From NCBI GenBank assembly GCA_013619125.1, contig JABXKS010000064.1, positions 62,001 through 126,000 on the forward strand: a DNA stretch of 64,000 nt, read 5' to 3'. This DNA is from Clostridiales bacterium (GTDB lineage: Bacteria; Bacillota; Clostridia; Tissierellales; GPF-1). The first letter of the stretch is position 1; every line of letters starts with the position of its first letter. Positions 1 through 64,000 of the stretch are shown here, piece by piece. The position numbers and the translations under genes were made by a program. The notes beneath the pieces are model-generated. The model was not told the DNA's origin, did no database searches, and was given only the letters and a program-made list of their open reading frames with translations.

Positions 1-1
1 A

Positions 2-388
2 ATAGGCGACGGCGTTATCAACAAGGCGTTCTTCGAAAAGAAATCAACGGTGGATTATATTGGCATGTGTCAGGGCTTCAGCCTCTGCTTCGATGTCAAA
101 GAAACCAATCAAAAGTACCTACCGTTAAAGAATATCCACGAGCATCAAATCGTCTATATGAATGCCTTTCAAAAACAAGGGGGGTGGGCTTTTATCATCT
201 GTCATCTGAAGATCACTGGTGATTTCCACCTAATCCCAATGGAATTATTGAATTACTATTGGTACGAATCAACTCGGCAATCCATTCCTTTGGACGCCAT
301 GGTAGAAAAGGGGTATCCGATCCCCATGGAACAAGGCTTGCCTAATTACCTCTCTGCCTTCAACACCTATATCAGCGCAAAAAAATAG
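2..388 (+). CDS. recU: Holliday junction resolvase RecU, C-terminal part (5' end outside window)
   Basis: The window opens inside this gene and the frame is already open at base 2, so the N-terminus is missing; the GTG at 50 is internal. RecU cleaves four-way DNA junctions during recombination and chromosome segregation in Firmicutes. About 128 residues remain and they follow the family closely. They include the PD-(D/E)XK core, seen as VDYIG followed by FDVKET (Asp and Lys in the D-x-K arrangement, with Asp where Bacillus has Glu), the HEHQ segment, and a C-terminal GYPIP segment resembling the family's GYLIP. The stop overlaps the first base of a terminator hairpin. Identification rests on recalled family sequence, not a search. 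Confidence 0.88.
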   Translation: MGDGVINKAFFEKKSTVDYIGMCQGFSLCFDVKETNQKYLPLKNIHEHQIVYMNAFQKQGGWAFIICHLKITGDFHLIPMELLNYYWYESTRQSIPLDAMVEKGYPIPMEQGLPNYLSAFNTYISAKK

Positions 389-411
389 GGAAGCGAATTC
401 GCTTCCCTTTT
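388..411 (+). terminator. Intrinsic terminator after recU
   Basis: A perfect 10-bp inverted repeat (GGGAAGCGAA / TTCGCTTCCC) at 388-397 and 398-407 is followed by TTTT. It begins at the last base of the recU stop codon. The same 24 bases recur at 2763-2786 after ilvN. Confidence 0.8.
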
Positions 412-623
412 CCTATGAAGGAAAATATCCCCAGGTCTGATAGGTTATTGGCAGAATTCTTATTGGCAATCTTTTGTCGTTTCATTAAAGGGTAACCTTT
501 ATAGTCGAAATTCTAATGCGAATGAACCGTTCTTCAATTATCGTGTTAATTCTCAGCTTTTTCGCTACCTATTGAGACCGTATGATATAATATTTAACAA
601 TACTTAAAAAGAGGGGTGATTTC
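412..623 (+). promoter_or_regulatory. ilvB upstream region with -10 element
   Basis: A 212-bp gap between terminator and ilvB. A TATAAT hexamer lies at 586-591, but no good -35 is seen at 17 bp. The ribosome binding site is GAGGGGTGA just before the ATG at 624. A short direct repeat TTATTGGCA occurs near 448 and 468. I looked for a T-box or leader peptide with branched-chain codons, as often precedes ilv genes, and saw neither. Confidence 0.4.
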
Positions 624-2282
624 ATGAAAATAAAAGCGTGCGATGCGATTATAAAATGTCTCGAAGAGGAAAATGTAGAGATCTTATTTGGTTATCCAGG
701 AGGTGCAGTCTTACCTTTATATGAATCGCTGAGAACGTCCAGCATAAAACATGTACTCGTAAGGCAAGAACAATCTGCAGCACACATGGCAAATGGTTAC
801 AGTAAGGCCTCAGGAAATGTTGGTGTTTGCTTAGCAACATCAGGACCGGGAGCAACTAATTTAATAACAGGAATCGCAACTGCATACATGGATTCAATCC
901 CACTAATTGCTATAACTGGACAAGTATCGTCAGAGCTGATTGGAAGAGATACTTTTCAGGAAGCAGATATTAGTGGAGCGAGTGAACCCTTTACAAAACA
1001 CAATTATCTCGTAAAAAATGCAGCTGAGCTTCCAAGGATCATGAAGGAAGCTTTTTATATAGCGAATACTGGAAGAAAAGGTCCCGTATTAATCGATATT
1101 CCTAGAGACATTCAAGAAGAAATCATTAGCTTCGCATATCCCTCTAAAGTAAGTATTAGAGGATATAAACCAACCTATACAGGGAATACAAGGCAGATCG
1201 ATAAAGCTGTCAAATATATAAATAATGCTAAGAAACCGATTGTATGCGTAGGCGGAGGTATTGCATCCTCTAATGCTAAAAAAGAATTAAAGGAATTTAT
1301 AGAAAAAACAAAAATACCTGTCATATGTTCACTGATGGGAATTGATGCTTTTCCGAATGATTCTGAATATTTTTCTGGACTATTAGGTTCTCACGGATAT
1401 CCTTATGTGAACAAAAGTATTCATGAATCCGATTTGCTTATCGTAATAGGCGCAAGATTTGCAGACCGATCAACACATATGCTTAAAAAAGAGGAAATCA
1501 CTCAAAATGTAATTCATATTGATATTGATCCTGCTGAAATTGGTAAAAATGTGTCTACCAATATTCCGATTGTAGGTGACGCTAAAAACATACTTACCGC
1601 ATTATTAGAATATGAATTTACGCTAAACACGGATGAATGGTTAAGCAGTTTACAAGAAAAACGTCTTGCATACAGAGAAAGAATATTACAAAAAACGGAT
1701 CATGGTGATATTAATCCTAGACGACTTGTAAAGATGATCTCTGAAGCCATGAATGACAATGGAATATTAACTGCCGATGTTGGCTTAAATCAAATTTGGG
1801 CAGCACACTGCTTCAATGCGACTAACGACAGGAAATATATGACATCCGGTGGGCTAGGAACAATGGGCTATAGTATTCCTGCATCAATTGGTGCCAAATT
1901 CGCAAATAACGAAGCTGACGTGGTTGCAGTTGTAGGTGATGGCGGCTTTCAAATGCTCTTAGGTGAACTTGCTGTGATTGCAGAACATAACTTAGGTATA
2001 AAAATTATTGTATTTAACAATAGTCAACTCGGCATGGTTAAAGAACTTCAAGATAATGCCTATGGTAAAAAGTCCAACTACGGTGTTAAAATTGGTTTTA
2101 ATCCTGATTTTATTAAACTTGCAGATGCATACGGAATTGAAGGAATGCGAATTTCTAAAGAAAGCGAAATGGAAAACGCTGTTAAACAAATCTTTGAAAA
2201 CAAAAAGCCATTTCTATTAGAGTGTATCATCGACCCTGATTTTCCATCAACACCTCGCTTAGGAGGAAAACAGTATGAATAA
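624..2282 (+). CDS. ilvB: Acetolactate synthase, large catalytic subunit
   Basis: Thiamine-diphosphate enzyme joining two pyruvates to acetolactate, or pyruvate and 2-ketobutyrate to acetohydroxybutyrate, the first committed step of valine, leucine and isoleucine synthesis. The 552 residues show the N-terminal GYPGGAVLPLY start, catalytic Glu49 in RQEQSAAH, the SGPGATN loop, and the thiamine-diphosphate motif beginning G438-D439-G440 and closing in VFNN. The following ilvN regulatory subunit, overlapping by 8 bp, marks it as the anabolic form rather than catabolic AlsS. Composition is unusual: 13 of 18 Arg codons are AGA or AGG and the DNA is visibly AT-rich compared with flanking genes, which suggests transfer from another genome. 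Confidence 0.95.
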   Translation: MKIKACDAIIKCLEEENVEILFGYPGGAVLPLYESLRTSSIKHVLVRQEQSAAHMANGYSKASGNVGVCLATSGPGATNLITGIATAYMDSIPLIAITGQVSSELIGRDTFQEADISGASEPFTKHNYLVKNAAELPRIMKEAFYIANTGRKGPVLIDIPRDIQEEIISFAYPSKVSIRGYKPTYTGNTRQIDKAVKYINNAKKPIVCVGGGIASSNAKKELKEFIEKTKIPVICSLMGIDAFPNDSEYFSGLLGSHGYPYVNKSIHESDLLIVIGARFADRSTHMLKKEEITQNVIHIDIDPAEIGKNVSTNIPIVGDAKNILTALLEYEFTLNTDEWLSSLQEKRLAYRERILQKTDHGDINPRRLVKMISEAMNDNGILTADVGLNQIWAAHCFNATNDRKYMTSGGLGTMGYSIPASIGAKFANNEADVVAVVGDGGFQMLLGELAVIAEHNLGIKIIVFNNSQLGMVKELQDNAYGKKSNYGVKIGFNPDFIKLADAYGIEGMRISKESEMENAVKQIFENKKPFLLECIIDPDFPSTPRLGGKQYE

Positions 2283-2757
2283 GAATAGACATGTTTTATC
2301 AATATTGGTTGAAAATTATTCAGGAACACTCAGTAAAGTCGCAGGTCTTTTTAGTAGAAGAGGGTACAATGTAGATACGCTAAACGTTGCTGAAACCCAA
2401 GATCCCAATATATCAAGAATCACGGTTACCGTAACTGGTGATGTTTATATCCTTGAACAAATAACAAAACAACTAAACAAACTAATAAATGTCATCAAAA
2501 TAACTGATTTGACAAAACGCCCTTCTGTTTTGAGAGAACTAATGCTCATAAAAATACATTCAAATACCCAGACAAGATCAGAATTAATTCAAATTGCAGA
2601 TATTTTTAGAGCAAAAATTGTAGATGTAAGTCCAAAGAGTGTAACGATAGAAATAACTGGTGATGAAGATAAAAACAAGGGTCTCCTAGAATTAGTTAGA
2701 CCGTACGGGATTATTGAAATGTCTAGAACGGGACTTACCGCATTGGAACGAGGATAA
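2275..2757 (+). CDS. ilvN: Acetolactate synthase, small regulatory subunit
   Basis: Regulatory partner of IlvB that activates it and confers feedback inhibition by valine. The 160-residue length fits the IlvN/IlvH family. Residues 1-75 form an ACT domain, with the HVLSILVEN start, the GLFSRRGYN turn and SRITVTVTGD. The rest is the second ACT-like domain of the small subunit. The ATG lies inside the end of ilvB and its ribosome binding site (AGGAGG at 2262-2267) is within ilvB, so translation is probably coupled. Nine of 11 Arg codons are AGA, matching ilvB and unlike most neighbours. Confidence 0.93.
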   Translation: MNKNRHVLSILVENYSGTLSKVAGLFSRRGYNVDTLNVAETQDPNISRITVTVTGDVYILEQITKQLNKLINVIKITDLTKRPSVLRELMLIKIHSNTQTRSELIQIADIFRAKIVDVSPKSVTIEITGDEDKNKGLLELVRPYGIIEMSRTGLTALERG

Positions 2758-2789
2758 AAAAAGGGAAGCGAATTCGCTTCCCTTTTTTT
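2755..2789. terminator. Bidirectional terminator between ilvN and the radical SAM gene
   Basis: Stem GGGAAGCGAA at 2763-2772 and TTCGCTTCCC at 2773-2782, with an A run on the left and seven T on the right, so it can end transcripts from both sides. The core is identical to the terminator at 388-411. Confidence 0.85.
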
Positions 2790-2799
2790 ATGCATAATT

Positions 2800-4209
2800 T
2801 TATGCGTATTTTTCTTTTTTCAATTTTTCTTTTCCTTTTGCCGCAACAGCTTCCGCTTGTTTGATTCCCGCCGGCGAATCTACCCAAATTTTATCGGCTA
2901 CCGGTGCCCAACCGCCTGCAATCGGGCCGCACTTGTTCATTAAAAACTTCGAAGATTCATGGTCGCCCGGCTGTGTAGAGTGAGCGCCCGACTCCGTCAC
3001 CATCTCATGGATCATTGTGGGATTATCCAATATCGGACATGGGCGAAGATGATTGTCGTTAAACGGCTGTCGTGAAGCATAGGCTTTGAATATCGGCGAT
3101 GCCAAGGCCTCTTTTAGGCTGACATCTTTGATATTTGTATCGGAATAGTGTACGAAAGCACAAGGCTCCACATCCCCTGCCGCATTAATGTGGAAGTAGT
3201 TTCTCCCGCCGGCAATGCAGCCATCAACAAATTCCCCGTCGTTCCAGAAATCCATGAAAAACATGGGTTTACTTTTTCTCATGTCTCGAACGCGATCATA
3301 CATAAAGGATCGTTCGTCCGGGCGAGTGACCAGATCCATATTCGCATCTTTTCCAATCGGCATATAGGTAAACAACCACATAAAGTATGCACCTAAATCA
3401 AGCATGTCGTCTGTGAATTGCTCCGCACCGATCTCCTGATAATTGAAATGATGGTAACACGTCGATACCCCGAAGAACACGCCGCGTTCCTGCAAGAGCC
3501 GCATGCCGCGGGTTACACCTTTGTATGTGCCTTCTCCCCGTCTGAAATCAGTGGCTGCTTCATCGCCTTCCACGCTAAAAGCAAAGGTTAAATTGCCCAC
3601 TTCGGCGATCTGATCAGCAAATTTCTCATCGATCAACGTACCATTTGTAAAAGCAAGGAAGAAACAATCGTCATGTCGCTTTGCCAATTCGATCAAATCG
3701 TCTTTTCTAACCGTTGGTTCTCCGCCTGAATATAAGTAAACGTAGATGCCTAGCTCTTTGCCTTCTTGAATGATTCGATCCAATGTTTCTAACGGCAAAT
3801 CATTTTTCTGATCGTATTCTGCCGCCCAGCAACCCGTACACTTCAGATTGCATTTTGCGGTCGGATCCATTAAGATGGTCCAAGGAATTCGCACCCCTAA
3901 TTCTTTTTGCAATTCATTTTTCTTCGGAATGCCAAAAACAACAGAATTTAAAAAGAAATTCACTGCAAATTTTTTCTGCATCTTTGGATTAACTGTTTTG
4001 AAGAATTTTTGAATCGCCTTTGCCCATGGATCCTCAGGATTCTGCATGCGCACCTGCGCAGACTGGATCACCGTAATATCCCGTGGATTGGTTGCGAATT
4101 TCTCTGCCAATTTCAAGATCTTCGGAAGATTCTTCTCCGGATCCACATTTAAATATTTTACCGCCTGCTTTACCGCAACCTGACTACCAAACTCTTTTAT
4201 CGACTTCAT
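2800..4209 (-). CDS. Radical SAM protein with C-terminal cysteine (SPASM-like) region
   Basis: An enzyme of 469 residues that should cleave S-adenosylmethionine at a [4Fe-4S] cluster; the substrate is not evident. The cluster motif CxxxCxxC is C120, C124, C127, followed by the SGGEPT glycine motif near 161. A later region carries C331, C350 (in AAGDVEPCAF), C391 and C427, resembling the extra-cluster SPASM region of peptide- and cofactor-maturing radical SAM enzymes. The N-terminal 110 residues are a separate, unassigned helical part. The start is the ATG at 4209, preceded by AAAGGGG; the frame extends further upstream but lacks a better site. A TetR gene ends 4 bp upstream in the same direction, so it probably regulates this gene. 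No precursor peptide gene is visible nearby. Confidence 0.85.
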   Translation of the reverse strand: MKSIKEFGSQVAVKQAVKYLNVDPEKNLPKILKLAEKFATNPRDITVIQSAQVRMQNPEDPWAKAIQKFFKTVNPKMQKKFAVNFFLNSVVFGIPKKNELQKELGVRIPWTILMDPTAKCNLKCTGCWAAEYDQKNDLPLETLDRIIQEGKELGIYVYLYSGGEPTVRKDDLIELAKRHDDCFFLAFTNGTLIDEKFADQIAEVGNLTFAFSVEGDEAATDFRRGEGTYKGVTRGMRLLQERGVFFGVSTCYHHFNYQEIGAEQFTDDMLDLGAYFMWLFTYMPIGKDANMDLVTRPDERSFMYDRVRDMRKSKPMFFMDFWNDGEFVDGCIAGGRNYFHINAAGDVEPCAFVHYSDTNIKDVSLKEALASPIFKAYASRQPFNDNHLRPCPILDNPTMIHEMVTESGAHSTQPGDHESSKFLMNKCGPIAGGWAPVADKIWVDSPAGIKQAEAVAAKGKEKLKKEKYA

Positions 4210-4213
4210 TTCA

Positions 4214-4807
4214 CTATCCCCTTTCTTTAATTCCCTCCAGCAATGCATGCATGGTATCTAAGTACTCATCAGCTGTCGATGTTTCCTTATCCATTAAAAT
4301 TGTCAGCGACTCAACCACCGCCAGCAAGATGGATGCCAACGCTTTTCCGTTGACACTTTCTGAAATTTCTCCCGCATCTTTGGCCTTCTTTATAAGCAAT
4401 TCAAAACTGACCAGCATTTGATCCGAAAGCTTAAAGAGCTCATCTTCCAATTCCTGATCCTTTCGATGAATGACCATCCAAAAATCCAGGAATCGATTGC
4501 TAATGGCACTCCCCTCCAAATTCTTCACCAGATATTCAATCAAACGTTCCAAGCGTTCCAAATTCGAGAGTTCCAAGTTCAATACCCGCTCAACCTGCTC
4601 TTCGAAAAAAGCGTACGCTCTTTTTACAATGTAATAATAAATCTCGTCCTTGTTTCGATAATACTTATACAGGGAGGTTCTGCCCATCCCCGTCGCCTTG
4701 GCGATATCTTTCAGATTAGTCTTATAATACCCATTCCGGGCAAATACTTCGATAGCATCGCTGGCAATTTTTAATCGCTTCTCATCATAATCAATAATCT
4801 TTGGCAT
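4214..4807 (-). CDS. TetR/AcrR family transcriptional regulator
   Basis: About 197 residues. The N-terminal helix-turn-helix is typical: an IASDAIEVFARNGY helix, then TNLKDIAKATGMGRTSLYKY, followed by a helical ligand domain. I chose the ATG at 4807, 12 nt after AAAGGGG; in-frame ATGs further upstream (up to 4870) have no ribosome binding site. It is cotranscribed with the radical SAM gene, so it probably controls itself and that gene. A pair of direct repeats just upstream (4832-4866) is a candidate binding region. The ligand is unknown. Confidence 0.88.
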   Translation of the reverse strand: MPKIIDYDEKRLKIASDAIEVFARNGYYKTNLKDIAKATGMGRTSLYKYYRNKDEIYYYIVKRAYAFFEEQVERVLNLELSNLERLERLIEYLVKNLEGSAISNRFLDFWMVIHRKDQELEDELFKLSDQMLVSFELLIKKAKDAGEISESVNGKALASILLAVVESLTILMDKETSTADEYLDTMHALLEGIKERG

Positions 4808-4831
4808 AAACTGCTTCATCCCCTTTTTATC

Positions 4832-4866
4832 TTTTATAGACATCAGTGTTTTTATAGACGCGCGTG
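4832..4866. repeat. Tandem 17-bp direct repeat upstream of the tetR gene
   Basis: Two copies of TTTTATAGAC-N4-GTG at 4832-4848 and 4850-4866, an 18-bp period, with 13 of 17 positions identical. The second copy continues into a nearly palindromic GACGCGCGTGTC. The position just before the regulator fits an operator, but this is inferred from location only. Confidence 0.45.
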
Positions 4867-5060
4867 TCACTTACAATTTAATTATATGCTCTTTTCTAAA
4901 AATGTCAATTTTGTTTCCGCGAATTTACGATCTGAAAACAGGCTTTTTTTATTTTATTCCTAAACTTGTTAGAATTTGTAATGTATATTTTTTGAAATTC
5001 ACTTTTATTCTCCCATCTTTTAGGTATCATATAAGTAAGTGTATTTTGGGGGAGGAAGAA

Positions 5061-5504
5061 ATGAGAAAACAGGACGGTTTTACCTTGCTTGAATTAGTTG
5101 TTGTACTCGCCATACTAGGAATCCTTTTAGCAATCGCAGTACCCAATTATTTGGGCATCAACGAAAGTGCAGACAACAATGCGCAAGGCGTACAAGCAGC
5201 TTTGATCGCCAAGAGCCTGCAACAGGAATTTGCCGATGATTTTGCAACCGTTGATGAAACACCGGATCCGTCTGTATTGATGGCCGATGATTCCGATGGT
5301 TTGTCCACCATCATAACTGGATTTAAAATCGATGACAATGCTCCAATCCGTGGTCATCTTTGCTTTACTTATCTGACAGCTGCCGATCCTACACCTCCAT
5401 ATTTCGACTACGAAATCACCGATGGCACTGACACACTGACCCTGAAGTATGTTAAGTCAACCAGCGTAACCCTCGACAATCTGGCAACAGTCAATTACTA
5501 TTGA
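5061..5504 (+). CDS. Type IV prepilin-like protein (isolated)
   Basis: A 147-residue protein with a class III prepilin signal: MRKQDG then FTLLELVVVLAILGILLAI, with cleavage expected after Gly6, Glu at position 5 of the mature protein and an N-terminal hydrophobic helix of about 20 residues. The remainder is a short acidic, threonine-rich head with one cysteine. The start ATG at 5061 has GGGGGAGGAAG in front; the frame extends upstream but that part is not protein-like. No prepilin peptidase, assembly ATPase or PilC lies in the window, so it must use machinery encoded elsewhere. It could be a pilin or a type II secretion or competence pseudopilin. Confidence 0.82.
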   Translation: MRKQDGFTLLELVVVLAILGILLAIAVPNYLGINESADNNAQGVQAALIAKSLQQEFADDFATVDETPDPSVLMADDSDGLSTIITGFKIDDNAPIRGHLCFTYLTAADPTPPYFDYEITDGTDTLTLKYVKSTSVTLDNLATVNYY

Positions 5505-5518
5505 TTCTTTCCAAAACC

Positions 5519-5553
5519 AAACGCCCTTTGCGAATTTTCGCAAAGGGCGTTTC
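5519..5553. terminator. Intrinsic terminator after the prepilin gene
   Basis: 13-bp stem ACGCCCTTTGCGA (5521-5533) and its complement (5538-5550), loop ATTT, with AAA before and TTTC after. The next 137 bp to 5687 contain nothing I can identify. Confidence 0.85.
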
Positions 5554-5687
5554 TTACGTTTTCATTTCTGTTTTCCAAAAAAGTAAATCAAGTGTGGCTT
5601 TCCCACCCCACGATGATACTTCTACCCTCGCAGCACCTGTTTCTAGATTTTCTCAACTTTGCGCTATCGATTGCTTTCTATTTCCAA

Positions 5688-6686
5688 TTAAATTTCGAAG
5701 GGTGTTTCCAGTGATTTCACCAACAACTGAATCGCTGCTTCCACATCCTCCTTGGAGATCACCTCATGATCCGAATGGCCATAACGGGTTGGGATCGATA
5801 AACAAGATGCTGGAACCCCTTCCTTGGTCAAACTCATGGCGCCTGCATCGGTTCCACCAAACTCCAAGACCTCCATCTGATACTTGATTGTATGCTTCTC
5901 ACAAAGAGCAATCAATCGATCATTCACCTTTGGATGAGACAACAGCGAATTGTCTCGCACCTTAATGGCTACGCCATCATGAAGAGAAACCGCAAATCGC
6001 TTTGCTTCCGGCGTATCGCCCGATAAGGTAATATCCACGGCCAATCCTACATCAGGTTCAATGCGATAGGCGCTGGTTCGCGCACCCCGTGTTCCTACCT
6101 CTTCCTGCGCTGTGAAAACAAAGTAGCAATCATTTTCAACTTTTTCAAGTCGCTTCAAGGCTTCCATCATTACAAAACAACCGATTCGATCATCCATGGC
6201 ACGCGCCATGGCCGTATGCTCCGATTCCACATACTCGCTATAGTATACGCATATATCACCAATCGATACCCAACCGAGGGCTTCTTCCTTGGTTTTCGCT
6301 CCAATATCCAGATACAAATGCTCCAAACGACTCTTCTCGATCGCTTGCTTTTCTTCCCGGCCTACAATACCAATTCGCCCATCTTCAAAGATAAATCGTT
6401 GCCCAATGGTGACTTCCATCATAATGCCCCCGACATTGGTAAAGCGCACAAACCCTTTGTCGTCCACATCCGTAACCATTAAGCCAATCTGATCCATATG
6501 ACCAGCAATCATAACCTTGGGACCCATTCCCTTCTTGTGAGCGATCAGATTACCAAGGGAATCTACCGTCATCTCATCGACATAGTCTTTCATCGCTTCT
6601 TGAATATAAGCAACCACTTTTTCTTCATGGCCCGAGGGACCATAGATCCCTGTAATTTCTTTTAATCCTTCTGAATTGAATTTCAT
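5688..6686 (-). CDS. M42 family metallo-aminopeptidase (copy 1 of 3)
   Basis: TET-type zinc or cobalt aminopeptidase, a family that builds large tetrahedral dodecamers and trims peptides in the cytoplasm. At 332 residues the catalytic set is complete: His63 and Asp65 (AGHMDQ), Asp165 (AMDDR), Glu195-Glu196 (TAQEEVG), Asp218 (AVDI) and His304 (RYGHSDHE). The GTDAGA segment near 279 is intact. A strong AGGAGG lies 9 nt before the ATG, and the gene directly abuts copy 2, so the three copies form one transcription unit read leftward. It is the most canonical of the three. Confidence 0.92.
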   Translation of the reverse strand: MKFNSEGLKEITGIYGPSGHEEKVVAYIQEAMKDYVDEMTVDSLGNLIAHKKGMGPKVMIAGHMDQIGLMVTDVDDKGFVRFTNVGGIMMEVTIGQRFIFEDGRIGIVGREEKQAIEKSRLEHLYLDIGAKTKEEALGWVSIGDICVYYSEYVESEHTAMARAMDDRIGCFVMMEALKRLEKVENDCYFVFTAQEEVGTRGARTSAYRIEPDVGLAVDITLSGDTPEAKRFAVSLHDGVAIKVRDNSLLSHPKVNDRLIALCEKHTIKYQMEVLEFGGTDAGAMSLTKEGVPASCLSIPTRYGHSDHEVISKEDVEAAIQLLVKSLETPFEI

Positions 6687-7703
6687 CTATGCTTCCTCCT
6701 TCTCGTTCACCGACACCCATGCCGTCAAAAATGTTTTCAGACCCTGTAGATCTCGCTCATCGCAAAGCGCTACCGGACTGTGCATATATCGAATTGGCAA
6801 GGCAAGTACGCCTACAGCACGTCCTTCTTCCACCAGTTGCATGAAATTCGACTCAAAATATTGAGTGCCATGTACCACGCTCTGCACGGAGATCGCCGCC
6901 TTCTTGGCGGTTTGTTCTAAACGCTTGCGCAACTTGGGATCCAGTATCGCCCGCATCTCCTTGATCAAGATGCAAGGTCCCGCCCCCAGGGATATCTTCG
7001 ACTGCCGTCCTTTGTGATCCGGTGCATCTGTCGCATCGATACCGTCTAGAATCAAAATTTCATCGGGCCTTGTCCCCCAACTAACGGGGATTGCTCCTCT
7101 TCCGCCAATCAATCGCATAACTGTAAATGCAACCACGATGGTCGCTTCATGCTCTTCTTTCAGCAATTCCAAAACGATTTCAATAGGAAGTCTACTGTCC
7201 AAGGCTTTCCCCTTGTACTTGCGGTCTCCAAAGGCTTCCCCTTCCACTGCTAGGGAAACAAAATCGCCCCGTTTTACTTTTCCCTCAGCTTCCTCTTTGC
7301 TGGAAGCGCCAATATCAAGATACAAGGACTTTCGTCCAATCATTTCTTTTCTTTCCGCGGCCTTTTGAAGGTGAATCGGTTTCGCGCCGATCACACCGGG
7401 GATCTGATCTTTTCCGATCATAATCCGCTTGGACACCCATTGTTTCAGATCAACAGGACCTACGGTTAAAAACTTAATCAAGCCGGCTGAATCAATCTCC
7501 GATACCATCAAACCCACTTCATCCATATGAGCAACCAATAGAATTTCACGCTGGCTTCGGCCTGTTTTCTTTACAACCACATTGCCTAGCGCATCAATCT
7601 TTGGCGTCAATCCCAGTTCCTTGATCTCTTGAAGAATCTGATCACGAACTGCTGTCTCTTCTCCCGATACACCAGGCAGTCCAACTAGTTTGTCTCGTAA
7701 CAC
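6687..7703 (-). CDS. M42 family peptidase homologue, catalytic glutamates missing (copy 2 of 3)
   Basis: 338 residues with the M42 fold and several metal ligands kept: His59 and Asp61 (AHMDE), Asp169 (ALDSR), Asp220 (ILDG), His308 (RYMHS). The Gln-Glu-Glu that supplies the general base and a metal ligand is replaced by Met196-Arg197-Leu198 within TVMRLIGGRG, and the GTDAGA segment has become TQYFESN. It is therefore probably inactive as a peptidase and may serve as a structural or regulatory subunit with its neighbours. The reading frame is intact and well preserved, which argues against a decaying pseudogene. It overlaps copy 3 by 19 bp and abuts copy 1. Confidence 0.85.
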   Translation of the reverse strand: MLRDKLVGLPGVSGEETAVRDQILQEIKELGLTPKIDALGNVVVKKTGRSQREILLVAHMDEVGLMVSEIDSAGLIKFLTVGPVDLKQWVSKRIMIGKDQIPGVIGAKPIHLQKAAERKEMIGRKSLYLDIGASSKEEAEGKVKRGDFVSLAVEGEAFGDRKYKGKALDSRLPIEIVLELLKEEHEATIVVAFTVMRLIGGRGAIPVSWGTRPDEILILDGIDATDAPDHKGRQSKISLGAGPCILIKEMRAILDPKLRKRLEQTAKKAAISVQSVVHGTQYFESNFMQLVEEGRAVGVLALPIRYMHSPVALCDERDLQGLKTFLTAWVSVNEKEEA

Positions 7704-8752
7704 AGCAATTCCTCCTTCTTCTCTCCTGTCATATCCGCAATGAACCTAGCCATTAATTGTCCAGTCACCTCTACATCCTTCATGCGAATTGTTTCAACAG
7801 AGGTATGCATATATCGAAGGGGCAAAGAAATCACCGCTACCGGCACTCCTTGTCTCACGATCTGCATGGGTTGTCCATTGGTGCCGGATCCCGTTGGGGT
7901 CAATTCCAATTGCGTTGGAATTTGATAGGTCTTTGCGGTGTCTAGCATCATTTGATATAGCTTGCGATGGGTGTTGGAACCCAAACTGATCCCAGGACCT
8001 TTTCCCATCTCCAATCCGTCTTCAACAGAAACCTCCGGAGTCATGCCAAATCCAACGTCGACAGCAATGGCAAAATCAGGCTGCCACTTATGCACCCCAA
8101 TGCGCGCGCCAAGCCCCGTTGTTTCTTCTTGAACAGAAGATTGAAAAATCACACGTGCTTCATGCCGCAGCTTTTTCAATTCTTGGGCGCAGGCATACAT
8201 CACCGCAATCCCAGCTCGATCGTCCAAGGCTTTCCCTGTCACGCAGTCACCCATTAAATCCATGGTTTCTCTTCGGATCGTCGCACGATCACCAACTCGG
8301 ATCAAGATGCGAACCTGTTCCACCGGCAATCCGGTATCGATCATCAACTCACCCAAAGGCAAGATCTTTTCTGTTTCATCCGGTGCTTGAATCGCGTTTG
8401 ATTTCGCCGCGATAATCCCAATCACCTGTTGCCGTCCATGGATCACAACCTCTTGCGCCAAGAGGGTGCGAGGATCAAATCCCCCGGCCTGATGAACATA
8501 CAAATAGCCCTCATCCGTGATATCTTTCACCATTAAGGCAATCTCATCCACATGGGCGTCGATTAAGATGATCGGCGGATTTTCACTGCTCTCCGTTGGT
8601 TCTTTCACGGCATACACATTCCCCATGCGATCTGTTTCCACCGAGTCGACCCATGATGAAAATCCACTCGCAACGACTGCGCTTGCTTCAATTTCCTGGC
8701 CAGAAGGACCATTTGCGTCAGCAATAGCCTTCAAGAATTCTTTCGTATTCAT
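7685..8752 (-). CDS. M42 family metallo-aminopeptidase (copy 3 of 3)
   Basis: First gene of the three-copy operon, 355 residues. All catalytic positions are present: His67 and Asp69 (DAHVDE), Asp177 (ALDDR), Glu209-Glu210 (SVQEETTG), Asp232 (AVDVG) and His316 (RYMHT). The region aligned with GTDAGA reads TGSGTNG. It differs enough from copy 1 to suggest a different peptide preference. The ribosome binding site is AAAGGGGGATGAC before the ATG. The upstream gene (8768-9553) ends 15 bp before it, so it may share that transcript. Confidence 0.9.
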   Translation of the reverse strand: MNTKEFLKAIADANGPSGQEIEASAVVASGFSSWVDSVETDRMGNVYAVKEPTESSENPPIILIDAHVDEIALMVKDITDEGYLYVHQAGGFDPRTLLAQEVVIHGRQQVIGIIAAKSNAIQAPDETEKILPLGELMIDTGLPVEQVRILIRVGDRATIRRETMDLMGDCVTGKALDDRAGIAVMYACAQELKKLRHEARVIFQSSVQEETTGLGARIGVHKWQPDFAIAVDVGFGMTPEVSVEDGLEMGKGPGISLGSNTHRKLYQMMLDTAKTYQIPTQLELTPTGSGTNGQPMQIVRQGVPVAVISLPLRYMHTSVETIRMKDVEVTGQLMARFIADMTGEKKEELLCYETN

Positions 8753-8767
8753 GTCATCCCCCTTTTC

Positions 8768-9553
8768 TTATTGTTCGGCTGTCCACTGTTCAGCCGTCGT
8801 TGAAAATACATTTTCATAGGCTGGATTCTTTAATTTTTCCCACCACTCATCTCGGATTTCCACTTCCTGCATCCGATGATAAGCGGCGCCAATAAAGAAC
8901 TGATACAACATTCTCTCCAATCGAAAATCCGGTGACAAATATCCCTTGAACTCGCCAATCTGATCCGACTCCGCATTTTCTTTCGCTTGCTCCGCCCATT
9001 TCTTTGCTTCTTCAAATTGATTCATCGATGCGCAGGCCAATGCCATAATCGACTCGCTTCCCTTTAAGTAGAAGACACCCTTTGCGTCCTTCAACAATTT
9101 CATGGCGCGAGCAGGTTGTTTCTCCTGTAACAAAAAGGTCTGTGCCAGATATACATCGCGAAGTGCTTTTTGCGGCGCTTCCATATGCTCCATTTCCAAT
9201 TCCGCCAAAAGACTTTCTGCCTCTTTGACTTTCCCTTTGTTTAGATGGCAAATCGCCATATTCATTTTCATATTTTCGATCACTTGCGGATTCTTCTTTG
9301 ACAGCTTCGGCATTTCCCGTTCGTAGATCATCAAAGCATAATCATAATCACCTTTCAACAAAGCTTCCGACAAGCGACGCTTTTCCTTCTGGCGATCGAA
9401 TAGGGTTAAGATGAAAAATAGGATCAAGAGAATCCCATAATGTCGATAGTCAAATCTCCATCCGTTCTTGTAGCCCACAAACCCAACGATTGCCGCAACC
9501 GCAACAAAAATACTGACCAATGGGATTGGTTGTCTCGTTTTCTTTTTCTGCAT
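8768..9553 (-). CDS. Membrane-anchored TPR-like protein
   Basis: Protein of about 261 residues. Two hydrophobic segments lie near the N-terminus (about 12-28 and 38-55, joined by a short GYKNGWRFDY loop), followed by a soluble helical region with tetratricopeptide-like repeats such as GDYDYALMIYE and GKVKEAESLLAELE. The start is the ATG at 9553 with AGGAG 6-8 nt before; the in-frame upstream stretch has no such site. No enzymatic motif is seen. It probably scaffolds protein contacts at the membrane. It is the likely first gene of the M42 transcript, but nothing ties it functionally to the peptidases. Confidence 0.7.
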   Translation of the reverse strand: MQKKKTRQPIPLVSIFVAVAAIVGFVGYKNGWRFDYRHYGILLILFFILTLFDRQKEKRRLSEALLKGDYDYALMIYEREMPKLSKKNPQVIENMKMNMAICHLNKGKVKEAESLLAELEMEHMEAPQKALRDVYLAQTFLLQEKQPARAMKLLKDAKGVFYLKGSESIMALACASMNQFEEAKKWAEQAKENAESDQIGEFKGYLSPDFRLERMLYQFFIGAAYHRMQEVEIRDEWWEKLKNPAYENVFSTTAEQWTAEQ

Positions 9554-9649
9554 GTCCTTCTCCTCTGGTTTCATTATTATTTGCAACTCACATGGACTTA
9601 TTATATCATGGGGCAAATGGAAAAAATAGCCGTTTGAAAGGAGATTTCC

Positions 9650-9958
9650 ATGCAACTATTCGCCTGGGGAGGAATCATTCTTGGATTTCTCTTCGTGATT
9701 ACAGGATTCACCCTGCAAAAGAACCTTTCCGGTCATCCTTTGTCCCGATCGGCAAACCGTCATCAAAGCCCAAGCTTCTACCGGCGGATGCAGGGACAGG
9801 CCTTATACTTTCTTGCCCTTTTTATCTGGATTCCTTCACTCAGGATCGTGCGTGGGCTTGAAACCAACAAAATTGAATTCCTTGTGCTGCTCGGAGTCGG
9901 CCTTCTCATCTTCGGATTCTTCCAATTAATTCTGATTTTTACCAACCGTCGTGACTGA
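9650..9958 (+). CDS. Small hypothetical membrane protein
   Basis: 102 residues with three predicted membrane segments: WGGIILGFLFVITGFTL at the start, YFLALFIWIPSL in the middle, and FLVLLGVGLLIFGFFQLILI near the end. The ribosome binding site GAAAGGAG sits properly before the ATG. It is divergently oriented from the TPR gene and followed by a strong terminator, so it is transcribed alone. I do not recognise the family. Confidence 0.65.
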   Translation: MQLFAWGGIILGFLFVITGFTLQKNLSGHPLSRSANRHQSPSFYRRMQGQALYFLALFIWIPSLRIVRGLETNKIEFLVLLGVGLLIFGFFQLILIFTNRRD

Positions 9959-9973
9959 CGGATCTCTGATCAT

Positions 9974-10027
9974 ATCCATAAAAAAATTGCCTTGAAAAAA
10001 TATCTTTAAGGCAATTTTTTTATGGAT
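9974..10027. terminator. Long-stem intrinsic terminator
   Basis: A 20-bp perfect stem (9974-9993 with 10008-10027), whose core AATTGCCTT/AAGGCAATT is followed by seven T. It ends the 9650-9958 transcript. Confidence 0.85.
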
Positions 10028-10064
10028 TTTTTTCGATACATGTGATATATTATTATCAACCCAG

Positions 10065-10080
10065 TGTCTTATATAAGACA
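10065..10080. promoter_or_regulatory. 16-bp perfect palindrome, candidate operator
   Basis: TGTCTTATATAAGACA reads the same on both strands and ends 4 bp before the AGGAGGTGA ribosome binding site of the Crp/Fnr-type regulator. A protein bound here would block transcription or early elongation, so autoregulation is likely. It does not match the classic CRP or FNR site. Confidence 0.5.
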
Positions 10081-10089
10081 TAGTAGGAG

Positions 10090-10752
10090 GTGAACCCTAT
10101 TCAATTCATTGAACTTCAAAAACAATTTCCGCTCTTCTCAACAACCACTGAGAACGAATGGAACGCCTCCGTCGATCCGAGTGAAACGGAAGTCGCATCC
10201 TTTGTAACCGGAGAAATCATACAATCCTTTCAGCCTGCTCAAGCGCGAATCGGGATAATCCTAAAAGGAAGTGCAGCGGCTTTTACCAACGACAAAAAGA
10301 TCGTGCGGAAATTTACTGCCCCTCATCTATTTGGGCTGGCGGCACTTTTTGCCCTCACGCCTTCCTACCCGACTGAAATTATCGCCGCTTCCAGCGGAGA
10401 GATCTATTGGCTGCAGGGTAAGGCCATTCATCGTCTATTGCAAAATTCTCCTGGATTTTTGCAGCAGTATCTACAGGTAACCAGTGAAAAACTCATCTTT
10501 CTCAATGCGCATATCAATCTTCTGCTTCATGAAACCGCGCGAGAACGAATCGAAGCCTTTCTAATCCACACATGGAAAAGAAACGGGAACCCCTGCCAGA
10601 TTTCCTACAACCGCACAGAATGGGCGCAGTATTTGGGCATCAGTCGAGCCAGCCTGTACCGTGAATTGAGCGCCTTGGAGAAAAAAAACTGGATCGAAAT
10701 AAAGAACAAAGAAATCTATTTAACAAAAACTTATCTAGAAAAGAGGACTTAA
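10090..10752 (+). CDS. Crp/Fnr family transcriptional regulator
   Basis: About 220 residues: an N-terminal cyclic-nucleotide-binding-like beta roll (about 20-120), a long dimerisation helix, and a C-terminal winged helix with the recognition segment TEWAQYLGISRASLYRELS. There is only one cysteine, so it is not an FNR-type iron-sulfur sensor; the effector is unknown. The start is odd. The only standard start in frame near the ribosome binding site is GTG at 10090, which overlaps the AGGAGGTGA sequence (10085-10093). An ATT at 10099 lies at ideal spacing and may be the true, rare start. The importer operon follows after 1 bp, so it probably controls substrate uptake. Confidence 0.85.
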   Translation: MNPIQFIELQKQFPLFSTTTENEWNASVDPSETEVASFVTGEIIQSFQPAQARIGIILKGSAAAFTNDKKIVRKFTAPHLFGLAALFALTPSYPTEIIAASSGEIYWLQGKAIHRLLQNSPGFLQQYLQVTSEKLIFLNAHINLLLHETARERIEAFLIHTWKRNGNPCQISYNRTEWAQYLGISRASLYRELSALEKKNWIEIKNKEIYLTKTYLEKRT

Positions 10753-10753
10753 A

Positions 10754-11788
10754 ATGAAGAAAAAAATTGTACTTGCACTCTTATTGATCATGATTTTGAC
10801 AGTTGTTGGCTGTACCCCTGTGGAAACGCCTACGCCAGAAGCTACAGAACCTGTTGTACAAACGGAAGCACCCGCTCCTCAAGAAGAACCCGTTATTGAG
10901 CCAATCGATATTATGGTGGGCACATTAAAAGGTCCAACAGGAATGGGCATGGCGCAATTGATGAAGGAACAACCAGAAGGCTTGTCCCTTGAATTTGCCA
11001 TTGAAGCGGCACCCGACGCAATTACTGCCAAGATCCTCAGCGGTGAATTGGATTTCGCGGCCGTTCCCACTAACCTGGCCTCCATTCTCTACCAGAAGAC
11101 AGAAGGCGCTTATCGCCTGGCAGGGATCAATACCTTGGGCGTGTTGTATGTGATTACAGACTCCACGCAACCGATTGAATCCATCGATGATTTAAAAGGA
11201 CAATCTATCAATGTCAGCGGCAAAGGAGCTACACCCGATTTTGCCCTACGGTACCTCTTGCAGGACGCAGGTCTTGATCCAGAATCTGATGTAACCTTGG
11301 ATTACGCCTTGGATCACGCCAGCTCAGCCCAAGCCTTAATTGGCGGAGAAATTCATGCAGCACTTTTGCCTCAGCCTTTTGTTACACAAGTGATGATGAA
11401 AAATCCAGACCTGGTCATTGGCTTGGATTTAACAAAAGTTTGGGAAGAACGTGTACCAGGAACAACCATGCCGATGGGTGGATTGATGGTCAAAAGCGAA
11501 TTTGCAGATGCCAATCCAGAAGCTGTAAGCACATTCTTGAAAGCATATGAACGTTCTGTTGCCTGGGTAAATGCCGATCCGAAGGCAGCCAGCGAAGTAA
11601 TCGCTGAAGTTGGCATATTGCCAGTAGCAGTTTTGGCTGAAAAAGCCATTCCTAATTCCAATATTGTATGGATTAGCGGAACCGATATGGGAGCCACTTT
11701 GACACCATTTCTAGCAGCCATGGAATCCTTTAATCCGAAATCCATAGGAGGCGGCATGCCGGATGAAAACTTCTATTACTTCCAATAA
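10754..11788 (+). CDS. ABC importer substrate-binding lipoprotein (NMT1/SsuA-like)
   Basis: 344 residues. A lipoprotein signal peptide ends at the lipobox TVVGC with Cys20, followed by a Pro/Glu/Thr-rich linker and a periplasmic-binding-protein type II fold. The family includes sulfonate, nitrate and thiamine-precursor binders; segments such as ITAKILSGELDFAAVPTN are typical. It would sit on the outer face of the membrane and hand its ligand to the permease encoded next. The ATG is 1 bp after the regulator stop. The ligand cannot be read from the sequence. Confidence 0.88.
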   Translation: MKKKIVLALLLIMILTVVGCTPVETPTPEATEPVVQTEAPAPQEEPVIEPIDIMVGTLKGPTGMGMAQLMKEQPEGLSLEFAIEAAPDAITAKILSGELDFAAVPTNLASILYQKTEGAYRLAGINTLGVLYVITDSTQPIESIDDLKGQSINVSGKGATPDFALRYLLQDAGLDPESDVTLDYALDHASSAQALIGGEIHAALLPQPFVTQVMMKNPDLVIGLDLTKVWEERVPGTTMPMGGLMVKSEFADANPEAVSTFLKAYERSVAWVNADPKAASEVIAEVGILPVAVLAEKAIPNSNIVWISGTDMGATLTPFLAAMESFNPKSIGGGMPDENFYYFQ

Positions 11789-12530
11789 TCCTTGGAAACA
11801 AAAATTGATTGCAGGATTATTCTGGCTCCTCCTTTGGGGGAGCCTTTCGGCCTTGATCCATAAAGAAATTTATCTGCCTGGTCCCCTTACAACCCTGAAG
11901 AAATTGACTGTACTTCTCCGTGAACCTGGCACCTGGCAAATCCTCGGGTTTTCTTGGATTCGGGTATGGGGCGGCTTCTTTCTATCCTTTAGCCTTGGTA
12001 TTCTTCTGGGGTTTCCCAGTGGATTGACACCCGCTATTCAAGAATGGTTGAAACCCATGGTTCAGACCCTCAAATCAACCCCGGTCATCGCCCTGATCCT
12101 TTTGGTGCTGATCTGGGTGCCATCCGATTTGGTTCCCTTGATCATCAGTTTTTTAATCGGTTTCCCCTTGATATGGGCACAAACCGCCGAAGGGGTCAGA
12201 CGAACGGATCCAAAACTATTGGAAATGGCACGAGTCTTCCATCTATCTCTCACCAAACGCATGAAGCAGATCTATTTTCCTTCTGCTTGGCCAGCTATTC
12301 GTCATGCGTCACAAACGGCAGTCGGCTTGTGCTGGAAGGCAAGCGTCGCGGCAGAAGTGTTAAGTCATCCTCGCTTCGCAATCGGGTCCAAACTCTACGA
12401 CGCCAAGGTCTATTTGGAAACGCCAGATCTGTTTGCCTGGACCATGATTCTCATTATGGCCAGCATGCTTACAGAAAAACTCTTTTTGTCAATCTTCCAT
12501 CAAAGGAGGGATATCCATGCCAACGATTAA
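11763..12530 (+). CDS. ABC importer permease (SsuC/TauC-like)
   Basis: 255 residues with about six membrane helices and the cytoplasmic EAA-type coupling loop (EMARVFHLSLTKRMKQIYFP). It overlaps the lipoprotein gene by 26 bp, with GGAGG inside that gene as its ribosome binding site. It pairs with the lipoprotein and the ATPase to form one importer. Family assignment to the sulfonate/nitrate/taurine class is firm, the substrate is not. Confidence 0.9.
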   Translation: MKTSITSNNPWKQKLIAGLFWLLLWGSLSALIHKEIYLPGPLTTLKKLTVLLREPGTWQILGFSWIRVWGGFFLSFSLGILLGFPSGLTPAIQEWLKPMVQTLKSTPVIALILLVLIWVPSDLVPLIISFLIGFPLIWAQTAEGVRRTDPKLLEMARVFHLSLTKRMKQIYFPSAWPAIRHASQTAVGLCWKASVAAEVLSHPRFAIGSKLYDAKVYLETPDLFAWTMILIMASMLTEKLFLSIFHQRRDIHAND

Positions 12531-13179
12531 AAATCTCACCCAATCCTATGGGTCGTTGCTGCTCTACGATGATTTTTCTTTGGATTTGAAGGAACGTGCC
12601 GTCACAGCGCTAATCGGGCCGTCCGGCTGCGGGAAGACCACCCTGGCGCAGGTCCTGTCGGGACTTTTGCCCATCGAATCGGGCGACCGTAGCGAGTTTG
12701 AACAACTTTCCGTCTCCTATGTATTCCAGGAACCGCGGCTCTTACCTTGGCTGACAGTACGCGAAAATCTGGAACTGATCCATGACGATGGAGAAGCCAT
12801 TGCTTCGATTCTAAAAGCAGTGTCTTTGGCAGACAAGGCAGACGCCCTGCCAAACACCCTGTCCGGCGGACAGCAGCAGCGGGTTTCCCTGGCAAGAGGA
12901 TTTCTCTATCCCTCGGAGCTGATGATTCTGGACGAACCCTTCAGCAATCTGGATCCGCAATTGAAGAATCAGATGATCGATCTCTTTATTCAATTATGGA
13001 AACAAAAGAACAAAACTGTCCTGCTGATCACCCACGATCATCAGACCGCCCTTCGGATCGCCGATGAGCTCTTTGAGCTTGCAATGCCGCCGCACTGTCT
13101 GGCGAAACACCATCATCTCTCTTTGAGAAGAGAGAATCGAACGGATCAATGGATCCAAGACAAACTCAATGAGATTTAA
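12517..13179 (+). CDS. ABC importer ATP-binding protein (SsuB/TauB-like)
   Basis: 220 residues. Walker A is GPSGCGKTT near residue 34, the Q loop is VFQEPRLLPW, the signature LSGGQQQRVSLARG, and Walker B LMILDEPFSNLD. It is slightly short, having a reduced C-terminus. It overlaps the permease by 14 bp, and an AAAGGAGGG site precedes the ATG. It is the last gene of the regulator-importer operon, which ends at the hairpin at 13191. Confidence 0.92.
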   Translation: MPTIKNLTQSYGSLLLYDDFSLDLKERAVTALIGPSGCGKTTLAQVLSGLLPIESGDRSEFEQLSVSYVFQEPRLLPWLTVRENLELIHDDGEAIASILKAVSLADKADALPNTLSGGQQQRVSLARGFLYPSELMILDEPFSNLDPQLKNQMIDLFIQLWKQKNKTVLLITHDHQTALRIADELFELAMPPHCLAKHHHLSLRRENRTDQWIQDKLNEI

Positions 13180-13185
13180 ACATAA

Positions 13186-13216
13186 AAAAACGCGAAGATC
13201 GAGGTCTTCGCGTTTT
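13186..13216. terminator. Bidirectional terminator
   Basis: Stem CGCGAAGA (13191-13198) and TCTTCGCG (13205-13212), with A run before and TTTT after, between the converging importer operon and gntR. Confidence 0.85.
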
Positions 13217-13223
13217 CTATGGA

Positions 13224-13913
13224 TTATTTAAGTCGCCGATTCACATAATCCATATGGTTCGTCATCGCCACTATGGCTTCATCCATATCCCTTTGTTCCA
13301 ACGCATTGAAAATCAACCGATGCTGTCGATTGATCGCATGCAGATTATCGTCATCAAGAATAAGATTCGCTCGCACACCAGCCATCTGCTCTTCGATGAT
13401 TTGTGAAAGCGAATTCAACAAATTAATGATCAGCATATTCCCAGACGCTTTCGCAATCTGGTCATGAAAGGCATGGTCGGCTTCAACCCTTTTCCTTTTG
13501 ATGTCAGAGTTTTCCATGACATCCAGGCTCTCTTCCAGCCTTTTCACTTCCCCTACACTGATTTTCTCCGCTGCCAATCTAACCGCTTCGATTTCCAGTG
13601 CCCGACGCAACTCACTAATTTCATTCGCATGGCTTCGATTCAGCATAAACATTAGCGACAAGGGCTCAATCAGGCTATTTTCCAGAGACTCTGGAATAAA
13701 ATTTCCTTCCCCCTGCACGCAAATGACCAATCCCATCAATTCCATGGATCGAATCGCTTCTCGCACCGTCGCCCGTGACACGCCCAGCTGTTCGGCCATT
13801 GCGCGTTCCGATGGCAATCTGTCCCCCAGCTGAAGTTCACCGCTTCGTATATTCTCCTTGATCTGGTTCATAATCTGAAAATTAATTTTACTCGATGCAA
13901 TTTGCTTGAACAT
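13224..13913 (-). CDS. GntR family regulator, FadR subfamily
   Basis: About 229 residues. The N-terminal winged helix shows GDRLPSERAMAEQLGVSRAT and REAIRSMELMGLV; the C-terminal part is a helical FCD ligand domain with His residues placed for a metal (HDQIAKASGN, HRLIFNALE). I chose the ATG at 13913, preceded by GAGGG at 5 nt; an ATG 12 nt upstream lacks a site. It lies downstream of larA in the same direction, and three related palindromes flank larA, so it probably controls lactate racemase in response to lactate or a related 2-hydroxy acid. LldR and PdhR of this subfamily respond to such ligands. Confidence 0.88.
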   Translation of the reverse strand: MFKQIASSKINFQIMNQIKENIRSGELQLGDRLPSERAMAEQLGVSRATVREAIRSMELMGLVICVQGEGNFIPESLENSLIEPLSLMFMLNRSHANEISELRRALEIEAVRLAAEKISVGEVKRLEESLDVMENSDIKRKRVEADHAFHDQIAKASGNMLIINLLNSLSQIIEEQMAGVRANLILDDDNLHAINRQHRLIFNALEQRDMDEAIVAMTNHMDYVNRRLK

Positions 13914-13988
13914 GTCGACCCTCATTTATCTATATTTCATTCTTGATATGATTTTAGCACACTGACAAATGTTTATCCATAGTGGCCT

Positions 13989-14003
13989 AGTGTCCAGTCC
14001 GCT
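13989..14003. promoter_or_regulatory. Degenerate copy of the GntR operator-like palindrome
   Basis: On the minus strand AGCGGACTGGACACT, matching 12 of 15 positions of the palindromes at 15590-15604. It lies between larA and the gntR gene, where autoregulation would act. Confidence 0.4.
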
Positions 14004-14083
14004 AACGCGACAACCCCCTTTCGCCCTAAATGACAGATCAGGCTGACCATCTAGGGCAAAAAAGTTACCTAAAGGATGTGTTG

Positions 14084-15382
14084 TCACACTTCCAGCATAG
14101 GCAGGGTATTTGCGGCATAGGGCATCAGAGCAATGGAGGGGTTTTCGCTGTTGACCAGTGTCCGTCCCAGTGAAATGGCTTCCTCGATCGTGGATACGAC
14201 CTTAATTTTTGTCGTGTCGAACAGGACAGGCTCCATGCTGCTTACCAGAATAAAATGAACCTTCTCAGCAATTTCAGCCGGCCTGTACCCAAGGAATTTG
14301 CCGATGGTATACTTCTTCCGAATATCCTTCTCCCGCGAAGCCATATCGGAAAACTGTCGAATGATTGTCTCCGTGCCCCCACTGCCGAATCCTTCCCGGC
14401 ACTCCGACACAATGATCATGGCACCGCCAGGCTTTACGGCTTCCACAGCATTGAAGACCGCCTTTGTTGTCTGATAAAAATTGATATCCTTCGGGTATCC
14501 TCCGGCAGAAGCGATCACCAGATCCGCCTTTTCCTGAATCGTCACTGAATCCATTTGCTTAACAACCTCGCACGCTGCAAGATGGGCTTTGATATAGTCC
14601 CCGGCAAAAGCGTGGGTAATCCGCTTGTCACTGTCAACAACGACATTCATAATAAATAGCGGTTTCACCATGGCCGCGGCTTCCATCATATCCTGATGGA
14701 TATTGTTGCTTCCGTTCATGTTCCCGCTTCTCACTTCAGGATTGCTGCCGGTCCCCATGCCATCGTTCATGGAGTAGGAGTGGTTTCGCATAATGGTCTC
14801 ATAACCGGCAATACCAGGCAGAATATATTTCCTTCCGCCACCGTAGCCCGCCAGAAAATGAAGAATGGCACCGCCCGTCATTACAATATGATCGCATTCA
14901 AGCGCCCGCTTATTGATCCGCACCGGCGTTCCAAATGAGGTGACGCCAACGTGAACCAAGTTTTCTTCGTCTTTGCAATCGTGGTCAAGAATTTCAATTC
15001 TGCGGTTGACATCCGCACCCACAAGAGTGATATACTCGTCCTCCGTCTGCTTCCTATGGGAGCCCGTTGCAGAAATAATGACGATATCCTTGTCCTTCAC
15101 CCCTGCTTTTGTCAGCTCCTCGATCACCGGCGGCACATAGACGGAAGGTGACTGCCATGCCCGCGTCACATCTGGGACAACGACACAAACCGTCTCCCCC
15201 GCCTTGACCAAATCGCGCAGTTTGCTGCTGCCGATAGGATGCTCCAACGCTTCCTTTACAATTTCGTCGCCGGTTTTTTCCACCGAAGGCATGGGATTCG
15301 GCTCGATCACCATCAAAATCTCTTCACTCGGAACGGAAAAAGGGATCTTTTCCTCTCCATATTTGAACTTGAATGTTCTCAT
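14084..15382 (-). CDS. larA: Nickel-dependent lactate racemase LarA family protein
   Basis: 432 residues, the usual LarA length. These enzymes racemise lactate or other 2-hydroxy acids with a nickel-pincer nucleotide bound to a lysine. The key residues known from Lactobacillus plantarum are present within one position: Asp71 (PDVTR), His109 (GSHR), His175 (ILHF), Lys185 (GGGRK) and His201 (RNHS). The LarB, LarC and LarE cofactor genes are not in the window. AAAGGAGATGAG precedes the ATG. Two operator-like palindromes lie 130-220 bp upstream and a GntR gene follows, so it is likely inducible. Homologues with other substrates exist, so lactate is probable but not certain. Confidence 0.88.
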   Translation of the reverse strand: MRTFKFKYGEEKIPFSVPSEEILMVIEPNPMPSVEKTGDEIVKEALEHPIGSSKLRDLVKAGETVCVVVPDVTRAWQSPSVYVPPVIEELTKAGVKDKDIVIISATGSHRKQTEDEYITLVGADVNRRIEILDHDCKDEENLVHVGVTSFGTPVRINKRALECDHIVMTGGAILHFLAGYGGGRKYILPGIAGYETIMRNHSYSMNDGMGTGSNPEVRSGNMNGSNNIHQDMMEAAAMVKPLFIMNVVVDSDKRITHAFAGDYIKAHLAACEVVKQMDSVTIQEKADLVIASAGGYPKDINFYQTTKAVFNAVEAVKPGGAMIIVSECREGFGSGGTETIIRQFSDMASREKDIRKKYTIGKFLGYRPAEIAEKVHFILVSSMEPVLFDTTKIKVVSTIEEAISLGRTLVNSENPSIALMPYAANTLPMLEV

Positions 15383-15512
15383 CTTCTCATCTCCTTTACC
15401 GCATGCAGCGGCATAGCATACCTTGCCTAAATTCTGCAGACCTTTGGGACCAAAAGCTTCCTTACTCCTTTTTCTTCATCAACTATTTTCACCCTCTCTT
15501 TTTTAAGTGGCT

Positions 15513-15527
15513 AGTGGACTTACCACT
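15513..15527. promoter_or_regulatory. GntR operator-like palindrome 1
   Basis: AGTGGACTTACCACT: arms AGTGG and CCACT with a 5-bp spacer, preceded by T. It resembles FadR-subfamily sites (TGGT...ACCA) and is nearly identical to the copy 77 bp away. Confidence 0.6.
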
Positions 15528-15589
15528 GTACTTATAATTTTACAATTTCTTCAAACCTCCATAACTCGGAAGATAAATATCATTTGGTT

Positions 15590-15604
15590 AGTGGACTGAC
15601 CACT
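15590..15604. promoter_or_regulatory. GntR operator-like palindrome 2
   Basis: AGTGGACTGACCACT, differing from palindrome 1 only in the spacer. The 77-bp centre distance, about seven helical turns, would allow looping between two bound dimers. Confidence 0.6.
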
Positions 15605-15696
15605 TCACGAGGTGAGTATATCATAGGCTTCCATCTTAAGCAAACGTTTTTTGATACACTCTAATCATTGTCTGAATCTTCCTTGCGTTTGATCGT

Positions 15697-15739
15697 AAAA
15701 AAAACCGCTGAGCGGCAAGGGACTCTTGCTTCTCAGCGG
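15697..15739 (-). terminator. Intrinsic terminator after pta
   Basis: On the minus strand CCGCTGAG (15739-15732) pairs with CTCAGCGG (15712-15705), strengthened by an inner GCAAG/CTTGC pair and followed by eight T. Confidence 0.8.
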
Positions 15740-15793
15740 CTCTATCTTACTTCCTTCTCTTTGAGCACGATCAACTTGCTCTGTGTTGCGGAT

Positions 15794-16798
15794 CTACGCG
15801 TTTTTCGCCATCTGCGCTTGAAGCGCTGTCAAGGCAACTGTACCCACGATGTCTTCAGCGTAACAACCGCGAGACAAATCGTTAACTGGTTTCGCCAATC
15901 CTTGAATAATCGGACCATACGCATTGGCTTTTGCAAAGCGTTGTACCAATTTATATCCGATGTTTCCAGAATCAAGATCCGGGAAGACCAATACATTGGC
16001 TTGCCCAGCAACCTTGGAAGTCGGTGCTTTCTTCTTGCCGATCGCTTCCACGATAGCCGCATCCAATTGAAGTTCGCCATCCAATGCCAATTCAGGCGCC
16101 AATTCCTTGGCAATCCTCGTCGCTTCAACAACCTTGTCTACATCCGCATGCTTGGCAGATCCATATGTAGAATGAGAAAGCATGGCAACAACCGCTTTTT
16201 TCTGAACGAAAGCTTCAAAAGTCTTGGCCGATGTAATGGCAATATGCGCCATTTCTTCCGCGCTAGGATTTTGATTCAATGCCGTGTCGGCAAATACCAA
16301 AATTCCATTTTCGCCGAATTCGCAATTAGGCACTTCCATTACAAAAGCAGCCGATGCTAATTTCACCCCTGGAGCTGTCTTCAAGATTTGAAGAGCGGGA
16401 CGAAGCACATCACCAGTTGAGTGAATTGCGCCGGAAACCATGCCGTCTGCCAATTCCATCTTTACCAACATACATCCGAAGTACAATGGATTCGTTAGCA
16501 ACAATTCCTTTGCAGATTCAGCTGTCATGCCTTTCTTCTTTCGAAGCTCAACCAAAGTCTCAATCATTTTCGCCGTGCCTTCATAGGTCGCTGGATCAAT
16601 GATGATCGCTTTTTCCACTTCTGGGTTTCCTGCTGCCGCGATAATTTCTTCACGTTTTCCGATCAATACGATCTTTGCGATCCCATCTTTCAAAACCTCG
16701 CAAGCTGCTTCCAGATTGCGCTCCTCCAATGATTCCGGTAATACAATTGTTTGCAGATCTTTTTTCGCTTGTTCTTTCAGTTTTGTAAGAAAATTCAT
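15794..16798 (-). CDS. pta: Phosphate acetyltransferase
   Basis: Converts acetyl-CoA and phosphate to acetyl phosphate, the step before ATP formation by acetate kinase in fermentation. The 334 residues match the short, single-domain Pta form: it begins LKEQAKKDLQTIVLPESLEER and has GMVSGAIHSTGDVLRPALQ near the centre and the closing FPDLDSGNIGYKLVQR segment. No ackA lies next to it. It has its own promoter (16834-16862) and terminator, so it is monocistronic. Phosphate butyryltransferase is a relative, but the C-terminal features fit Pta better. Confidence 0.93.
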   Translation of the reverse strand: MNFLTKLKEQAKKDLQTIVLPESLEERNLEAACEVLKDGIAKIVLIGKREEIIAAAGNPEVEKAIIIDPATYEGTAKMIETLVELRKKKGMTAESAKELLLTNPLYFGCMLVKMELADGMVSGAIHSTGDVLRPALQILKTAPGVKLASAAFVMEVPNCEFGENGILVFADTALNQNPSAEEMAHIAITSAKTFEAFVQKKAVVAMLSHSTYGSAKHADVDKVVEATRIAKELAPELALDGELQLDAAIVEAIGKKKAPTSKVAGQANVLVFPDLDSGNIGYKLVQRFAKANAYGPIIQGLAKPVNDLSRGCYAEDIVGTVALTALQAQMAKNA

Positions 16799-16833
16799 TT
16801 TTTATCCTTCCTTTGTACAAAATTTACTTCTAC

Positions 16834-16862
16834 ATTATATAGAAAAGGGTTTCGCTTCACAA
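16834..16862 (-). promoter_or_regulatory. Probable pta promoter
   Basis: On the minus strand TTGTGA, 17-bp spacer, TATAAT. The -35 lies within the last codons of the upstream inositol monophosphatase gene. Confidence 0.65.
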
Positions 16863-17660
16863 GGTGGAATCCGTTAAAATCGGCATGAGCTTTTGTACAA
16901 GGGTCGAATTCCCCGCGACAATAGAAATCTCACGCTCCTCTTGATAGATTTTCCACACCGCGCCTGCTTCTTCCAAGATCACGCAAGCCGCCGCAATATC
17001 CCATTCTTTCAAGGTCATTTCCCAGAAAATATCAAATCTTCCACAGGCCACACAGCACAAATCAAAGGCCGCGCACCCCGTTCGCCGCATGCCGCGAACT
17101 TTTGGCACCATGGCCGAAATCTCCCGCAGGTTATTACGCGGATTGGTTCCCTTGTCATAAGGGAATCCTGTGCAGGCCAGAGAATGAATCAGCTCTGTCT
17201 TGTCTCCCACACGAATTGGCTTTCCGTTCAGGGTTGCTCCCTCACCTTTGACACCGACAAACCATTCCTTTAACGCAGGAATGTGTACGATGCCGCCTAC
17301 TCCGACTTTTTTATACTTTATCCCCACACTGATGCCAAAGATGGGGAATCGCTGTGCATAATTATTGGTTCCATCCACAGGATCCACAACCCATTGATAA
17401 TACGCTTCAGGATTATGCTTCGTCCCTTCCTCGCCCAAAATACCGTCTCCAGGATAGTTTTCCATAATCCAAGTGGAAATAACTCGCTCCGATTCCTTGT
17501 CCACCCGGGTGACCAAGTCCATTTTCGATGATTTGGTATCGATCCCCAAGTCATCCTTTTGCTGTTCAATTAATTGATATTGTCCCAATTCTTCCACGAG
17601 ACCATGGATTCGATCCAGTCGAATCCTTGCTCCTTGTATGATATCTTTATTAATTTCCAT
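16857..17660 (-). CDS. Inositol monophosphatase family protein
   Basis: 267 residues. Mg2+-dependent phosphatase family that hydrolyses inositol-1-phosphate, fructose-1,6-bisphosphate, NADP or PAP depending on member. Metal site motifs are present: GEEGT near residue 71, DPVDGTNNY near 88 and WDIAAACVILEEAGA near 215. The start is the ATG at 17660 with AAGGAG 9 nt before; the longer in-frame upstream extension is inside another gene. It overlaps the preceding membrane-protein gene by 11 bp. The precise substrate is undetermined. Confidence 0.88.
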   Translation of the reverse strand: MEINKDIIQGARIRLDRIHGLVEELGQYQLIEQQKDDLGIDTKSSKMDLVTRVDKESERVISTWIMENYPGDGILGEEGTKHNPEAYYQWVVDPVDGTNNYAQRFPIFGISVGIKYKKVGVGGIVHIPALKEWFVGVKGEGATLNGKPIRVGDKTELIHSLACTGFPYDKGTNPRNNLREISAMVPKVRGMRRTGCAAFDLCCVACGRFDIFWEMTLKEWDIAAACVILEEAGAVWKIYQEEREISIVAGNSTLVQKLMPILTDSTL

Positions 17661-18066
17661 AACGATTGACTCCTTGATATACCATCTCTGAAAAGGCGAT
17701 AAATAGGAAAAATACCGAACTGACAATCGGCACGAAAACGCCGACAAGAATCACAACCACTCCAAGCATGGGTTCCACACCAAAGCGCTGATAGAATTCA
17801 TATTGAAAATAGGCAAAAATCAGCGGTGCTGTGAGCCATCCGATCACCGGAATGACAAATAGCAATACAATCAAAATATGCCATGCGCTACGATCAACGA
17901 TATGGAAAAAAAGAATAAATTGCAAAATCGGAATAAAGGCAATCCATTCGTTCTTGACTCCCGCCTTCTGCGCCAGGCGATAAAACCCAAAAGCTTGCAC
18001 AAGATAGATCGCAAATAGCATGATTGGGCTTTGGGTCAGTTGCTGTAACCCTGAAAAAGTTGACAT
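17650..18066 (-). CDS. Small multi-pass membrane protein, hypothetical
   Basis: 138 residues with about four hydrophobic segments. These include the stretch FIPILQFILFFHIV, a Trp-containing segment ending LLFVIPVIGWL, and two near the C-terminus (VVVILVGVFVPIVSSVFFLFI). The pattern (KAGVKNEWIAFIPI) resembles DUF5684-like proteins of Firmicutes, though this is from memory. The ATG at 18066 has AAGGAGGAG. It sits between the COG2509 oxidoreductase and the inositol monophosphatase in one leftward operon. The function is unknown. Confidence 0.7.
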   Translation of the reverse strand: MSTFSGLQQLTQSPIMLFAIYLVQAFGFYRLAQKAGVKNEWIAFIPILQFILFFHIVDRSAWHILIVLLFVIPVIGWLTAPLIFAYFQYEFYQRFGVEPMLGVVVILVGVFVPIVSSVFFLFIAFSEMVYQGVNRYGN

Positions 18067-18077
18067 AATTCTCCTCC

Positions 18078-19679
18078 TTATGCTTGAATCTTTTCTACAA
18101 TTTTCTCCGCACATCGAATACCATCGATGGCAGATGAAGTAATACCTCCCGCATATCCGGCACCTTCCCCAATGGGGTAAAGTCCCCCATGGGAAATACT
18201 CTCCAGACTATCTGGATCCCGCACCAAACGAACCGGTGAGGAAGAACGGCTTTCAACGGCAGTTAACACCGCATCGGCTCGATCAAACCCTTTGATCTTG
18301 CGTCCAAAATATGGGATTGCTTCCTGAAGAGCTGAAACAACAAACCCAGGCAGAATTTTATCCAACTCGGTCCATGTAACTGCTGGGCGATAACTTGCTG
18401 ATATTTTCGGCCGACTCTCCGGGTTCTTTTCCCCTAAAAAACTGCCTACACGCTGGACAGGAGCCGCATAGTTTTCTCCACCCAAACGAAACGCCTTCTG
18501 CTCCAGATCACGCTGAAAAGCAATCCCCGCTAAAGGATTCAACACTCCGGAGTCAGCCGCCCCATAATCCTCTGGATTGACCTGAACCAAAAGGGCTGAA
18601 TTTGCATTTTCCTTGTCTCGGGCATATTCGCTCATCCCATTGACTACAACACCACCGGGTTCCGATGCTGCCGCAACAACCTCGCCGCCAGGACACATGC
18701 AAAAAGAATATACCCCTCGTCCGGTTGAATCCGTAAAACGCAGCGCATAACTGGCTGCACCCAATCTTGGATGCCCCGCATGCTCACCGTATTGATTTTG
18801 ATCAATCATGCCTTGCGGATGTTCGATTCGAACCCCAACAGCGATGGATTTGGCTTCCATTTGAATACCCTTTTCATGCAACCAGACAAAGGTGTCTCTG
18901 GCGCTATGACCAATGGCCATGCAGACTCGATTCGTGGAAATAATCTCACACTGATTGACCACTACACCAACCACTTGATTGCCTTCCAAGACTAAATCTG
19001 TTACGCGTTGCTGAAACCGGACTGATCCTCCCAAGGATTCAATCTCTTGACGGATTTTACGAACGATGTCCCGCAACCGATCGGTTCCTAGATGCGGTTT
19101 TTTCGTCCATAGGATCTCCTCAGGCGCGCCAGCCTTCACAAAGGTTTGCATCACGCGTTCAATTCGCTGATCCTTGCTGCGAGAGGTCAGTTTTCCATCG
19201 GAAAAAGTTCCGGCTCCCCCCTCGCCAAATTGCACATTGGATTCCTCATTTAAGGAACCCCCTGCCCAAAATTGTTCAACGTCTATTTGACGTTCATCTA
19301 CCGACTTCCCCCGCTCCAGCACAATGGGTTTCAAACCCGCCTGGGCCAGATAAAGGGCGCAAAACATGCCGGCCGGACCAAAACCAACCACAACGGGCCG
19401 CGTTACCTGATCAGCTGTAATAGGCTGAATCTCTTGGAGCGCTGGTGGCGTAACCTTCAAAGTTGGAAACTGCTTCAAAAGCTTTTTCTCATTTTTCACA
19501 CGCACATCCACGGTATATACCAGCCGTAGGGGTTTTCCTTTTCTCGCGTCAATGGATTCTCGATACACCTCATAGTCGAGCAACTCGTTTTTCCCAATCT
19601 TCAATTTCTCACAGATCTTAAAGAAAAGCTTATCATTCGACTCCGTAATTTTCAAAGCGATATCATGCACTCGTATCAT
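18078..19679 (-). CDS. FAD-dependent oxidoreductase (COG2509 type)
   Basis: 533 residues. An N-terminal domain of about 90 residues (MIRVHDIALKI...) precedes a flavoprotein fold with the FAD motif VVVGFGPAGMFCALYLAQAG and a later GEGAGYAGGI segment near the C-terminus. The family is widespread in anaerobes and usually called an uncharacterised FAD-dependent dehydrogenase. It begins 2 bp after the next flavoprotein gene ends, so both are probably cotranscribed. The reaction is unknown. Confidence 0.85.
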   Translation of the reverse strand: MIRVHDIALKITESNDKLFFKICEKLKIGKNELLDYEVYRESIDARKGKPLRLVYTVDVRVKNEKKLLKQFPTLKVTPPALQEIQPITADQVTRPVVVGFGPAGMFCALYLAQAGLKPIVLERGKSVDERQIDVEQFWAGGSLNEESNVQFGEGGAGTFSDGKLTSRSKDQRIERVMQTFVKAGAPEEILWTKKPHLGTDRLRDIVRKIRQEIESLGGSVRFQQRVTDLVLEGNQVVGVVVNQCEIISTNRVCMAIGHSARDTFVWLHEKGIQMEAKSIAVGVRIEHPQGMIDQNQYGEHAGHPRLGAASYALRFTDSTGRGVYSFCMCPGGEVVAAASEPGGVVVNGMSEYARDKENANSALLVQVNPEDYGAADSGVLNPLAGIAFQRDLEQKAFRLGGENYAAPVQRVGSFLGEKNPESRPKISASYRPAVTWTELDKILPGFVVSALQEAIPYFGRKIKGFDRADAVLTAVESRSSSPVRLVRDPDSLESISHGGLYPIGEGAGYAGGITSSAIDGIRCAEKIVEKIQA

Positions 19680-19681
19680 GA

Positions 19682-20926
19682 TTATTTCTCCGAAGCGGAT
19701 AGACCTGCCAAATAGCCCGTTGAAAAGGCAATCTGCAGATTGAAGCCACCCGTTAAAGCATCCACATCCAACACTTCTCCCGCAATATACAATCCATCAA
19801 CCTTTTTTGATGCCATGGTAGAAGGATCCACTTCCTTGACAGAAATACCGCCAACGGTAATGATCGCTTCCTTAAATCCTTTCAGTCCCCGCCCTTGAAT
19901 CGGCAAGGCTTTCAATGTTTCAACCAAAGCCTCGCGCTGTTTTTTATCGATTTGATGTACGGCGATCTCCGGATCAAGTCCACTCTTCTCAATGACAATG
20001 GGAATTAATGCCTGCGGTAGCATTTCCTTCATGACCGTTTTCAACTGCTTCAAATGGAAAGCTTCAAAATCACGGAGGATTCGTCGATCCAATTTTTCCT
20101 TGCTCAAGGCAGGCTTCAAATCAATCCAAAAGGAAACGCCCTTGAATTCACCGTTTTCCCGAACCACGCCCTCTTGAATCAGGTTTCGGCCCGCTGTCAA
20201 AACAACAGGACCCGAGATCCCATCATGGGTAAAAAGAAGATCACCAAAATATTCCTTCTTCTTTTTCGCCTTCGTGATGAGGCTTACATTTTTCAAAGAC
20301 AAACCCGCCAATTCCGGATTCCAAGAATCATCTGTCTTAAATGCAACTAGAGCAGGCAAGGGGTGAACAATTGTATGATCGGCTGCTTTCGCCATATGAT
20401 ACCCGTCCCCTGTTGATCCCGTTGCCGGATAACTCTTTCCGCCCGTCGCGAGAATAACACGATCAGCCGGTATTCGATTTCCCTTCTGATCTTCTGCGCC
20501 GCGAATTTTTCCCTCTTCAATCCATAAAGACTGAATGGGCGTTCGCGTTCTCACCTTGATCCCAGAATCGATGCATGCTTTTAGCAAGGCATCCGCCAAT
20601 GTCTGAGATTTGTCACTTTCCGGGAAAACACGATTGCCGCGTTCCACCTTCAAGGCAACGCCTTGCTCACGAAAGAATTCCATCACCTGTTCATTGGTGA
20701 AGGTATAGAATGCGCTATATAAGAAATTTGGATTCCCCATGGTGTTTTCAATAAATTGATCAATGGGCGCCGCGTTTGTCAGATTACATCGACCCTTTCC
20801 CGTAATCAAAAACTTGCGTAAAACTCTTTCCATTTTTTCATAAACGATGACTTCCGCCCCGTTTTTCCTTGCAGCGTACGCTGCCATCAAGCCAGCTGGA
20901 CCGGCTCCAATTACCAATATTTTCAT
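19682..20926 (-). CDS. NAD(P)/FAD-dependent oxidoreductase (HI0933/BaiN family)
   Basis: 414 residues. The FAD motif is at the N-terminus (ILVIGAGPAGLMAAYAA), GKGRCNLTN follows near 45, then ATGGKSYPATGSTGDGY near 155, and the C-terminal GEVLDVDALTGGFNLQ typical of COG2081. Some members reduce bile acid intermediates (BaiN), most are unassigned. The start is the ATG at 20926 with AAGGAG 7 nt before. It forms a unit with the COG2509 gene downstream. Confidence 0.88.
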   Translation of the reverse strand: MKILVIGAGPAGLMAAYAARKNGAEVIVYEKMERVLRKFLITGKGRCNLTNAAPIDQFIENTMGNPNFLYSAFYTFTNEQVMEFFREQGVALKVERGNRVFPESDKSQTLADALLKACIDSGIKVRTRTPIQSLWIEEGKIRGAEDQKGNRIPADRVILATGGKSYPATGSTGDGYHMAKAADHTIVHPLPALVAFKTDDSWNPELAGLSLKNVSLITKAKKKKEYFGDLLFTHDGISGPVVLTAGRNLIQEGVVRENGEFKGVSFWIDLKPALSKEKLDRRILRDFEAFHLKQLKTVMKEMLPQALIPIVIEKSGLDPEIAVHQIDKKQREALVETLKALPIQGRGLKGFKEAIITVGGISVKEVDPSTMASKKVDGLYIAGEVLDVDALTGGFNLQIAFSTGYLAGLSASEK

Positions 20927-20992
20927 CTTATTCTCCTTATTCGATTTCATTTCATTGTAACATAAAAAAGAAGGCTCTAGTACAAGAGCCTC

Positions 20993-21763
20993 CTAGCGTT
21001 TTTTTGGAAACCACGGGAAAAATATCGGGGTCCGCGCCGCATAGGCTTGGAACTCTGGCCGCTCCTTGTATTTTCTCTCCAGTAGCGGAACACCTGATAC
21101 AAATCGAATCAAAAGTGTAATAGTCAATGGGCTGATTATCGCCCAAATCGCACCGCCTGCATCCAATGCAATTAAAAACAACCCCCACCACTGCACGGCT
21201 TCCCCGAAGTAATTCGGGTGTCGGGTGAATTTCCACAAACCCTGTGTCATCACATGCCCTTTATTCTTTGGTTTCTTAATAAATGTTCGAAGTTGCGCGT
21301 CTCCGATCGCCTCAAACGAAAAGCCGACAATCCATACAAGCAAGCCCGCGCTTGCCATCCAGCCCCAATTCAGAACCTGGCGCTCCGGCAACCACAAGAG
21401 ACTGAAGGAAATCAACCACATAAAGAGCGCCTGCAATAGATAAACTTGAACCAAAGCGCGTGGGATTACCCAACGCCCCCATTCTTTTCTCCAGTTCGCA
21501 TATCGGAAATCTTCCGGCTTTCCCCAATTGCGTTTCAAAATATGGTAGCTTAACCGCAGCCCCCAAATGCTAATCAAACCCGTCATCATCCATTGATGAA
21601 TACCAATGGCTTCTGCTCTTATGATCAGACTCCAAGCCAACAGTACAAAACCCAATCCCCATCCATAATCCACAACAGAATTGTTTTTGGTTGTTGTCCC
21701 CCAAATAAAAAAAATCGCAAAGTACCCAACTACAAAAATGAATCCAAAACCAAGTTGCCCCAT
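20993..21763 (-). CDS. DUF1295 family integral membrane protein
   Basis: 256 residues with about six membrane helices. The C-terminal half carries the steroid 5-alpha-reductase or isoprenylcysteine methyltransferase-like signature: [19 protein letters not shown], then a C-terminal [17 protein letters not shown] segment. DUF1295 members are thought to be membrane reductases or methyltransferases acting on lipids. The start ATG at 21763 has GAAGG in front and lies 2 bp after the stop of the FakA-DegV gene, so they are cotranscribed, hinting at lipid metabolism. Confidence 0.85.
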
Positions 21764-21765
21764 AA

Positions 21766-23535
21766 TCATCCTTCTTTCATATACGCCACCGCAATGGCTC
21801 CCGAACCGGTACTGGCAGCAACAATTGCAGAAATTTGTGTGACCATATCGCATTCCACATTCGGTATTTTACTCAGCTTCCTAGCAAAAAATTCTGCTTT
21901 TTCCAAATTATCTGAATAGGATACCTGTACCAGAATTTTATGGTTTTTCGCTTCCCGTTTCACCAGTCTTTCCAAATGCCTAAGACTGGCTTCAAACTTC
22001 ATATGCATGCCGAAAGCGATCCCTTCGCCTTCCTCATTAATGGAAATAATTGGCTTGATCCCGAGGGTTTGAAATGATCTTCCCACAGGAGCACTTAGTC
22101 GGCCACCTTGAATCATGGGCTTCAAATCATGAATCGCTACAAATATCTTCGTTTGCGATCTCTTCTTCCGGATCCAATCGGCTGCGATCGCCAAAGATTT
22201 TCCGTTTTCAATTTCTTGCACCGCTTCCCTCACCAATAGTCCCTGCGCCGCTGAATTCTGTAAGGTATCGACCACCTCGACAGAAAAATCCGAAAATGAC
22301 TCTTCCGCCAATCGCTTTACTTGATAGTAAAAGCCGCTCATCTTGCTGGAAACCATCAATACCAAAACCCCTTCATAATAGGTTTGCAAAAAATCAAATC
22401 TCGCTTTGATTTCCGATGGACTCGGCACAGCGCTCGTTGGTAAACTTTTATTAGCTTGCATTCGTTGAAATATACGGTCTGTCGGATAGGAAATGCGATC
22501 GAGAAACACTTGATCTTCTTCCATGATTCCAACTGGGATCACATGCACTTGATGAGAAAGCGCCCACTCCGGATCCAGGTCCGCAATCGAATCCGTTATA
22601 ATTGCGATCTTTGCACAGGGATGATTGGCTACTCGCGACTGCAACGCCATATCCTCCACTTTTTGCATGACAATATGTCCTTCAATTTTGGAAAATACTT
22701 CTGCTGGATCATTCGTATGCAGATGAAAACGCGCCGTATCCCCGCGTTCCAACACAATCAAGGAATCCCCAAATCCCGACAGGTTTTCATGCAATCGATC
22801 CACGGATGAACTCTTCTCCACAATCCCTTCCGTGCAATATCGATAAGGAGAATTTTCATGATCATGCAGGATCTCCTCTTGCAGGATACTTCGCTTTTTA
22901 ACAAAATCACCCTGCAACTCTGCATGGTTTGAATTTTGAATATAGTCCGAAATTCCCTCCACAAAAGCCAGAAATCCTGCGGCACCCGAATCAATCACAT
23001 GATTTCGTTTTAAAGGTTCCAACTGTGTCATGGTTAATTCCAACGCCTGCTTCATTTTCTTTCCCACTTCTTCCAACAACAGCTCTCCCCGATACCCGGA
23101 GTGATAATACTTCTCCAATTCTTCTGCCAATACCCTCATCAAGGTTAAAATAGTCCCTTCCTGCGGTAGCTCAACCGCCGAATACGCTGCTGGAACAGCA
23201 GATTTGAATCCTTCAATCATCTCTTCTGGACTGACAACCTTTTTCCCTTGCAGCGCCTCCGCCCATCCATGAAAATACTGGGCAAGAATCATACCTGAAC
23301 TACCGCGTGCTCCGCGCATAGCATTATCATCAATGGCTGCCGCCATTTGATCCACCCGTATTTCTTCTTCAATGGAAACTAAAATTGATCGAACCGTAGT
23401 CGCCAAATTTGTTCCTGTATCTCCATCAGGCACCGGAAAGACATTAATGGCATTCAAATAATCCTTTTCTCGAATCAAAGCCTCTGCTCCAGAACGAAAG
23501 GCTGAATACACAGTTTTCCCGTTGATTTCCTTCAT
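21766..23535 (-). CDS. DAK-DegV fusion: fatty acid kinase-like protein (FakA joined to FakB)
   Basis: 589 residues joining two normally separate proteins. Residues 1-200 are a DhaL/DAK kinase domain with [13 protein letters not shown] (31-43), and [12 protein letters not shown] near 76. Residues 220-305 are the middle FakA domain. From about 308 a DegV fatty-acid-binding domain follows, with [17 protein letters not shown] (368-375), [10 protein letters not shown] (396-405) and GGRLS (477-481). In Firmicutes FakA phosphorylates an exogenous fatty acid held by FakB to make acyl phosphate for phospholipids. The fusion would do both in one chain. The start is the ATG at 23535 behind GGAGGAAATAC. 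Confidence 0.88.
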
Positions 23536-23608
23536 TTGTATTTCCTCCTGTGGTATAGTTACCCCATATAATAGAATCAATAAAGACGATTTTGAGAGGA
23601 GAAACACA

Positions 23609-24769
23609 ATGAAAATCATTCAAAACGCAACCCTTTACCAACTTAGCGGACATCTTTTAGCGAACCAAAACATTCGCATTGAAAATGGAAAAATCACAGA
23701 AATCGGAAGCGATCTACCTGTTAATGGCGCTACCATCATCGATGCGCAAGACGCCCTTCTCTTCCCTGGATTTATTGACGCCCATTGCCATCTAGGCATG
23801 TGGGAAGACGGTATTGGATTTGAAGGCGCCGACGGCAACGAAAGCGTCGATCCCGTTACACCACATATGCGTGCGATCGATGCAATCAATCCTATGGACC
23901 GCACCTTTGAGGAAGCAAGAAACGGCGGCATCACTGCCTGCGCAACGGGCCCCGGAAGCGCCAATGTAATCGGCGGTACCTTTGTGGCCATCAAAACGGC
24001 TGGAAATCGCATCGACGATATGATTATCCAAGATCCTTTGGCCATGAAATGCGCCTTTGGCGAAAATCCAAAACGCGTTTATTCGGAACAAAAGAAAACC
24101 CCGAATACAAGAATGGGAACAGCGGCTACCTTGCGCAACACCCTTTTCCAAGCCAAGGAATATTGGAACAAAAAGGACAGCAACCTTCAAGATCAAAGCA
24201 AGCAGCCTGCCTTCGATATGAAAATGGAAGCCTTAGGTCCCGTTTTGAAACGTGAGATTCCACTCAAAGCCCATGCGCACAGAGCAGATGATATCTTGAC
24301 CGCCATTCGAATCGCCAAGGAGTTTGATCTGAACCTAACCCTGGATCATTGCACCGAGGGCCACCTGATTGCAGATCATCTTGCAAAGGAAGGCTATCCA
24401 GCCCTCGTTGGACCGTCTCTGTCTGAGCGCTCCAAGTTTGAATTGAAAAATCTAACCTTTGAAACGCCAGGAATCCTCTATCAGGCGGGAATAAAAATCG
24501 CCATTATCACTGATTCTCCCGTGATTCCTCTTCAATACCTGCCTCTTTGTGCTTCTCTCGCATCGAAACATGGATTGCCGAAGGAAGAGGCGATCAAGGC
24601 CATTACCATCAATGCCGCGGAAATCCTTGGTCTTGATGATCGAATCGGTAGCATTGAAGTTGGCAAGGACGCAGATCTTGTCCTTTGGGATCAGCATCCC
24701 TTCCAATATGATGCAAAGGTGTTGATGACCCTGATTGACGGCGAAGTGGTGTATTCCGCTAAAATCTAG
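23609..24769 (+). CDS. Amidohydrolase family protein
   Basis: 386 residues. Metal-dependent hydrolase fold: an N-terminal beta sandwich, then the HxH-type metal site PGFIDAHCHLG near residue 60, a later His pair in IPLKAHAHRADD and LTLDHCTEGH, and Asp in ITDSPV, which completes a binuclear site. The C-terminal NAAEILGLDDRIGSIEVGKDADLVLW is the standard closing signature. It resembles imidazolonepropionase- and prolidase-like members; the substrate is not determinable. AGAGGAG precedes the ATG at 23609. It is divergently oriented from the FakA-DegV gene. Confidence 0.87.
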   Translation: MKIIQNATLYQLSGHLLANQNIRIENGKITEIGSDLPVNGATIIDAQDALLFPGFIDAHCHLGMWEDGIGFEGADGNESVDPVTPHMRAIDAINPMDRTFEEARNGGITACATGPGSANVIGGTFVAIKTAGNRIDDMIIQDPLAMKCAFGENPKRVYSEQKKTPNTRMGTAATLRNTLFQAKEYWNKKDSNLQDQSKQPAFDMKMEALGPVLKREIPLKAHAHRADDILTAIRIAKEFDLNLTLDHCTEGHLIADHLAKEGYPALVGPSLSERSKFELKNLTFETPGILYQAGIKIAIITDSPVIPLQYLPLCASLASKHGLPKEEAIKAITINAAEILGLDDRIGSIEVGKDADLVLWDQHPFQYDAKVLMTLIDGEVVYSAKI

Positions 24770-24784
24770 GTTCCAAAAATTGAC

Positions 24785-24813
24785 TTGTCCCACCTTTTCA
24801 CCCATGATACAAT
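24785..24813 (+). promoter_or_regulatory. Probable promoter of the orphan binding-protein gene
   Basis: TTGTCC at 24785-24790, a 17-bp spacer and TACAAT at 24808-24813, just after the amidohydrolase gene. A separate TTGACT at 24780 is too far from any -10. Confidence 0.55.
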
Positions 24814-24844
24814 AGCACTCATGAATAAAAGGGGGAAATACACA

Positions 24845-25777
24845 ATGAAACGCTTATTACTCGGGGTATTGGTTTTAGCCTTGCTCCTATCGGGGTGTGC
24901 CAGCGAACCCGCTGAAGCCTCTCCAACTACAGAAAAAACATTCCGTGTCGGGCTGATGCCTGATGATGGGATTTTGCCTTATCTCTACGGTGCGCAACAA
25001 GGGTATTTCATAGAAGAAGGAATTGATGTTTCCTTCGAAATCTTTATGAGTGCTCTTGATCGCGATGCTGCTTTACAGGCAGGCGAACTGGATGCCATTT
25101 ATTCGGATGTGATCTCGTTGGTTTATTATGCGGAAGCAGGCACACCACTCTTGGCCGTTAGCAGCACCCAGGCAACATACGGCATCGCATCTCATGAAGA
25201 GGGTACCGATGCCAATGCTTTAGTTGGAAAAACGGTGGGTCTCTCGACCAACACTCTTATGGAATATTTGGTCGACAATGCGCTTTTCGAAGCGGGTTTA
25301 ACGGAAGCGGCAATCGAAAAAATTGCGATTCCTTCCCTCCCCAATCGACTGGAAAGCTATCGCGCCGGTCAAATTGACGCCATTGCGCTTCCAGAACCAC
25401 TTTTAAGCCTTGCGGTATTGAAAGACGGAAACGTAATTGTCACTGCCGAGTCTATCGGCTTGGCCCCCGGAGTCCTTCTGGTTCAAACGGATTGGATGGA
25501 AGCCGCGCCAGAAGCCATAGAGGCATTCTTTGCAGGATACGACCTTGCCGTTGATGGATTAAATGCCGGTGCAAACAAAGAAGATTTGTTGGCGATCTAC
25601 GAGGAAGCCAAATTCCCGGAACCCGTTCAAGCCAACTTCGTTCTGCCACTCTATCATCCGTCCCAGGCACCTGATCAAGCGCAGATTCAAATGGCCATTG
25701 ATTGGCTGACTGCCCGCGACCTGATCGAAGGAACTCACAGCTTCGAAACTTTAGTTTCACCAATTTTATTGCCATAA
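24845..25777 (+). CDS. ABC importer substrate-binding lipoprotein without local partners (NMT1-like)
   Basis: 310 residues. Lipoprotein signal peptide with lipobox LLSGC and Cys18, followed by a type II binding-protein fold (FRVGLMPDDGILPYLYGAQ, EEGIDVSFEIF). No permease or ATPase gene lies next to it; it is monocistronic, with its own promoter and terminator. The importer ATPase and permease at 42027-43462 lack a binding protein, so the two may belong together, but that is inference. MqnA and MqnD of quinone synthesis share this fold, yet the signal peptide makes this a secreted binder. Confidence 0.86.
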   Translation: MKRLLLGVLVLALLLSGCASEPAEASPTTEKTFRVGLMPDDGILPYLYGAQQGYFIEEGIDVSFEIFMSALDRDAALQAGELDAIYSDVISLVYYAEAGTPLLAVSSTQATYGIASHEEGTDANALVGKTVGLSTNTLMEYLVDNALFEAGLTEAAIEKIAIPSLPNRLESYRAGQIDAIALPEPLLSLAVLKDGNVIVTAESIGLAPGVLLVQTDWMEAAPEAIEAFFAGYDLAVDGLNAGANKEDLLAIYEEAKFPEPVQANFVLPLYHPSQAPDQAQIQMAIDWLTARDLIEGTHSFETLVSPILLP

Positions 25778-25778
25778 G

Positions 25779-25808
25779 AAAATGATCCCCACAGGGGATC
25801 ATTTTTTG
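25779..25808 (+). terminator. Intrinsic terminator
   Basis: Stem AATGATCCCC (25781-25790) and GGGGATCATT (25794-25803), loop ACA, then TTTT. It ends the orphan binding-protein transcript. Confidence 0.9.
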
Positions 25809-25837
25809 TTATAATGAGGCAGAAAGTGAGGTATACC

Positions 25838-27760
25838 ATGAGAAATTTTCTAGAAAAACCCATAGAATTACTGGCGCCCGTCGGTCATTATAAAATCTTT
25901 TTGCAATTGCTTCATTCCAAGGCAGATGCTTTTTATTTAGGAGGAAAGCAGCTCAATATGCGCATGCATCGCTCACAATTCAATTTCTCCATCGAGGAAA
26001 TGGAAGCCGCCATTCGGGCGGCACATGAAATCGGAAAGAAGATCTATGTTACCGTCAACAATCTGGTGTCATCCGATGAATTGGAGTCTGCACAGGCATA
26101 TTTGCGCGAATTGGAACGAATTCAACCGGATGCGCTGATCATTCAAGATTTGGCCATCGTCTCCCTGATCCAGGAAATGGATTTGAATCTGGAGATGCAT
26201 GCCTCGGTGATGATGAATGTGCACAATCAAAAAACCGTTGAATATCTGCAAACCCAGGGATTTACCCGCGTGGTTGCATCCCGGGAAGTGGACCTGAAAA
26301 CCGTCCGAAACTGGGTGGATCAAACCGGTATTGAAATCGAATACTTTACCCACGGAGACATGTGCAGCATCAATGGTGCAACCTGCTATTATTCTAGCCT
26401 GGTATTTGGTCAAAGCTCCAATTGCGGGCGCTGCATGAAGCCGTGCCGTTGGAAATACCAAAGCCTCTACCAGGGTCAATTGTATGATACGGACTATCCA
26501 TTGGCAGTAAAGGATATGTGGATGTACCCCTTTATCCCGGAGATGATCGAAAGTGGTGTTGTATCCTTTAAAATTGAAGGTCGAATGCGGGAAGCCGATT
26601 TTCTCCTTCCGATCATCAACGCCTACGGCGATGCCATGGATCGTTATCTAGCCGATCCGTTGGGCTATGATCGAAACAAGGACTCCGATGAATTGTTTGA
26701 AAACCGCAAGCGCGATCCCTATCAAAGCTTCGCCTTCGGCAATCCCGGCGTCTCAGCCATCAACCGACGTTATGAAGGAACCGGCTATTTCTACTCCCAT
26801 GGCCATGTCTTTTCAAAACCCGTCGACGAACATGAAACCAAGGACTGGGAATTGGATGCCTTAAAGGAGCAAACTGGCGATCACACCGCGGACAGTCCGG
26901 CGCTTTTGGTTAGCCTACAAACCCAGGAGCAACTGACCCTGGCATTAGAATCCAAGGTGGATCAGATCGAAATTTCGGTAGAAACTTTCGAATGCAACAA
27001 TGGCCTCTCCACAGAATCGATTCAAGCAGCAATCCTAAGCCACCCGGAACGCCAATTCATAATTCGGCTGCCTCGCGCCGCTCAGGATCATGAGCTAGCA
27101 CGCTTGGAACAATGGTTGTCCGTTCATCAAACCTGGTTACGAAACCGCGTCACCTTGCGGGTCAGCACCATTGGACAGGCCACTCTCGTGAAACAATTTG
27201 GTATCCAAGTCGCCGGCGATCTGGGTCTCAATCTCTATAATGAAAAAACCGCCAATCGCTTGCTTGAAGAAGGCTTTGAATCTGGAATTGTCTCAATCGA
27301 ATTGAAAGCAAAGGACCTTTGGTCCCTTGCGGAAAAATCAAAACTTCCCTTGGAATTGGTGGTCTTCGGTTCCCCTACCTTGATGCTCAGCGACCTGGAC
27401 TTTGTTCAGCACTTAGAAGGAAAACAGCCCAGCCATCCCGAAAGCAGTCAATATTTCTCGGATGAGGTTTTGGTCTTGCGAGATGACAATGGATTTGAAC
27501 ATCCCGTCTACCGCGATCAATTCAAACGAAACCATGTCCGCCTCAATAAGGACCTGAACTTGGCAGCCCTTTGGCCAACCCTGAAATCACACGGATTTTC
27601 CACATTTCGATTAGAAATGGAACACTTCGAAACCGTCGATTTCCAAGCTTCGCTTGCATATTGGTGCGAACTAAAAACCAATGACGGCATGCAAGTTGCC
27701 ATGAAACCCATTCATGCAGGATTCACCTTGGGCGCGCTTCACTTTGAAAAAGGAGAGTAA
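25838..27760 (+). CDS. Peptidase U32 family protein
   Basis: 640 residues. N-terminal TIM-barrel U32 domain (IELLAPVGHYKIFLQLLHS, ADAFYLGGKQLNMR) with the family signature around EYFTHGDMCSINGATC and a cysteine set in SSNCGRCMKPC. Characterised U32 relatives (UbiU/V, TrhP, RlhA) carry a [4Fe-4S] cluster and hydroxylate RNA or quinone precursors, so peptidase activity should not be assumed. The C-terminal 300 residues are a second U32-like part. The ATG at 25838 has GTGAGG; a TATAAT at 25810 may be its -10. The aminotransferase gene follows after 1 bp. Confidence 0.87.
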   Translation: MRNFLEKPIELLAPVGHYKIFLQLLHSKADAFYLGGKQLNMRMHRSQFNFSIEEMEAAIRAAHEIGKKIYVTVNNLVSSDELESAQAYLRELERIQPDALIIQDLAIVSLIQEMDLNLEMHASVMMNVHNQKTVEYLQTQGFTRVVASREVDLKTVRNWVDQTGIEIEYFTHGDMCSINGATCYYSSLVFGQSSNCGRCMKPCRWKYQSLYQGQLYDTDYPLAVKDMWMYPFIPEMIESGVVSFKIEGRMREADFLLPIINAYGDAMDRYLADPLGYDRNKDSDELFENRKRDPYQSFAFGNPGVSAINRRYEGTGYFYSHGHVFSKPVDEHETKDWELDALKEQTGDHTADSPALLVSLQTQEQLTLALESKVDQIEISVETFECNNGLSTESIQAAILSHPERQFIIRLPRAAQDHELARLEQWLSVHQTWLRNRVTLRVSTIGQATLVKQFGIQVAGDLGLNLYNEKTANRLLEEGFESGIVSIELKAKDLWSLAEKSKLPLELVVFGSPTLMLSDLDFVQHLEGKQPSHPESSQYFSDEVLVLRDDNGFEHPVYRDQFKRNHVRLNKDLNLAALWPTLKSHGFSTFRLEMEHFETVDFQASLAYWCELKTNDGMQVAMKPIHAGFTLGALHFEKGE

Positions 27761-27761
27761 T

Positions 27762-29042
27762 ATGAGCTACCTTGGACCCCAAACGATTATTGAAAAGAAA
27801 CGGCAGTTTCTGCTGCCTTGCTCCTATCATTTTTATCAAGATCCCCCGCAATTGGTGCGGGGATCCATGCAATATCTTTACGACCATACGGGCAAGCAAT
27901 ATTTAGACTGCTTTGCCGGCGTATCCGTAATGAATTGCGGACACAGCAATCCAGAAATACTGCACACCACTCTTAAGCAGATGGAAATCCTGCAACATAC
28001 GACAACCATCTATCTGACGGAACCCATTGTAGACTTGGGAGAACGCCTAGCCGATTATCTGCCAGGCAATCTGACGCGCTCCTTTTTCTGCATGTCGGGT
28101 TCCGAGGCAAATGAAGGCGCCCTCTTGCTGGCAAAAAAAGTAACTGGAAAAACCGGATTAATCGGATTAGAAGGGGGACTTTCCGGCCGAACCCATCTCA
28201 CCATGAGCTTGACTGGAATCCCTATGTGGCGCACCATGGACGATCCTTCACCCAACACCTTTCTGGCGGAAGGCTACGCAAAACACAGCAATGAAACGGC
28301 GGAAGCCGCCATGGAGCGCTCCCTAGCCAGCATTCGATCGATTCTAGAGGCTAACCCGAAGGGAATTGCCGCTGTCATCTGTGAACCGATCCAAGGAAAT
28401 GGCGGCATTCAAGTCCCTCACGTCCGCTACTTCAAGCGATTGAAAGCCATTCTCCAAGAATTTGACGCGCTTTTGATCATCGATGAAGTACAAACCGGCT
28501 ACGGCCGTACCGGCAAAAATTTCGCCATTGAGCATTTCGATATTGTTCCTGACATCCTAACATCGGCCAAGGCCCTTGGTAATGGTGTGCCCATTGCAGC
28601 CTTCTCCACAACGGATGAAATTGCAGCAAGCTTTACAAGCCCTTCCGCATCCACGTTGGGCGGAAATCCAGTTTCAGCTGCCAATTCCCTAGCAGTGCTG
28701 AACTATTTGGAGGCCCATCAATGTAAAGAGCGCGCTGCCAATCTGGGCAAGTTACTACTTGAGAAACTAACCGCGCTAAAAGAAACCTATTCCATCATTT
28801 CCGACGTTCGCGGCATCGGCCTGATGGTCGGTGTGGAAATTCGCACCCCCGAGGGGCTGCCGGCACCGGAAGCCGTTGATCGCATCTTAGAACGCATGAA
28901 AGATGCCGGCTTCCTCATCGGTAAAAACGGTATCGACCGAAACGTTCTGGCCTTCCAGCCACCGTTGGTGGTCACCAAGTCAGATATACTGAACATGTTG
29001 GACGCGCTCGCGTCCGCATTACAAGAAGAACGCGCAGAATAA
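27762..29042 (+). CDS. Class III pyridoxal-phosphate aminotransferase
   Basis: 426 residues. Features of the omega-aminotransferase class: YLDCFAGVSVMNCGHSNPE, the cofactor loop SGSEANEGA (112-120), Asp241 in IIDEVQTGYGRTG, and the Schiff-base Lys270 in SAKALGNGVP. The sequence most resembles alanine-glyoxylate (AGXT2-like) or 3-aminoisobutyrate-pyruvate transaminases; 4-aminobutyrate transaminase is another possibility. AAGGAGAG lies before the ATG, 1 bp after the U32 stop, so both are one operon. Confidence 0.9.
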   Translation: MSYLGPQTIIEKKRQFLLPCSYHFYQDPPQLVRGSMQYLYDHTGKQYLDCFAGVSVMNCGHSNPEILHTTLKQMEILQHTTTIYLTEPIVDLGERLADYLPGNLTRSFFCMSGSEANEGALLLAKKVTGKTGLIGLEGGLSGRTHLTMSLTGIPMWRTMDDPSPNTFLAEGYAKHSNETAEAAMERSLASIRSILEANPKGIAAVICEPIQGNGGIQVPHVRYFKRLKAILQEFDALLIIDEVQTGYGRTGKNFAIEHFDIVPDILTSAKALGNGVPIAAFSTTDEIAASFTSPSASTLGGNPVSAANSLAVLNYLEAHQCKERAANLGKLLLEKLTALKETYSIISDVRGIGLMVGVEIRTPEGLPAPEAVDRILERMKDAGFLIGKNGIDRNVLAFQPPLVVTKSDILNMLDALASALQEERAE

Positions 29043-29060
29043 TCTCTGCGCGTTTCTTTT
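29027..29060. terminator. Terminator overlapping the aminotransferase stop
   Basis: Stem AACGCGCAGA (29029-29038) and TCTGCGCGTT (29045-29054); the stop codon is in the loop. T-rich on the right. Confidence 0.8.
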
Positions 29061-29561
29061 TTATCCCTCGTATTCGTTTACAATCTCACCGATAAAGAAA
29101 ACATGATAGTCATGCTTTGACTCATAAAACTTCTCCTTGATTCCCTCATCCAAATTTGCCGGATCCATGGACTGGCGATAAATCACTTTGCACTCGTAAT
29201 GGTATTTCGCCTCTTTTACAACCATTTGCTCCACCGATTTTGCAGGTTGCGGCGTCAAGTCCGTTTCAGCAAACTTGTCGAAATCCCTTCCGCTTTTGGT
29301 GCCGCAGAAATTCAGTTCTTTTTGCAACTCTCCGAATTGCGGTACACTCACTGTGAAGGTCTCTGTCTTATCCATCAATCCGTAGGTATGCCGCGAATAG
29401 CGAACCGCCACCATCATGACCGGTTTTCCCCAGATGATTCCACTCAGCGCCCAGCCGATGGTCATGGGGTTTGCTTCTTCCCCTTTTCCAACCGTTAGAA
29501 ACACGCCCTTGGGCAATTGCTTCATCATTTCGGGAATCATGTCAAATCCGTTCATCATCAT
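29061..29561 (-). CDS. Flavin reductase family protein
   Basis: 166 residues. FMN-binding split barrel of the flavin reductase-like class: PKGVFLTVGKGEEANPMTIGWA, VAVRYSRHTYGLM, ETFTVSVPQFGELQKELNFCGTKSGRD. In anaerobes this group often acts as an FMN-dependent electron carrier. Three ATG codons run together at the start (29561, 29558, 29555) after GGAGGAGAAT; I take the first. It is transcribed leftward and converges with the aminotransferase. Confidence 0.85.
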   Translation of the reverse strand: MMMNGFDMIPEMMKQLPKGVFLTVGKGEEANPMTIGWALSGIIWGKPVMMVAVRYSRHTYGLMDKTETFTVSVPQFGELQKELNFCGTKSGRDFDKFAETDLTPQPAKSVEQMVVKEAKYHYECKVIYRQSMDPANLDEGIKEKFYESKHDYHVFFIGEIVNEYEG

Positions 29562-29680
29562 ATTCTCCTCCAATCTATCGTTCAATCCTCTTTGAATCAC
29601 TTTCCATTCCAGTTTATCATAGTTTCCATTCTTGTCTCTTTTAGCACGCAATACATTTTAAATACGGTTGATTAAAAATG

Positions 29681-29707
29681 AAAAAACGCCGAGGAAAATC
29701 CTCGGCG
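29681..29707 (-). terminator. Terminator of the tRNA-Gly transcript
   Basis: On the minus strand CGCCGAGGA / TCCTCGGCG (29707-29699 and 29695-29687) with a three-base loop and then six T. Confidence 0.85.
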
Positions 29708-29717
29708 TTTTCGTCTT

Positions 29718-29791
29718 TGGAGCGAGTGAGGGGAATCGAACCCCCGTAGTCGGCTTGGGAAGCCGGAGCTCTACCATTGAGCTACACTCGC
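29718..29791 (-). tRNA. tRNA-Gly (anticodon CCC)
   Basis: The minus strand folds as a full cloverleaf: acceptor GCGAGTG/CACTCGC, D stem GCTC/GAGC with loop AATGGTA, anticodon loop TTCCCAA giving CCC (bases 29759-29757), and T loop TTCGATT. The 3' CCA is encoded (29720-29718). The first anticodon-stem pair is a C-A mismatch. Its anticodon reads GGG, a minor glycine codon. It has its own promoter and terminator. Confidence 0.95.
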
Positions 29792-29806
29792 ATGTCGAAT
29801 AGATTT

Positions 29807-29835
29807 ATTATACTCTTTTTACCCATTGAAATCAA
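29807..29835 (-). promoter_or_regulatory. tRNA-Gly promoter
   Basis: On the minus strand TTGATT, 17-bp spacer, TATAAT, with the tRNA 5' end 15 bp downstream of the -10. Confidence 0.8.
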
Positions 29836-29915
29836 GAAAGAAAATTCGATATTTTGGAAGAATTTCTCACAAACAAAAGTTTGTTGTTTTGCCAAGAAAT
29901 CGTTTCCAAATCCTA

Positions 29916-29944
29916 TTGACAATTGGTTCTCGAGAAAGTAAGAT
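29916..29944 (+). promoter_or_regulatory. Cold shock gene promoter
   Basis: TTGACA at 29916-29921, 17-bp spacer, TAAGAT at 29939-29944. A 5' leader of about 30 nt follows, short for a cold-shock mRNA. Confidence 0.75.
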
Positions 29945-29983
29945 GGAAAAAGATGAAACATTACTTTTAGGAGGGATTCAAAC

Positions 29984-30184
29984 ATGCAAAAAGGTACAGT
30001 AAAATGGTTCAACGGCAGAAAAGGTTTCGGATTCATCGTAGATGAAGCAGGCCAAGACGTATTCGTACACTTCAGCGCCATCCAAATGGAAGGTTATCGC
30101 ATCCTTGAAGAAGGACAAGCGGTCGAATATGAAATGGAACAGGGCGAACGGGGTCCCATCGCCAAAACAGTAATTGGAATATAA
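29984..30184 (+). CDS. Cold shock protein, CspA family
   Basis: 66 residues, a single OB-fold domain that binds single-stranded nucleic acid. RNP1 is KGFGFI (13-18) and RNP2 [15 protein letters not shown] is the standard start. It acts as an RNA chaperone and antiterminator. Own promoter, TAGGAGG site 9 nt before the ATG, and a hairpin terminator make it monocistronic. Confidence 0.95.
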
Positions 30185-30190
30185 AAGGTA

Positions 30191-30217
30191 AGCCGCTGAA
30201 TAATCAGCGGCTTTTTA
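30191..30217. terminator. Bidirectional terminator
   Basis: Stem AGCCGCTGA (30191-30199) and TCAGCGGCT (30204-30212), loop ATAA, then TTTTT. It ends csp and overlaps the stop codon of the converging gene. Confidence 0.85.
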
Positions 30218-31184
30218 CATGCTTTAATAGGGTTTCTTCCACAAGAATTCGATTCGGTCCCTTTCGGTCAACCTGCAATTGCACAATATCTCCCATTCGA
30301 ACCCGCACCATACGCTCCCCATCAAGAGCTAAGGTACCACCTTGGTCGGCACGCCACTCGTGGCTTTCGTCGCAAGAATGTCTAACAAGGGCAATCTTTC
30401 CAACAGGGATCATCCTCCCGGGAATAATGGGCGACAATCGTTGTTCCCCGTCCTCTCCACATTCAAAAAAAATCCATTCCGGCTCGTCGGGAGACAAATA
30501 CGTCCATTGTCCAACGATGGATGACAATCCGATCGATGCCGGCGTTGCCCTCGTGACAGCCAGCCAACGAATATCCTCCGGTGACCAAACCGCTCGTGAG
30601 GCGATTTCCGTCTGCTTGGAACAAACCACATCCACCAAGGCAATCCATTCCTCTCCCCCATTGACCCGTACGCGAATCCGCTTATCCCTTCGAATCAAGA
30701 CTGATTCCGGATCCATGGCAACAACGCCCATGGCCATTCCGGCAATCGTTCCTTCAATGGCTTCCGGGTAGACATTATTCGTTCCCGTTGAGATCGGCAT
30801 AATCGGAATTATGGTACCTGTTTGCGCAATGTCTCGCGAGGTTCCATCACCGCCCATAACAAGAATCGCCCGGCATTCCAATCGCTCAAATTCCGCCACC
30901 GCCTTTGCCGTATCCGTTGCCTTTCCCATGGGCAGAAAATCCAAGACTTTAACCACTTCCCACGGCCCTCCATCCTGCTTCAATCTGGCTCGAACTGCCC
31001 GCGCCAATCCTTGCGGATCCGGCATAAAATAGATCTCTTCAATGCCTTTAGACTCGGCCGCAATGACAGCCCGAAGCAATAAATTCATTTTTTCCATATG
31101 TCCCACGCTATCCGCATAAGAAACAATTCTTCTAATATCCTTCCCACTAGAAGGATTAACAATCACTCCGATGGATCTATTCAT
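30204..31184 (-). CDS. ATP-NAD kinase family protein (AcoX-like)
   Basis: 326 residues. The N-terminal IGVIVNPSSGKDIRR and the GGDGTSRD motif near 105 place it in the NAD/diacylglycerol kinase superfamily; the region PIMPISTGTNNVYPE supports the AcoX/COG3199 branch. That branch is often linked with acetoin or other catabolic operons, and its reaction is unproven. The start is the ATG at 31184 after AGGAGGAAATT. No cotranscribed neighbour gives a functional hint. Confidence 0.82.
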   Translation of the reverse strand: MNRSIGVIVNPSSGKDIRRIVSYADSVGHMEKMNLLLRAVIAAESKGIEEIYFMPDPQGLARAVRARLKQDGGPWEVVKVLDFLPMGKATDTAKAVAEFERLECRAILVMGGDGTSRDIAQTGTIIPIMPISTGTNNVYPEAIEGTIAGMAMGVVAMDPESVLIRRDKRIRVRVNGGEEWIALVDVVCSKQTEIASRAVWSPEDIRWLAVTRATPASIGLSSIVGQWTYLSPDEPEWIFFECGEDGEQRLSPIIPGRMIPVGKIALVRHSCDESHEWRADQGGTLALDGERMVRVRMGDIVQLQVDRKGPNRILVEETLLKHVKSR

Positions 31185-31339
31185 TGAATTTCCTCCTATT
31201 TGCCTTTCATTTATTATATCAGGTAAGGATGAATTCACATCTATTTGTTACATTTTTAAAATTTTAATGAAATGGGACCGGTTTCAGGATATAATTATGT
31301 GTGTGGATAACGTTTCTAAATTTTTAAGGAGGAAATTTC

Positions 31340-32869
31340 ATGAAGAAAACCAACAAACATTTAAGTATCATTCTTGTGCTCAGCCTCATTTTACTGAGTC
31401 TTGCGACTCCTGGCTTTGCCGCTGGACAAGAAACCGCCATTACCCTCTTCCACTTTAATGACACCCATGGCCGGGTTGTTGAAGGAAGTTATGATGGTAT
31501 GGGCCTCCCTCGTCTAGCCGATGTCATTGAGCAAACCCGTGCAGAAGGCGGCAATGTCCTTGTCTTGGATGCTGGTGACTCTTATCACGGAAAACCTGTC
31601 GTTAACTTAAATCAAGGCGAGCTAATTATTGACATCTTCAACAAATTGGGTGTCGACGCACAAGCGCCAGGCAACCATGACTTCAACTATGGATATGAGC
31701 GTCTGCTCGAACTGGAAGAAATGGCAAACTATCCGATTATGGCAGCCAATGTCAAAATGGATGGCAAGAGCCTGTTGAAGCAAGATTACACCATTAAAGA
31801 ATTTGACGGTGTAAAGGTCGGTATCTTTGGCCTTTCTACTCCAGAAACCATGTATAAAACCAATCCATTAAATGTTATTGGTGTTGATTTTGAAGCCCCT
31901 GCCAAAGCTGCCGCAGAAATGGTAACCACTTTGAAAGCAGAAGGCTGTGACGTTATCATTGCCTTGGGTCACCTGGGTAACGATGAAGAAACAAAGATGG
32001 AAGAAACAAGCAAGTATGTCCTGGAAAATGTTGATGGCATTGATATCTTTGTTGATGGCCACTCCCATGAAACCTTAGCAAACGGTGAAATGATCAACGG
32101 CGCCCTTTTGGTGCAAGCAGGCTCTTATGACAAAAATGTCGGACGTGTCGATATTACCGTGAAAGACGGTGTTGTTGCTGCAACCGCAACCATGATTGAA
32201 AAGGGTGCAGAAGGCTATGAAGACAATGCAGACATTCAAGCATTGATCGATGCGACCGTTGAAGAAAATCGTGCGATTACCGATGTTAAAATTGGTTACT
32301 CCATCTATGAACTCAATGGCGAAAGAGACTTTGTCCGCACTGGCGAAACTCGAATGGCCAACTTGATTACAACTGCCATTGGTATCCGAACCGGCGCTGA
32401 TGGCGTCATCACCAATGGTGGAGGAATTCGAGCAACCATTGGACAAGGCACCATGACAAAGGGACATATCCTAGAAGTCTTGCCATTTGGCAACTACGTA
32501 GTCGTCAAAAACTTGAGTGGCCAAGCAATCTTGGATGCATTGAACCATGGAATCAGCGCATATCCAGCAACTAATGGCGCATTCCCTCAAGTTTACGGCA
32601 TCAAGTACACCTTGAATTACAGCGAAACAGCTGATAATTACGTTTCCAATGTCATGATCAAAAATCAAGCATTGAATCCAATGGAAATGTACACCATTGC
32701 TACCAATGACTTTATGGCCGCTGGTGGAGACGGATACACCGGATTTGGCGACGCGACAACTGCAGCAGAATACGGTGATATGGCCGATGTTGTCATCGTA
32801 CATATCGAGAAATACGGGATCGCCGGCGCAGCACCGAAACGTTGGATTATCAATCAAGAAATGAAATAG
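31340..32869 (+). CDS. Secreted bifunctional 5'-nucleotidase / UDP-sugar hydrolase family protein
   Basis: 509 residues. Signal peptide of about 28 residues ending near PGFAAG. Residues 33-230 are a calcineurin-like metallophosphatase with LFHFNDTHG, DAGDSYHG, GNHDFNYG, ALGHLG and DGHSHE supplying the two metals. Residues 300-490 are the 5'-nucleotidase substrate domain (TNGGGIRA, LPFGNYV, MAAGGDGY). It hydrolyses extracellular nucleotides, releasing nucleosides and phosphate. No sortase motif or anchor is evident at the C-terminus. AAGGAGG lies before the ATG, and a TATAAT at 31290-31295 is a plausible -10. Confidence 0.9.
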   Translation: MKKTNKHLSIILVLSLILLSLATPGFAAGQETAITLFHFNDTHGRVVEGSYDGMGLPRLADVIEQTRAEGGNVLVLDAGDSYHGKPVVNLNQGELIIDIFNKLGVDAQAPGNHDFNYGYERLLELEEMANYPIMAANVKMDGKSLLKQDYTIKEFDGVKVGIFGLSTPETMYKTNPLNVIGVDFEAPAKAAAEMVTTLKAEGCDVIIALGHLGNDEETKMEETSKYVLENVDGIDIFVDGHSHETLANGEMINGALLVQAGSYDKNVGRVDITVKDGVVAATATMIEKGAEGYEDNADIQALIDATVEENRAITDVKIGYSIYELNGERDFVRTGETRMANLITTAIGIRTGADGVITNGGGIRATIGQGTMTKGHILEVLPFGNYVVVKNLSGQAILDALNHGISAYPATNGAFPQVYGIKYTLNYSETADNYVSNVMIKNQALNPMEMYTIATNDFMAAGGDGYTGFGDATTAAEYGDMADVVIVHIEKYGIAGAAPKRWIINQEMK

Positions 32870-32875
32870 AACAGC

Positions 32876-32906
32876 AAAACGGCTCCCAATTGGGAGCCGT
32901 TTTTTT
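32876..32906. terminator. Bidirectional terminator
   Basis: Stem AAAACGGCTCCC (32876-32887) and GGGAGCCGTTTT (32892-32903) around AATT, followed by more T; serves the nucleotidase and the converging apbE gene. Confidence 0.9.
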
Positions 32907-33981
32907 AATCCTCATATACCAGTTCTTCCATCTCTTCATTCGTTGAAGCATAGCGATCAAACAATTCCTGCGAACTGAAGATCATCCGATCATCCTTGGT
33001 GACGAAGATCGCGTCAATATCTGGCAAGGAACGAATCAAGCGTATGCCCTCGTTCAACCCCATTAAAAAACAGGTTGTCGACAAGGCATCACCATCGGTT
33101 GATTTCGAACTGATAATTGTAACAGAACGCAACTCATTGTCCGCTGGGAAGCCCGTAAAAGGATCTAAAATATGGTGATATCGCTTCCCATCCACTTCAA
33201 AAAATCGCTCATAATCGCCAGAAGTAACAATCGACTCGTCCTTCAAGGAAACGATCCCCAAATACTCCCCACGCAAGCTGTCCGGATCTTGAACGCCAAT
33301 CCGAAAATCCGTTCCATCGGGTTTGCCACCAATTAAAAGGACATTCCCGCCAAGATTGATAATCCCGCTAGTCACACCAGCATCAACCAATTGCTCTTTC
33401 ACCTCGTCCGCGATATAGCCCTTGGCAATCGCTCCAAGATTTGCAATCATTTTTTCATCCTGGAGATAGATCGTTTCATTTTCTCCATCCACAATCAGTT
33501 TTCGATAATCAATCAGCGGCTGAACTGAAACCAATTCATCTTGCGTCGCCACATGGCCTTCTGGAGGATCTATTCCCCACAAATCGATCAACGGACCTGC
33601 CGTGGGATCGAATCGTCCTTGAGAAAGTTTTGCATATCGCAGCGCCGCCTCCATCACTTCCATGGTTTCCGGTTCCACTTTCACCGAAGAAATTCCAGCC
33701 TCGTTGCGTACCTTCGCCAAATCACTCTCATCCAAGTGCACGCTCAGCATTTTTTCCAATGCATCTATTCTCTCAAAAGAATCTTGAATTAAACCTGGAT
33801 CCTCTTCCCCATATAGTTTTACCGTAACAATCGTATCAAGCTGAAAGGCATGATCTTCGATATATGCCGGTTTCGAGGGCGTTTCCACTGGTTGAGCAGG
33901 CTTTGCTTGCGCGCATGCGGAAAACCCAATCGCCGCTAACAAGATCACTACCATTGCCTGAAGTTTTCGTTTTTGTCTCAT
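32905..33981 (-). CDS. apbE: FAD:protein FMN transferase, lipoprotein (ApbE/FmnB)
   Basis: 358 residues. Lipobox FSAC with Cys23, so the enzyme is on the outer membrane face. ApbE attaches FMN from FAD to Ser or Thr of exported flavoproteins. Family features: FQLDTIVTVKLYG, DPTAGPLIDLWG, ANLGAIAKGYIAD, GGNVLLIG, HHILDPFTGFP and the Mg-binding STDGDALST. The adjacent FMN-binding lipoprotein (34072-34929) is the obvious substrate, the same pairing as FmnB and PplA of the Listeria EET locus. It has its own promoter (34006-34034), set inside the gap after the lipoprotein terminator. Confidence 0.93.
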   Translation of the reverse strand: MRQKRKLQAMVVILLAAIGFSACAQAKPAQPVETPSKPAYIEDHAFQLDTIVTVKLYGEEDPGLIQDSFERIDALEKMLSVHLDESDLAKVRNEAGISSVKVEPETMEVMEAALRYAKLSQGRFDPTAGPLIDLWGIDPPEGHVATQDELVSVQPLIDYRKLIVDGENETIYLQDEKMIANLGAIAKGYIADEVKEQLVDAGVTSGIINLGGNVLLIGGKPDGTDFRIGVQDPDSLRGEYLGIVSLKDESIVTSGDYERFFEVDGKRYHHILDPFTGFPADNELRSVTIISSKSTDGDALSTTCFLMGLNEGIRLIRSLPDIDAIFVTKDDRMIFSSQELFDRYASTNEEMEELVYED

Positions 33982-34005
33982 CCTCTTCCCCCCTAATCTG
34001 CCCTC

Positions 34006-34034
34006 ATTGTAACGAAGGTTCCGATTCTTTGCAA
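34006..34034 (-). promoter_or_regulatory. apbE promoter
   Basis: On the minus strand TTGCAA, 17-bp spacer, TACAAT. It begins 6 bp after the terminator stem of the FMN lipoprotein gene. Confidence 0.7.
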
Positions 34035-34035
34035 T

Positions 34036-34063
34036 AAAAAAAAGCTGGGCAAGCCCAGCTTTT
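34036..34063 (-). terminator. Terminator after the FMN lipoprotein gene
   Basis: Stem AAAAGCTGGGC (34040-34050) and its complement (34053-34063), loop of two, with an A run on the left that becomes the T tail of the minus-strand transcript. Confidence 0.85.
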
Positions 34064-34071
34064 CAATCTTA

Positions 34072-34929
34072 TTACTTCAATGCTTGGTTGAACAATTCAA
34101 CGAATTGTGTCATTCCAATAGAAGCGCCCGCAATTGCGTCCGTTTTTCCATCTTCATTTAACTCAAGCGTCAATCCTTGTGTATCCAATACAAAAGCTTC
34201 AATTGCTTCCGCTTGTGCATACCATTCCGCTTGCGCGCCACCGAATGCTACCATATTGTAATCGTCGCCCAATTCTTTTTTCGATGTATCTTCTCCGTCT
34301 TCCGTTTTACCCTTAGAGTTGAAGTTCACACCAACAATCGTTCCGTTTACTACTTGGAACTGACCAAGATACGTGTATCCTTTTTCGTCTTCAGCCAACT
34401 CTGCATAGTAATATCCATCTGTGTAGGCGCCTTTGGCAACCGCGCCGTTCGCCAATGCTTCGTCAACTAAGTTGAAGAATTCTGTGACATGGATCGATAC
34501 GCCAGTGATTGCATCCGTATGACCTTCATCATCCGTATAAGCAACTTCCGTTGTTTGGGTATCCAATAGATATTGCTCTACTGCCTCTGCCTGCACATCC
34601 CATTCTGACTGCGCAGCGCCATAAGCAACCATGCCGTATCCGCCATTGGCAGAAAGGGTCTTCTTGTCGTCTCCGCCGCGAACGTTAGTGCCGTTCCAGT
34701 CAAGATCAACAATTTTTCCACCTGCAACCTCTAGGGTTACATTATATTTCCAACCACTTCCAGCAAATCCAGCCTCTTGTGCATAATACACACCGTCAGC
34801 AACATCAAAGCTTGCTGTTTCTTGTACTGGTTCCGCTGGTGCTTCTGGTTCCGCTGGCGCAGCTGGTGCACAACCTGCAAAAGCAGCAACCGTCATTAGA
34901 ACAATTAATAGTAATGTTAATTTTTTCAT
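34072..34929 (-). CDS. pplA: FMN-binding lipoprotein with two flavinylation domains (PplA-like)
   Basis: 285 residues. Lipobox FAGC with Cys20, an Ala/Pro/Glu-rich linker to about 40, then two homologous FMN-binding domains (about 41-160 and 165-285). Each domain ends in the ApbE target motif: DAITGVS (139-145) and DAIAGAS (264-270), so Ser145 and Ser270 are the likely flavinylated residues. Each also has a GxxMVAxGxAQ(S/A)EW segment. In Listeria the equivalent PplA carries electrons from the membrane quinone pool to outside acceptors. The ATG at 34929 follows GGGGGAG. The gene is divergent from ndh2, with a strong promoter. Confidence 0.9.
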   Translation of the reverse strand: MKKLTLLLIVLMTVAAFAGCAPAAPAEPEAPAEPVQETASFDVADGVYYAQEAGFAGSGWKYNVTLEVAGGKIVDLDWNGTNVRGGDDKKTLSANGGYGMVAYGAAQSEWDVQAEAVEQYLLDTQTTEVAYTDDEGHTDAITGVSIHVTEFFNLVDEALANGAVAKGAYTDGYYYAELAEDEKGYTYLGQFQVVNGTIVGVNFNSKGKTEDGEDTSKKELGDDYNMVAFGGAQAEWYAQAEAIEAFVLDTQGLTLELNEDGKTDAIAGASIGMTQFVELFNQALK

Positions 34930-35355
34930 TCGTTCTCCCCCTATACTTTGTTTATTTCTGGACAACTTATTCTAGCACTGAGAAAGTTTACCTGTCAAAC
35001 TATTTTTATTTCTGATTCTGATCAAAATTAGCGGGTACAATCATTTTCAAAGAGTTTATTGATAAATACCCACACCTTTGATGAATTTTAACCATTTAAT
35101 TACAAAATCTTCATCTCTTTTCAGACCAAATCATTTTTTATTACCCTTATGTACAAATTATCAGAATTTGTTTCTAATCTGTTAAACTGTCTTTAGTTTG
35201 TAACCAAATTTTCCTTTTCATTCTGAAAAACATACGCTATAATGAATACGCCAACAGTTTCATAAGGAAACTTTTTTTGCACTATTTATTTGTCCATTTA
35301 TACAATTCTACACAATTTATCGTTAATTTATTCTCATATCATTAGGAGGGGAACT
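34930..35355. promoter_or_regulatory. Divergent control region between the FMN lipoprotein and ndh2
   Basis: 426 bp, AT-rich, no coding frame. Leftward promoter: TTGACA (34998-34993), 18-bp spacer, TAGAAT (34974-34969). Rightward: TATAAT at 35238-35243 with a weak TTTTCA -35 at 35215-35220. The ndh2 ribosome binding site is TAGGAGGGG at 35344. The middle (35000-35210) shows no riboswitch or strong palindrome that I can recognise. Confidence 0.6.
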
Positions 35356-37218
35356 ATGAATCCGACAAAAATTGTAATTCTTGGCGGTGGTTACGCCGGA
35401 ATTAAAGCGGGAAAAGTCCTGCATAAAGCATTTCGAAAAGAGTCGAATGTGGAGATTACCTTAATTGATCGCCATCGATTCCATACATTAATGACTGAAC
35501 TTCACGAGGTTGCCGGTCATCGAACAGAACCTGATGCCATCACCGTTGATTTAAAGAAAGTTTTCCGCGGTCGCATGGTGGACGTTCGATTTGACAACAT
35601 TGAATCCATTGATTTTGAAGGCCAGAGCTTAAAGGGAGAACAAAACGAATACCCTTACGATTATCTGGTTGTTGCAACAGGCAACGAATCAAACTTCTTT
35701 GGGGTTGAAGGCGCCGAAGAAAATTCTCACACTCTATGGTCTTATGAAGATGCAGTTGGTCTTCGCGAGCATGTGGAAAACATGTATGACCTTGCGTCTC
35801 GCACTGAGGATCCTGAAAAGCGAAAAGAACTTTTGACCTTTGCAGTCTGCGGTGGCGGATTTACCGGTGTTGAAATGGCCGGCGAACTGGGAGAAGCAAA
35901 AGAACATCTTTCTCGCAAATATGACATCGACTCAAACGAAGTCAAAGTCTACAATATCGAAGCGATGGGCCGCATTCTCAACATGCTGGAAAAAGACAGC
36001 CAAGTTGAAAAGGTTCAACAACGATATCAAAAACTCGGAATCGAGCTTCTTACCAATGCGCCGATCATCAAAGTGGAAGAAAATAACTTTACCCTAAAGA
36101 GCGGTGAAGTGGTTCCTTGCCGCACCTTGATCTGGGCAGCTGGTATCAAAAACAATTCCTTTGCATCCAAGCTTGGTCTGACTGTCGGTCGCGGCGGTCG
36201 AATCCTTGTAAACGAATATATGCAAACTGCTGAATACAAAAACGTGTTCGCCGTTGGTGACAACGCAGCCTATGCGGATGATGACGGTCCAATGCCACAG
36301 ATTGTTCAAGCGGCGGAGGCTTCAGGCCACACAGCAGCAGAAAACATCATCCATATGATTCAAGGCGGAGACCTTCATACACACACGCAAAAATATGACG
36401 GATTTATGGTTTCGGTCGGATCCCGCTATGGGGTATCAGATACCCGTGGTATCCGATTCAACGGTTGGATGGCAATGTTGGTCAAACATTTAGTCAACTT
36501 CCTGTACCTCTTCTCCGTTGGCGGCGTTCGACAACTTTGGAATTACTGGCGTCACGAATTCTTCCGCGTGAAACATCGCCGATCATTCGTCGGCGGTCAT
36601 TTTGCAACGGCTTCACCGAACTTCTGGTTGGTTCCATTGCGAATTTATCTGGGCGTCATGTGGTTAATTGAAGGCTACAATAAGATTGGCGAAGGATGGC
36701 TGCAAGAAATAAAGATGGGTTGGTTGTTAACCCCTTCTCCAGTTGCCGCAGATGCAACTGCAGCGGCGACAGAAGCTGCTGAAGCAGTTGTTGAAACCGT
36801 AACTGCCGCCAGCGGAGCCGCAGAAGCAGTTGTTGAAACAGCCTCTGCCTATGGTGAGCCCTTATTGAAAAATGTACCTGGAATCATGCAATGGTTCCTT
36901 GACAATATCTATGCGCAAGCCCCTGTTTTGTTCCAAACCATGATCGTCTTGACGGAAATGGCCGTGGGCATCTTGTTGGTTGTCGGATTGTTTACTTTCT
37001 TATCATCCGCAATCAGTGTTGTCTTAACCATTGCCTTTACCTTGACAACCATGACGGACGTCAGCATTCTTTGGTTCTTCTTCGGTGGAATCGCCTTAAT
37101 TGGTGGAGCCGGAAGCACCTTCGGATTGGACTATTACATCCTTCCTCGATTGCGACTCTGGTGGAGCAAAACGCATATCGGCGGCAAGGCATATCTATAC
37201 TGGGATGAACTTGAATAA
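35356..37218 (+). CDS. ndh2: Type II NADH dehydrogenase with membrane C-terminus (Ndh2, EET type)
   Basis: 620 residues. The FAD motif is VILGGGYAG (7-15), the NADH motif FAVCGGGFTGVE (162-173), and the FAD-contacting VFAVGDNAAY is at 298-306. After about 400 residues of reductase comes a C-terminal extension absent from ordinary Ndh-2: a helix at 425-440, an Ala/Glu/Val-rich linker (464-500) with an internal repeat, and about three hydrophobic segments (523-590). This build matches the Ndh2 of Listeria-type EET, which passes NADH electrons to demethylmenaquinone. It is the first gene of an operon running to 43462. The ATG at 35356 follows TAGGAGGGG; the frame upstream is not protein-like. 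Confidence 0.92.
   Translation: MNPTKIVILGGGYAGIKAGKVLHKAFRKESNVEITLIDRHRFHTLMTELHEVAGHRTEPDAITVDLKKVFRGRMVDVRFDNIESIDFEGQSLKGEQNEYPYDYLVVATGNESNFFGVEGAEENSHTLWSYEDAVGLREHVENMYDLASRTEDPEKRKELLTFAVCGGGFTGVEMAGELGEAKEHLSRKYDIDSNEVKVYNIEAMGRILNMLEKDSQVEKVQQRYQKLGIELLTNAPIIKVEENNFTLKSGEVVPCRTLIWAAGIKNNSFASKLGLTVGRGGRILVNEYMQTAEYKNVFAVGDNAAYADDDGPMPQIVQAAEASGHTAAENIIHMIQGGDLHTHTQKYDGFMVSVGSRYGVSDTRGIRFNGWMAMLVKHLVNFLYLFSVGGVRQLWNYWRHEFFRVKHRRSFVGGHFATASPNFWLVPLRIYLGVMWLIEGYNKIGEGWLQEIKMGWLLTPSPVAADATAAATEAAEAVVETVTAASGAAEAVVETASAYGEPLLKNVPGIMQWFLDNIYAQAPVLFQTMIVLTEMAVGILLVVGLFTFLSSAISVVLTIAFTLTTMTDVSILWFFFGGIALIGGAGSTFGLDYYILPRLRLWWSKTHIGGKAYLYWDELE
36781..36839 (+). repeat. In-frame 17-bp repeat in the ndh2 linker
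   Basis: GAAGCAGTTGTTGAAAC occurs at 36781-36797 and 36823-36839, 42 bp apart, encoding AAEAVVET twice (474-481 and 488-495). A 14-residue unit in the linker appears to have duplicated. Confidence 0.7.
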
Positions 37219-37228
37219 TAAGCGGTTG

Positions 37229-37258
37229 AAAATCCTTTCGCATCTGCGGAGGGATTTT
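37229..37258 (+). terminator. Hairpin between ndh2 and eetA (possible attenuator)
   Basis: A 14-pair stem with two wobbles (37229-37242 with 37245-37258), ending in TTTTT. It looks like a leaky terminator inside the operon and would lower expression of the genes after ndh2. Confidence 0.55.
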
Positions 37259-37286
37259 TCGTGCCTATGCTAAAAAGGAGCAAACC

Positions 37287-37643
37287 ATGAAGAAAAATGA
37301 TCTCATCCTCATCTTCCTCGTCGCGGCAATTGCTGTCGGCGCCTTGATCTGGATGCAAGCATCAAAGGAACCTGAAGCAGATCGCTGGGCTGTCATCGAG
37401 TCATACGGTGAATTGGTCGAAGTGATTCCCATAACAGAATCAACTGAACGGGAAATCCGAATCGGTGATGAGGCTGTCTATAATCTTGTGATCATTTCAC
37501 AAGGCGAGGTGAACATGATAGAATCTGATTGTCCGGATCAAATTTGTGTGGAGACAAAATCAGCCAGTGAAATCGGCGATATGATCGTCTGTCTCCCTCA
37601 TCAAGTGATTGTTTATATTACCGATCAACCTGTCGAGGAGTAA
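37287..37643 (+). CDS. eetA: NusG domain II protein (EetA-like)
   Basis: 118 residues. An N-terminal membrane anchor (about 6-23) is followed by a small extracytoplasmic beta domain ending in CPDQICVETKSASE and IVCLPHQVIVYI, the signature of NusG domain II proteins (cysteines at 91, 96 and 110). In Listeria and Lactobacillus EET loci the equivalent EetA is required for electron export, by an unknown mechanism. AAAGGAG precedes the ATG. It is followed after 3 bp by the EetB-like gene. Confidence 0.85.
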   Translation: MKKNDLILIFLVAAIAVGALIWMQASKEPEADRWAVIESYGELVEVIPITESTEREIRIGDEAVYNLVIISQGEVNMIESDCPDQICVETKSASEIGDMIVCLPHQVIVYITDQPVEE

Positions 37644-37646
37644 GCC

Positions 37647-38162
37647 ATGAAATCAAACACAAAAAAACTAGTCTTTTTATCCTTACTCGTTGCCCAGGCA
37701 ATGGTGCTGAGTTGGCTTGAATCTATGATCCCCTTTACGCCTGGAATTCCAGGCGCAAAGCTGGGTCTTGCAAATATTGTCACCCTGATCGCACTTTCCA
37801 CCTTGGACTTTAAGAGCTGTTTGACGATCGTCCTTATGCGTACAACCTTGACCTCCTTTCTTTTCGGAACGGTTTCTTCTCTGCTCTATTCCTTATCCGG
37901 CGGATTGCTCAGTCTGGTTGTAATGGCTCTCATCCTAAAATTTCTACCGAAGAGTTTTAGTTTGATGGCTGTCAGCATTATCGGTGCGATCGCCCATAAT
38001 CTGGGACAATTGCTGATGGCTGCCTTGGTCATAGAGAACATCAACATTCTCTATTATTTGCCGTTCTTGATGCTGCTCGCTATTCCAACCGGTCTTTTTG
38101 TTGGAATCGTAACCCGCTATCTTCTGCCTTATCTCAAGCGATTTGGCTTTCAGTTTCAATAA
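37647..38162 (+). CDS. eetB: Gx transporter family protein (EetB-like; formerly heptaprenyl diphosphate synthase component I)
   Basis: 171 residues, about five membrane helices. MVLSWLESMIPFTPGIPGAK and LGLANIVTLIAL near the N-terminus are typical of the family long mislabelled as heptaprenyl diphosphate synthase component I. It resembles the S-component fold of ECF transporters. In EET loci EetB is the partner of EetA in the membrane. The start follows GAGGAG in the eetA end. The neighbouring polyprenyl synthase explains the old name. Confidence 0.83.
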   Translation: MKSNTKKLVFLSLLVAQAMVLSWLESMIPFTPGIPGAKLGLANIVTLIALSTLDFKSCLTIVLMRTTLTSFLFGTVSSLLYSLSGGLLSLVVMALILKFLPKSFSLMAVSIIGAIAHNLGQLLMAALVIENINILYYLPFLMLLAIPTGLFVGIVTRYLLPYLKRFGFQFQ

Positions 38163-38178
38163 ACCAAAGGAGAACCAG

Positions 38179-39147
38179 ATGCAGAATTATTGGGATCAAT
38201 TTCCCTCTATTAAATTTGAGCTTCAACGGGTACATGACTTGATGCTCCAAGAAACAGCGGATGCCGAACCCTTTATTTCCCAACCCTTGATCGAACTGAT
38301 TGAGACAGGCGGGAAAAAAATGCGTCCGGCTTTTGTTCTAATCGCTGGAAATTATGGCAAACCGGATCCAAAACGAATTCGAGCTGTCGCGGCATCGGTG
38401 GAATTGCTACATCTTTCCACCTTGATCCATGACGATATTATTGATCAATCCAAGTTGCGCCGAGGAATTGAAGCAATCCCATCCAAGTATGGCACTGATG
38501 TTGCCGTATATCTTGGTGATTATCTCTTTGCCAAGACTTTTTTGATGATGAGCCATTATCAAAAGAAAGATTCGAATACAGAAATCGCCAAAGCGATCTT
38601 TAAGATCTGCCGTGGAGAGCTCAAGCAATATCGATTTCGTCATGATACCGAACTTTCGGTTTCACAATATTTGCGAGTGATCAGCGGAAAGACCGCCGCT
38701 CTTTTTGCGGTGAGTCTCTATTCAGGCGCAATTGAAGGGGATCTTTCTCATAGAAAAGCCCATCAATTAGCCCTTTCCGGTCTTCGAGCGGGCATGGCAT
38801 TTCAGATCATCGACGATTGCCTCGATTATACCAGCAAAGATCAAACCCTTTCCAAAAGCGCGCAAAACGATATCAAACAGGGTTTTATGACACTGCCGAT
38901 TATCTATGCGTTGGAAGCCGATTCAACGGGTGAACTGCGAAAACGACTCAACGCGTCTTCGCTCACCGAGGCGGATCTGACTTGGATTCAGAACCAAGTC
39001 ATCGCATTGGGCGGCGTTGAAAAAGCGCAGTCCCTTGCCAAAAAATATACAAAAAAAGCATACGAGGCATTAAATCGCACCCCGGATTGTGAGAGTCGCG
39101 CGATCTTGCATACGGTTTATCACGCCCTGTTGGAACGCCGATACTAG
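38179..39147 (+). CDS. Polyprenyl diphosphate synthase (DmkB/HepT-like)
   Basis: 322 residues. Trans-prenyl chain synthase that makes the side-chain donor for the quinone. Both aspartate-rich motifs are present: DDIID in LIHDDIIDQSKLRRG near residue 84, and DDCLD in QIIDDCLDYTSKD near 214; GGKKMRPAFV and the KTAALF region are also typical. Chain length cannot be read. The ATG at 38179 is preceded by AAAGGAG. The gene sits between eetB and ubiD in the EET operon, so the product should be used by the UbiA prenyltransferase encoded next. Confidence 0.92.
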   Translation: MQNYWDQFPSIKFELQRVHDLMLQETADAEPFISQPLIELIETGGKKMRPAFVLIAGNYGKPDPKRIRAVAASVELLHLSTLIHDDIIDQSKLRRGIEAIPSKYGTDVAVYLGDYLFAKTFLMMSHYQKKDSNTEIAKAIFKICRGELKQYRFRHDTELSVSQYLRVISGKTAALFAVSLYSGAIEGDLSHRKAHQLALSGLRAGMAFQIIDDCLDYTSKDQTLSKSAQNDIKQGFMTLPIIYALEADSTGELRKRLNASSLTEADLTWIQNQVIALGGVEKAQSLAKKYTKKAYEALNRTPDCESRAILHTVYHALLERRY

Positions 39148-39157
39148 GAGGCATTTT

Positions 39158-40603
39158 ATGGCTTATAAAAACTTGCAACATTTCATTGAAGAATTAGAAA
39201 AAATTGGTGAACTGAAACGGATTAAAACCCTAGTTTCCGCACACCTGGAAATCACAGAAATCACCGACCGAATCTCCAAGCAAAACGGTCCCGCCCTTCT
39301 CTTTGAAAATGTGGAAGGTTCGGACTACCCGGTACTGATGAACGCTTTCGGCTCAGAAAAGCGCATGGCGATGTCCCTCGGAGTGAAACACCTCGACGAG
39401 ATTGCTGATCGCATCACCGACTACCTGGATCTCAAGCAGTATATGAGCTTCTTGGGCGCGGTAAAATCATTGCCAAAACTGGCACCTCTCACGGCGGTCA
39501 TTCCACGCAAAGTGAAGGTCGCAGAATGCCAGGAAGTTGTAGAGGACGCAAATCTTGATGAATTGCCGATTCTTACCTGCTGGCCGCAGGATGGCGGTCC
39601 TTATATGACCTTGCCTTTGGTGATCACCAAGGATCCAGAAACCGGACAGCAAAATATGGGGATGTATCGACTACAAAAATATGACAAGAACACCACCGGC
39701 ATGCACTGGCATCTGCACAAGGATGGCAAAATGATTTATGAAAAGCACCGTGAAATGGGGATTCAACGCATGCCTGTTTCCGTTGCATTCGGTTGTGATC
39801 CCGCAACGACCTATGCGGCAACGGCTCCCTTGCCAAAGATGATTGACGAGATGCTATTTTCCGGTTTCCTTCGAAAGAAACCTTTGCGCATTGTCAAATC
39901 GATCACCAACGACATTTACGTGCCCGCCAATGCGGAGTTTGTTTTAGAAGGCTATGTTGACCTCGATGAGCGGCGTCTAGAGGGTCCTTTCGGCGATCAT
40001 ACGGGCTATTATTCTCTGGCAGACGAGTACCCTGTCTTCCATGTGGAAAAGGTCACCAGAAGAAAAAATCCGGTGTATCCTGCAACCATTGTTGGAAAAC
40101 CGCCAATGGAAGACTGCTATATGGCGAAAGCTACCGAGCGAATCTTCTTGCCGCTGATGCGTCTTTTTGTTCCCGAGATCATAGATATGAACCTACCTTT
40201 GGAAGGAGTGTTTCATAACTGCGCCATTGTTTCCATCGAAAAAAAATACCCCAAGCACGCCCACAAAATTATGCATGCCCTTTGGGGACTTGGGCAGATG
40301 ATGTATACCAAAATGATTATTGTAGTGGACCATACCGTCGATGTTCAGGATGTCTCCACGGTGATGTGGAAGGTATTTAACAATATCGATCCAAAACGCG
40401 ATCTCGTCATTTCTGACGGTCCCCTTGATGCCTTGGATCATTCTTCTCCAACGGCATTCCATGGCAGTCGCTTGGGTATTGATGCAACAAAGAAAACCCT
40501 TAGCGAAGGTCATCCACGAGAATGGCCGGACGATATTATGATGGATGAGGAAATCGTGGACCAAGTCACAAAGAGGTGGGCAGAATATGGGCTTGATCAA
40601 TAA
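39158..40603 (+). CDS. ubiD: UbiD family decarboxylase (menaquinone, MqnL-like)
   Basis: 481 residues. Prenylated-FMN-dependent decarboxylase. The opening YKNLQHFIEELEKIGELKRIK and the LEGPFGDHTGYY block, with catalytic Glu/Arg region near 270-285, are family hallmarks. The close resemblance to menaquinone-type UbiD proteins suggests it removes the carboxylate of a prenylated 1,4-dihydroxy-6-naphthoate in the futalosine pathway. Its cofactor maker UbiX and the prenyltransferase UbiA are encoded directly after it. AGGAGG sits 6 nt before the ATG at 39158. Another aromatic acid substrate is possible but less likely in this operon. Confidence 0.92.
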   Translation: MAYKNLQHFIEELEKIGELKRIKTLVSAHLEITEITDRISKQNGPALLFENVEGSDYPVLMNAFGSEKRMAMSLGVKHLDEIADRITDYLDLKQYMSFLGAVKSLPKLAPLTAVIPRKVKVAECQEVVEDANLDELPILTCWPQDGGPYMTLPLVITKDPETGQQNMGMYRLQKYDKNTTGMHWHLHKDGKMIYEKHREMGIQRMPVSVAFGCDPATTYAATAPLPKMIDEMLFSGFLRKKPLRIVKSITNDIYVPANAEFVLEGYVDLDERRLEGPFGDHTGYYSLADEYPVFHVEKVTRRKNPVYPATIVGKPPMEDCYMAKATERIFLPLMRLFVPEIIDMNLPLEGVFHNCAIVSIEKKYPKHAHKIMHALWGLGQMMYTKMIIVVDHTVDVQDVSTVMWKVFNNIDPKRDLVISDGPLDALDHSSPTAFHGSRLGIDATKKTLSEGHPREWPDDIMMDEEIVDQVTKRWAEYGLDQ

Positions 40604-41459
40604 GATCCGTCAATTTGGCGAACTCGTGATGTTTTCACACACCCTGTTCTCCCTGCCCTTCGCGGCAGTATCCATGATTTGGGCGGCAGAGGGACTTCCC
40701 TCTGCCCGCGTTGTTTTCTGGATTCTCGTTGCATTATTTGCCGGTAGAAACGCGGCGAATGCAATCAATCGAGTTATTGATGCCGATTACGACAAGCAAA
40801 ATCCACGAACGGCGGGTCGCCAGATCCCACAGGGAAAAGTAAAGAAGTCTGAAGCCATTATTTTCACCATTGCTCTTATGGCTGTTTTCGTCTTCGCAGC
40901 CTATCAGCTCAATTTTCTTTGCTTTGTTTTATCCCCTGTCGCAATCGCGCTTTTTCTTTTATATTCCTACACAAAGCGATGGACCTGGGCTTGTCACATC
41001 ATTCTCGGCGCCATATGTGCAGGTGCACCCGTGGGCGCTTGGCTTGCGGTAACTGGAAAATTTGCTTTGCCCCCATTGGTTTTGGCTGCTGGGGTAACGT
41101 TTTGGATCGCGGGTTTCGATACCTTGTACGGCACCCAAGACATCGATTTTGATAAAAGCGTCGGTCTTCATTCCATCCCGGAACGATTTGGCTTAAAAAA
41201 CGCGCTTTTACTTGCGAAAATTTTTCATGTTTTTGCCTGGGGCTTTTTCTTCCTCGCCGGTGCATTGGGGGGAATTGGCTGGCTTTATCTTGTCGGCATG
41301 GGTGTCATAGCCTTTTTGCTTAGTGTTGAACACCACATCGTTGAACCTGCAGATCATGGTGTCATGAATTGGGCAAGTTATCATATCAATCAAATTGTTA
41401 GCGTCCTCTACTTTGCTGTTGCATTGCTGGATGCTTGGATGATCGGGAGGATCGGATGA
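40587..41459 (+). CDS. ubiA: UbiA family prenyltransferase (MqnP-like)
   Basis: 290 residues, about eight membrane helices. The first Asp-rich motif is NAINRVIDADYDKQNPRTA and the second YGTQDIDFDKSVGLHSIP, the pattern of UbiA and MqnP rather than MenA. It joins the polyprenyl chain to an aromatic carboxylic acid. With UbiD and UbiX beside it, the substrate is probably 1,4-dihydroxy-6-naphthoate. It overlaps ubiD by 17 bp and ubiX by 4 bp. 4-Hydroxybenzoate is the alternative but would require ubiquinone synthesis, which Clostridia lack. Confidence 0.9.
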   Translation: MGLINKIRQFGELVMFSHTLFSLPFAAVSMIWAAEGLPSARVVFWILVALFAGRNAANAINRVIDADYDKQNPRTAGRQIPQGKVKKSEAIIFTIALMAVFVFAAYQLNFLCFVLSPVAIALFLLYSYTKRWTWACHIILGAICAGAPVGAWLAVTGKFALPPLVLAAGVTFWIAGFDTLYGTQDIDFDKSVGLHSIPERFGLKNALLLAKIFHVFAWGFFFLAGALGGIGWLYLVGMGVIAFLLSVEHHIVEPADHGVMNWASYHINQIVSVLYFAVALLDAWMIGRIG

Positions 41460-42025
41460 AACCATTCATCGTTGGCATTACCGGCGCCTCAGGCAGTCCC
41501 TACGCTTGGCGTCTTCTTCAAAAATTGAATGAACAAGGCCTTGAAGTGTATGTGGTCGCTTCAGAAACTGGGATGCTGGTCTTCGAACATGAGATGGGAT
41601 TCTCTCTGGACTCGGGTGTTGCAGGATTGCACCAAGGGACCTTCCATATTGAAAATGTGAAGTCCTTCTTCTCGCCTATCGCCAGCGGATCCAGACGTTT
41701 TTCGGGTATGATCGTTTGTCCCTGCTCCATGGGAACCGTGGGGCGAATTGCCGCCGGCACTAGCGACAATCTTTTAATTCGTGCAGCGGATGTCTGTTTG
41801 AAGGAGAAGTTTCCCCTACTACTTTTGACCCGAGAAACCCCCTTGCATACCATTCATCTAGAGAATCTTTTGAGATTATCGAAAACAGGAGCGACCATTA
41901 TGCCCATCAGTCCCTCCTTTTATCATCATCCCAACTCAATCGATGAATTGTTGGATCAGATGATGGGACGAATCTTTGATCATTTGGGATTGGAGCACAA
42001 CTTCCATACCCGTTGGGAGGAGTAG
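41456..42025 (+). CDS. ubiX: UbiX family flavin prenyltransferase (MqnM-like)
   Basis: 189 residues. Makes the prenylated FMN cofactor of UbiD from FMN and dimethylallyl phosphate. The N-terminal VGITGASGSPYAWRLLQ, the CPCSMGTVGRIAAGTSDNLL segment and VCLKEKFPLLLLTRETPL are family hallmarks. ATGA overlap with ubiA and only 1 bp to the next gene show tight coupling. It completes the UbiD-UbiA-UbiX set. Confidence 0.93.
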   Translation: MKPFIVGITGASGSPYAWRLLQKLNEQGLEVYVVASETGMLVFEHEMGFSLDSGVAGLHQGTFHIENVKSFFSPIASGSRRFSGMIVCPCSMGTVGRIAAGTSDNLLIRAADVCLKEKFPLLLLTRETPLHTIHLENLLRLSKTGATIMPISPSFYHHPNSIDELLDQMMGRIFDHLGLEHNFHTRWEE

Positions 42026-42026
42026 G

Positions 42027-42737
42027 ATGCTGGATGTTCAAAATCTATCCATCTCTTTTACCGATGGCGCGATTCCGTTTTCAAATCTCTCCTTCTCTGT
42101 AAAGGAGCATGAAATTTTAACCGTCATTGGCGCCTCTGGTCTCGGAAAAACCACCCTACTAAAGACCCTGGGGGGCATTCATTCCCTTCAAACAGGCACA
42201 ATTTCTTTTAACAACGAAACCTTGTCCGTGAATCGCCACCGAATTGGATACGTCCCACAAGGGTACGGTCTCTATCCCTGGCATTCCGTGAAAAAGAATA
42301 TCGAGATCGGTAGAAAAATTCGCAAGATACCTAGCGATCCCGCCTTATTAAAAGAGATTGTCGATGGATTTGCTTTGGATCGATTGATGAACCGCTCACC
42401 GAGGCGACTCTCTGGAGGCGAGCAACAACGGGTCGCTCTTGCTAGGGCCTTCTATCTTTTGCCCGATCTCTTCCTTTTGGATGAACCCTTTTCCGCCTTG
42501 GACGAGATCACAAAGGAAACCGCCCATCGACTCTTCGATCGTGTATGGTCCAAGACAAAACCCACCACCCTGCTGGTTACCCACAGTTTGGAGGAGGCCG
42601 TTCGATTTGGCGATCAAATCCTCGTCATGCAAGACGGCAGCTATACACAACTCACCAACCCAAAAGAACCTGAGAAAAAAGAAGCGCTCCTTGCTGAATT
42701 GAGAAATCTTTTGATCAATCCGGGGGTGAGCGCATGA
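42027..42737 (+). CDS. ABC importer ATP-binding protein (SsuB/TauB-like) in the EET-quinone operon
   Basis: 236 residues. Walker A GASGLGKTT near 37, Q loop YVPQGYGLYPWH, signature LSGGEQQRVALARAF, Walker B LFLLDEPFSALD, and the H loop VTHSLEE. It belongs to the nitrate/sulfonate/taurine importer class. The ATG is 1 bp after ubiX, with GAGGAG inside ubiX, and the permease overlaps its end by 4 bp. Its place in a quinone operon suggests uptake of a quinone precursor or an aromatic compound. No substrate-binding gene is in the operon. Confidence 0.9.
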   Translation: MLDVQNLSISFTDGAIPFSNLSFSVKEHEILTVIGASGLGKTTLLKTLGGIHSLQTGTISFNNETLSVNRHRIGYVPQGYGLYPWHSVKKNIEIGRKIRKIPSDPALLKEIVDGFALDRLMNRSPRRLSGGEQQRVALARAFYLLPDLFLLDEPFSALDEITKETAHRLFDRVWSKTKPTTLLVTHSLEEAVRFGDQILVMQDGSYTQLTNPKEPEKKEALLAELRNLLINPGVSA

Positions 42738-43462
42738 AACGACATCCTTGGCTTTATGCCGTTCTGGTCGTACTCGGCATTTGGTGGCTGGGCTCCGCCC
42801 TCCTCCAATCTCCGATTCTGCCTTCCCCCCTTCGGGTTTTTGCCTTTGTCTTCTCCAGAAAAGGTCTTGTAATGGGGAGTCATTTGCTCGCCAGTGTTCG
42901 CCGCTTGGTCCTTGGAGTGGTAAGCGGACTTTTGATCGGCTATCCCTTGGGTTTGATCCTGGGCACCTATCCGCGACCCCATCACGTTCTTTCGCCCATT
43001 ATCGCCCTTTTGTATCCGATTCCCAAGACCACTTTTCTCCCCTTGTTTATGCTGGCTTTTGGCTTGGGAGACGCGCCGAAAATCGGCCTGATCTTGATGA
43101 TCATCGTCTTCCCCATCATCATTATGACACGGGATCAAGTCATGCAATTGGATCCAGAGCTTTTTACCCCCCTGATCGCTCTAGGGGCAAGCGAAACACA
43201 GCTCTTTCGGGAACTTGTGATTCCCGCGACGATTCCGCAATTGCTGTCTACCACTCGAATTTCAACCGCCACTGCGCTTTCCGTCCTTTTCTTGGCGGAA
43301 GCCTTCGGCACGAGATCCGGGATTGGATTTTTTATTATGGATGCCATGCAGCGAATCAATTATGTTCAGATGTTTGCGGGTATTTTACTCTTGGGTGTCT
43401 TGGGCATTCTCAGCTTTCAAGGAATTGACTGGATTGAAAAAAAATGGAATCGAAAATTATGA
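42734..43462 (+). CDS. ABC importer permease (SsuC/TauC-like) in the EET-quinone operon
   Basis: 242 residues, about six membrane helices, with the coupling motif LIALGASETQLFRELVIP near 155. ATGA overlap with the ATPase gene. It is the last gene before the terminator at 43472, closing an eight-kilobase operon that starts with ndh2. Its partner binding protein must be encoded elsewhere; the orphan lipoprotein at 24845-25777 is the candidate within this window. Confidence 0.9.
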   Translation: MKRHPWLYAVLVVLGIWWLGSALLQSPILPSPLRVFAFVFSRKGLVMGSHLLASVRRLVLGVVSGLLIGYPLGLILGTYPRPHHVLSPIIALLYPIPKTTFLPLFMLAFGLGDAPKIGLILMIIVFPIIIMTRDQVMQLDPELFTPLIALGASETQLFRELVIPATIPQLLSTTRISTATALSVLFLAEAFGTRSGIGFFIMDAMQRINYVQMFAGILLLGVLGILSFQGIDWIEKKWNRKL

Positions 43463-43470
43463 TAGTTTGT

Positions 43471-43500
43471 CAAAAACGGTAACTTATGTTACCGTTTTTC
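43471..43500. terminator. Terminator of the ndh2-to-permease operon
   Basis: Perfect 12-bp stem AAAAACGGTAAC (43472-43483) and GTTACCGTTTTT (43488-43499), loop TTAT. Confidence 0.9.
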
Positions 43501-43587
43501 TTTTGCCCTGGGATATGATTATCTCATAAACAAAGAACCTGCATGACTTGGGTATCCATATTAGGAAGTAAAAAAAGGAGGACAAAT

Positions 43588-45225
43588 ATGTCAATGTTTT
43601 GTTATCAATGTCAAGAAGCAGCAAAAGGAAGTGGCTGTACCGTTAAAGGGGTTTGTGGAAAAACGGATGATGTTGCCATTCTTCAAGATTTATTGATTTA
43701 CCTATGCAAGGAACTCTCACTTTTGAATCAAGAGAACATCAGTGTCCGTCAAACTGACCGCAGAGTGGATTTGTTTGTAATGAAATCCCTTTTCGCAACC
43801 ATTACCAATGCCAACTTCCATCGAGCGGCTTTTGTTGCTCGCATTCAACAAGGACTGGAGTTGCGTGACGCATTGCTTGCTGAGAACGCATATCCAAACG
43901 AGTTAACAACCCGCATGCAATGGACGGTTCAATCGGAAGAGGAAATGCTGGCCAAAGGTGGAGTTGTAGGTGTACTTTCCACCGAAAACGAAGATGTTCG
44001 TTCCCTTCGTGAATTAAGCATTTATGGATTAAAAGGCCTGGCTGCCTATGCGGAGCATGCGTACAACTTAAAATTTGAAGATCAAGCTATTTTTGATTTT
44101 ATGGGAGAGGTATTGTCAAAAACGCTGAATGACACACTTACCGCCGATGAACTTACTGCACTCGTATTGAAAACTGGTGAATTTGGCGTGAAGACCATGG
44201 CTTTATTGGATGAAGCGAATACCACGACGTATGGAAATCCTGAGATGACAAGCGTCAACATTGGTGTTGGCACGCGCCCAGGAATCCTGATCAGCGGTCA
44301 CGACCTTCGTGACATGGAAGATCTTTTAAAGCAAACACAAGGCACCGGAATCGATGTATATACCCATAGCGAGATGCTTCCAGCAAACTACTATCCTGCT
44401 TTTAAAAAGTATGATCACTTTATTGGTAACTACGGCAATGCATGGTGGAAACAAAAAGAAGAATTTGAGTCCTTCAACGGACCTGTTTTATTCACGACTA
44501 ACTGTATCGTTCCACCGGCCAAAAGCTATGCGAACCGTGTTTACACAACCGGCGAAGCAGGCTTCGAGGGCTTCCTTCATATTCCAGAGCGCGGTGACAA
44601 GGAGATGAAAGACTTCTCTGCAATCATCGAACATGCCAAGAAATGCGCCCCTCCAACTGAAATTGAAACCGGTGAAATCGTCGGCGGATTCGCTCATGCG
44701 CAGGTTCTTGCTCTGGCGGACAAGGTTGTAGATGCTGTTAAATCCGGCGCCATTCGAAAGTTTGTCGTTATGGCTGGCTGTGACGCTCGTATGAAATCTC
44801 GAAACTATTACACCGATTTCGCAAAAGAATTGCCAAACGATACCGTCATTTTAACCGCTGGTTGTGCAAAATTCCGATACAACAAATTAAAATTGGGTGA
44901 TATTGGTGGAATTCCACGTGTCTTGGATGCAGGCCAATGCAATGACTCCTACTCTTTGGCTATCATTGCAATGAAGCTTCAGGAAGTATTCGGCTTGGCA
45001 GATATCAATGAATTGCCTATTGTCTATAATATTGCATGGTACGAGCAAAAAGCAGTCATCGTCTTATTGGCTCTACTGTCTCTTGGTGTGAAGGATATCC
45101 ACTTAGGGCCAACACTCCCTGCTTTCTTGTCTCCAAATGTTGTCAATGTATTGGTTGAGAATTTTGGAATCGCTGGGATATCAACGGTAGAAGCAGATTT
45201 AGAGAACTTGATTGGATTAGCTTAA
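43588..45225 (+). CDS. hcp: Hybrid cluster protein (hydroxylamine reductase)
   Basis: 545 residues. Contains a [4Fe-4S] site C5, C8, C17, C23 ([20 protein letters not shown]) and a hybrid Fe-S-O cluster ligated further on, for example in [14 protein letters not shown] and MAGCDAR and the [16 protein letters not shown] block. It reduces nitric oxide or hydroxylamine in nitrosative stress, usually with Hcr or a ferredoxin; no hcr is adjacent. AGGAGG sits before the ATG at 43588. It is preceded by a terminator, so it has its own, unidentified promoter in 43500-43587. Confidence 0.95.
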
Positions 45226-45251
45226 CTAAATAAAAATTATAAACGAAACAG

Positions 45252-45280
45252 CAAAAAAGCAGGTGATTCCTGCTTTTTTT
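45252..45280 (+). terminator. Terminator of hcp
   Basis: Stem AAAAAAGCAGG (45253-45263) and CCTGCTTTTTT, loop TGATT, with a run of T. Confidence 0.85.
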
Positions 45281-45281
45281 C

Positions 45282-45310
45282 TTGCATTTATATCGAAGTT
45301 CCGATACGAT
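45282..45310 (+). promoter_or_regulatory. fbp promoter
   Basis: TTGCAT (45282-45287), 17-bp spacer, TACGAT (45305-45310), 29 bp before the fbp ATG. Confidence 0.6.
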
Positions 45311-45338
45311 TACATTGAAATTTCGAAAGGAGAATTTG

Positions 45339-47321
45339 ATGCGTACCTATCATTCAAAGGAATTAAATCAACATCATGAATACCTGGAATTGTTATCGCA
45401 ACGCTTCCCCAATGTCGCAACTGCCTCCTCAGAAGTCATCAACCTGCGGGCGATTCTGAATCTGCCCAAGGGAACAGAACACTTTCTCACAGATATTCAT
45501 GGAGAATTTCGAGCTTTGAACCACGTGCTTCGAAACGGCTCCGGAGTCATCAAACGAAAGATTACCGATGTATTCGGCAAAACCCTCTCTACAGCGGATA
45601 TCAAGGAATTAGCAACTCTGGTTTATTATCCCGAAGAGCGATTGAGTATCATTCGACACACCACCGACCGTATGGACGACTGGTATCGAATCACCATCTA
45701 TCGCTTGGTGCAAATTTGCCGTGTCGCATCCTCTAAATACACCAGATCCAAGGTGAGGAAAACCCTCCCCAAAGACTTTGCATATGTCTTGGAAGAGCTT
45801 CTTCATGAAGATGAAGAGCGATTTAACAAGAAAGAATACTACAACAAAATCATCGATACCATCGTTGATTTAGGCCGATCCGACAGCTTTATCATCGCCT
45901 TGGCAAAGGTGATTCAACGCTTGACCATCGATCATCTGCATATCGTTGGCGATATATACGACCGTGGACCGGAAGCTCACCTTGCCATGGATCTATTGAT
46001 GGAATATCACTCCTTGGACATTCAATGGGGCAACCATGATATCTTATGGATGGGTGCCGCTGCCGGAAATGCTGCTTGTATGTCCAATGCCATTCGAAAC
46101 TGTTTGCGCTATGCCAATATGTCCATTTTGGAAGATGGCTACGGAATCAATCTTTTGCCTCTGGCAACCTTTGCCATGGAAACTTATCGAGACGACCCCT
46201 GCGAGCAATTTTTGCCGAAGGTGCCGGAAACCAGCTTTCTGTCTGATTCCGATCGAATCCTTTTGGCCAAGATGCACAAGGCCATCACCATCCTGCAATT
46301 CAAACTGGAGGATGAATTGATCGATCGTCATCCCGAATACCATATGAAGGATCGGCAGTTGCTTGGTTCTATTGATTTCGATTCAAAAACCGTTGAAGTT
46401 GAGGGTGAATCCTATCCGCTGAATGATTGTCTCTTTCCAACCTTGAACAAGGAAAATCCAAGCGAACTAACAAAAGCGGAGCGTCAGGTGATTGAAAAAC
46501 TGCGCCGTTCGTTTCGAAAGAGTGAAAAACTTCACCGTCATATCGAATTTCTTTACGCAAAGGGAAGCCTGTATCAATCCTATAATGGGAATCTCTTGTA
46601 TCACGCTTCTGTTCCCATGGATGAGATGGGTTCCTTTCATTCCTTTCCCTATGAAGGAGAGTCCTATTCCGGCAAGTCATTGATGGACTTGTTCGATCGC
46701 CTGGCACGCGAAGCCTATTTTGACAATCGCCGCGACCATGGAGATACCGACTTCCTTTGGTTTTTATGGTGCCACCCACTCTCTCCGATCTTCGGCAAGA
46801 ATAAAATGGCCACCTTTGAGCGATATCTAATCGATCAGCCAGAAGCACATCAGGAGGTCTTCACCCCATACTTTCGATTGGTTAGTCAAGAAGAAATCGC
46901 CATGAAGATCCTCAAAGAATTTGACTTAGATCCCCTGGAAGGGCATATTATCAACGGCCATGTGCCAGTTCGCACCCTAAAGGGCGAAAGCCCCATTCGA
47001 GCAAAAGGTCGCCTCTTGGTTATCGATGGCGGCTTCTCGAAATCCTATCGAAAGACCACTGGAATTGCAGGCTATACCTTAATTTACAATTCCTATGGCC
47101 TCCAATTAGCAGCACATGAACCCTTTGAATCTATTGAAAAAGCGATTCAAGAGGGTCATGATATTCGTTCCACTGTTCGCGTCATCGAAAAAACTGTGGA
47201 ACGAAAACGAGTCAAGGATACGGATATCGGACGGGATTTGCGTCGTCAAATCAACAATCTGGAAATGCTGATTGCCGCGTACCGCAAAGGTATCGTCAAA
47301 GAGAAAATCAAAAACAGGTAG
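45339..47321 (+). CDS. fbp: Fructose-1,6-bisphosphatase, class III
   Basis: 660 residues, the usual size of the Firmicutes-specific class III enzyme, which removes the C1 phosphate in gluconeogenesis and is Mn-dependent. A metallophosphatase core is visible: TDIHGEFRAL near 50, VGDIYDRGP near 200, WGNHDILWMGAAAGN near 230, and NGHVPVR and IDGGFSKSY toward the C-terminus. GAAAGGAG precedes the ATG at 45339. It is monocistronic, with promoter and terminator. Confidence 0.95.
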   Translation: MRTYHSKELNQHHEYLELLSQRFPNVATASSEVINLRAILNLPKGTEHFLTDIHGEFRALNHVLRNGSGVIKRKITDVFGKTLSTADIKELATLVYYPEERLSIIRHTTDRMDDWYRITIYRLVQICRVASSKYTRSKVRKTLPKDFAYVLEELLHEDEERFNKKEYYNKIIDTIVDLGRSDSFIIALAKVIQRLTIDHLHIVGDIYDRGPEAHLAMDLLMEYHSLDIQWGNHDILWMGAAAGNAACMSNAIRNCLRYANMSILEDGYGINLLPLATFAMETYRDDPCEQFLPKVPETSFLSDSDRILLAKMHKAITILQFKLEDELIDRHPEYHMKDRQLLGSIDFDSKTVEVEGESYPLNDCLFPTLNKENPSELTKAERQVIEKLRRSFRKSEKLHRHIEFLYAKGSLYQSYNGNLLYHASVPMDEMGSFHSFPYEGESYSGKSLMDLFDRLAREAYFDNRRDHGDTDFLWFLWCHPLSPIFGKNKMATFERYLIDQPEAHQEVFTPYFRLVSQEEIAMKILKEFDLDPLEGHIINGHVPVRTLKGESPIRAKGRLLVIDGGFSKSYRKTTGIAGYTLIYNSYGLQLAAHEPFESIEKAIQEGHDIRSTVRVIEKTVERKRVKDTDIGRDLRRQINNLEMLIAAYRKGIVKEKIKNR

Positions 47322-47350
47322 AATCCAATGGATTCTACCTGTTCTATTTT
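47313..47350. terminator. Bidirectional terminator between fbp and the helicase gene
   Basis: 14-bp stem AACAGGTAGAATCC (47313-47326) and its complement (47330-47343), loop AAT. It contains the fbp stop and reaches the end of the converging gene. Confidence 0.8.
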
Positions 47351-49797
47351 TGATATCGACGAATCAAATTTTGTGGAATATCGGCTATCATTCGACTTTC
47401 ATGGGCAAACTGCCCTCGATGATCCACGCGATGCGAGGTGATCGCCAACCTATTTTTCGCCCGTGTCATGGCAACAAAAAACAATCTTCTCTCTTCGTCG
47501 ATTGCTGCAGGATTTTGACTTCTCGCACTTGGAAAAACGCCTTCTCGCGCGCCCACCAAAAATACCGTGTCAAACTCCAGTCCCTTTGCTTGATGCACCG
47601 TCATGACTGCAACCCTGTCTTCACTCTTTCGATACCGGTCCGTCTCATTCCCCAAAGCGGCAATGGTCATCAACTCCCTAAGCGCGTCCATCTGAGAAAG
47701 CTCATCCTCGTCAAAGTCTTGCATCCACCTCAACAACTCGGCCAAATTCTCTTCTCGCCGTTTCCCATCCGGCCTTCGGCTCCATCTTTCTCGAACCCCG
47801 GTCTCTGCCAATACCTTTTCCAAAAGAGCAGCTGGACGTAGCTTTCTTGCCTCTTGTCGAAACACTGCCATCTGCGCGGCAAATCCTTCAAAAAGGTGTC
47901 CCATCTGATCCACCGAATCCATTCTTGCCAAGCGATATTCATCGACAGCCTCCCACAAACGACGAAACAGTTCCACCGTTGCGCCCACATCATCAATGGC
48001 TCTGTGCGTTGGTTTCACTTGAATATCAAAGACTTCGTAGAGATTGCTCAGGGTATAACGCCCCAAATTCGGGAAGAAACGCCGACTCATGTCTAAGGTA
48101 TCATAAGAATAAGGCAGATCGCCCGATATCCCCATCCGCTCCACGTGGCTCTCTACAATGGCACGATCATACCCTACATTGTGCCCCATCCAAATACAGT
48201 CTTTCGAAAAGTCCATAAAATCCTGAATAACTTGCTCTGGATTTTCTCCAACCTCCAGTAAAAAGGCATCGGATAAGCCGTGAACCTCTTCGCTGGAACC
48301 TACCGGACGGCTCGGTCGCAGATAACGGTGAAAGGTTTCCACCACGCCAAAGGCATCCAACTTCATCCCTGCCAACTCTAAAATTTCATCCCGGGCAGTA
48401 TCCAAACCTGTCGCTTCCACATCAAAAATAATCAGTCGTCCTAGCGACAAAGCTTCCCTTAAAAGTCCGTAGGGATCATGATTCTGAATGGTGGATAAAT
48501 CAGCAAAATCTGTCAACCGAAGTCCAATTTTTGATTCTAAACGCAGCACTTGCTGCATCCGCGCTTCTCCAACTCCCTCGATATCCTTCTTTGCCAAACG
48601 CTTAAAGGCGGACAGATCCCAAGGATTGACGATAAGTTGAAGCCACGCAAGGGCGTCCTTCACCTCAGCGCGTCGAAAAAACTTGAATTCTTCAATGGTA
48701 TAATGAGGAATTTCCGCCTGCTTGAATATCTGAGAAATCTCCTTGCAAATCCAGTTGGTTCGAGCCAAGATACCGAAATCACGAAAATCCAACCCATATT
48801 TCTTCTGCAGTCCCAAAATGCTTTGGGCCAGATAATGATATTCTGCTTCTTTATTTTCAAAGGACCCCACAAAGACTGGCGCACCAGCCTCGCCCAGCAT
48901 CGCCTTCATCTCTTGCATCTCTCGATTTTCCAGCTTTGCGATCACCCCTTGAGAAGCTGTTAGAATCGCTTCAGTGGATCGGTAATTTTGAATAAAATGA
49001 ACCTCGATGATCGGCTGAAAATCATTTCGAAACTGCTCCAACAAAACGACCGGCTTCGAGCCTCGAAAACTATAGATCGTCTGATCAAAATCCCCAAATA
49101 AGGCGAGTCGATCCTCCGGTGCGGCCAAGGTCTTTAAAATCTCATATTCCTGTAAGGCCGTGTCCTGCACCTCATCCACTTGAATCCAGGTAAATCGTTT
49201 TTGCCAGGCAGAAATTGCCTCTGGAAATTGGCGAAAAATCTGGTGTGTCATGACCATCAAGTCCGTAAAATCCAAACTCCGTTGATCAAAGAGCCGCTCA
49301 TTATAGACCCGAATAAATCGAGCGCCAACCTCGGGTTCAACTCCATCAGGCCATGGCAAATTCGGTTCCAAAATTCTCTTTTTCATCTGCTCAATCATAA
49401 AATAGATCGTTCGCTTGGACCATTTGCAAGCCTTGAATTCCTCTTCGCGCAAAATTTCCATGGCGATCTCTTTGACGTCTTCCTCATCCAAGATTCCAAA
49501 TTCCGAGGCATACCCCAATCGATGAATTTCTTGGCGTAGAATTTGCACGCACAAGCCATGAAAAGTCTTAACGGTTACACCGCGGGTTTCCTTGCCTGTC
49601 ATCCTGCTTTTCATCTCATTGGCCGCCTTATTGGTAAAGGTGACGCAAAGAATCTCCGTTGCAGGAATCCCTGCTTCAATTGCTGCTTTCACCCGCTCTA
49701 CCAAAACTGCTGTCTTACCGCTTCCTGCCGGAGCCAAAACCAGCAAGGGATCGGCAATGGTTTGAATCACTTGTTTTTGATAGTCATTATATTCCAT
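47344..49797 (-). CDS. UvrD/PcrA-type helicase with inserted DEDDh 3'-5' exonuclease domain
   Basis: 817 residues. Superfamily 1A helicase: Walker A LAPAGSGKTA (21-30), motif Ia TFTNKAANEM, motif II DEVQD (208-212), GDFDQTIYSFRGSKP, motif V TVHQAKGLEFD (733-743) and motif VI VAMTRAKNR. Between helicase parts, residues about 452-615 are a complete DnaQ-like exonuclease: DVEATG (459-464, with D459 and E461), HNVGYD (539-544, D544) and HRAIDDVGAT (H598, D603). Presumably it unwinds and trims DNA ends during repair. GAGTGAGGG precedes the ATG. A weak hairpin (about 49850-49869) separates it from the sigma operon upstream. Confidence 0.92.
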   Translation of the reverse strand: MEYNDYQKQVIQTIADPLLVLAPAGSGKTAVLVERVKAAIEAGIPATEILCVTFTNKAANEMKSRMTGKETRGVTVKTFHGLCVQILRQEIHRLGYASEFGILDEEDVKEIAMEILREEEFKACKWSKRTIYFMIEQMKKRILEPNLPWPDGVEPEVGARFIRVYNERLFDQRSLDFTDLMVMTHQIFRQFPEAISAWQKRFTWIQVDEVQDTALQEYEILKTLAAPEDRLALFGDFDQTIYSFRGSKPVVLLEQFRNDFQPIIEVHFIQNYRSTEAILTASQGVIAKLENREMQEMKAMLGEAGAPVFVGSFENKEAEYHYLAQSILGLQKKYGLDFRDFGILARTNWICKEISQIFKQAEIPHYTIEEFKFFRRAEVKDALAWLQLIVNPWDLSAFKRLAKKDIEGVGEARMQQVLRLESKIGLRLTDFADLSTIQNHDPYGLLREALSLGRLIIFDVEATGLDTARDEILELAGMKLDAFGVVETFHRYLRPSRPVGSSEEVHGLSDAFLLEVGENPEQVIQDFMDFSKDCIWMGHNVGYDRAIVESHVERMGISGDLPYSYDTLDMSRRFFPNLGRYTLSNLYEVFDIQVKPTHRAIDDVGATVELFRRLWEAVDEYRLARMDSVDQMGHLFEGFAAQMAVFRQEARKLRPAALLEKVLAETGVRERWSRRPDGKRREENLAELLRWMQDFDEDELSQMDALRELMTIAALGNETDRYRKSEDRVAVMTVHQAKGLEFDTVFLVGAREGVFPSARSQNPAAIDEERRLFFVAMTRAKNRLAITSHRVDHRGQFAHESRMIADIPQNLIRRYQK

Positions 49798-49860
49798 ATT
49801 TCCCTCACTCTCCCTCTGCCTTCAATCTACCACACTCCCATAAAAAAAAGAAGCGCGAAC

Positions 49861-50145
49861 TCACGCCTCTTTTTGCTCTTCCCCGCAAACCGGACAATAT
49901 TGATGCTGATTCAGGATCTTGGTTCCACAATGCATGCAAGTATGCCTCTTTCCTAGCCGTCTTGTCACCAATAAATAAATCAATAGGTTTGAAGGGGTAT
50001 TCAGTAATGCAAAGGCACCCCATAGCCATTTATTTTCGCCCCGCTTTTCCGCGTCATGAAAAACCCAATTGGCTTGAATCACCAAGACAATCCCAATAAT
50101 CGCAAACCATCCATATGGTTGTTCGCCTAAAAATAAATCATGCAT
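49861..50145 (-). CDS. Small membrane protein with C-terminal zinc ribbon, hypothetical
   Basis: 94 residues. Two hydrophobic segments (about 11-25 and 44-60) of a type seen in short PLDc_N-like proteins, then a zinc ribbon CMHCGTK...YCPVCGEE. The start ATG at 50145 has AAAGGGGGCGGG in front and overlaps the end of the anti-sigma gene by 8 bp. It is last in the ABC/sigma operon. Function unknown; zinc ribbons on such small membrane proteins are common and uninformative. Confidence 0.72.
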   Translation of the reverse strand: MHDLFLGEQPYGWFAIIGIVLVIQANWVFHDAEKRGENKWLWGAFALLNTPSNLLIYLLVTRRLGKRHTCMHCGTKILNQHQYCPVCGEEQKEA

Positions 50146-50545
50146 GATCCCGCCCCCTTTGCTGTCGCTTCCAAATGATAATTGGCAGTACCAAAGGACC
50201 ACCCAAATAAATTCCCATATATAGATTTCGCAAGAGTTGCACATATCCATTAAGAACAAGGGCAAATCCCAGCCCAGTCAAACCAAGACTTGCGAGAAGA
50301 AACAGCCTTCTTTCAAAAGCATTTTTCTTTTCTGTAATTTCCATTGCTGCCTTAACCGCTTCTCCGACCACCCATTCATCCACCGCAATTTCTTCCCTCG
50401 TACCAGCAGGCAGTTCCAATAGGCTTTCATAGAAGCTTTGACAAGCTTCGCAGGTCGCCAGATGCGACTTGCAATCTTCCGAAATTTCACTTTCACCATA
50501 AACCGCATCCATGATTTTCATTTCAAATTCAGTACAATTCTTCAT
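50138..50545 (-). CDS. Anti-sigma factor with zinc-finger (zf-HC2) domain
   Basis: 135 residues. The N-terminal part holds a ZAS-like motif, HLATCEACQ (His, Cys, Cys), that binds the sigma factor; two hydrophobic segments (about 82-100 and 108-126) anchor it in the membrane. It overlaps the sigma gene by 17 bp, the usual arrangement. It presumably releases the sigma factor when the envelope is stressed. Confidence 0.85.
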   Translation of the reverse strand: MKNCTEFEMKIMDAVYGESEISEDCKSHLATCEACQSFYESLLELPAGTREEIAVDEWVVGEAVKAAMEITEKKNAFERRLFLLASLGLTGLGFALVLNGYVQLLRNLYMGIYLGGPLVLPIIIWKRQQRGRDHA

Positions 50546-51083
50546 CTGGCTTCCTCACTTTCCTCTGGATTTTCTTGATAGTGTAATGCAGCTTCGAACG
50601 GATTGTTCCCTCTTTCAAATGAAAGAGAATCGCCAATTCTTTGTAGGTATAACCCTGCTCGTGTTTCAGAATAAAAATGCTTCGATCCGGTTCCGGGATT
50701 TCGGCCAAAGCGGATTGAATTTGATTCATCTGCTCATTACGAATGACTTCCTCTTCCGTCAAGCCCTTGTCCGCCGGTTCCTCTTCTAGGTGCACCGTCC
50801 TCTTATTCCATTTCCTGAGTTCATCCAAATATGCATGATAGGCAATTTGAATCAGCCAACTGGAAAACTTCGACTCTCCCCGAAATTTTCGAATGGCAAT
50901 CAGCGCACGGGTCATGGCTTCCTGGGTGACATCCTTCGCGGTTTCTTGATCCCTTGTCACCTTCAAAAGATAACCGTAAACAAGGGCATAGTTGTCGCGC
51001 ATCAATTGAGACATGGCGATAGAATCTCCACGCCTTGCCCGTTCAATCAATTGTTGTTCGTGCAACTCGCCCTCCTCTCTCAT
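50529..51083 (-). CDS. ECF-type RNA polymerase sigma factor
   Basis: 184 residues. Sigma region 2 spans about 22-90 (YALVYGYLLKVTRDQETAKDVTQEAM, FRGESKFSSWLIQIAYHAYLD), and region 4 about 125-178 with a helix-turn-helix (EQGYTYKELAILFHLKEGTIRSKLHY). There is no region 3, as expected for the ECF group. The start overlaps the hydrolase stop (ATGA). The following gene is its anti-sigma. The regulon is unknown, but the ABC exporter and hydrolase genes just upstream are candidates. Confidence 0.92.
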   Translation of the reverse strand: MREEGELHEQQLIERARRGDSIAMSQLMRDNYALVYGYLLKVTRDQETAKDVTQEAMTRALIAIRKFRGESKFSSWLIQIAYHAYLDELRKWNKRTVHLEEEPADKGLTEEEVIRNEQMNQIQSALAEIPEPDRSIFILKHEQGYTYKELAILFHLKEGTIRSKLHYTIKKIQRKVRKPDEELY

Positions 51084-52009
51084 GTGTGCGCCAGAAAACT
51101 GACGATCGACTCCACCAGCTCCGGATCCAATACAAATGACGGATCCTGATAAGACTGCTGATTTTCTCTTTCGGATTCCACACGCTTCAACACATGATTC
51201 ATATTTGGAATCAATTGAACCTCCGCTCGGTCAACAAGGGACGCAAATTCATCCAGATCTTCCGCCAACACTTGTGTGTCCTCACCGCCTCCGATAAAAA
51301 GCAACGGCACCTCAACGGCCAACGCTTCCCGAATGGGATCATATTGCATCCAATTTAATAAAAATGGAATCGTCTCATTCGTAAAGAAGGGTTGCAAGTC
51401 ATCGGATACTGCACCAATTTCTTCACCGAGGCGAATCTCTTCAAAGGTGCTTGTTGCTTCTTCATAGAGTTCCTTCGGCAAAGATTCCAATTGACGCAAA
51501 AAAGCGACGTCAATCGGATCGCTAGGACCGCTCAAATGGACCACGCTAGTAACTGGTGTTGCCTGCGCCACACGCATGGCCACCATGGCTCCTTGCGAAT
51601 GGCCAACCAAGTGAATCTTCTCATATCCCATTTCCCTCATCGTTTCCACTACCAGTATAGCATCCTGTACAAAATCATCAAAGACCATGGCATGTTTTCC
51701 AAAAGACTCGCGACTCTCTCCAGCTGTCCGCTTGTCATAACGAAATACGGAATATCCCTCTTCGTTTAAAGCTTGGCTGAGCTGCAAAAACGAGTCCATC
51801 CGCCCTGAAAGCACCAAGGAATTGCAGTCCCGGTCCGTAGGACCGGAACCGGCAATCAAAACGATACACTCACCTGGGTGCCCATTGGCACGATCCAAGG
51901 TCCCATACAGACTTCCTTCTTCCGTTGTTATTTCAACTTCTCCCATCCCCTGAACCAAAACCGCCAGAATGACAAGCAGGGGAATCCAAATTCCTTTTAT
52001 CCATTTCAT
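51080..52009 (-). CDS. Secreted or anchored alpha/beta hydrolase
   Basis: 309 residues. Hydrophobic signal or anchor (KGIWIPLLVILAVLVQGMG), then an alpha/beta hydrolase fold: oxyanion region LIAGSGPTDRD, nucleophile Ser in VGHSQGAMVAM near 140, Asp in GGGEDTQV near 247 and His in PNMNHVLKR near 278. It resembles BAAT/dienelactone-type peptidase-like hydrolases. The substrate is unknown. The ATG at 52009 follows GGAGG. It is in one operon with the ABC exporter and ECF sigma genes. Confidence 0.82.
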   Translation of the reverse strand: MKWIKGIWIPLLVILAVLVQGMGEVEITTEEGSLYGTLDRANGHPGECIVLIAGSGPTDRDCNSLVLSGRMDSFLQLSQALNEEGYSVFRYDKRTAGESRESFGKHAMVFDDFVQDAILVVETMREMGYEKIHLVGHSQGAMVAMRVAQATPVTSVVHLSGPSDPIDVAFLRQLESLPKELYEEATSTFEEIRLGEEIGAVSDDLQPFFTNETIPFLLNWMQYDPIREALAVEVPLLFIGGGEDTQVLAEDLDEFASLVDRAEVQLIPNMNHVLKRVESERENQQSYQDPSFVLDPELVESIVSFLAHT

Positions 52010-52011
52010 CA

Positions 52012-52779
52012 CTATTCCTCCTGCATGGTTATATTCGTCCGATTCAATTTCCATCCAATGGCTTCGATCATCAATCCGCACCACGCCACTGTCATTAAGA
52101 AACAACCCATCAGAGGTTTGGTCCAGTACCCGATCAGAAAATTCGCTTCGGTCATCAAATAGGTTGGAAAGATCCATTCAAAGGTTGTGAATCCCGCGAT
52201 CCCCCCCAAAAGAAAAAGAAATAGGCTTCCCAGCACGGTAGCCAGCACCTTGTTGCGAATCATGCTGCCGGCTAGCATCCCGATCAAATAGGCCGTGAAG
52301 AGATAGATTCCAATCTCCAATCCCGTCCATCCAATAATCGACATAGGCTTCCAGCTTCCCGGCAACAGCAGCATGCCATAGAGTATGGTTGCACCTGTCG
52401 CGATCATTGTCAGACCGATGATCGCACCGCCATAAACCAACACCTTGGCGCGAATCATAGCGCGTAGGTTCAAACCCGCATGAATGGGGAAAACAAGCCG
52501 TTGATTCCGTTCATATGCAATTTGTCCAGCACCCAAATAGACCAGTAGCAAGGTGGCAATCTGATGGATATTCTTTGCAAAGCTCCGTACAGATTCCCGC
52601 AGGTTCACAGGAATAGCCGCTGCGATTTCCTCGCTCCCCGTCTGGGATTCCAAAAGCATGGGCAATGCCTTCATCATCACGGGAGACAAAAGCGCGAATC
52701 CAATCAACAAAATCCCGATCGCAAAAACTTGTTTTCGTCGCACCCCTTCCAGACATTCTTTCCATATCAGCTCACTCAT
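52012..52779 (-). CDS. ABC exporter permease (ABC-2 type)
   Basis: 255 residues, six predicted membrane helices, with the ABC-2 build: short N-terminal WKECLEGVRRKQVF, then paired helices and a large central region. It overlaps the ATPase gene by 8 bp, so the two form one exporter. Such pairs export antibiotics, lipids or peptides; the following ECF sigma genes suggest envelope stress. Substrate unknown. Confidence 0.85.
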   Translation of the reverse strand: MSELIWKECLEGVRRKQVFAIGILLIGFALLSPVMMKALPMLLESQTGSEEIAAAIPVNLRESVRSFAKNIHQIATLLLVYLGAGQIAYERNQRLVFPIHAGLNLRAMIRAKVLVYGGAIIGLTMIATGATILYGMLLLPGSWKPMSIIGWTGLEIGIYLFTAYLIGMLAGSMIRNKVLATVLGSLFLFLLGGIAGFTTFEWIFPTYLMTEANFLIGYWTKPLMGCFLMTVAWCGLMIEAIGWKLNRTNITMQEE

Positions 52780-53698
52780 ATCCGTTCATCCTCCGTATAT
52801 ACAACTCTTCCAAGGTTCGTTCCTGTCGTTGAATCCCATGGAACGGAATTTTTAATTCCGATAAGGCTTTCGCCAATAGCAAACTCACCTCTGAATCTTC
52901 ATTTGACGCTTTGACTAGACAGCTTTCCTCTTCACAGATCAACTCGCTTATACATGCGGTAGATTGCAAATCATGAAGTTCCGCTTCTTTAATCGCTCTG
53001 ACAAATTCAATTCGATAACCCGCTGGTCCTTGAATCTCTTTCAAAGCAGCAATATCCGCATCCAAGATACATGTCCCATTCTTAATCATGGTTACACTAT
53101 CGCAAACTCTTTCCACATCCGAAAGAATATGCGTCGAAATTAAAATCGTCTTCCCCGCCTCCTTCAACTTCTTGATCATCTCCAACACCTCTCGACGTCC
53201 CTCAGGGTCCAACGCCGAGGTCGGTTCATCCAACAATAAAAGCGCAGGGTCGTGTACCAAGGCACAAGCCATCCCCAGTCGCTGTTTCATCCCGCGGGAA
53301 AACCCACCTACCTTGCGCTTTGACGCCGACTCCAAACCAACCAATCGCAACAATTCCTCCGCCCGCTTGCCCGCATCTAATTTGGACGCCTTCTGAATGC
53401 GGCCCAGATACATCAACAGCTCTTTCGCCCGCATATATTCATAAAACTGAGGCGCTTCTGGCAAATACCCGATCTTTCTTTGCACCGCTTGTTTCGCGTC
53501 TCTTACTTCCATGCCATCGATTTGAACCGAGCCCTTTCCATAAGGACTGAAGCCCGCCAAAATATTCAACGTAGTCGTTTTGCCTGCGCCATTATGTCCA
53601 AGAAAGCCGTGAACGCGCCCTTTCGGAACATGAAAATTCAGCCCCTTCAGAGCAAGAAAGGATCCAAACTCCTTTTCTAATCCATCTACGCGTATCAT
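52772..53698 (-). CDS. ABC exporter ATP-binding protein (CcmA/BcrA type)
   Basis: 308 residues. Walker A GHNGAGKTT near 35, Q loop region IGYLPEAPQFYEYM, signature FSRGMKQRLGMA, Walker B LLLLDEPTSALDP. A C-terminal domain of about 90 residues is typical of the bacitracin- and NatA-like group. The start is the ATG at 53698, behind GGAGG that overlaps the stop of the preceding small gene. Confidence 0.9.
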   Translation of the reverse strand: MIRVDGLEKEFGSFLALKGLNFHVPKGRVHGFLGHNGAGKTTTLNILAGFSPYGKGSVQIDGMEVRDAKQAVQRKIGYLPEAPQFYEYMRAKELLMYLGRIQKASKLDAGKRAEELLRLVGLESASKRKVGGFSRGMKQRLGMACALVHDPALLLLDEPTSALDPEGRREVLEMIKKLKEAGKTILISTHILSDVERVCDSVTMIKNGTCILDADIAALKEIQGPAGYRIEFVRAIKEAELHDLQSTACISELICEEESCLVKASNEDSEVSLLLAKALSELKIPFHGIQRQERTLEELYIRRMNGYE

Positions 53699-53699
53699 C

Positions 53700-53897
53700 T
53701 CAAACCTCCTTTTGGCCAACCAGCATGAAAAGCACTGGACCCACTAGATTTAAGAACAACACCAAACCGATCCACAATGGTTTCGATAAATTTCGAACCC
53801 CATCCTTCACGATCTTTCGAATGCAATACAAAGCCAAGCTTAATTGCAGGGCAAAAAGTGGCAAAAGCATCAACCAATTCTCCACTAAAAATCTCAT
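53700..53897 (-). CDS. Small PLDc_N-type membrane protein
   Basis: 65 residues with two hydrophobic helices: WLMLLPLFALQLSLALY and PLWIGLVLFLNLVGPVLFMLV. The pattern matches the phospholipase D-nuclease N-terminal (PLDc_N) short proteins that often precede ABC exporter genes. AAAGGAGG lies before the ATG at 53897. It is the first gene of the exporter/sigma operon; the upstream gap has no clear promoter. Confidence 0.78.
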   Translation of the reverse strand: MRFLVENWLMLLPLFALQLSLALYCIRKIVKDGVRNLSKPLWIGLVLFLNLVGPVLFMLVGQKEV

Positions 53898-53980
53898 TGT
53901 TTCCTCCTTTGATTGTTTCTTCACCCCTAAGACGGCTAACTCCAAAAAAGGTTCAAATAAATTTCATGATTTTTTGCAAC

Positions 53981-54004
53981 AAAAAAAAGCGCTTACGCGC
54001 TTTT
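53981..54004. terminator. Terminator after the HAD gene
   Basis: Palindrome AAAAGCGC-TTAC-GCGCTTTT (53985-54004), A run on the left. It overlaps the stop codon of the HAD phosphatase gene. Confidence 0.8.
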
Positions 54005-54673
54005 CTCAATTTCTTTCACAATGGCTTCCGATAAACCCCCATGATCTATAAAAATCTCATCGGCTCCAGCTTCAAGCAATTCTTCATTCTTCAAGATTCC
54101 CGTATTGACAACAAAACACTTGCACCCTGCCGCCTTGGCTGACTCCACACCAAAGGGGGCATTCTCCACCACAATCACTTCATCGGGGCTGCAACCCACC
54201 AATTCCATCCCTTTTAAATAGGGTTCTGGGTGGGGCTTTGAATTCTCGTAATCATATCCGGTAAGAATCAAGGTATCTTCGATCATTTCTGGATATCGCA
54301 TGCGCAGATTCTCGCGCAGATTCTCCTTCATACTTCCTGTCACCACCACAACCTTGACTCCGGTCGCTTTCACCGCTTTCAAGGTATCAAAGGCGCCTTG
54401 CATGTCCGGCCAGTGTTTTTTTTCCTCGACCAGGATCCGCTTTCTTGCTTCAATTTCATTGATTCTTTGATCATCCAAGTGTTTCGTCATCGAGAAGGAC
54501 TTAAAAAATTCTCGTGTCTCCAAGCTTGTGGCTCCTTCTCTTCTGTAGAGAACCTCGCCTGGCAATTCGACTCCCGCTTCTGAAAACACCTGCTTCCAGA
54601 TCTGTGTATATTGTGGCATGGAATCGATCAAAACCCCATCCACATCAAATAATACTGCCCGTATCTTTGTCAT
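53993..54673 (-). CDS. HAD superfamily hydrolase, beta-phosphoglucomutase-like
   Basis: 226 residues. Motif I AVLFDVDGVLIDS with nucleophile Asp10 and Asp12, motif II VVVTGS near 115, motif III Lys in SKPHPEPYLKG and motif IV VVENAPFGVESAKAAG. The helical cap inserted after motif I fits the beta-phosphoglucomutase/sugar phosphatase group. Substrate not determinable. It is probably cotranscribed behind aminopeptidase P (16-bp gap). Confidence 0.88.
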   Translation of the reverse strand: MTKIRAVLFDVDGVLIDSMPQYTQIWKQVFSEAGVELPGEVLYRREGATSLETREFFKSFSMTKHLDDQRINEIEARKRILVEEKKHWPDMQGAFDTLKAVKATGVKVVVVTGSMKENLRENLRMRYPEMIEDTLILTGYDYENSKPHPEPYLKGMELVGCSPDEVIVVENAPFGVESAKAAGCKCFVVNTGILKNEELLEAGADEIFIDHGGLSEAIVKEIEKSA

Positions 54674-54689
54674 TCCTACTCCTTATCGT

Positions 54690-56459
54690 CTAAATACTAG
54701 CCGTCTCTTCTCGAAGAAACGCCTGATCATCCTCACTCAATATCGGTGACAAAGCTTCAAACACCTGTCGATGATAGGCATTCAACCATGCTTTCTCTTC
54801 ATCCAGCAAACGATGCACCTCAATCGGGCGCGTATCGATGGGACAGAACGTCATCGTCTCAAAGCCATAGAAGGTGCCGTCGCCAGTTTCCGCTTCCTTT
54901 TGAACCGCAAGCATGTTTTCCGTTCGAATCCCATATTTTCCCTCTTTGTACACCCCAGGTTCATTGGTGACGATCATCCCCAATTCCAATGGGGTCTCGG
55001 CGCCTTTTCGACTGGAGAAGTTCTGTGGCCCTTCATGCACGCCGAGCAAATAACCAACGCCATGACCGGTGCCACATTTATAGTCCATTCCCTCTTTCCA
55101 AAGCGGACTTCTGGCGATGGTGTCTAATTGAAGCCCTGAAGTGCCCTTCAAAAATTTCGCCATGGTAAGCTGAATCATTCCTTTTAGAACCAAGGTATAA
55201 TCTTTTTTCTCTTCTTCTGTCAAATCTCCAAGCCCGAGGGTTCTCGTAATATCCGTCGTCCCTGTATAATATTGGCCGCCGGAATCAATCAGCAAAAATC
55301 CCTTTGCTTCAATCTTTGTATCATTTTCCGGGGTTGCGCGATAATGCATCATCGCTGCATTGGATTGATAAGCGGCAATGGTGTCAAAGCTCGGTTCCAA
55401 AAAGAAGTTACTCTTCCCGCGCTCTTCGATCAGAATCGTGTCCACCGTTTGTTCCGTTATTTCTTGCCCTGATTCAGTCGCCTCACGAATACGTTTCAGA
55501 GAACGCACCATGGCCGCACCGTCTTCAATCTGACAGCTTCGAAGGTTTTTCAACTCCACTTCATTTTTCACGGCTTTTAAGCGCATGGTGATTTCTTGAA
55601 TCGGTTTTGCAACAACGTCATCACTCATCAACGATTCCGCCAAAACGGAAATCCGTTTCGGGTCGTATCCGACAGAACCTGTCAGCTCACCAATTTCTTG
55701 ATAAAATGACGCATATGGCTTGACCTCAACCTGATCTACCTGCAATTTGGCACGGATTTCATTCGAAATTTTATCTTCCTCAACAAAGAGGGTTGCATTC
55801 TCATGCGTCAAAATAAAGAAAGCTGCAAAGACCGGTGTGTGCGCTACATCACCGCCACGCAAGTTTGTCAGCCAAGCGATATCATCCAGGCTTGAAATCA
55901 CATACGCATCTACTGACCGCATCTCCATTTGTTTTCGCACTTCTGCCAGTTTCTCTTCTCGTCCTTTACCAGCAAACTTCGTTTCCAATTCAAAAATCGG
56001 CGCTTCCGACAAAGAAGGACGATCCGTCCACAAGGCATCGATCCAATCCGTTTCAACAATGAAATCAACACTTCGGTCTCCAATTGCCTGCTTCCATTCT
56101 CCCATCGTCTCCAAAGAAACCACGCGGCCGTCAAATCCAATTCGATCACCAGATTCAACATGCTGCTGGATCCATTCAACAATTGTTGGATATCCAGGAA
56201 TGCCCATTTTCATCAATTGAAACCCGGTTTCTTCAATCTGACTTTGCGCTTGAATAAAGTACCGCCCATCGGTCCACAGATATCCCTCGTCCTGTGTAAC
56301 AAGGGCCGTTCCCGCTGAACCGGTAAACCCAGTTGCAAAGGTCCGTGATTTCCAATACGGTGAAACATATTCACTTTGATGCGGATCGGCACTTGGAATC
56401 ACCAAGATCGAAAGATCCGCGTCTTTCATTCTTTTTTGAATTTCCTGCAATCGTTTCAT
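54690..56459 (-). CDS. Aminopeptidase P family protein (M24B, three-domain type)
   Basis: 589 residues, the long three-domain form that removes N-terminal residues before proline. Two N-terminal creatinase-like domains (1-300) precede the pita-bread catalytic domain with the metal ligands Asp in LLIDSGGQYYTGTTDITRT (two Asp), His in GTGHGVGYLLGVHEGP, Glu in TNEPGVY and Glu in GIRTENML. The start is the ATG at 56459 behind AAGGAGG. Together with three M42 genes this shows an organism well equipped for peptide breakdown. Confidence 0.92.
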   Translation of the reverse strand: MKRLQEIQKRMKDADLSILVIPSADPHQSEYVSPYWKSRTFATGFTGSAGTALVTQDEGYLWTDGRYFIQAQSQIEETGFQLMKMGIPGYPTIVEWIQQHVESGDRIGFDGRVVSLETMGEWKQAIGDRSVDFIVETDWIDALWTDRPSLSEAPIFELETKFAGKGREEKLAEVRKQMEMRSVDAYVISSLDDIAWLTNLRGGDVAHTPVFAAFFILTHENATLFVEEDKISNEIRAKLQVDQVEVKPYASFYQEIGELTGSVGYDPKRISVLAESLMSDDVVAKPIQEITMRLKAVKNEVELKNLRSCQIEDGAAMVRSLKRIREATESGQEITEQTVDTILIEERGKSNFFLEPSFDTIAAYQSNAAMMHYRATPENDTKIEAKGFLLIDSGGQYYTGTTDITRTLGLGDLTEEEKKDYTLVLKGMIQLTMAKFLKGTSGLQLDTIARSPLWKEGMDYKCGTGHGVGYLLGVHEGPQNFSSRKGAETPLELGMIVTNEPGVYKEGKYGIRTENMLAVQKEAETGDGTFYGFETMTFCPIDTRPIEVHRLLDEEKAWLNAYHRQVFEALSPILSEDDQAFLREETASI

Positions 56460-56514
56460 GGCGCCTCCTTGAGTTTTCACTTTCTATAGTATAGCATTTC
56501 TCATGAATTATGAC

Positions 56515-56544
56515 ATGAAAAAAGACCGCTTTCGCGATCTTTAA
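56515..56544 (-). terminator. Terminator after the HD protein gene
   Basis: On the minus strand AAAGATCGC-GAAA-GCGGTCTTT (56542-56521), one wobble pair, followed by TTT. Confidence 0.75.
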
Positions 56545-57065
56545 TTTTGTAAAAGTGGTTTCTGGTAAAAGTACAACCAACGCACTTTTCCTCGGGTTAA
56601 ACGCTGTGCATATTCCAAAACTGCAAGCCCTTTGTCAACCAGGCTCACCACCCAACTTTCGCGGTATCGTGGAATCCCAAAAGGAAACATATGCTTTTTG
56701 ATAATATCTTGTTCCATTTCATTTAAATGAAAATGCTCCAATGCGTTTTTCAATGCAAGTCTTGGATGCATAGCCGCATGCTTCATGGCGTCATAAATCA
56801 AACGGTACAGGGCGTTTCTCTTAAATTTATACAAATAAAAATCATGCAATAATGCACCTCGAATTGTTGATTCATAGTCCCATTGGCGCTTTCTTGCAAT
56901 CCGATATGCAAAATAGGCAACATCTAGACAATGCTCGTATACACTTTCATGGTGATGCGGAATTTCTCGCATGGTTTGATATAACTCATGAGTAATTACA
57001 GGTGTCGCAATGGCGACAAATTCTTCTCCGTACTTTTGATGTAGTCGATTTAATTCTTGTTGCAC
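56541..57065 (-). CDS. HD domain phosphohydrolase
   Basis: 174 residues. HD superfamily metal site: HHESVYEHCLD near 40, and LLHDFYLYK near 75 supplying the His-Asp pair; a later HMFPFG holds another His. Such short HD proteins include nucleotidases and YfbR-type enzymes; the substrate is unknown. I chose GTG at 57065, with GAGGAG 7 nt before it; the frame also opens at a TTG upstream that lacks a site. Monocistronic, between aminopeptidase P and msrA. Confidence 0.82.
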   Translation of the reverse strand: MQQELNRLHQKYGEEFVAIATPVITHELYQTMREIPHHHESVYEHCLDVAYFAYRIARKRQWDYESTIRGALLHDFYLYKFKRNALYRLIYDAMKHAAMHPRLALKNALEHFHLNEMEQDIIKKHMFPFGIPRYRESWVVSLVDKGLAVLEYAQRLTRGKVRWLYFYQKPLLQN

Positions 57066-57242
57066 GTTTTCACTCCTCAAATAATCAAGTCAATAACCGC
57101 GTGTTTGTTCCTATGCATGTAATCATACCATGCTGAGAAGAATTATCAAGTAAATAATCTGAAGATTCACGGATTCTTCATGGAAAGGTTTTCCTTGACA
57201 GACCATATAAATCTCAATACGATATTCTCAGGAGGTGCTTTT

Positions 57243-57719
57243 ATGAAGAAAATTGTGATCGCCGGCGGATGTTTCTGGGGCGTTGAAGCCTATCTGGAAA
57301 AGCTGGCAGGCGTAACCTTCACCAAAGTAGGATATGCCAATGGCAAAACTGAAAATCCCAGTTATGATCAGGTTTGCAGCGGGATTACCGGACATACCGA
57401 AGCCGTATGGATCGAATATGACGAGGAAATCTTATCCTTAGAACGCCTTCTTCAATCATTCTGGCATATTATTGACCCCACCCTGTTAAACCGTCAGGGA
57501 CCCGATATCGGGCATCAATACCGAACAGGACTCTACTATACCGACATAACCGATCTCGCCCTTCTGGAAGCATCACGGGAGCGGGAACAGCTAAACCACC
57601 AACGTCCCATTGTCACAGAGATCGAAATGCTGAATGTTTTCTACGACGCAGAAGAGGACCATCAAAAATACCTGCAAAAAAATCCCAATGGATATTGTCA
57701 TATCGATCTATCAAAATAG
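57243..57719 (+). CDS. msrA: Peptide-methionine (S)-S-oxide reductase MsrA
   Basis: 158 residues. Repairs oxidised methionine in proteins. Catalytic [10 protein letters not shown] at residues 8-17 with Cys10, then [26 protein letters not shown] and [10 protein letters not shown]. The additional cysteines (C48 and one in NGYCHIDL near the C-terminus) can act as resolving residues. CAGGAGG precedes the ATG at 57243. No msrB fused or adjacent. Transcribed alone. Confidence 0.95.
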
Positions 57720-57740
57720 CGGCAGAAATTCTGCCGCTTA
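57717..57740. terminator. Terminator after msrA
   Basis: Stem AGCGGCAGAA (57718-57727) and TTCTGCCGCT (57729-57738), then TATTTATT; overlaps both flanking stop codons. Confidence 0.65.
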
Positions 57741-59414
57741 TTTATTGTGTTCAAAAATTTGATAAAACTCCCCTTGATGCTTTTCAATGATCTCAACTAA
57801 CTTCGGATCGTATTTTGTTCCTTTCTCTGTCATCAAAACCTGGATGGCAGTTGGATGATCCATGCCCCTTCGCTGCGGCTTATCCATCCTCAAGGCATCA
57901 TAATTGTCCGCTATTGCCATAATTCTTGCCTCCAATGGAATCTGCTCCGCCTCAAGACCATGCAAATACCCATTTCCATCCCACCGTTCATGGTGATACA
58001 ACACTAGATTCTCGGCAATAATGCCCAAATCCAGATGTTTAATCAGGTTATAGCCAATCTGAACATGTTGTGTGATCTCATTGAATTCTTCAGCGCTCAA
58101 TTCTCCAGCCTTTGCTAAAATACTCTCTCGAATTCCGATTTTCCCGATATCATGTATAACCGCATACGTTTTCAGTTCTTGAATAAACCTTTCGTTGCAA
58201 CGGCTGTGAGTCGCTATCATTTTTGCATATTCACCAATTCGAATCCCATGACTCTCTTGTTCCTGCGAAGTAGCTATTGATGCCTGTTCCAGCATATCGA
58301 TCAAAGCATCTACCAGGTCTTGGTATTTCGTTGAAATTTTTTCGATTTTCACCTCGGATTCTCTGGCATTTTCTTCTTTTTCTTGCCGATTCCGTCTGAA
58401 CTCAGCAAATAGAAAAGCAGCCAACAAACCAATTAATCCATAGCGGCGAACATCATTCAATCCCATCATCAATCCATTTTCCCAGTCTTCCTTCCCATTT
58501 AAAAAGAAGTAATCTTCTGTCGAGGCATGAGCGATCAACACCCATTCCTCATCCTTCAAAGACATGCGGATCTCCGCTTCCTCCCCTAACACCATCGGGC
58601 TCAATCTTTCATATGTAAAAAGTCCATTTTCTGTTTCAAACTGTCCAATTTCCTCTGCATTCCTCAGAATCGACAAAACCTCCATCTGATTCGAATCAAT
58701 CTTCAACGTTTGACTTTCGTTCCCCTCTGAGAAAAGTACCTGCCCATTCTCTTGAAGCAAGGTCAGATGCGTGTCAAAGATCTGTGAATGATCTCTCATC
58801 ATAGACATTAAAAGTTCAGTCATATAATTCATTTGAAATAAGCCTTGTTTGTACCCGTGGAAGTCATATACGGGAACAGCCGCATTAAAATTATTGCCTA
58901 ATGAATCCATTTGCATCGCTTCAATCGACGAAAAATAGACAAAATTCTTTCGTACTTGACTCGCTTCCTTATAAAATGTTGAATCCTCAATATTTTTTAA
59001 TTGCATGTCGGCAACCCCATAGGCCTTCCCCTTCTGGGTGTTTACACGCACCACTTCTTCCCCAACCAAGTTGACAAATGAAATGTGCTGATAGCTCCCA
59101 CTAATTTCCATGAAATCAATCCACTGGCTAATCACCTCACCACGATTCTTCCCTTCCCCGCTGACAAAGGCTCTAAACATCGGATCTGTGGTCAACAGTT
59201 CCAAATCGCGCGATACTTTGCGGATCTGATGCACCACTTCTCGATGCAAGGTTTCGACAGCCTGACTTTGTCGTTTTTCAACCAATTCCCGCTGATCACG
59301 TATCGATTGATAAGAGGCATATGATGATATCCCATAAATCAAGATTAAAAAAAAGAAGGCGCCAGAAAAAAAACGACGCATATACATGTTTGTAAAACGG
59401 CTTTTCTCTCTCAT
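57738..59414 (-). CDS. Membrane sensor with HD-GYP domain (variant GYL)
   Basis: 558 residues. A membrane helix at about 14-36, an extracytoplasmic sensor region (about 40-320, dCache-like), a second helix at 326-340, a short coiled linker, and a C-terminal HD-GYP domain. The metal residues are H389, H421-D422 (HDIGKIG), H450, H474-H475 and D503. The name-giving GYP is GYL here (482-484). HD-GYP proteins usually degrade cyclic di-GMP; relatives that lack the motif may not. The signal is unknown. The start lies at 59414 after GGAGAAG. Confidence 0.87.
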   Translation of the reverse strand: MREKSRFTNMYMRRFFSGAFFFLILIYGISSYASYQSIRDQRELVEKRQSQAVETLHREVVHQIRKVSRDLELLTTDPMFRAFVSGEGKNRGEVISQWIDFMEISGSYQHISFVNLVGEEVVRVNTQKGKAYGVADMQLKNIEDSTFYKEASQVRKNFVYFSSIEAMQMDSLGNNFNAAVPVYDFHGYKQGLFQMNYMTELLMSMMRDHSQIFDTHLTLLQENGQVLFSEGNESQTLKIDSNQMEVLSILRNAEEIGQFETENGLFTYERLSPMVLGEEAEIRMSLKDEEWVLIAHASTEDYFFLNGKEDWENGLMMGLNDVRRYGLIGLLAAFLFAEFRRNRQEKEENARESEVKIEKISTKYQDLVDALIDMLEQASIATSQEQESHGIRIGEYAKMIATHSRCNERFIQELKTYAVIHDIGKIGIRESILAKAGELSAEEFNEITQHVQIGYNLIKHLDLGIIAENLVLYHHERWDGNGYLHGLEAEQIPLEARIMAIADNYDALRMDKPQRRGMDHPTAIQVLMTEKGTKYDPKLVEIIEKHQGEFYQIFEHNK

Positions 59415-59458
59415 CTTCTCCTCCTTCTTTCAACTATACCACATTGATATGTAATTTT

Positions 59459-59476
59459 TTGACAATTGATTGTCAA
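59459..59476. promoter_or_regulatory. Inverted repeat between mntP and the HD-GYP gene
   Basis: TTGACAAT and ATTGTCAA around a two-base centre. It lies 44 bp upstream of the HD-GYP start, outside any gene. It lacks a T tail after the stem, so it looks more like an operator or a -35 region than a terminator. Confidence 0.35.
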
Positions 59477-59501
59477 AAAAAAGATGTGATTTCCCACATC
59501 C

Positions 59502-60107
59502 TTAGCCGACCATAATTAAAATTCCCAAACCAATCAAAACCATACCGCCGACCCGCTCCGCAAACTTTCCAAAGCGTTCGCCCAGTCGCTGGCCGAATCT
59601 CGCTCCTAAAAAAGAGAGCACAGCCGTCACTACCGCAATCATCATCGCAGGGATCACAATGCGGTTTCCTATCAATGCAAAACTTACACCAATTGCCAAT
59701 GCGTCGATGCTAGTTGCAATAGACAGCGTTAATAGCTCCTTCATCGGCAATTCACGTGCTCTTCCCGTCTTTCGACAAACCTCACGATCACAGTCTTCAC
59801 CCATGCAAGTATCGCGATCGCAGCGATTCGGAATGGGTTTAAATGATTCCCAAATCATTTTAGCCCCAATAAATCCAAGCAGCGTCATCGCAACAAAGCC
59901 CCCCGTTTCACTGAGATCCACCTGAAAATATCTAACGACCACATATCCAAGCACAGGCATCATTCCCTGAAAACCGCCAAAGAAGAGAGCCAGTTTAATT
60001 TGATCTTTCGTCCATCGTGTTAAATTCGACACTCCACAGGAAATAGAAACCGTAAAGGCATCCATCGCCAACGCCAGAGCGATTGCAAACATTGCACCCA
60101 TTGCCAT
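59502..60107 (-). CDS. mntP: Manganese efflux pump MntP family, with cysteine ladder insertion
   Basis: 201 residues, about six membrane helices in two repeats. The conserved AMDAFTVSISCG near 14 and SIATSIDALAIG near 129 supply membrane Asp residues for Mn2+. Between the repeats is a cytoplasmic loop with C96, C101, C106 and C111, a regular C-x4-C-x4-C-x4-C that I do not recall from MntP in other bacteria. It could bind a metal. AGAGGTGA precedes the ATG. No manganese (yybP-ykoY) riboswitch is seen upstream. Confidence 0.88.
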   Translation of the reverse strand: MAMGAMFAIALALAMDAFTVSISCGVSNLTRWTKDQIKLALFFGGFQGMMPVLGYVVVRYFQVDLSETGGFVAMTLLGFIGAKMIWESFKPIPNRCDRDTCMGEDCDREVCRKTGRARELPMKELLTLSIATSIDALAIGVSFALIGNRIVIPAMMIAVVTAVLSFLGARFGQRLGERFGKFAERVGGMVLIGLGILIMVG

Positions 60108-60163
60108 TCATTTCACCTCTTGATTTTCAATACGTATAATTATAACTGCAACCCTGAAAAAAC

Positions 60164-60544
60164 TCAACCTTCCTCCCAAAGAACATGGGCAATTTCCAAG
60201 AATTCCGCATAGGACATCTGCAAGGTTTTGGCATCGACCATCAACACGGCCAATTGCTCCTGCAGGGTTGCCAGTTTCCTCTCCTTTACAAAATCAAGAT
60301 TCATTTCCGCAACAAAGCTGCCCTTCCCAGGCTGTGTATAGACAAATCCACTCCGTTCCAACTCTTCATACGCGCGTTTTGTCGTGATCACACTAACCCC
60401 AATTAGTTTTGCCAAAGCACGAATGGAGGGAAGGCCTTCCCCCGCATCCAATTCGCCATTTAGAATTTGCGCTTTCAATTGATTCACAATTTGCTGGTAA
60501 ATCGGTTCACTTGATCGATTGGATAAAACAATTCGCACCTTCAT
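60164..60544 (-). CDS. GntR family regulator, YtrA subfamily
   Basis: 126 residues: a winged helix (IYQQIVNQLKAQILNG, GEGLPSIRALAKLIGVSVIT, YEELERSGFVYTQPGKGSFV) plus a short helical dimerisation tail, the YtrA type without a ligand domain. It is the last gene of the ABC operon and overlaps the permease stop (TGATG). It is likely the repressor acting on the 12-bp inverted repeat at 62056-62092. Confidence 0.9.
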   Translation of the reverse strand: MKVRIVLSNRSSEPIYQQIVNQLKAQILNGELDAGEGLPSIRALAKLIGVSVITTKRAYEELERSGFVYTQPGKGSFVAEMNLDFVKERKLATLQEQLAVLMVDAKTLQMSYAEFLEIAHVLWEEG

Positions 60545-61176
60545 CAAAAATCACGACTCTCATAATATTTTACTGCCCGCTGCAGAGAAATCCTGAGTAC
60601 GATCCATCCGACGAAAATACCAAGAATCGGCATCCACCACTTCGAAAACAAAGGAAATGATCCAATCAATGCACTAATCACGGTGGATGCCACGCTGACG
60701 ATGATCAAGGAAATTAAATTGATCCAGCGAAGCTTCTCGTATCCCAGTTTGAAATACAGCGGCAACATAATCCCATAATACAGACAAACCGCAAAAATCA
60801 CAACCGTAAATTGTGGGATGTTGACAACACCCGTTGCATAGGGATATCCGAGGATCCACAACAAGGTGCGCAGCCCATAAGAGAGCACCAAAAAACAAAT
60901 GACCAAGATCATCACACTCCCATATCGCCCCTCAACCACTTGTTTTCGTGATACCGGAAATGCATTGACAAACCGATCGCCATGATTCATGTAATCATAG
61001 GAGTTGAGGTAGTTCACAAAGATATAGGAAATGAAAACCAAAAAGAAGGTCGAGGTTCCAAGTGCACTGTCGCTCCCTCCACGGTCAAAAATAATAAATA
61101 GGGAATAAAGCAACCCGATGAAGAATAACCGACTCGAACGAAGCAAAGCTAAATCCTTAAAAATCAAGCTACGCAT
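60544..61176 (-). CDS. ABC-2 type exporter permease
   Basis: 210 residues, about six membrane helices (FFIGLLYSLFIIFD, FFLVFISYIFVNYL and others). The YtrA operon arrangement (ATPase, permease, regulator) fits cell-envelope antibiotic response systems such as Ytr of Bacillus. It overlaps the ATPase gene by 8 bp; AAGGGGGG precedes the ATG at 61176. The substrate is unknown. Confidence 0.8.
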   Translation of the reverse strand: MRSLIFKDLALLRSSRLFFIGLLYSLFIIFDRGGSDSALGTSTFFLVFISYIFVNYLNSYDYMNHGDRFVNAFPVSRKQVVEGRYGSVMILVICFLVLSYGLRTLLWILGYPYATGVVNIPQFTVVIFAVCLYYGIMLPLYFKLGYEKLRWINLISLIIVSVASTVISALIGSFPLFSKWWMPILGIFVGWIVLRISLQRAVKYYESRDF

Positions 61177-62044
61177 GTTGTTCCCCCCTTGCAATGTGAA
61201 TCATGATTTCTTCCAAATTGGCGGGTTCAATCACAACTTCACCTGGAATGAATTTCCGTGCCATCTCGACATCTGCTGTCAGACCGGAAAAACTCATCGC
61301 ATTCTTTCGCACCCCAAGGCATGCTTCCGCCGCCAAAGGATTCCATTGATGAATCCCCCCCTTGATCAAATGATAACGATCTCGAATTGTTTCTTGGTCT
61401 TCCGTGAAAATCAGTTCTCCGTGATGGATCAAACTAATATAATCCGCCACCTGATCCAAGTCTGAAGTGATATGGCTGGAAAAGAAAATGCTTCGCTCAC
61501 CTGTTGAAATCAACTCTTGGAAGATTTCCAACAATTCAGAACGAAAAACCGGATCCAACCCCGATGTCGGTTCGTCCAGCAGGATCAATTCCGCATGATG
61601 ACTAAGGGCAACAGCCAAGCTATATTTCATTTTCATTCCAGAAGACAATTGCTTAATCTCCTTGCGCTCCGGCAAGTCGAATTGTTTGATGTACCGCTTG
61701 TATAACGCCTGATCCCAACGAGGATAGAAACGGCGGATAATCTCGGTCATCTGATCTACTTTCAAATGCTCATAATAATGAGTATCGTCAAATACAAATC
61801 CGATCTTCTCCTTCACTTTTATTTCATCCTTTACAGAATCCAACCCATCAACCAGGATTCTCCCGCCATCCAAATGCACCAGATTCAGTACACTTTTGAT
61901 CGTCGTGGTTTTCCCAGCGCCATTCTCACCAATAAAGCCCATGATATAGCCTCGCTCCAAAGACAAATCCAAGGGTTTTAATTCAAACCCATCATACTTT
62001 TTATTGACTCCTATTAATTCCAATATAGGATCTCTAGTATTCAT
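61169..62044 (-). CDS. ABC exporter ATP-binding protein (YtrB/BcrA type)
   Basis: 291 residues. Walker A GENGAGKTTTIKS near 39, Q loop DDTHYYEHL, signature LSSGMKMKYSLAVAL, Walker B LILLDEPTSGLDP. The C-terminal tail of about 80 residues is of the antibiotic-exporter type. It is the first gene of the ATPase-permease-GntR operon and has a near-consensus promoter overlapping an inverted repeat. Confidence 0.9.
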   Translation of the reverse strand: MNTRDPILELIGVNKKYDGFELKPLDLSLERGYIMGFIGENGAGKTTTIKSVLNLVHLDGGRILVDGLDSVKDEIKVKEKIGFVFDDTHYYEHLKVDQMTEIIRRFYPRWDQALYKRYIKQFDLPERKEIKQLSSGMKMKYSLAVALSHHAELILLDEPTSGLDPVFRSELLEIFQELISTGERSIFFSSHITSDLDQVADYISLIHHGELIFTEDQETIRDRYHLIKGGIHQWNPLAAEACLGVRKNAMSFSGLTADVEMARKFIPGEVVIEPANLEEIMIHIARGEQHA

Positions 62045-62055
62045 TGTTTCCTCCT

Positions 62056-62113
62056 TGTATATACTGTGTATAACTTATATGCACAGTATATACTCGTGTT
62101 TTTCAGTTGTCAA
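62056..62113 (-). promoter_or_regulatory. Promoter and inverted-repeat operator of the YtrA-type operon
   Basis: Perfect 12-bp arms GTATATACTGTG (62056-62067) and CACAGTATATAC (62081-62092) with 13 bp between. On the minus strand TTGACA (62113-62108) and TATACT (62089-62084) are 18 bp apart, so the right arm covers the -10. The arrangement implies repression by the GntR protein of the operon. Confidence 0.7.
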
Positions 62114-62133
62114 TAGAACTAGTGAAAAAACTT

Positions 62134-62166
62134 CATAAAAAATTCCTTGGATTTCTCCAAGGAATT
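62134..62166 (-). terminator. Terminator after the PspC genes
   Basis: Stem AATTCCTTGG (62141-62150) and CCAAGGAATT (62157-62166), loop of six, with T tail on the minus strand. Confidence 0.85.
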
Positions 62167-62171
62167 CATTT

Positions 62172-62447
62172 TTACTCTTCTTCGTCCGGTTCGACATCTT
62201 TCGCATGCTTCATTTCCACCACGACTTCTTCTTCGCTGTAAACTTTAACAACCGTTTTTTTCTCTGGAAGAACAACCCAAAGAATGATATAGATCAGAAC
62301 AATGGGGACTCGACCTGGAAGAAACAACAACAAAAGAAAGACCACACGTAGAATCATTGGATCGATCCCAAAATAATCGGACAAACCTTGGCATACACCG
62401 CCAATCTTTCCTTTTTTCTCATCCCGATACAATCGTTTTTTTTCCAT
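62172..62447 (-). CDS. PspC domain protein
   Basis: 91 residues. The PspC motif is KGKIGGVCQGLSDYFGIDP, then a hydrophobic segment (VVFLLLLFLPGRVPIVLIYIILWVVLP) and a charged acidic tail. PspC proteins sense envelope stress in the phage-shock response. The ATG at 62447 follows AGAGGAGAACG. Tandem with a second PspC gene upstream; the tails differ. Confidence 0.82.
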   Translation of the reverse strand: MEKKRLYRDEKKGKIGGVCQGLSDYFGIDPMILRVVFLLLLFLPGRVPIVLIYIILWVVLPEKKTVVKVYSEEEVVVEMKHAKDVEPDEEE

Positions 62448-62460
62448 ATCGTTCTCCTCT

Positions 62461-62652
62461 CTAGATCTCGTCGTATTTTGGAAATGCGATCCAGCAAGCC
62501 AAATACAGCAATAAACCAAAGCTAGCAGCGAAAGCCAAAACAATCCAAATCACACGAACAATGGTGACATCGATATCAAAAGAATCAGCAACCCCGGCAC
62601 AAACCCCAGCAATCATACCATTCTCCGGATCGCGATACAATTTTTTTGCCAT
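62461..62652 (-). CDS. PspC domain protein (short)
   Basis: 63 residues. ENGMIAGVCAGVADSFDIDV and one hydrophobic stretch ending YLACWIAFPKYD form a minimal PspC domain. It starts 3 bp after the SPFH gene ends, so it is in the same operon as the SPFH, NfeD and second PspC genes. Confidence 0.82.
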   Translation of the reverse strand: MAKKLYRDPENGMIAGVCAGVADSFDIDVTIVRVIWIVLAFAASFGLLLYLACWIAFPKYDEI

Positions 62653-62655
62653 TTT

Positions 62656-63585
62656 CTACTCCTCTGTCTCTACAATTCCTTTTAATGAAGCCGCTAAACC
62701 AGCCAATCCTTGAATTTCGGACGGTATAATGATCTTCGTTGCTTGCCCATCCGCAACCTTTGCCAATGCCTCGAAAGATTTGAGCGTCAAAACCGCTTGA
62801 TCGGTTTTGGCCGCTTTTAACATCTTCAAGCCTTCCGCCGTTGCGTTTTGAATCTTCAAAATCGCTTCTGCTTCCCCTTCAGCTTCTCGTATCGCTGCTT
62901 CACGCGATGCTTCGGCACGAAGAATGATGGAGCGTTTTTCCCCTTCCGCTTTCAAAATTTCAGATTCCTTATCTCCTTCAGCGACCAAAATGGTGGACTT
63001 TTTCTCCCCTTCGGCACGAAGAATCGATTCACGACGTTGTCGTTCTGCCTTCATTTGTTTTTCCATGGCATCCTGAATTTCAGCAGGAGGCAAAATATTT
63101 TTCAATTCTACACGATTGACTTTAATCCCCCACGGATCAGTTGCTTCATCCAAGATCGCACGCATCTTCGTATTAATGGTATCACGCGATGTCAGCGTTT
63201 CATCCAATTCCAAATCACCGATGATATTACGCAACGTGGTCGCAGTCAAGTTTTCGATGGCCGCAATCGGATGGCTAACACCATAGGTATACGCCTTGGG
63301 ATCCGTAATTTGATAATATACGACCGTATCAATTTGCATCGTAACATTATCCTTGGTGATAACGGGTTGAGGCGGAAAATCCACCACTTGTTCCTTTAAA
63401 GATACCTTGTTGGAAATCCGATCAATCAAAGGAATTTTGATATGCAATCCAACTTCCCAAGTTCCTTGATAAGCGCCCAATCGTTCCAACACAAACCCGA
63501 AGGCCTGCGGCACAATTCGAATATTCGTCGCGATCAATGCGATTAAAACCGCTGCTATTACTACAAAACCAATAAATGCTCCCAT
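62656..63585 (-). CDS. SPFH/band 7 family protein (QmcA/stomatin-like)
   Basis: 309 residues. N-terminal membrane anchor (about 3-22), a band 7 domain (RIVPQAFGFVLERLGAYQGTW to the DETLTSRDTINTKMR region) and a C-terminal coiled region with repeated alanine/glutamate-rich units (ILRAEGEKK, ILVAEGDKE, ILKAEGEKR, ILRAEASRE). It forms membrane microdomain scaffolds. The upstream NfeD-family gene is the classical partner; they abut. Confidence 0.9.
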   Translation of the reverse strand: MGAFIGFVVIAAVLIALIATNIRIVPQAFGFVLERLGAYQGTWEVGLHIKIPLIDRISNKVSLKEQVVDFPPQPVITKDNVTMQIDTVVYYQITDPKAYTYGVSHPIAAIENLTATTLRNIIGDLELDETLTSRDTINTKMRAILDEATDPWGIKVNRVELKNILPPAEIQDAMEKQMKAERQRRESILRAEGEKKSTILVAEGDKESEILKAEGEKRSIILRAEASREAAIREAEGEAEAILKIQNATAEGLKMLKAAKTDQAVLTLKSFEALAKVADGQATKIIIPSEIQGLAGLAASLKGIVETEE

Positions 63586-63586
63586 G

Positions 63587-64000
63587 TTAACTTTCCTCCT
63601 TGTTTACACTCGTAACTCGTAATTTAACTCCTTGTATCTCCTGCACAATTACTTTTTGACCTTCCACCAGTGATTCATCGCTGATCGCGGTCCAGATCTG
63701 TGCACCCACCTTGACCTGTCCAGTCGCCGTCAATGGTTCAATCGGTTTTAATACAAATCCCTCTTGCCCCACCAGCGCATCTGCATTGGTTCGATGACGT
63801 CCAATTTTTAAGCCCTTCACCGCAAATGGTCGAATTCCCACAACCAAAACCAGGGAAACTACCAAAAAAACGGTGAGTTGAACGGCAAAAGAATCCACGA
63901 CCAATGACACTAACCAAGCAACTAAAGCGCCGGCCGCAAACCAGATGCTTGTCAGTCCCAAAGACAATGCCTCAATGACGATGGCAACCACCATAACAAC
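63587..64000 (-). CDS. NfeD family protein (5' end outside window)
   Basis: At least 137 residues; the frame is open to the last base and the first helix starts close to the window edge, so the true N-terminus probably lies beyond base 64000. Three hydrophobic segments precede a C-terminal OB-fold domain (ADALVGQEGFVLKPIEPLTATGQVKVGAQIW), the NfeD soluble domain. It pairs with the SPFH gene, 1 bp downstream, in membrane-domain maintenance. A start at 63994 (ATG) is possible but would give an unusually short first helix. Confidence 0.85.
   Translation of the reverse strand, partial: VVMVVAIVIEALSLGLTSIWFAAGALVAWLVSLVVDSFAVQLTVFLVVSLVLVVGIRPFAVKGLKIGRHRTNADALVGQEGFVLKPIEPLTATGQVKVGAQIWTAISDESLVEGQKVIVQEIQGVKLRVTSVNKEES

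Follow-up and report, generated by a model that had tools for sequence, protein, structure and literature searches.

Why does an array of three tandem M42 aminopeptidase genes retain a middle member from which the catalytic glutamates have disappeared? In the stretch of DNA analyzed here (64,000 nt, called the window), three consecutive M42 genes, designated A, B, and C, are located on the minus strand. Gene A (7685..8752) encodes an M42 aminopeptidase of 355 amino acids, gene B (6687..7703) a catalytically deficient homologue of 338 amino acids with a GTG start codon, and gene C (5688..6686) a TmPep1050-like M42 aminopeptidase of 332 amino acids. Each of them matches Pfam Peptidase_M42 (2.4e-64 for B). 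The preliminary description of the locus spoke of overlapping genes, which applies to A and B (19 nt), whereas C follows B directly, with neither gap nor overlap. Ribosome-binding sites of the sequence AAGGAGG were read for B (7711..7717, minus strand, within the 3′ part of A) and for C (6695..6701, minus strand, within the 3′ end of B). A promoter scan of the region yielded no more sites than shuffled sequences. A gene with weak TPR matches (8768-9655, minus strand) ends directly upstream of A in the same orientation and is possibly the first gene of the A-B-C operon. On the other side, a short protein (4902-5504) is encoded on the plus strand next to the array, opposite in orientation; a pilin-like N-terminal stretch, GFTLLELVVVLAILGILLAIAVPNY, was spotted in it by eye only.

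By homology and fold, B is a member of the M42 family. It scored 217.6 bits against PF05343 (gathering cut-off 23.2) and covered positions 1-289 of the 292 positions of the profile. Peptidase_M42 was the sole match in a Pfam search up to 0.001, which gave no homology to M16. The structure of B was predicted with a pLDDT of 91.5, and the model superimposed on TET aminopeptidase structures with Z-scores of 43-44 and an rmsd of about 2 Å (Z 44.1 over 336-337 residues in the cases of 5ds0 and 9qr6). PhTET2 (1y0r) served as the reference for the active site, with H68, D182, E212, E213, D235, and H323 as the positions compared; of these, E212 acts as the general base and E213 binds metal (PMC3511314, PMC8993905). 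B retains H59, D169, D220, and H308, which correspond to H68, D182, D235, and H323. In place of Q211-E212-E213 the sequence and the alignments gave Met196-Arg197-Leu198 (7110..7118, minus strand), so that Arg197 occupies the general base position and Leu198 that of E213, with four of the five metal ligands kept. Because two defining residues, the general base and the E213 ligand, are absent, B is predicted not to be an active M42 peptidase.

All six catalytic and ligand positions are intact in A and C, which carry V-Q-E-E and A-Q-E-E, respectively. Hence, the core of the preliminary description, a middle gene with Met-Arg-Leu and conserved His and Asp positions between two copies with Gln-Glu-Glu, was reproduced by the alignment to PhTET2 at exactly the same coordinates. 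Its remark that the middle copy has lost the GTDAGA segment needs a supplement: B reads GTQYFESNF there (GTQYFESNFM, 6840..6869, minus strand), but A is altered in this stretch as well (GTNGQ). The comparison with archaeal TET peptidases does not fit the origin of the DNA, which is a bacterial genome (Bacillota). The M1 metal of PfTET3, which is bound through the counterpart of E213, supports the interface of the oligomer (PMC4745047), and by analogy the loss of E213 may therefore change the packing of B, too.

The same array and the identical Met-Arg-Leu occur in both other genomes of the genus, L007 and L008, with 92% and 87% identity and with Arg197 again at the general base position; the substitution is thus present in close relatives, as expected if the earlier reading was correct. 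In the three pairwise comparisons among the three species, B had a dN/dS of 0.05-0.06; the ratio was 0.04-0.06 in A and 0.04-0.05 in C. These ratios identify B as a gene under purifying selection and not in decay. Chance or an assembly error as the origin of Met-Arg-Leu was ruled out by the three genomes together with the low dN/dS.

The array is widespread. With one profile per class (A, B, and C), the gene order A-B-C was found in all 372 complete loci. Most of these stem from Bacillota, and a few come from records whose titles name other phyla; many of the genomes are metagenome-assembled. When about 400 genomes each were drawn from the class and from the phylum, close to 40% contained a strong B-type match. 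B was deficient in 53 of 363 distinct arrays, deficiency being defined as the loss of at least one of the six catalytic or ligand positions; E212 itself was lost in 48 of these 53. With losses read as irreversible, eight events were counted when the tree was built from the concatenated proteins without the trait columns, and nine when it was built from C only. Besides the genus of the window (three genomes), deficient B proteins were found in f16 (four), f13 (one), a large f28 clade (30), and several times in f53. A loss restricted to the genus of the window is ruled out by the separate losses in f13, f16, f28, and f53. The residues that replace the catalytic pair differ between lineages (R-L, N-K, K-E, G-N, H-E, and others), which fits the independent loss of one constraint. 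Two further observations concern the catalytic columns. At the position of PhTET2 D235, where A and C carry Asp, 98% of the active B proteins carry Glu; among the dead ones, roughly half show Asp. Deviations of C from the catalytic consensus occur in 60 of 329 arrays, and in many of these A and B are active. These deviating C proteins belong to f53, f44, and other families (e.g., L206-L212, L276, L280, L282, L286-L315) and show no link to the loop described below.

A second functional element of the family is the mobile loop, which comprises residues 120-138 in PhTET2 and includes the conserved histidine H123. Deletion of this loop dramatically reduces the activity of PhTET2, and H123 mutants bind the substrate more weakly, with a raised KM for Leu-pNA; across the published TET structures, the loop histidine lies between about 4 and more than 20 Å from an active site. 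In the window, B has the motif GAKPIHLQ (7365..7388, minus strand), in which His111 corresponds to H123. A reads KSNAIQ (8387..8404, minus strand; AAKSNAIQ with the preceding residues), where Ala120 takes the place of the histidine in the KPPHLQ usual for A proteins. The loop of C is shortened and devoid of a histidine. The dead subunit has therefore kept a loop histidine that is absent from its predicted active partner A.

The same distribution was found throughout the arrays. None of the 53 deficient B proteins has lost the loop histidine; along with G118 and K120, H123 is invariant in this group, in contrast to the scattered catalytic columns. In A, on the other hand, the histidine is gone from 47 of the 51 arrays in which B is deficient, compared with 5 of the 297 in which B is active. 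Under the strict definition of deficiency (E212 lost), the figures are 43 of 46 versus 9 of 302. Loop states were scored at fixed alignment columns; when a histidine anywhere in the loop was accepted, the totals shifted little (A without one in 41/46 vs. 8/302). Every one of the 52 A proteins without the loop histidine retains all catalytic positions. C proteins as a class have a shorter loop, with a histidine in 1 of 329, and the state of C did not matter for A: when B was active, the A loop histidine was lost in 2 of 46 arrays with a dead C and in 3 of 220 with an active C, that is, without a link.

Placed on the tree, 13 of 16 losses of the A loop occurred on the 16% of branch length on which B is dead (binomial p 1.9e-8, assuming that such losses fall in proportion to branch length); for the C-only tree the result was 14 of 17 (1.2e-9). 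A stricter test of independent pairs gave three to four concordant and no discordant cases among six pairs (p 0.125), a number of events too small to reach significance by itself. The change is also confined to different domains in the two proteins, as seen when sequences were compared at equal identity of the oligomerization domain (about 0.4). For dead B proteins, the identity of the catalytic domain is decreased (0.32 vs. 0.45) but not that of the loop (0.48 vs. 0.50); for A proteins beside a dead B, the loop is decreased (0.30 vs. 0.46) but not the catalytic domain (0.39 vs. 0.40). The coupling between the A loop and the B site is strong, not absolute. A lacks the loop histidine next to a B that looks active in L040, L064, L076, L208, and L210, and it keeps the histidine next to a deficient B in L282, L367, L368, and L375. 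The former five are possible intermediates that precede the death of B.

Two single-genome cases add to this picture. In L182 (genome G037), the roles are exchanged: A is dead (D182C, E212H, E213Y, and H323Y) yet retains the loop motif RPPH, and B is of the active type with the loop deleted; C is catalytically dead in this array. This mirror array follows the same rule with A and B swapped. In L439 (1634-4009), A and B are fused into one reading frame of 791 amino acids, with a linker of about 80 residues, rich in Ala, Gly, Asp, and Glu, between them; a separate C follows, which looks catalytically deficient. Fusions of B with C or of A with C were absent among the sampled arrays.

Because dead B proteins keep the loop while the accompanying A proteins lose the loop histidine, a heterodimer of A and B with exchanged loops is the best reading of these data. 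If each loop served its own subunit, a dead B would be free to lose it and A would be expected to keep its own. In the proposed arrangement, A would pair with B and each loop would serve the active site of the neighbor, with His111 of B reaching the active site of A. Once the B site had died, the loop of A would be left without a client and its histidine could be lost; the loop of B, which would still serve A, would be kept. The outcome would be a division of labor in which A cuts and B supplies the loop. C, of whose class only one protein in the arrays checked has the loop histidine, may work alone or fill the remaining part of the particle. We therefore consider it probable that B is a selected pseudopeptidase in a hetero-oligomeric M42 aminopeptidase built from A:B heterodimers, in which it donates the loop histidine to A. 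The physical dimer in the source organism, the function of the loop in trans, and the activity of A itself are all inferred from sequence patterns. For the Bacillota operon in general, we lean toward an aminopeptidase that is an obligate heterodimer of A and B and in which the active-site loops are exchanged. In about eight lineages, one subunit would have become a loop donor with a dead site and the other a loopless catalyst, so that the active site would be complete only across the subunit boundary. The earlier proposal of an inactive subunit in a hetero-oligomer is strengthened by the purifying selection, the repeated losses in B, the reciprocal loss of the A loop, and the A-B fusion. It should be modified in two respects: the partner seems to be A in particular and not both neighbors, and instead of a regulatory or structural role, a specific contribution to catalysis, the donation of the loop histidine to the active site of A, is likely.

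A purely structural or regulatory B, acting in spacing, gating, or assembly of a mixed A/B/C particle and keeping its loop to shape the chamber or the pore, is nevertheless a serious contender, if a rather unlikely one. The TET-like fold and the oligomerization domain are kept in B, and mixed dodecamers of M42 paralogues are known from PhTET2 and PhTET3 (PMC4220976). Furthermore, the PhTET2 loop also contacts other subunits, other loops, and pore residues (PMC8993905), and the kept loop of B could therefore matter there instead. Taken alone, however, such a role does not explain why A loses exactly the loop histidine beside a dead B and keeps its catalytic residues, nor does it account for the mirror array L182. 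Quite improbable in our view are three separate homo-oligomers, among which B would have taken on an unrelated binding task (e.g., the sensing of peptides or metabolites) and a coincidental, lineage-wide relaxation would account for the loop pattern of A. TmPep1050, which is of the C type, and the archaeal TETs do function as homo-oligomers (PMC3511314, PMC8993905), and the five arrays with a loopless A beside an active-type B break the rule. TmPep1050 was characterized as an active enzyme by itself (PMC3511314); as it belongs to a class without the histidine, A might likewise do without a donated one. Against separate homo-oligomers stand the loop histidine retained in every dead B, the loss of the A loop with retention of the catalytic residues in several independent lineages, the indifference of this loss to the state of C, and the genome in which A is fused to B.

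The two other alternatives concern B itself. Residual hydrolysis through a rebuilt site, with the retained H, D, D, and H, a metal, and a different general base, could build on H59, D169, D220, and H308, all present in the B of the window. It is nonetheless very unlikely, given that the general base E212 and the ligand E213 are missing, that H68, D182, and H323 are lost as well in other deficient lineages, and that no replacement residue is common to the lineages. Least credible of all is that B is misannotated or in decay, as a passenger gene heading for loss. The missing catalytic pair and the weaker conservation of the catalytic domain in dead than in active B proteins would agree with decay, which is already contradicted by the selection data: the dN/dS within the genus is low and the substitution is identical in three species. 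In addition, the reading frames in deficient arrays are long, the ribosome-binding site of B is good, and the loop motif is invariant. The reading of B as a loop-donating partner of A remains the preferred one.

Among characterized proteins, PhTET2, PhTET3, and TmPep1050 share the fold of B and the PF05343 domain, and PhTET2 also the loop histidine. Among solved structures, 2fvg (TM1049 of Thermotoga maritima) matched the B profile best; C closely matched 3isx/4p6y (TM1050), and A was close to 1vho (TM1048). The genes TM1048, TM1049, and TM1050 follow each other in tandem in T. maritima. Neither a catalytic deficiency of TM1049 nor a complex of TM1048, TM1049, and TM1050 was found in the literature searched. 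The TET particle is a tetrahedral dodecamer assembled from six dimers. PhTET2 and PhTET3 form heterododecamers (PMC4220976), in which the subunits are active and the dimers homodimeric, whereas the array described here includes a subunit without the catalytic pair and its putative dimer is heterodimeric. A precedent in the Bacillota is the M42 paralogue heteromer of another member of the phylum: YtoP and YsdC of Bacillus subtilis were detected as a heteromer by in-cell crosslinking and modeled as a dimer (PMC10090944; PDB 9a5r). It is described only as a dimer of paralogues, with mention of neither a dead subunit nor a tandem array. A functional analogy is provided by the mitochondrial processing peptidase (M16), a heterodimer whose active subunit borrows a substrate-binding loop from an inactive homologue (PMC11266112). 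On the proposed model, B would resemble its alpha subunit as a dead homologue completing an active partner, but the family is unrelated and the loop and the chemistry are different.

No M42 pseudopeptidases and no reciprocal loss in M42 arrays were reported in the literature searched, which included few of the subscription papers. A search for M42, aminopeptidase, and pseudoenzyme in this literature returned a single, unrelated match, and M42 is unmentioned in a 2024 review of pseudopeptidases. Arrays with catalysis and loop on different subunits would allow a simple mutational test of whether the loop serves its own or the neighboring active site. The proposed heterodimer would help to explain the occurrence of three M42 genes in a row in so many Bacillota and would extend the small number of pseudopeptidases known to complete a partner's active site by a case from M42. 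It also implies a warning, since assays of A, B, or C proteins one at a time may suggest inactivity or give misleading results.

Apart from the M42 array, a UvrD-type helicase is encoded in the window (47344-49797, minus strand), in which an RNase_T exonuclease domain (residues 456-611) is nested in the C-terminal helicase domain.
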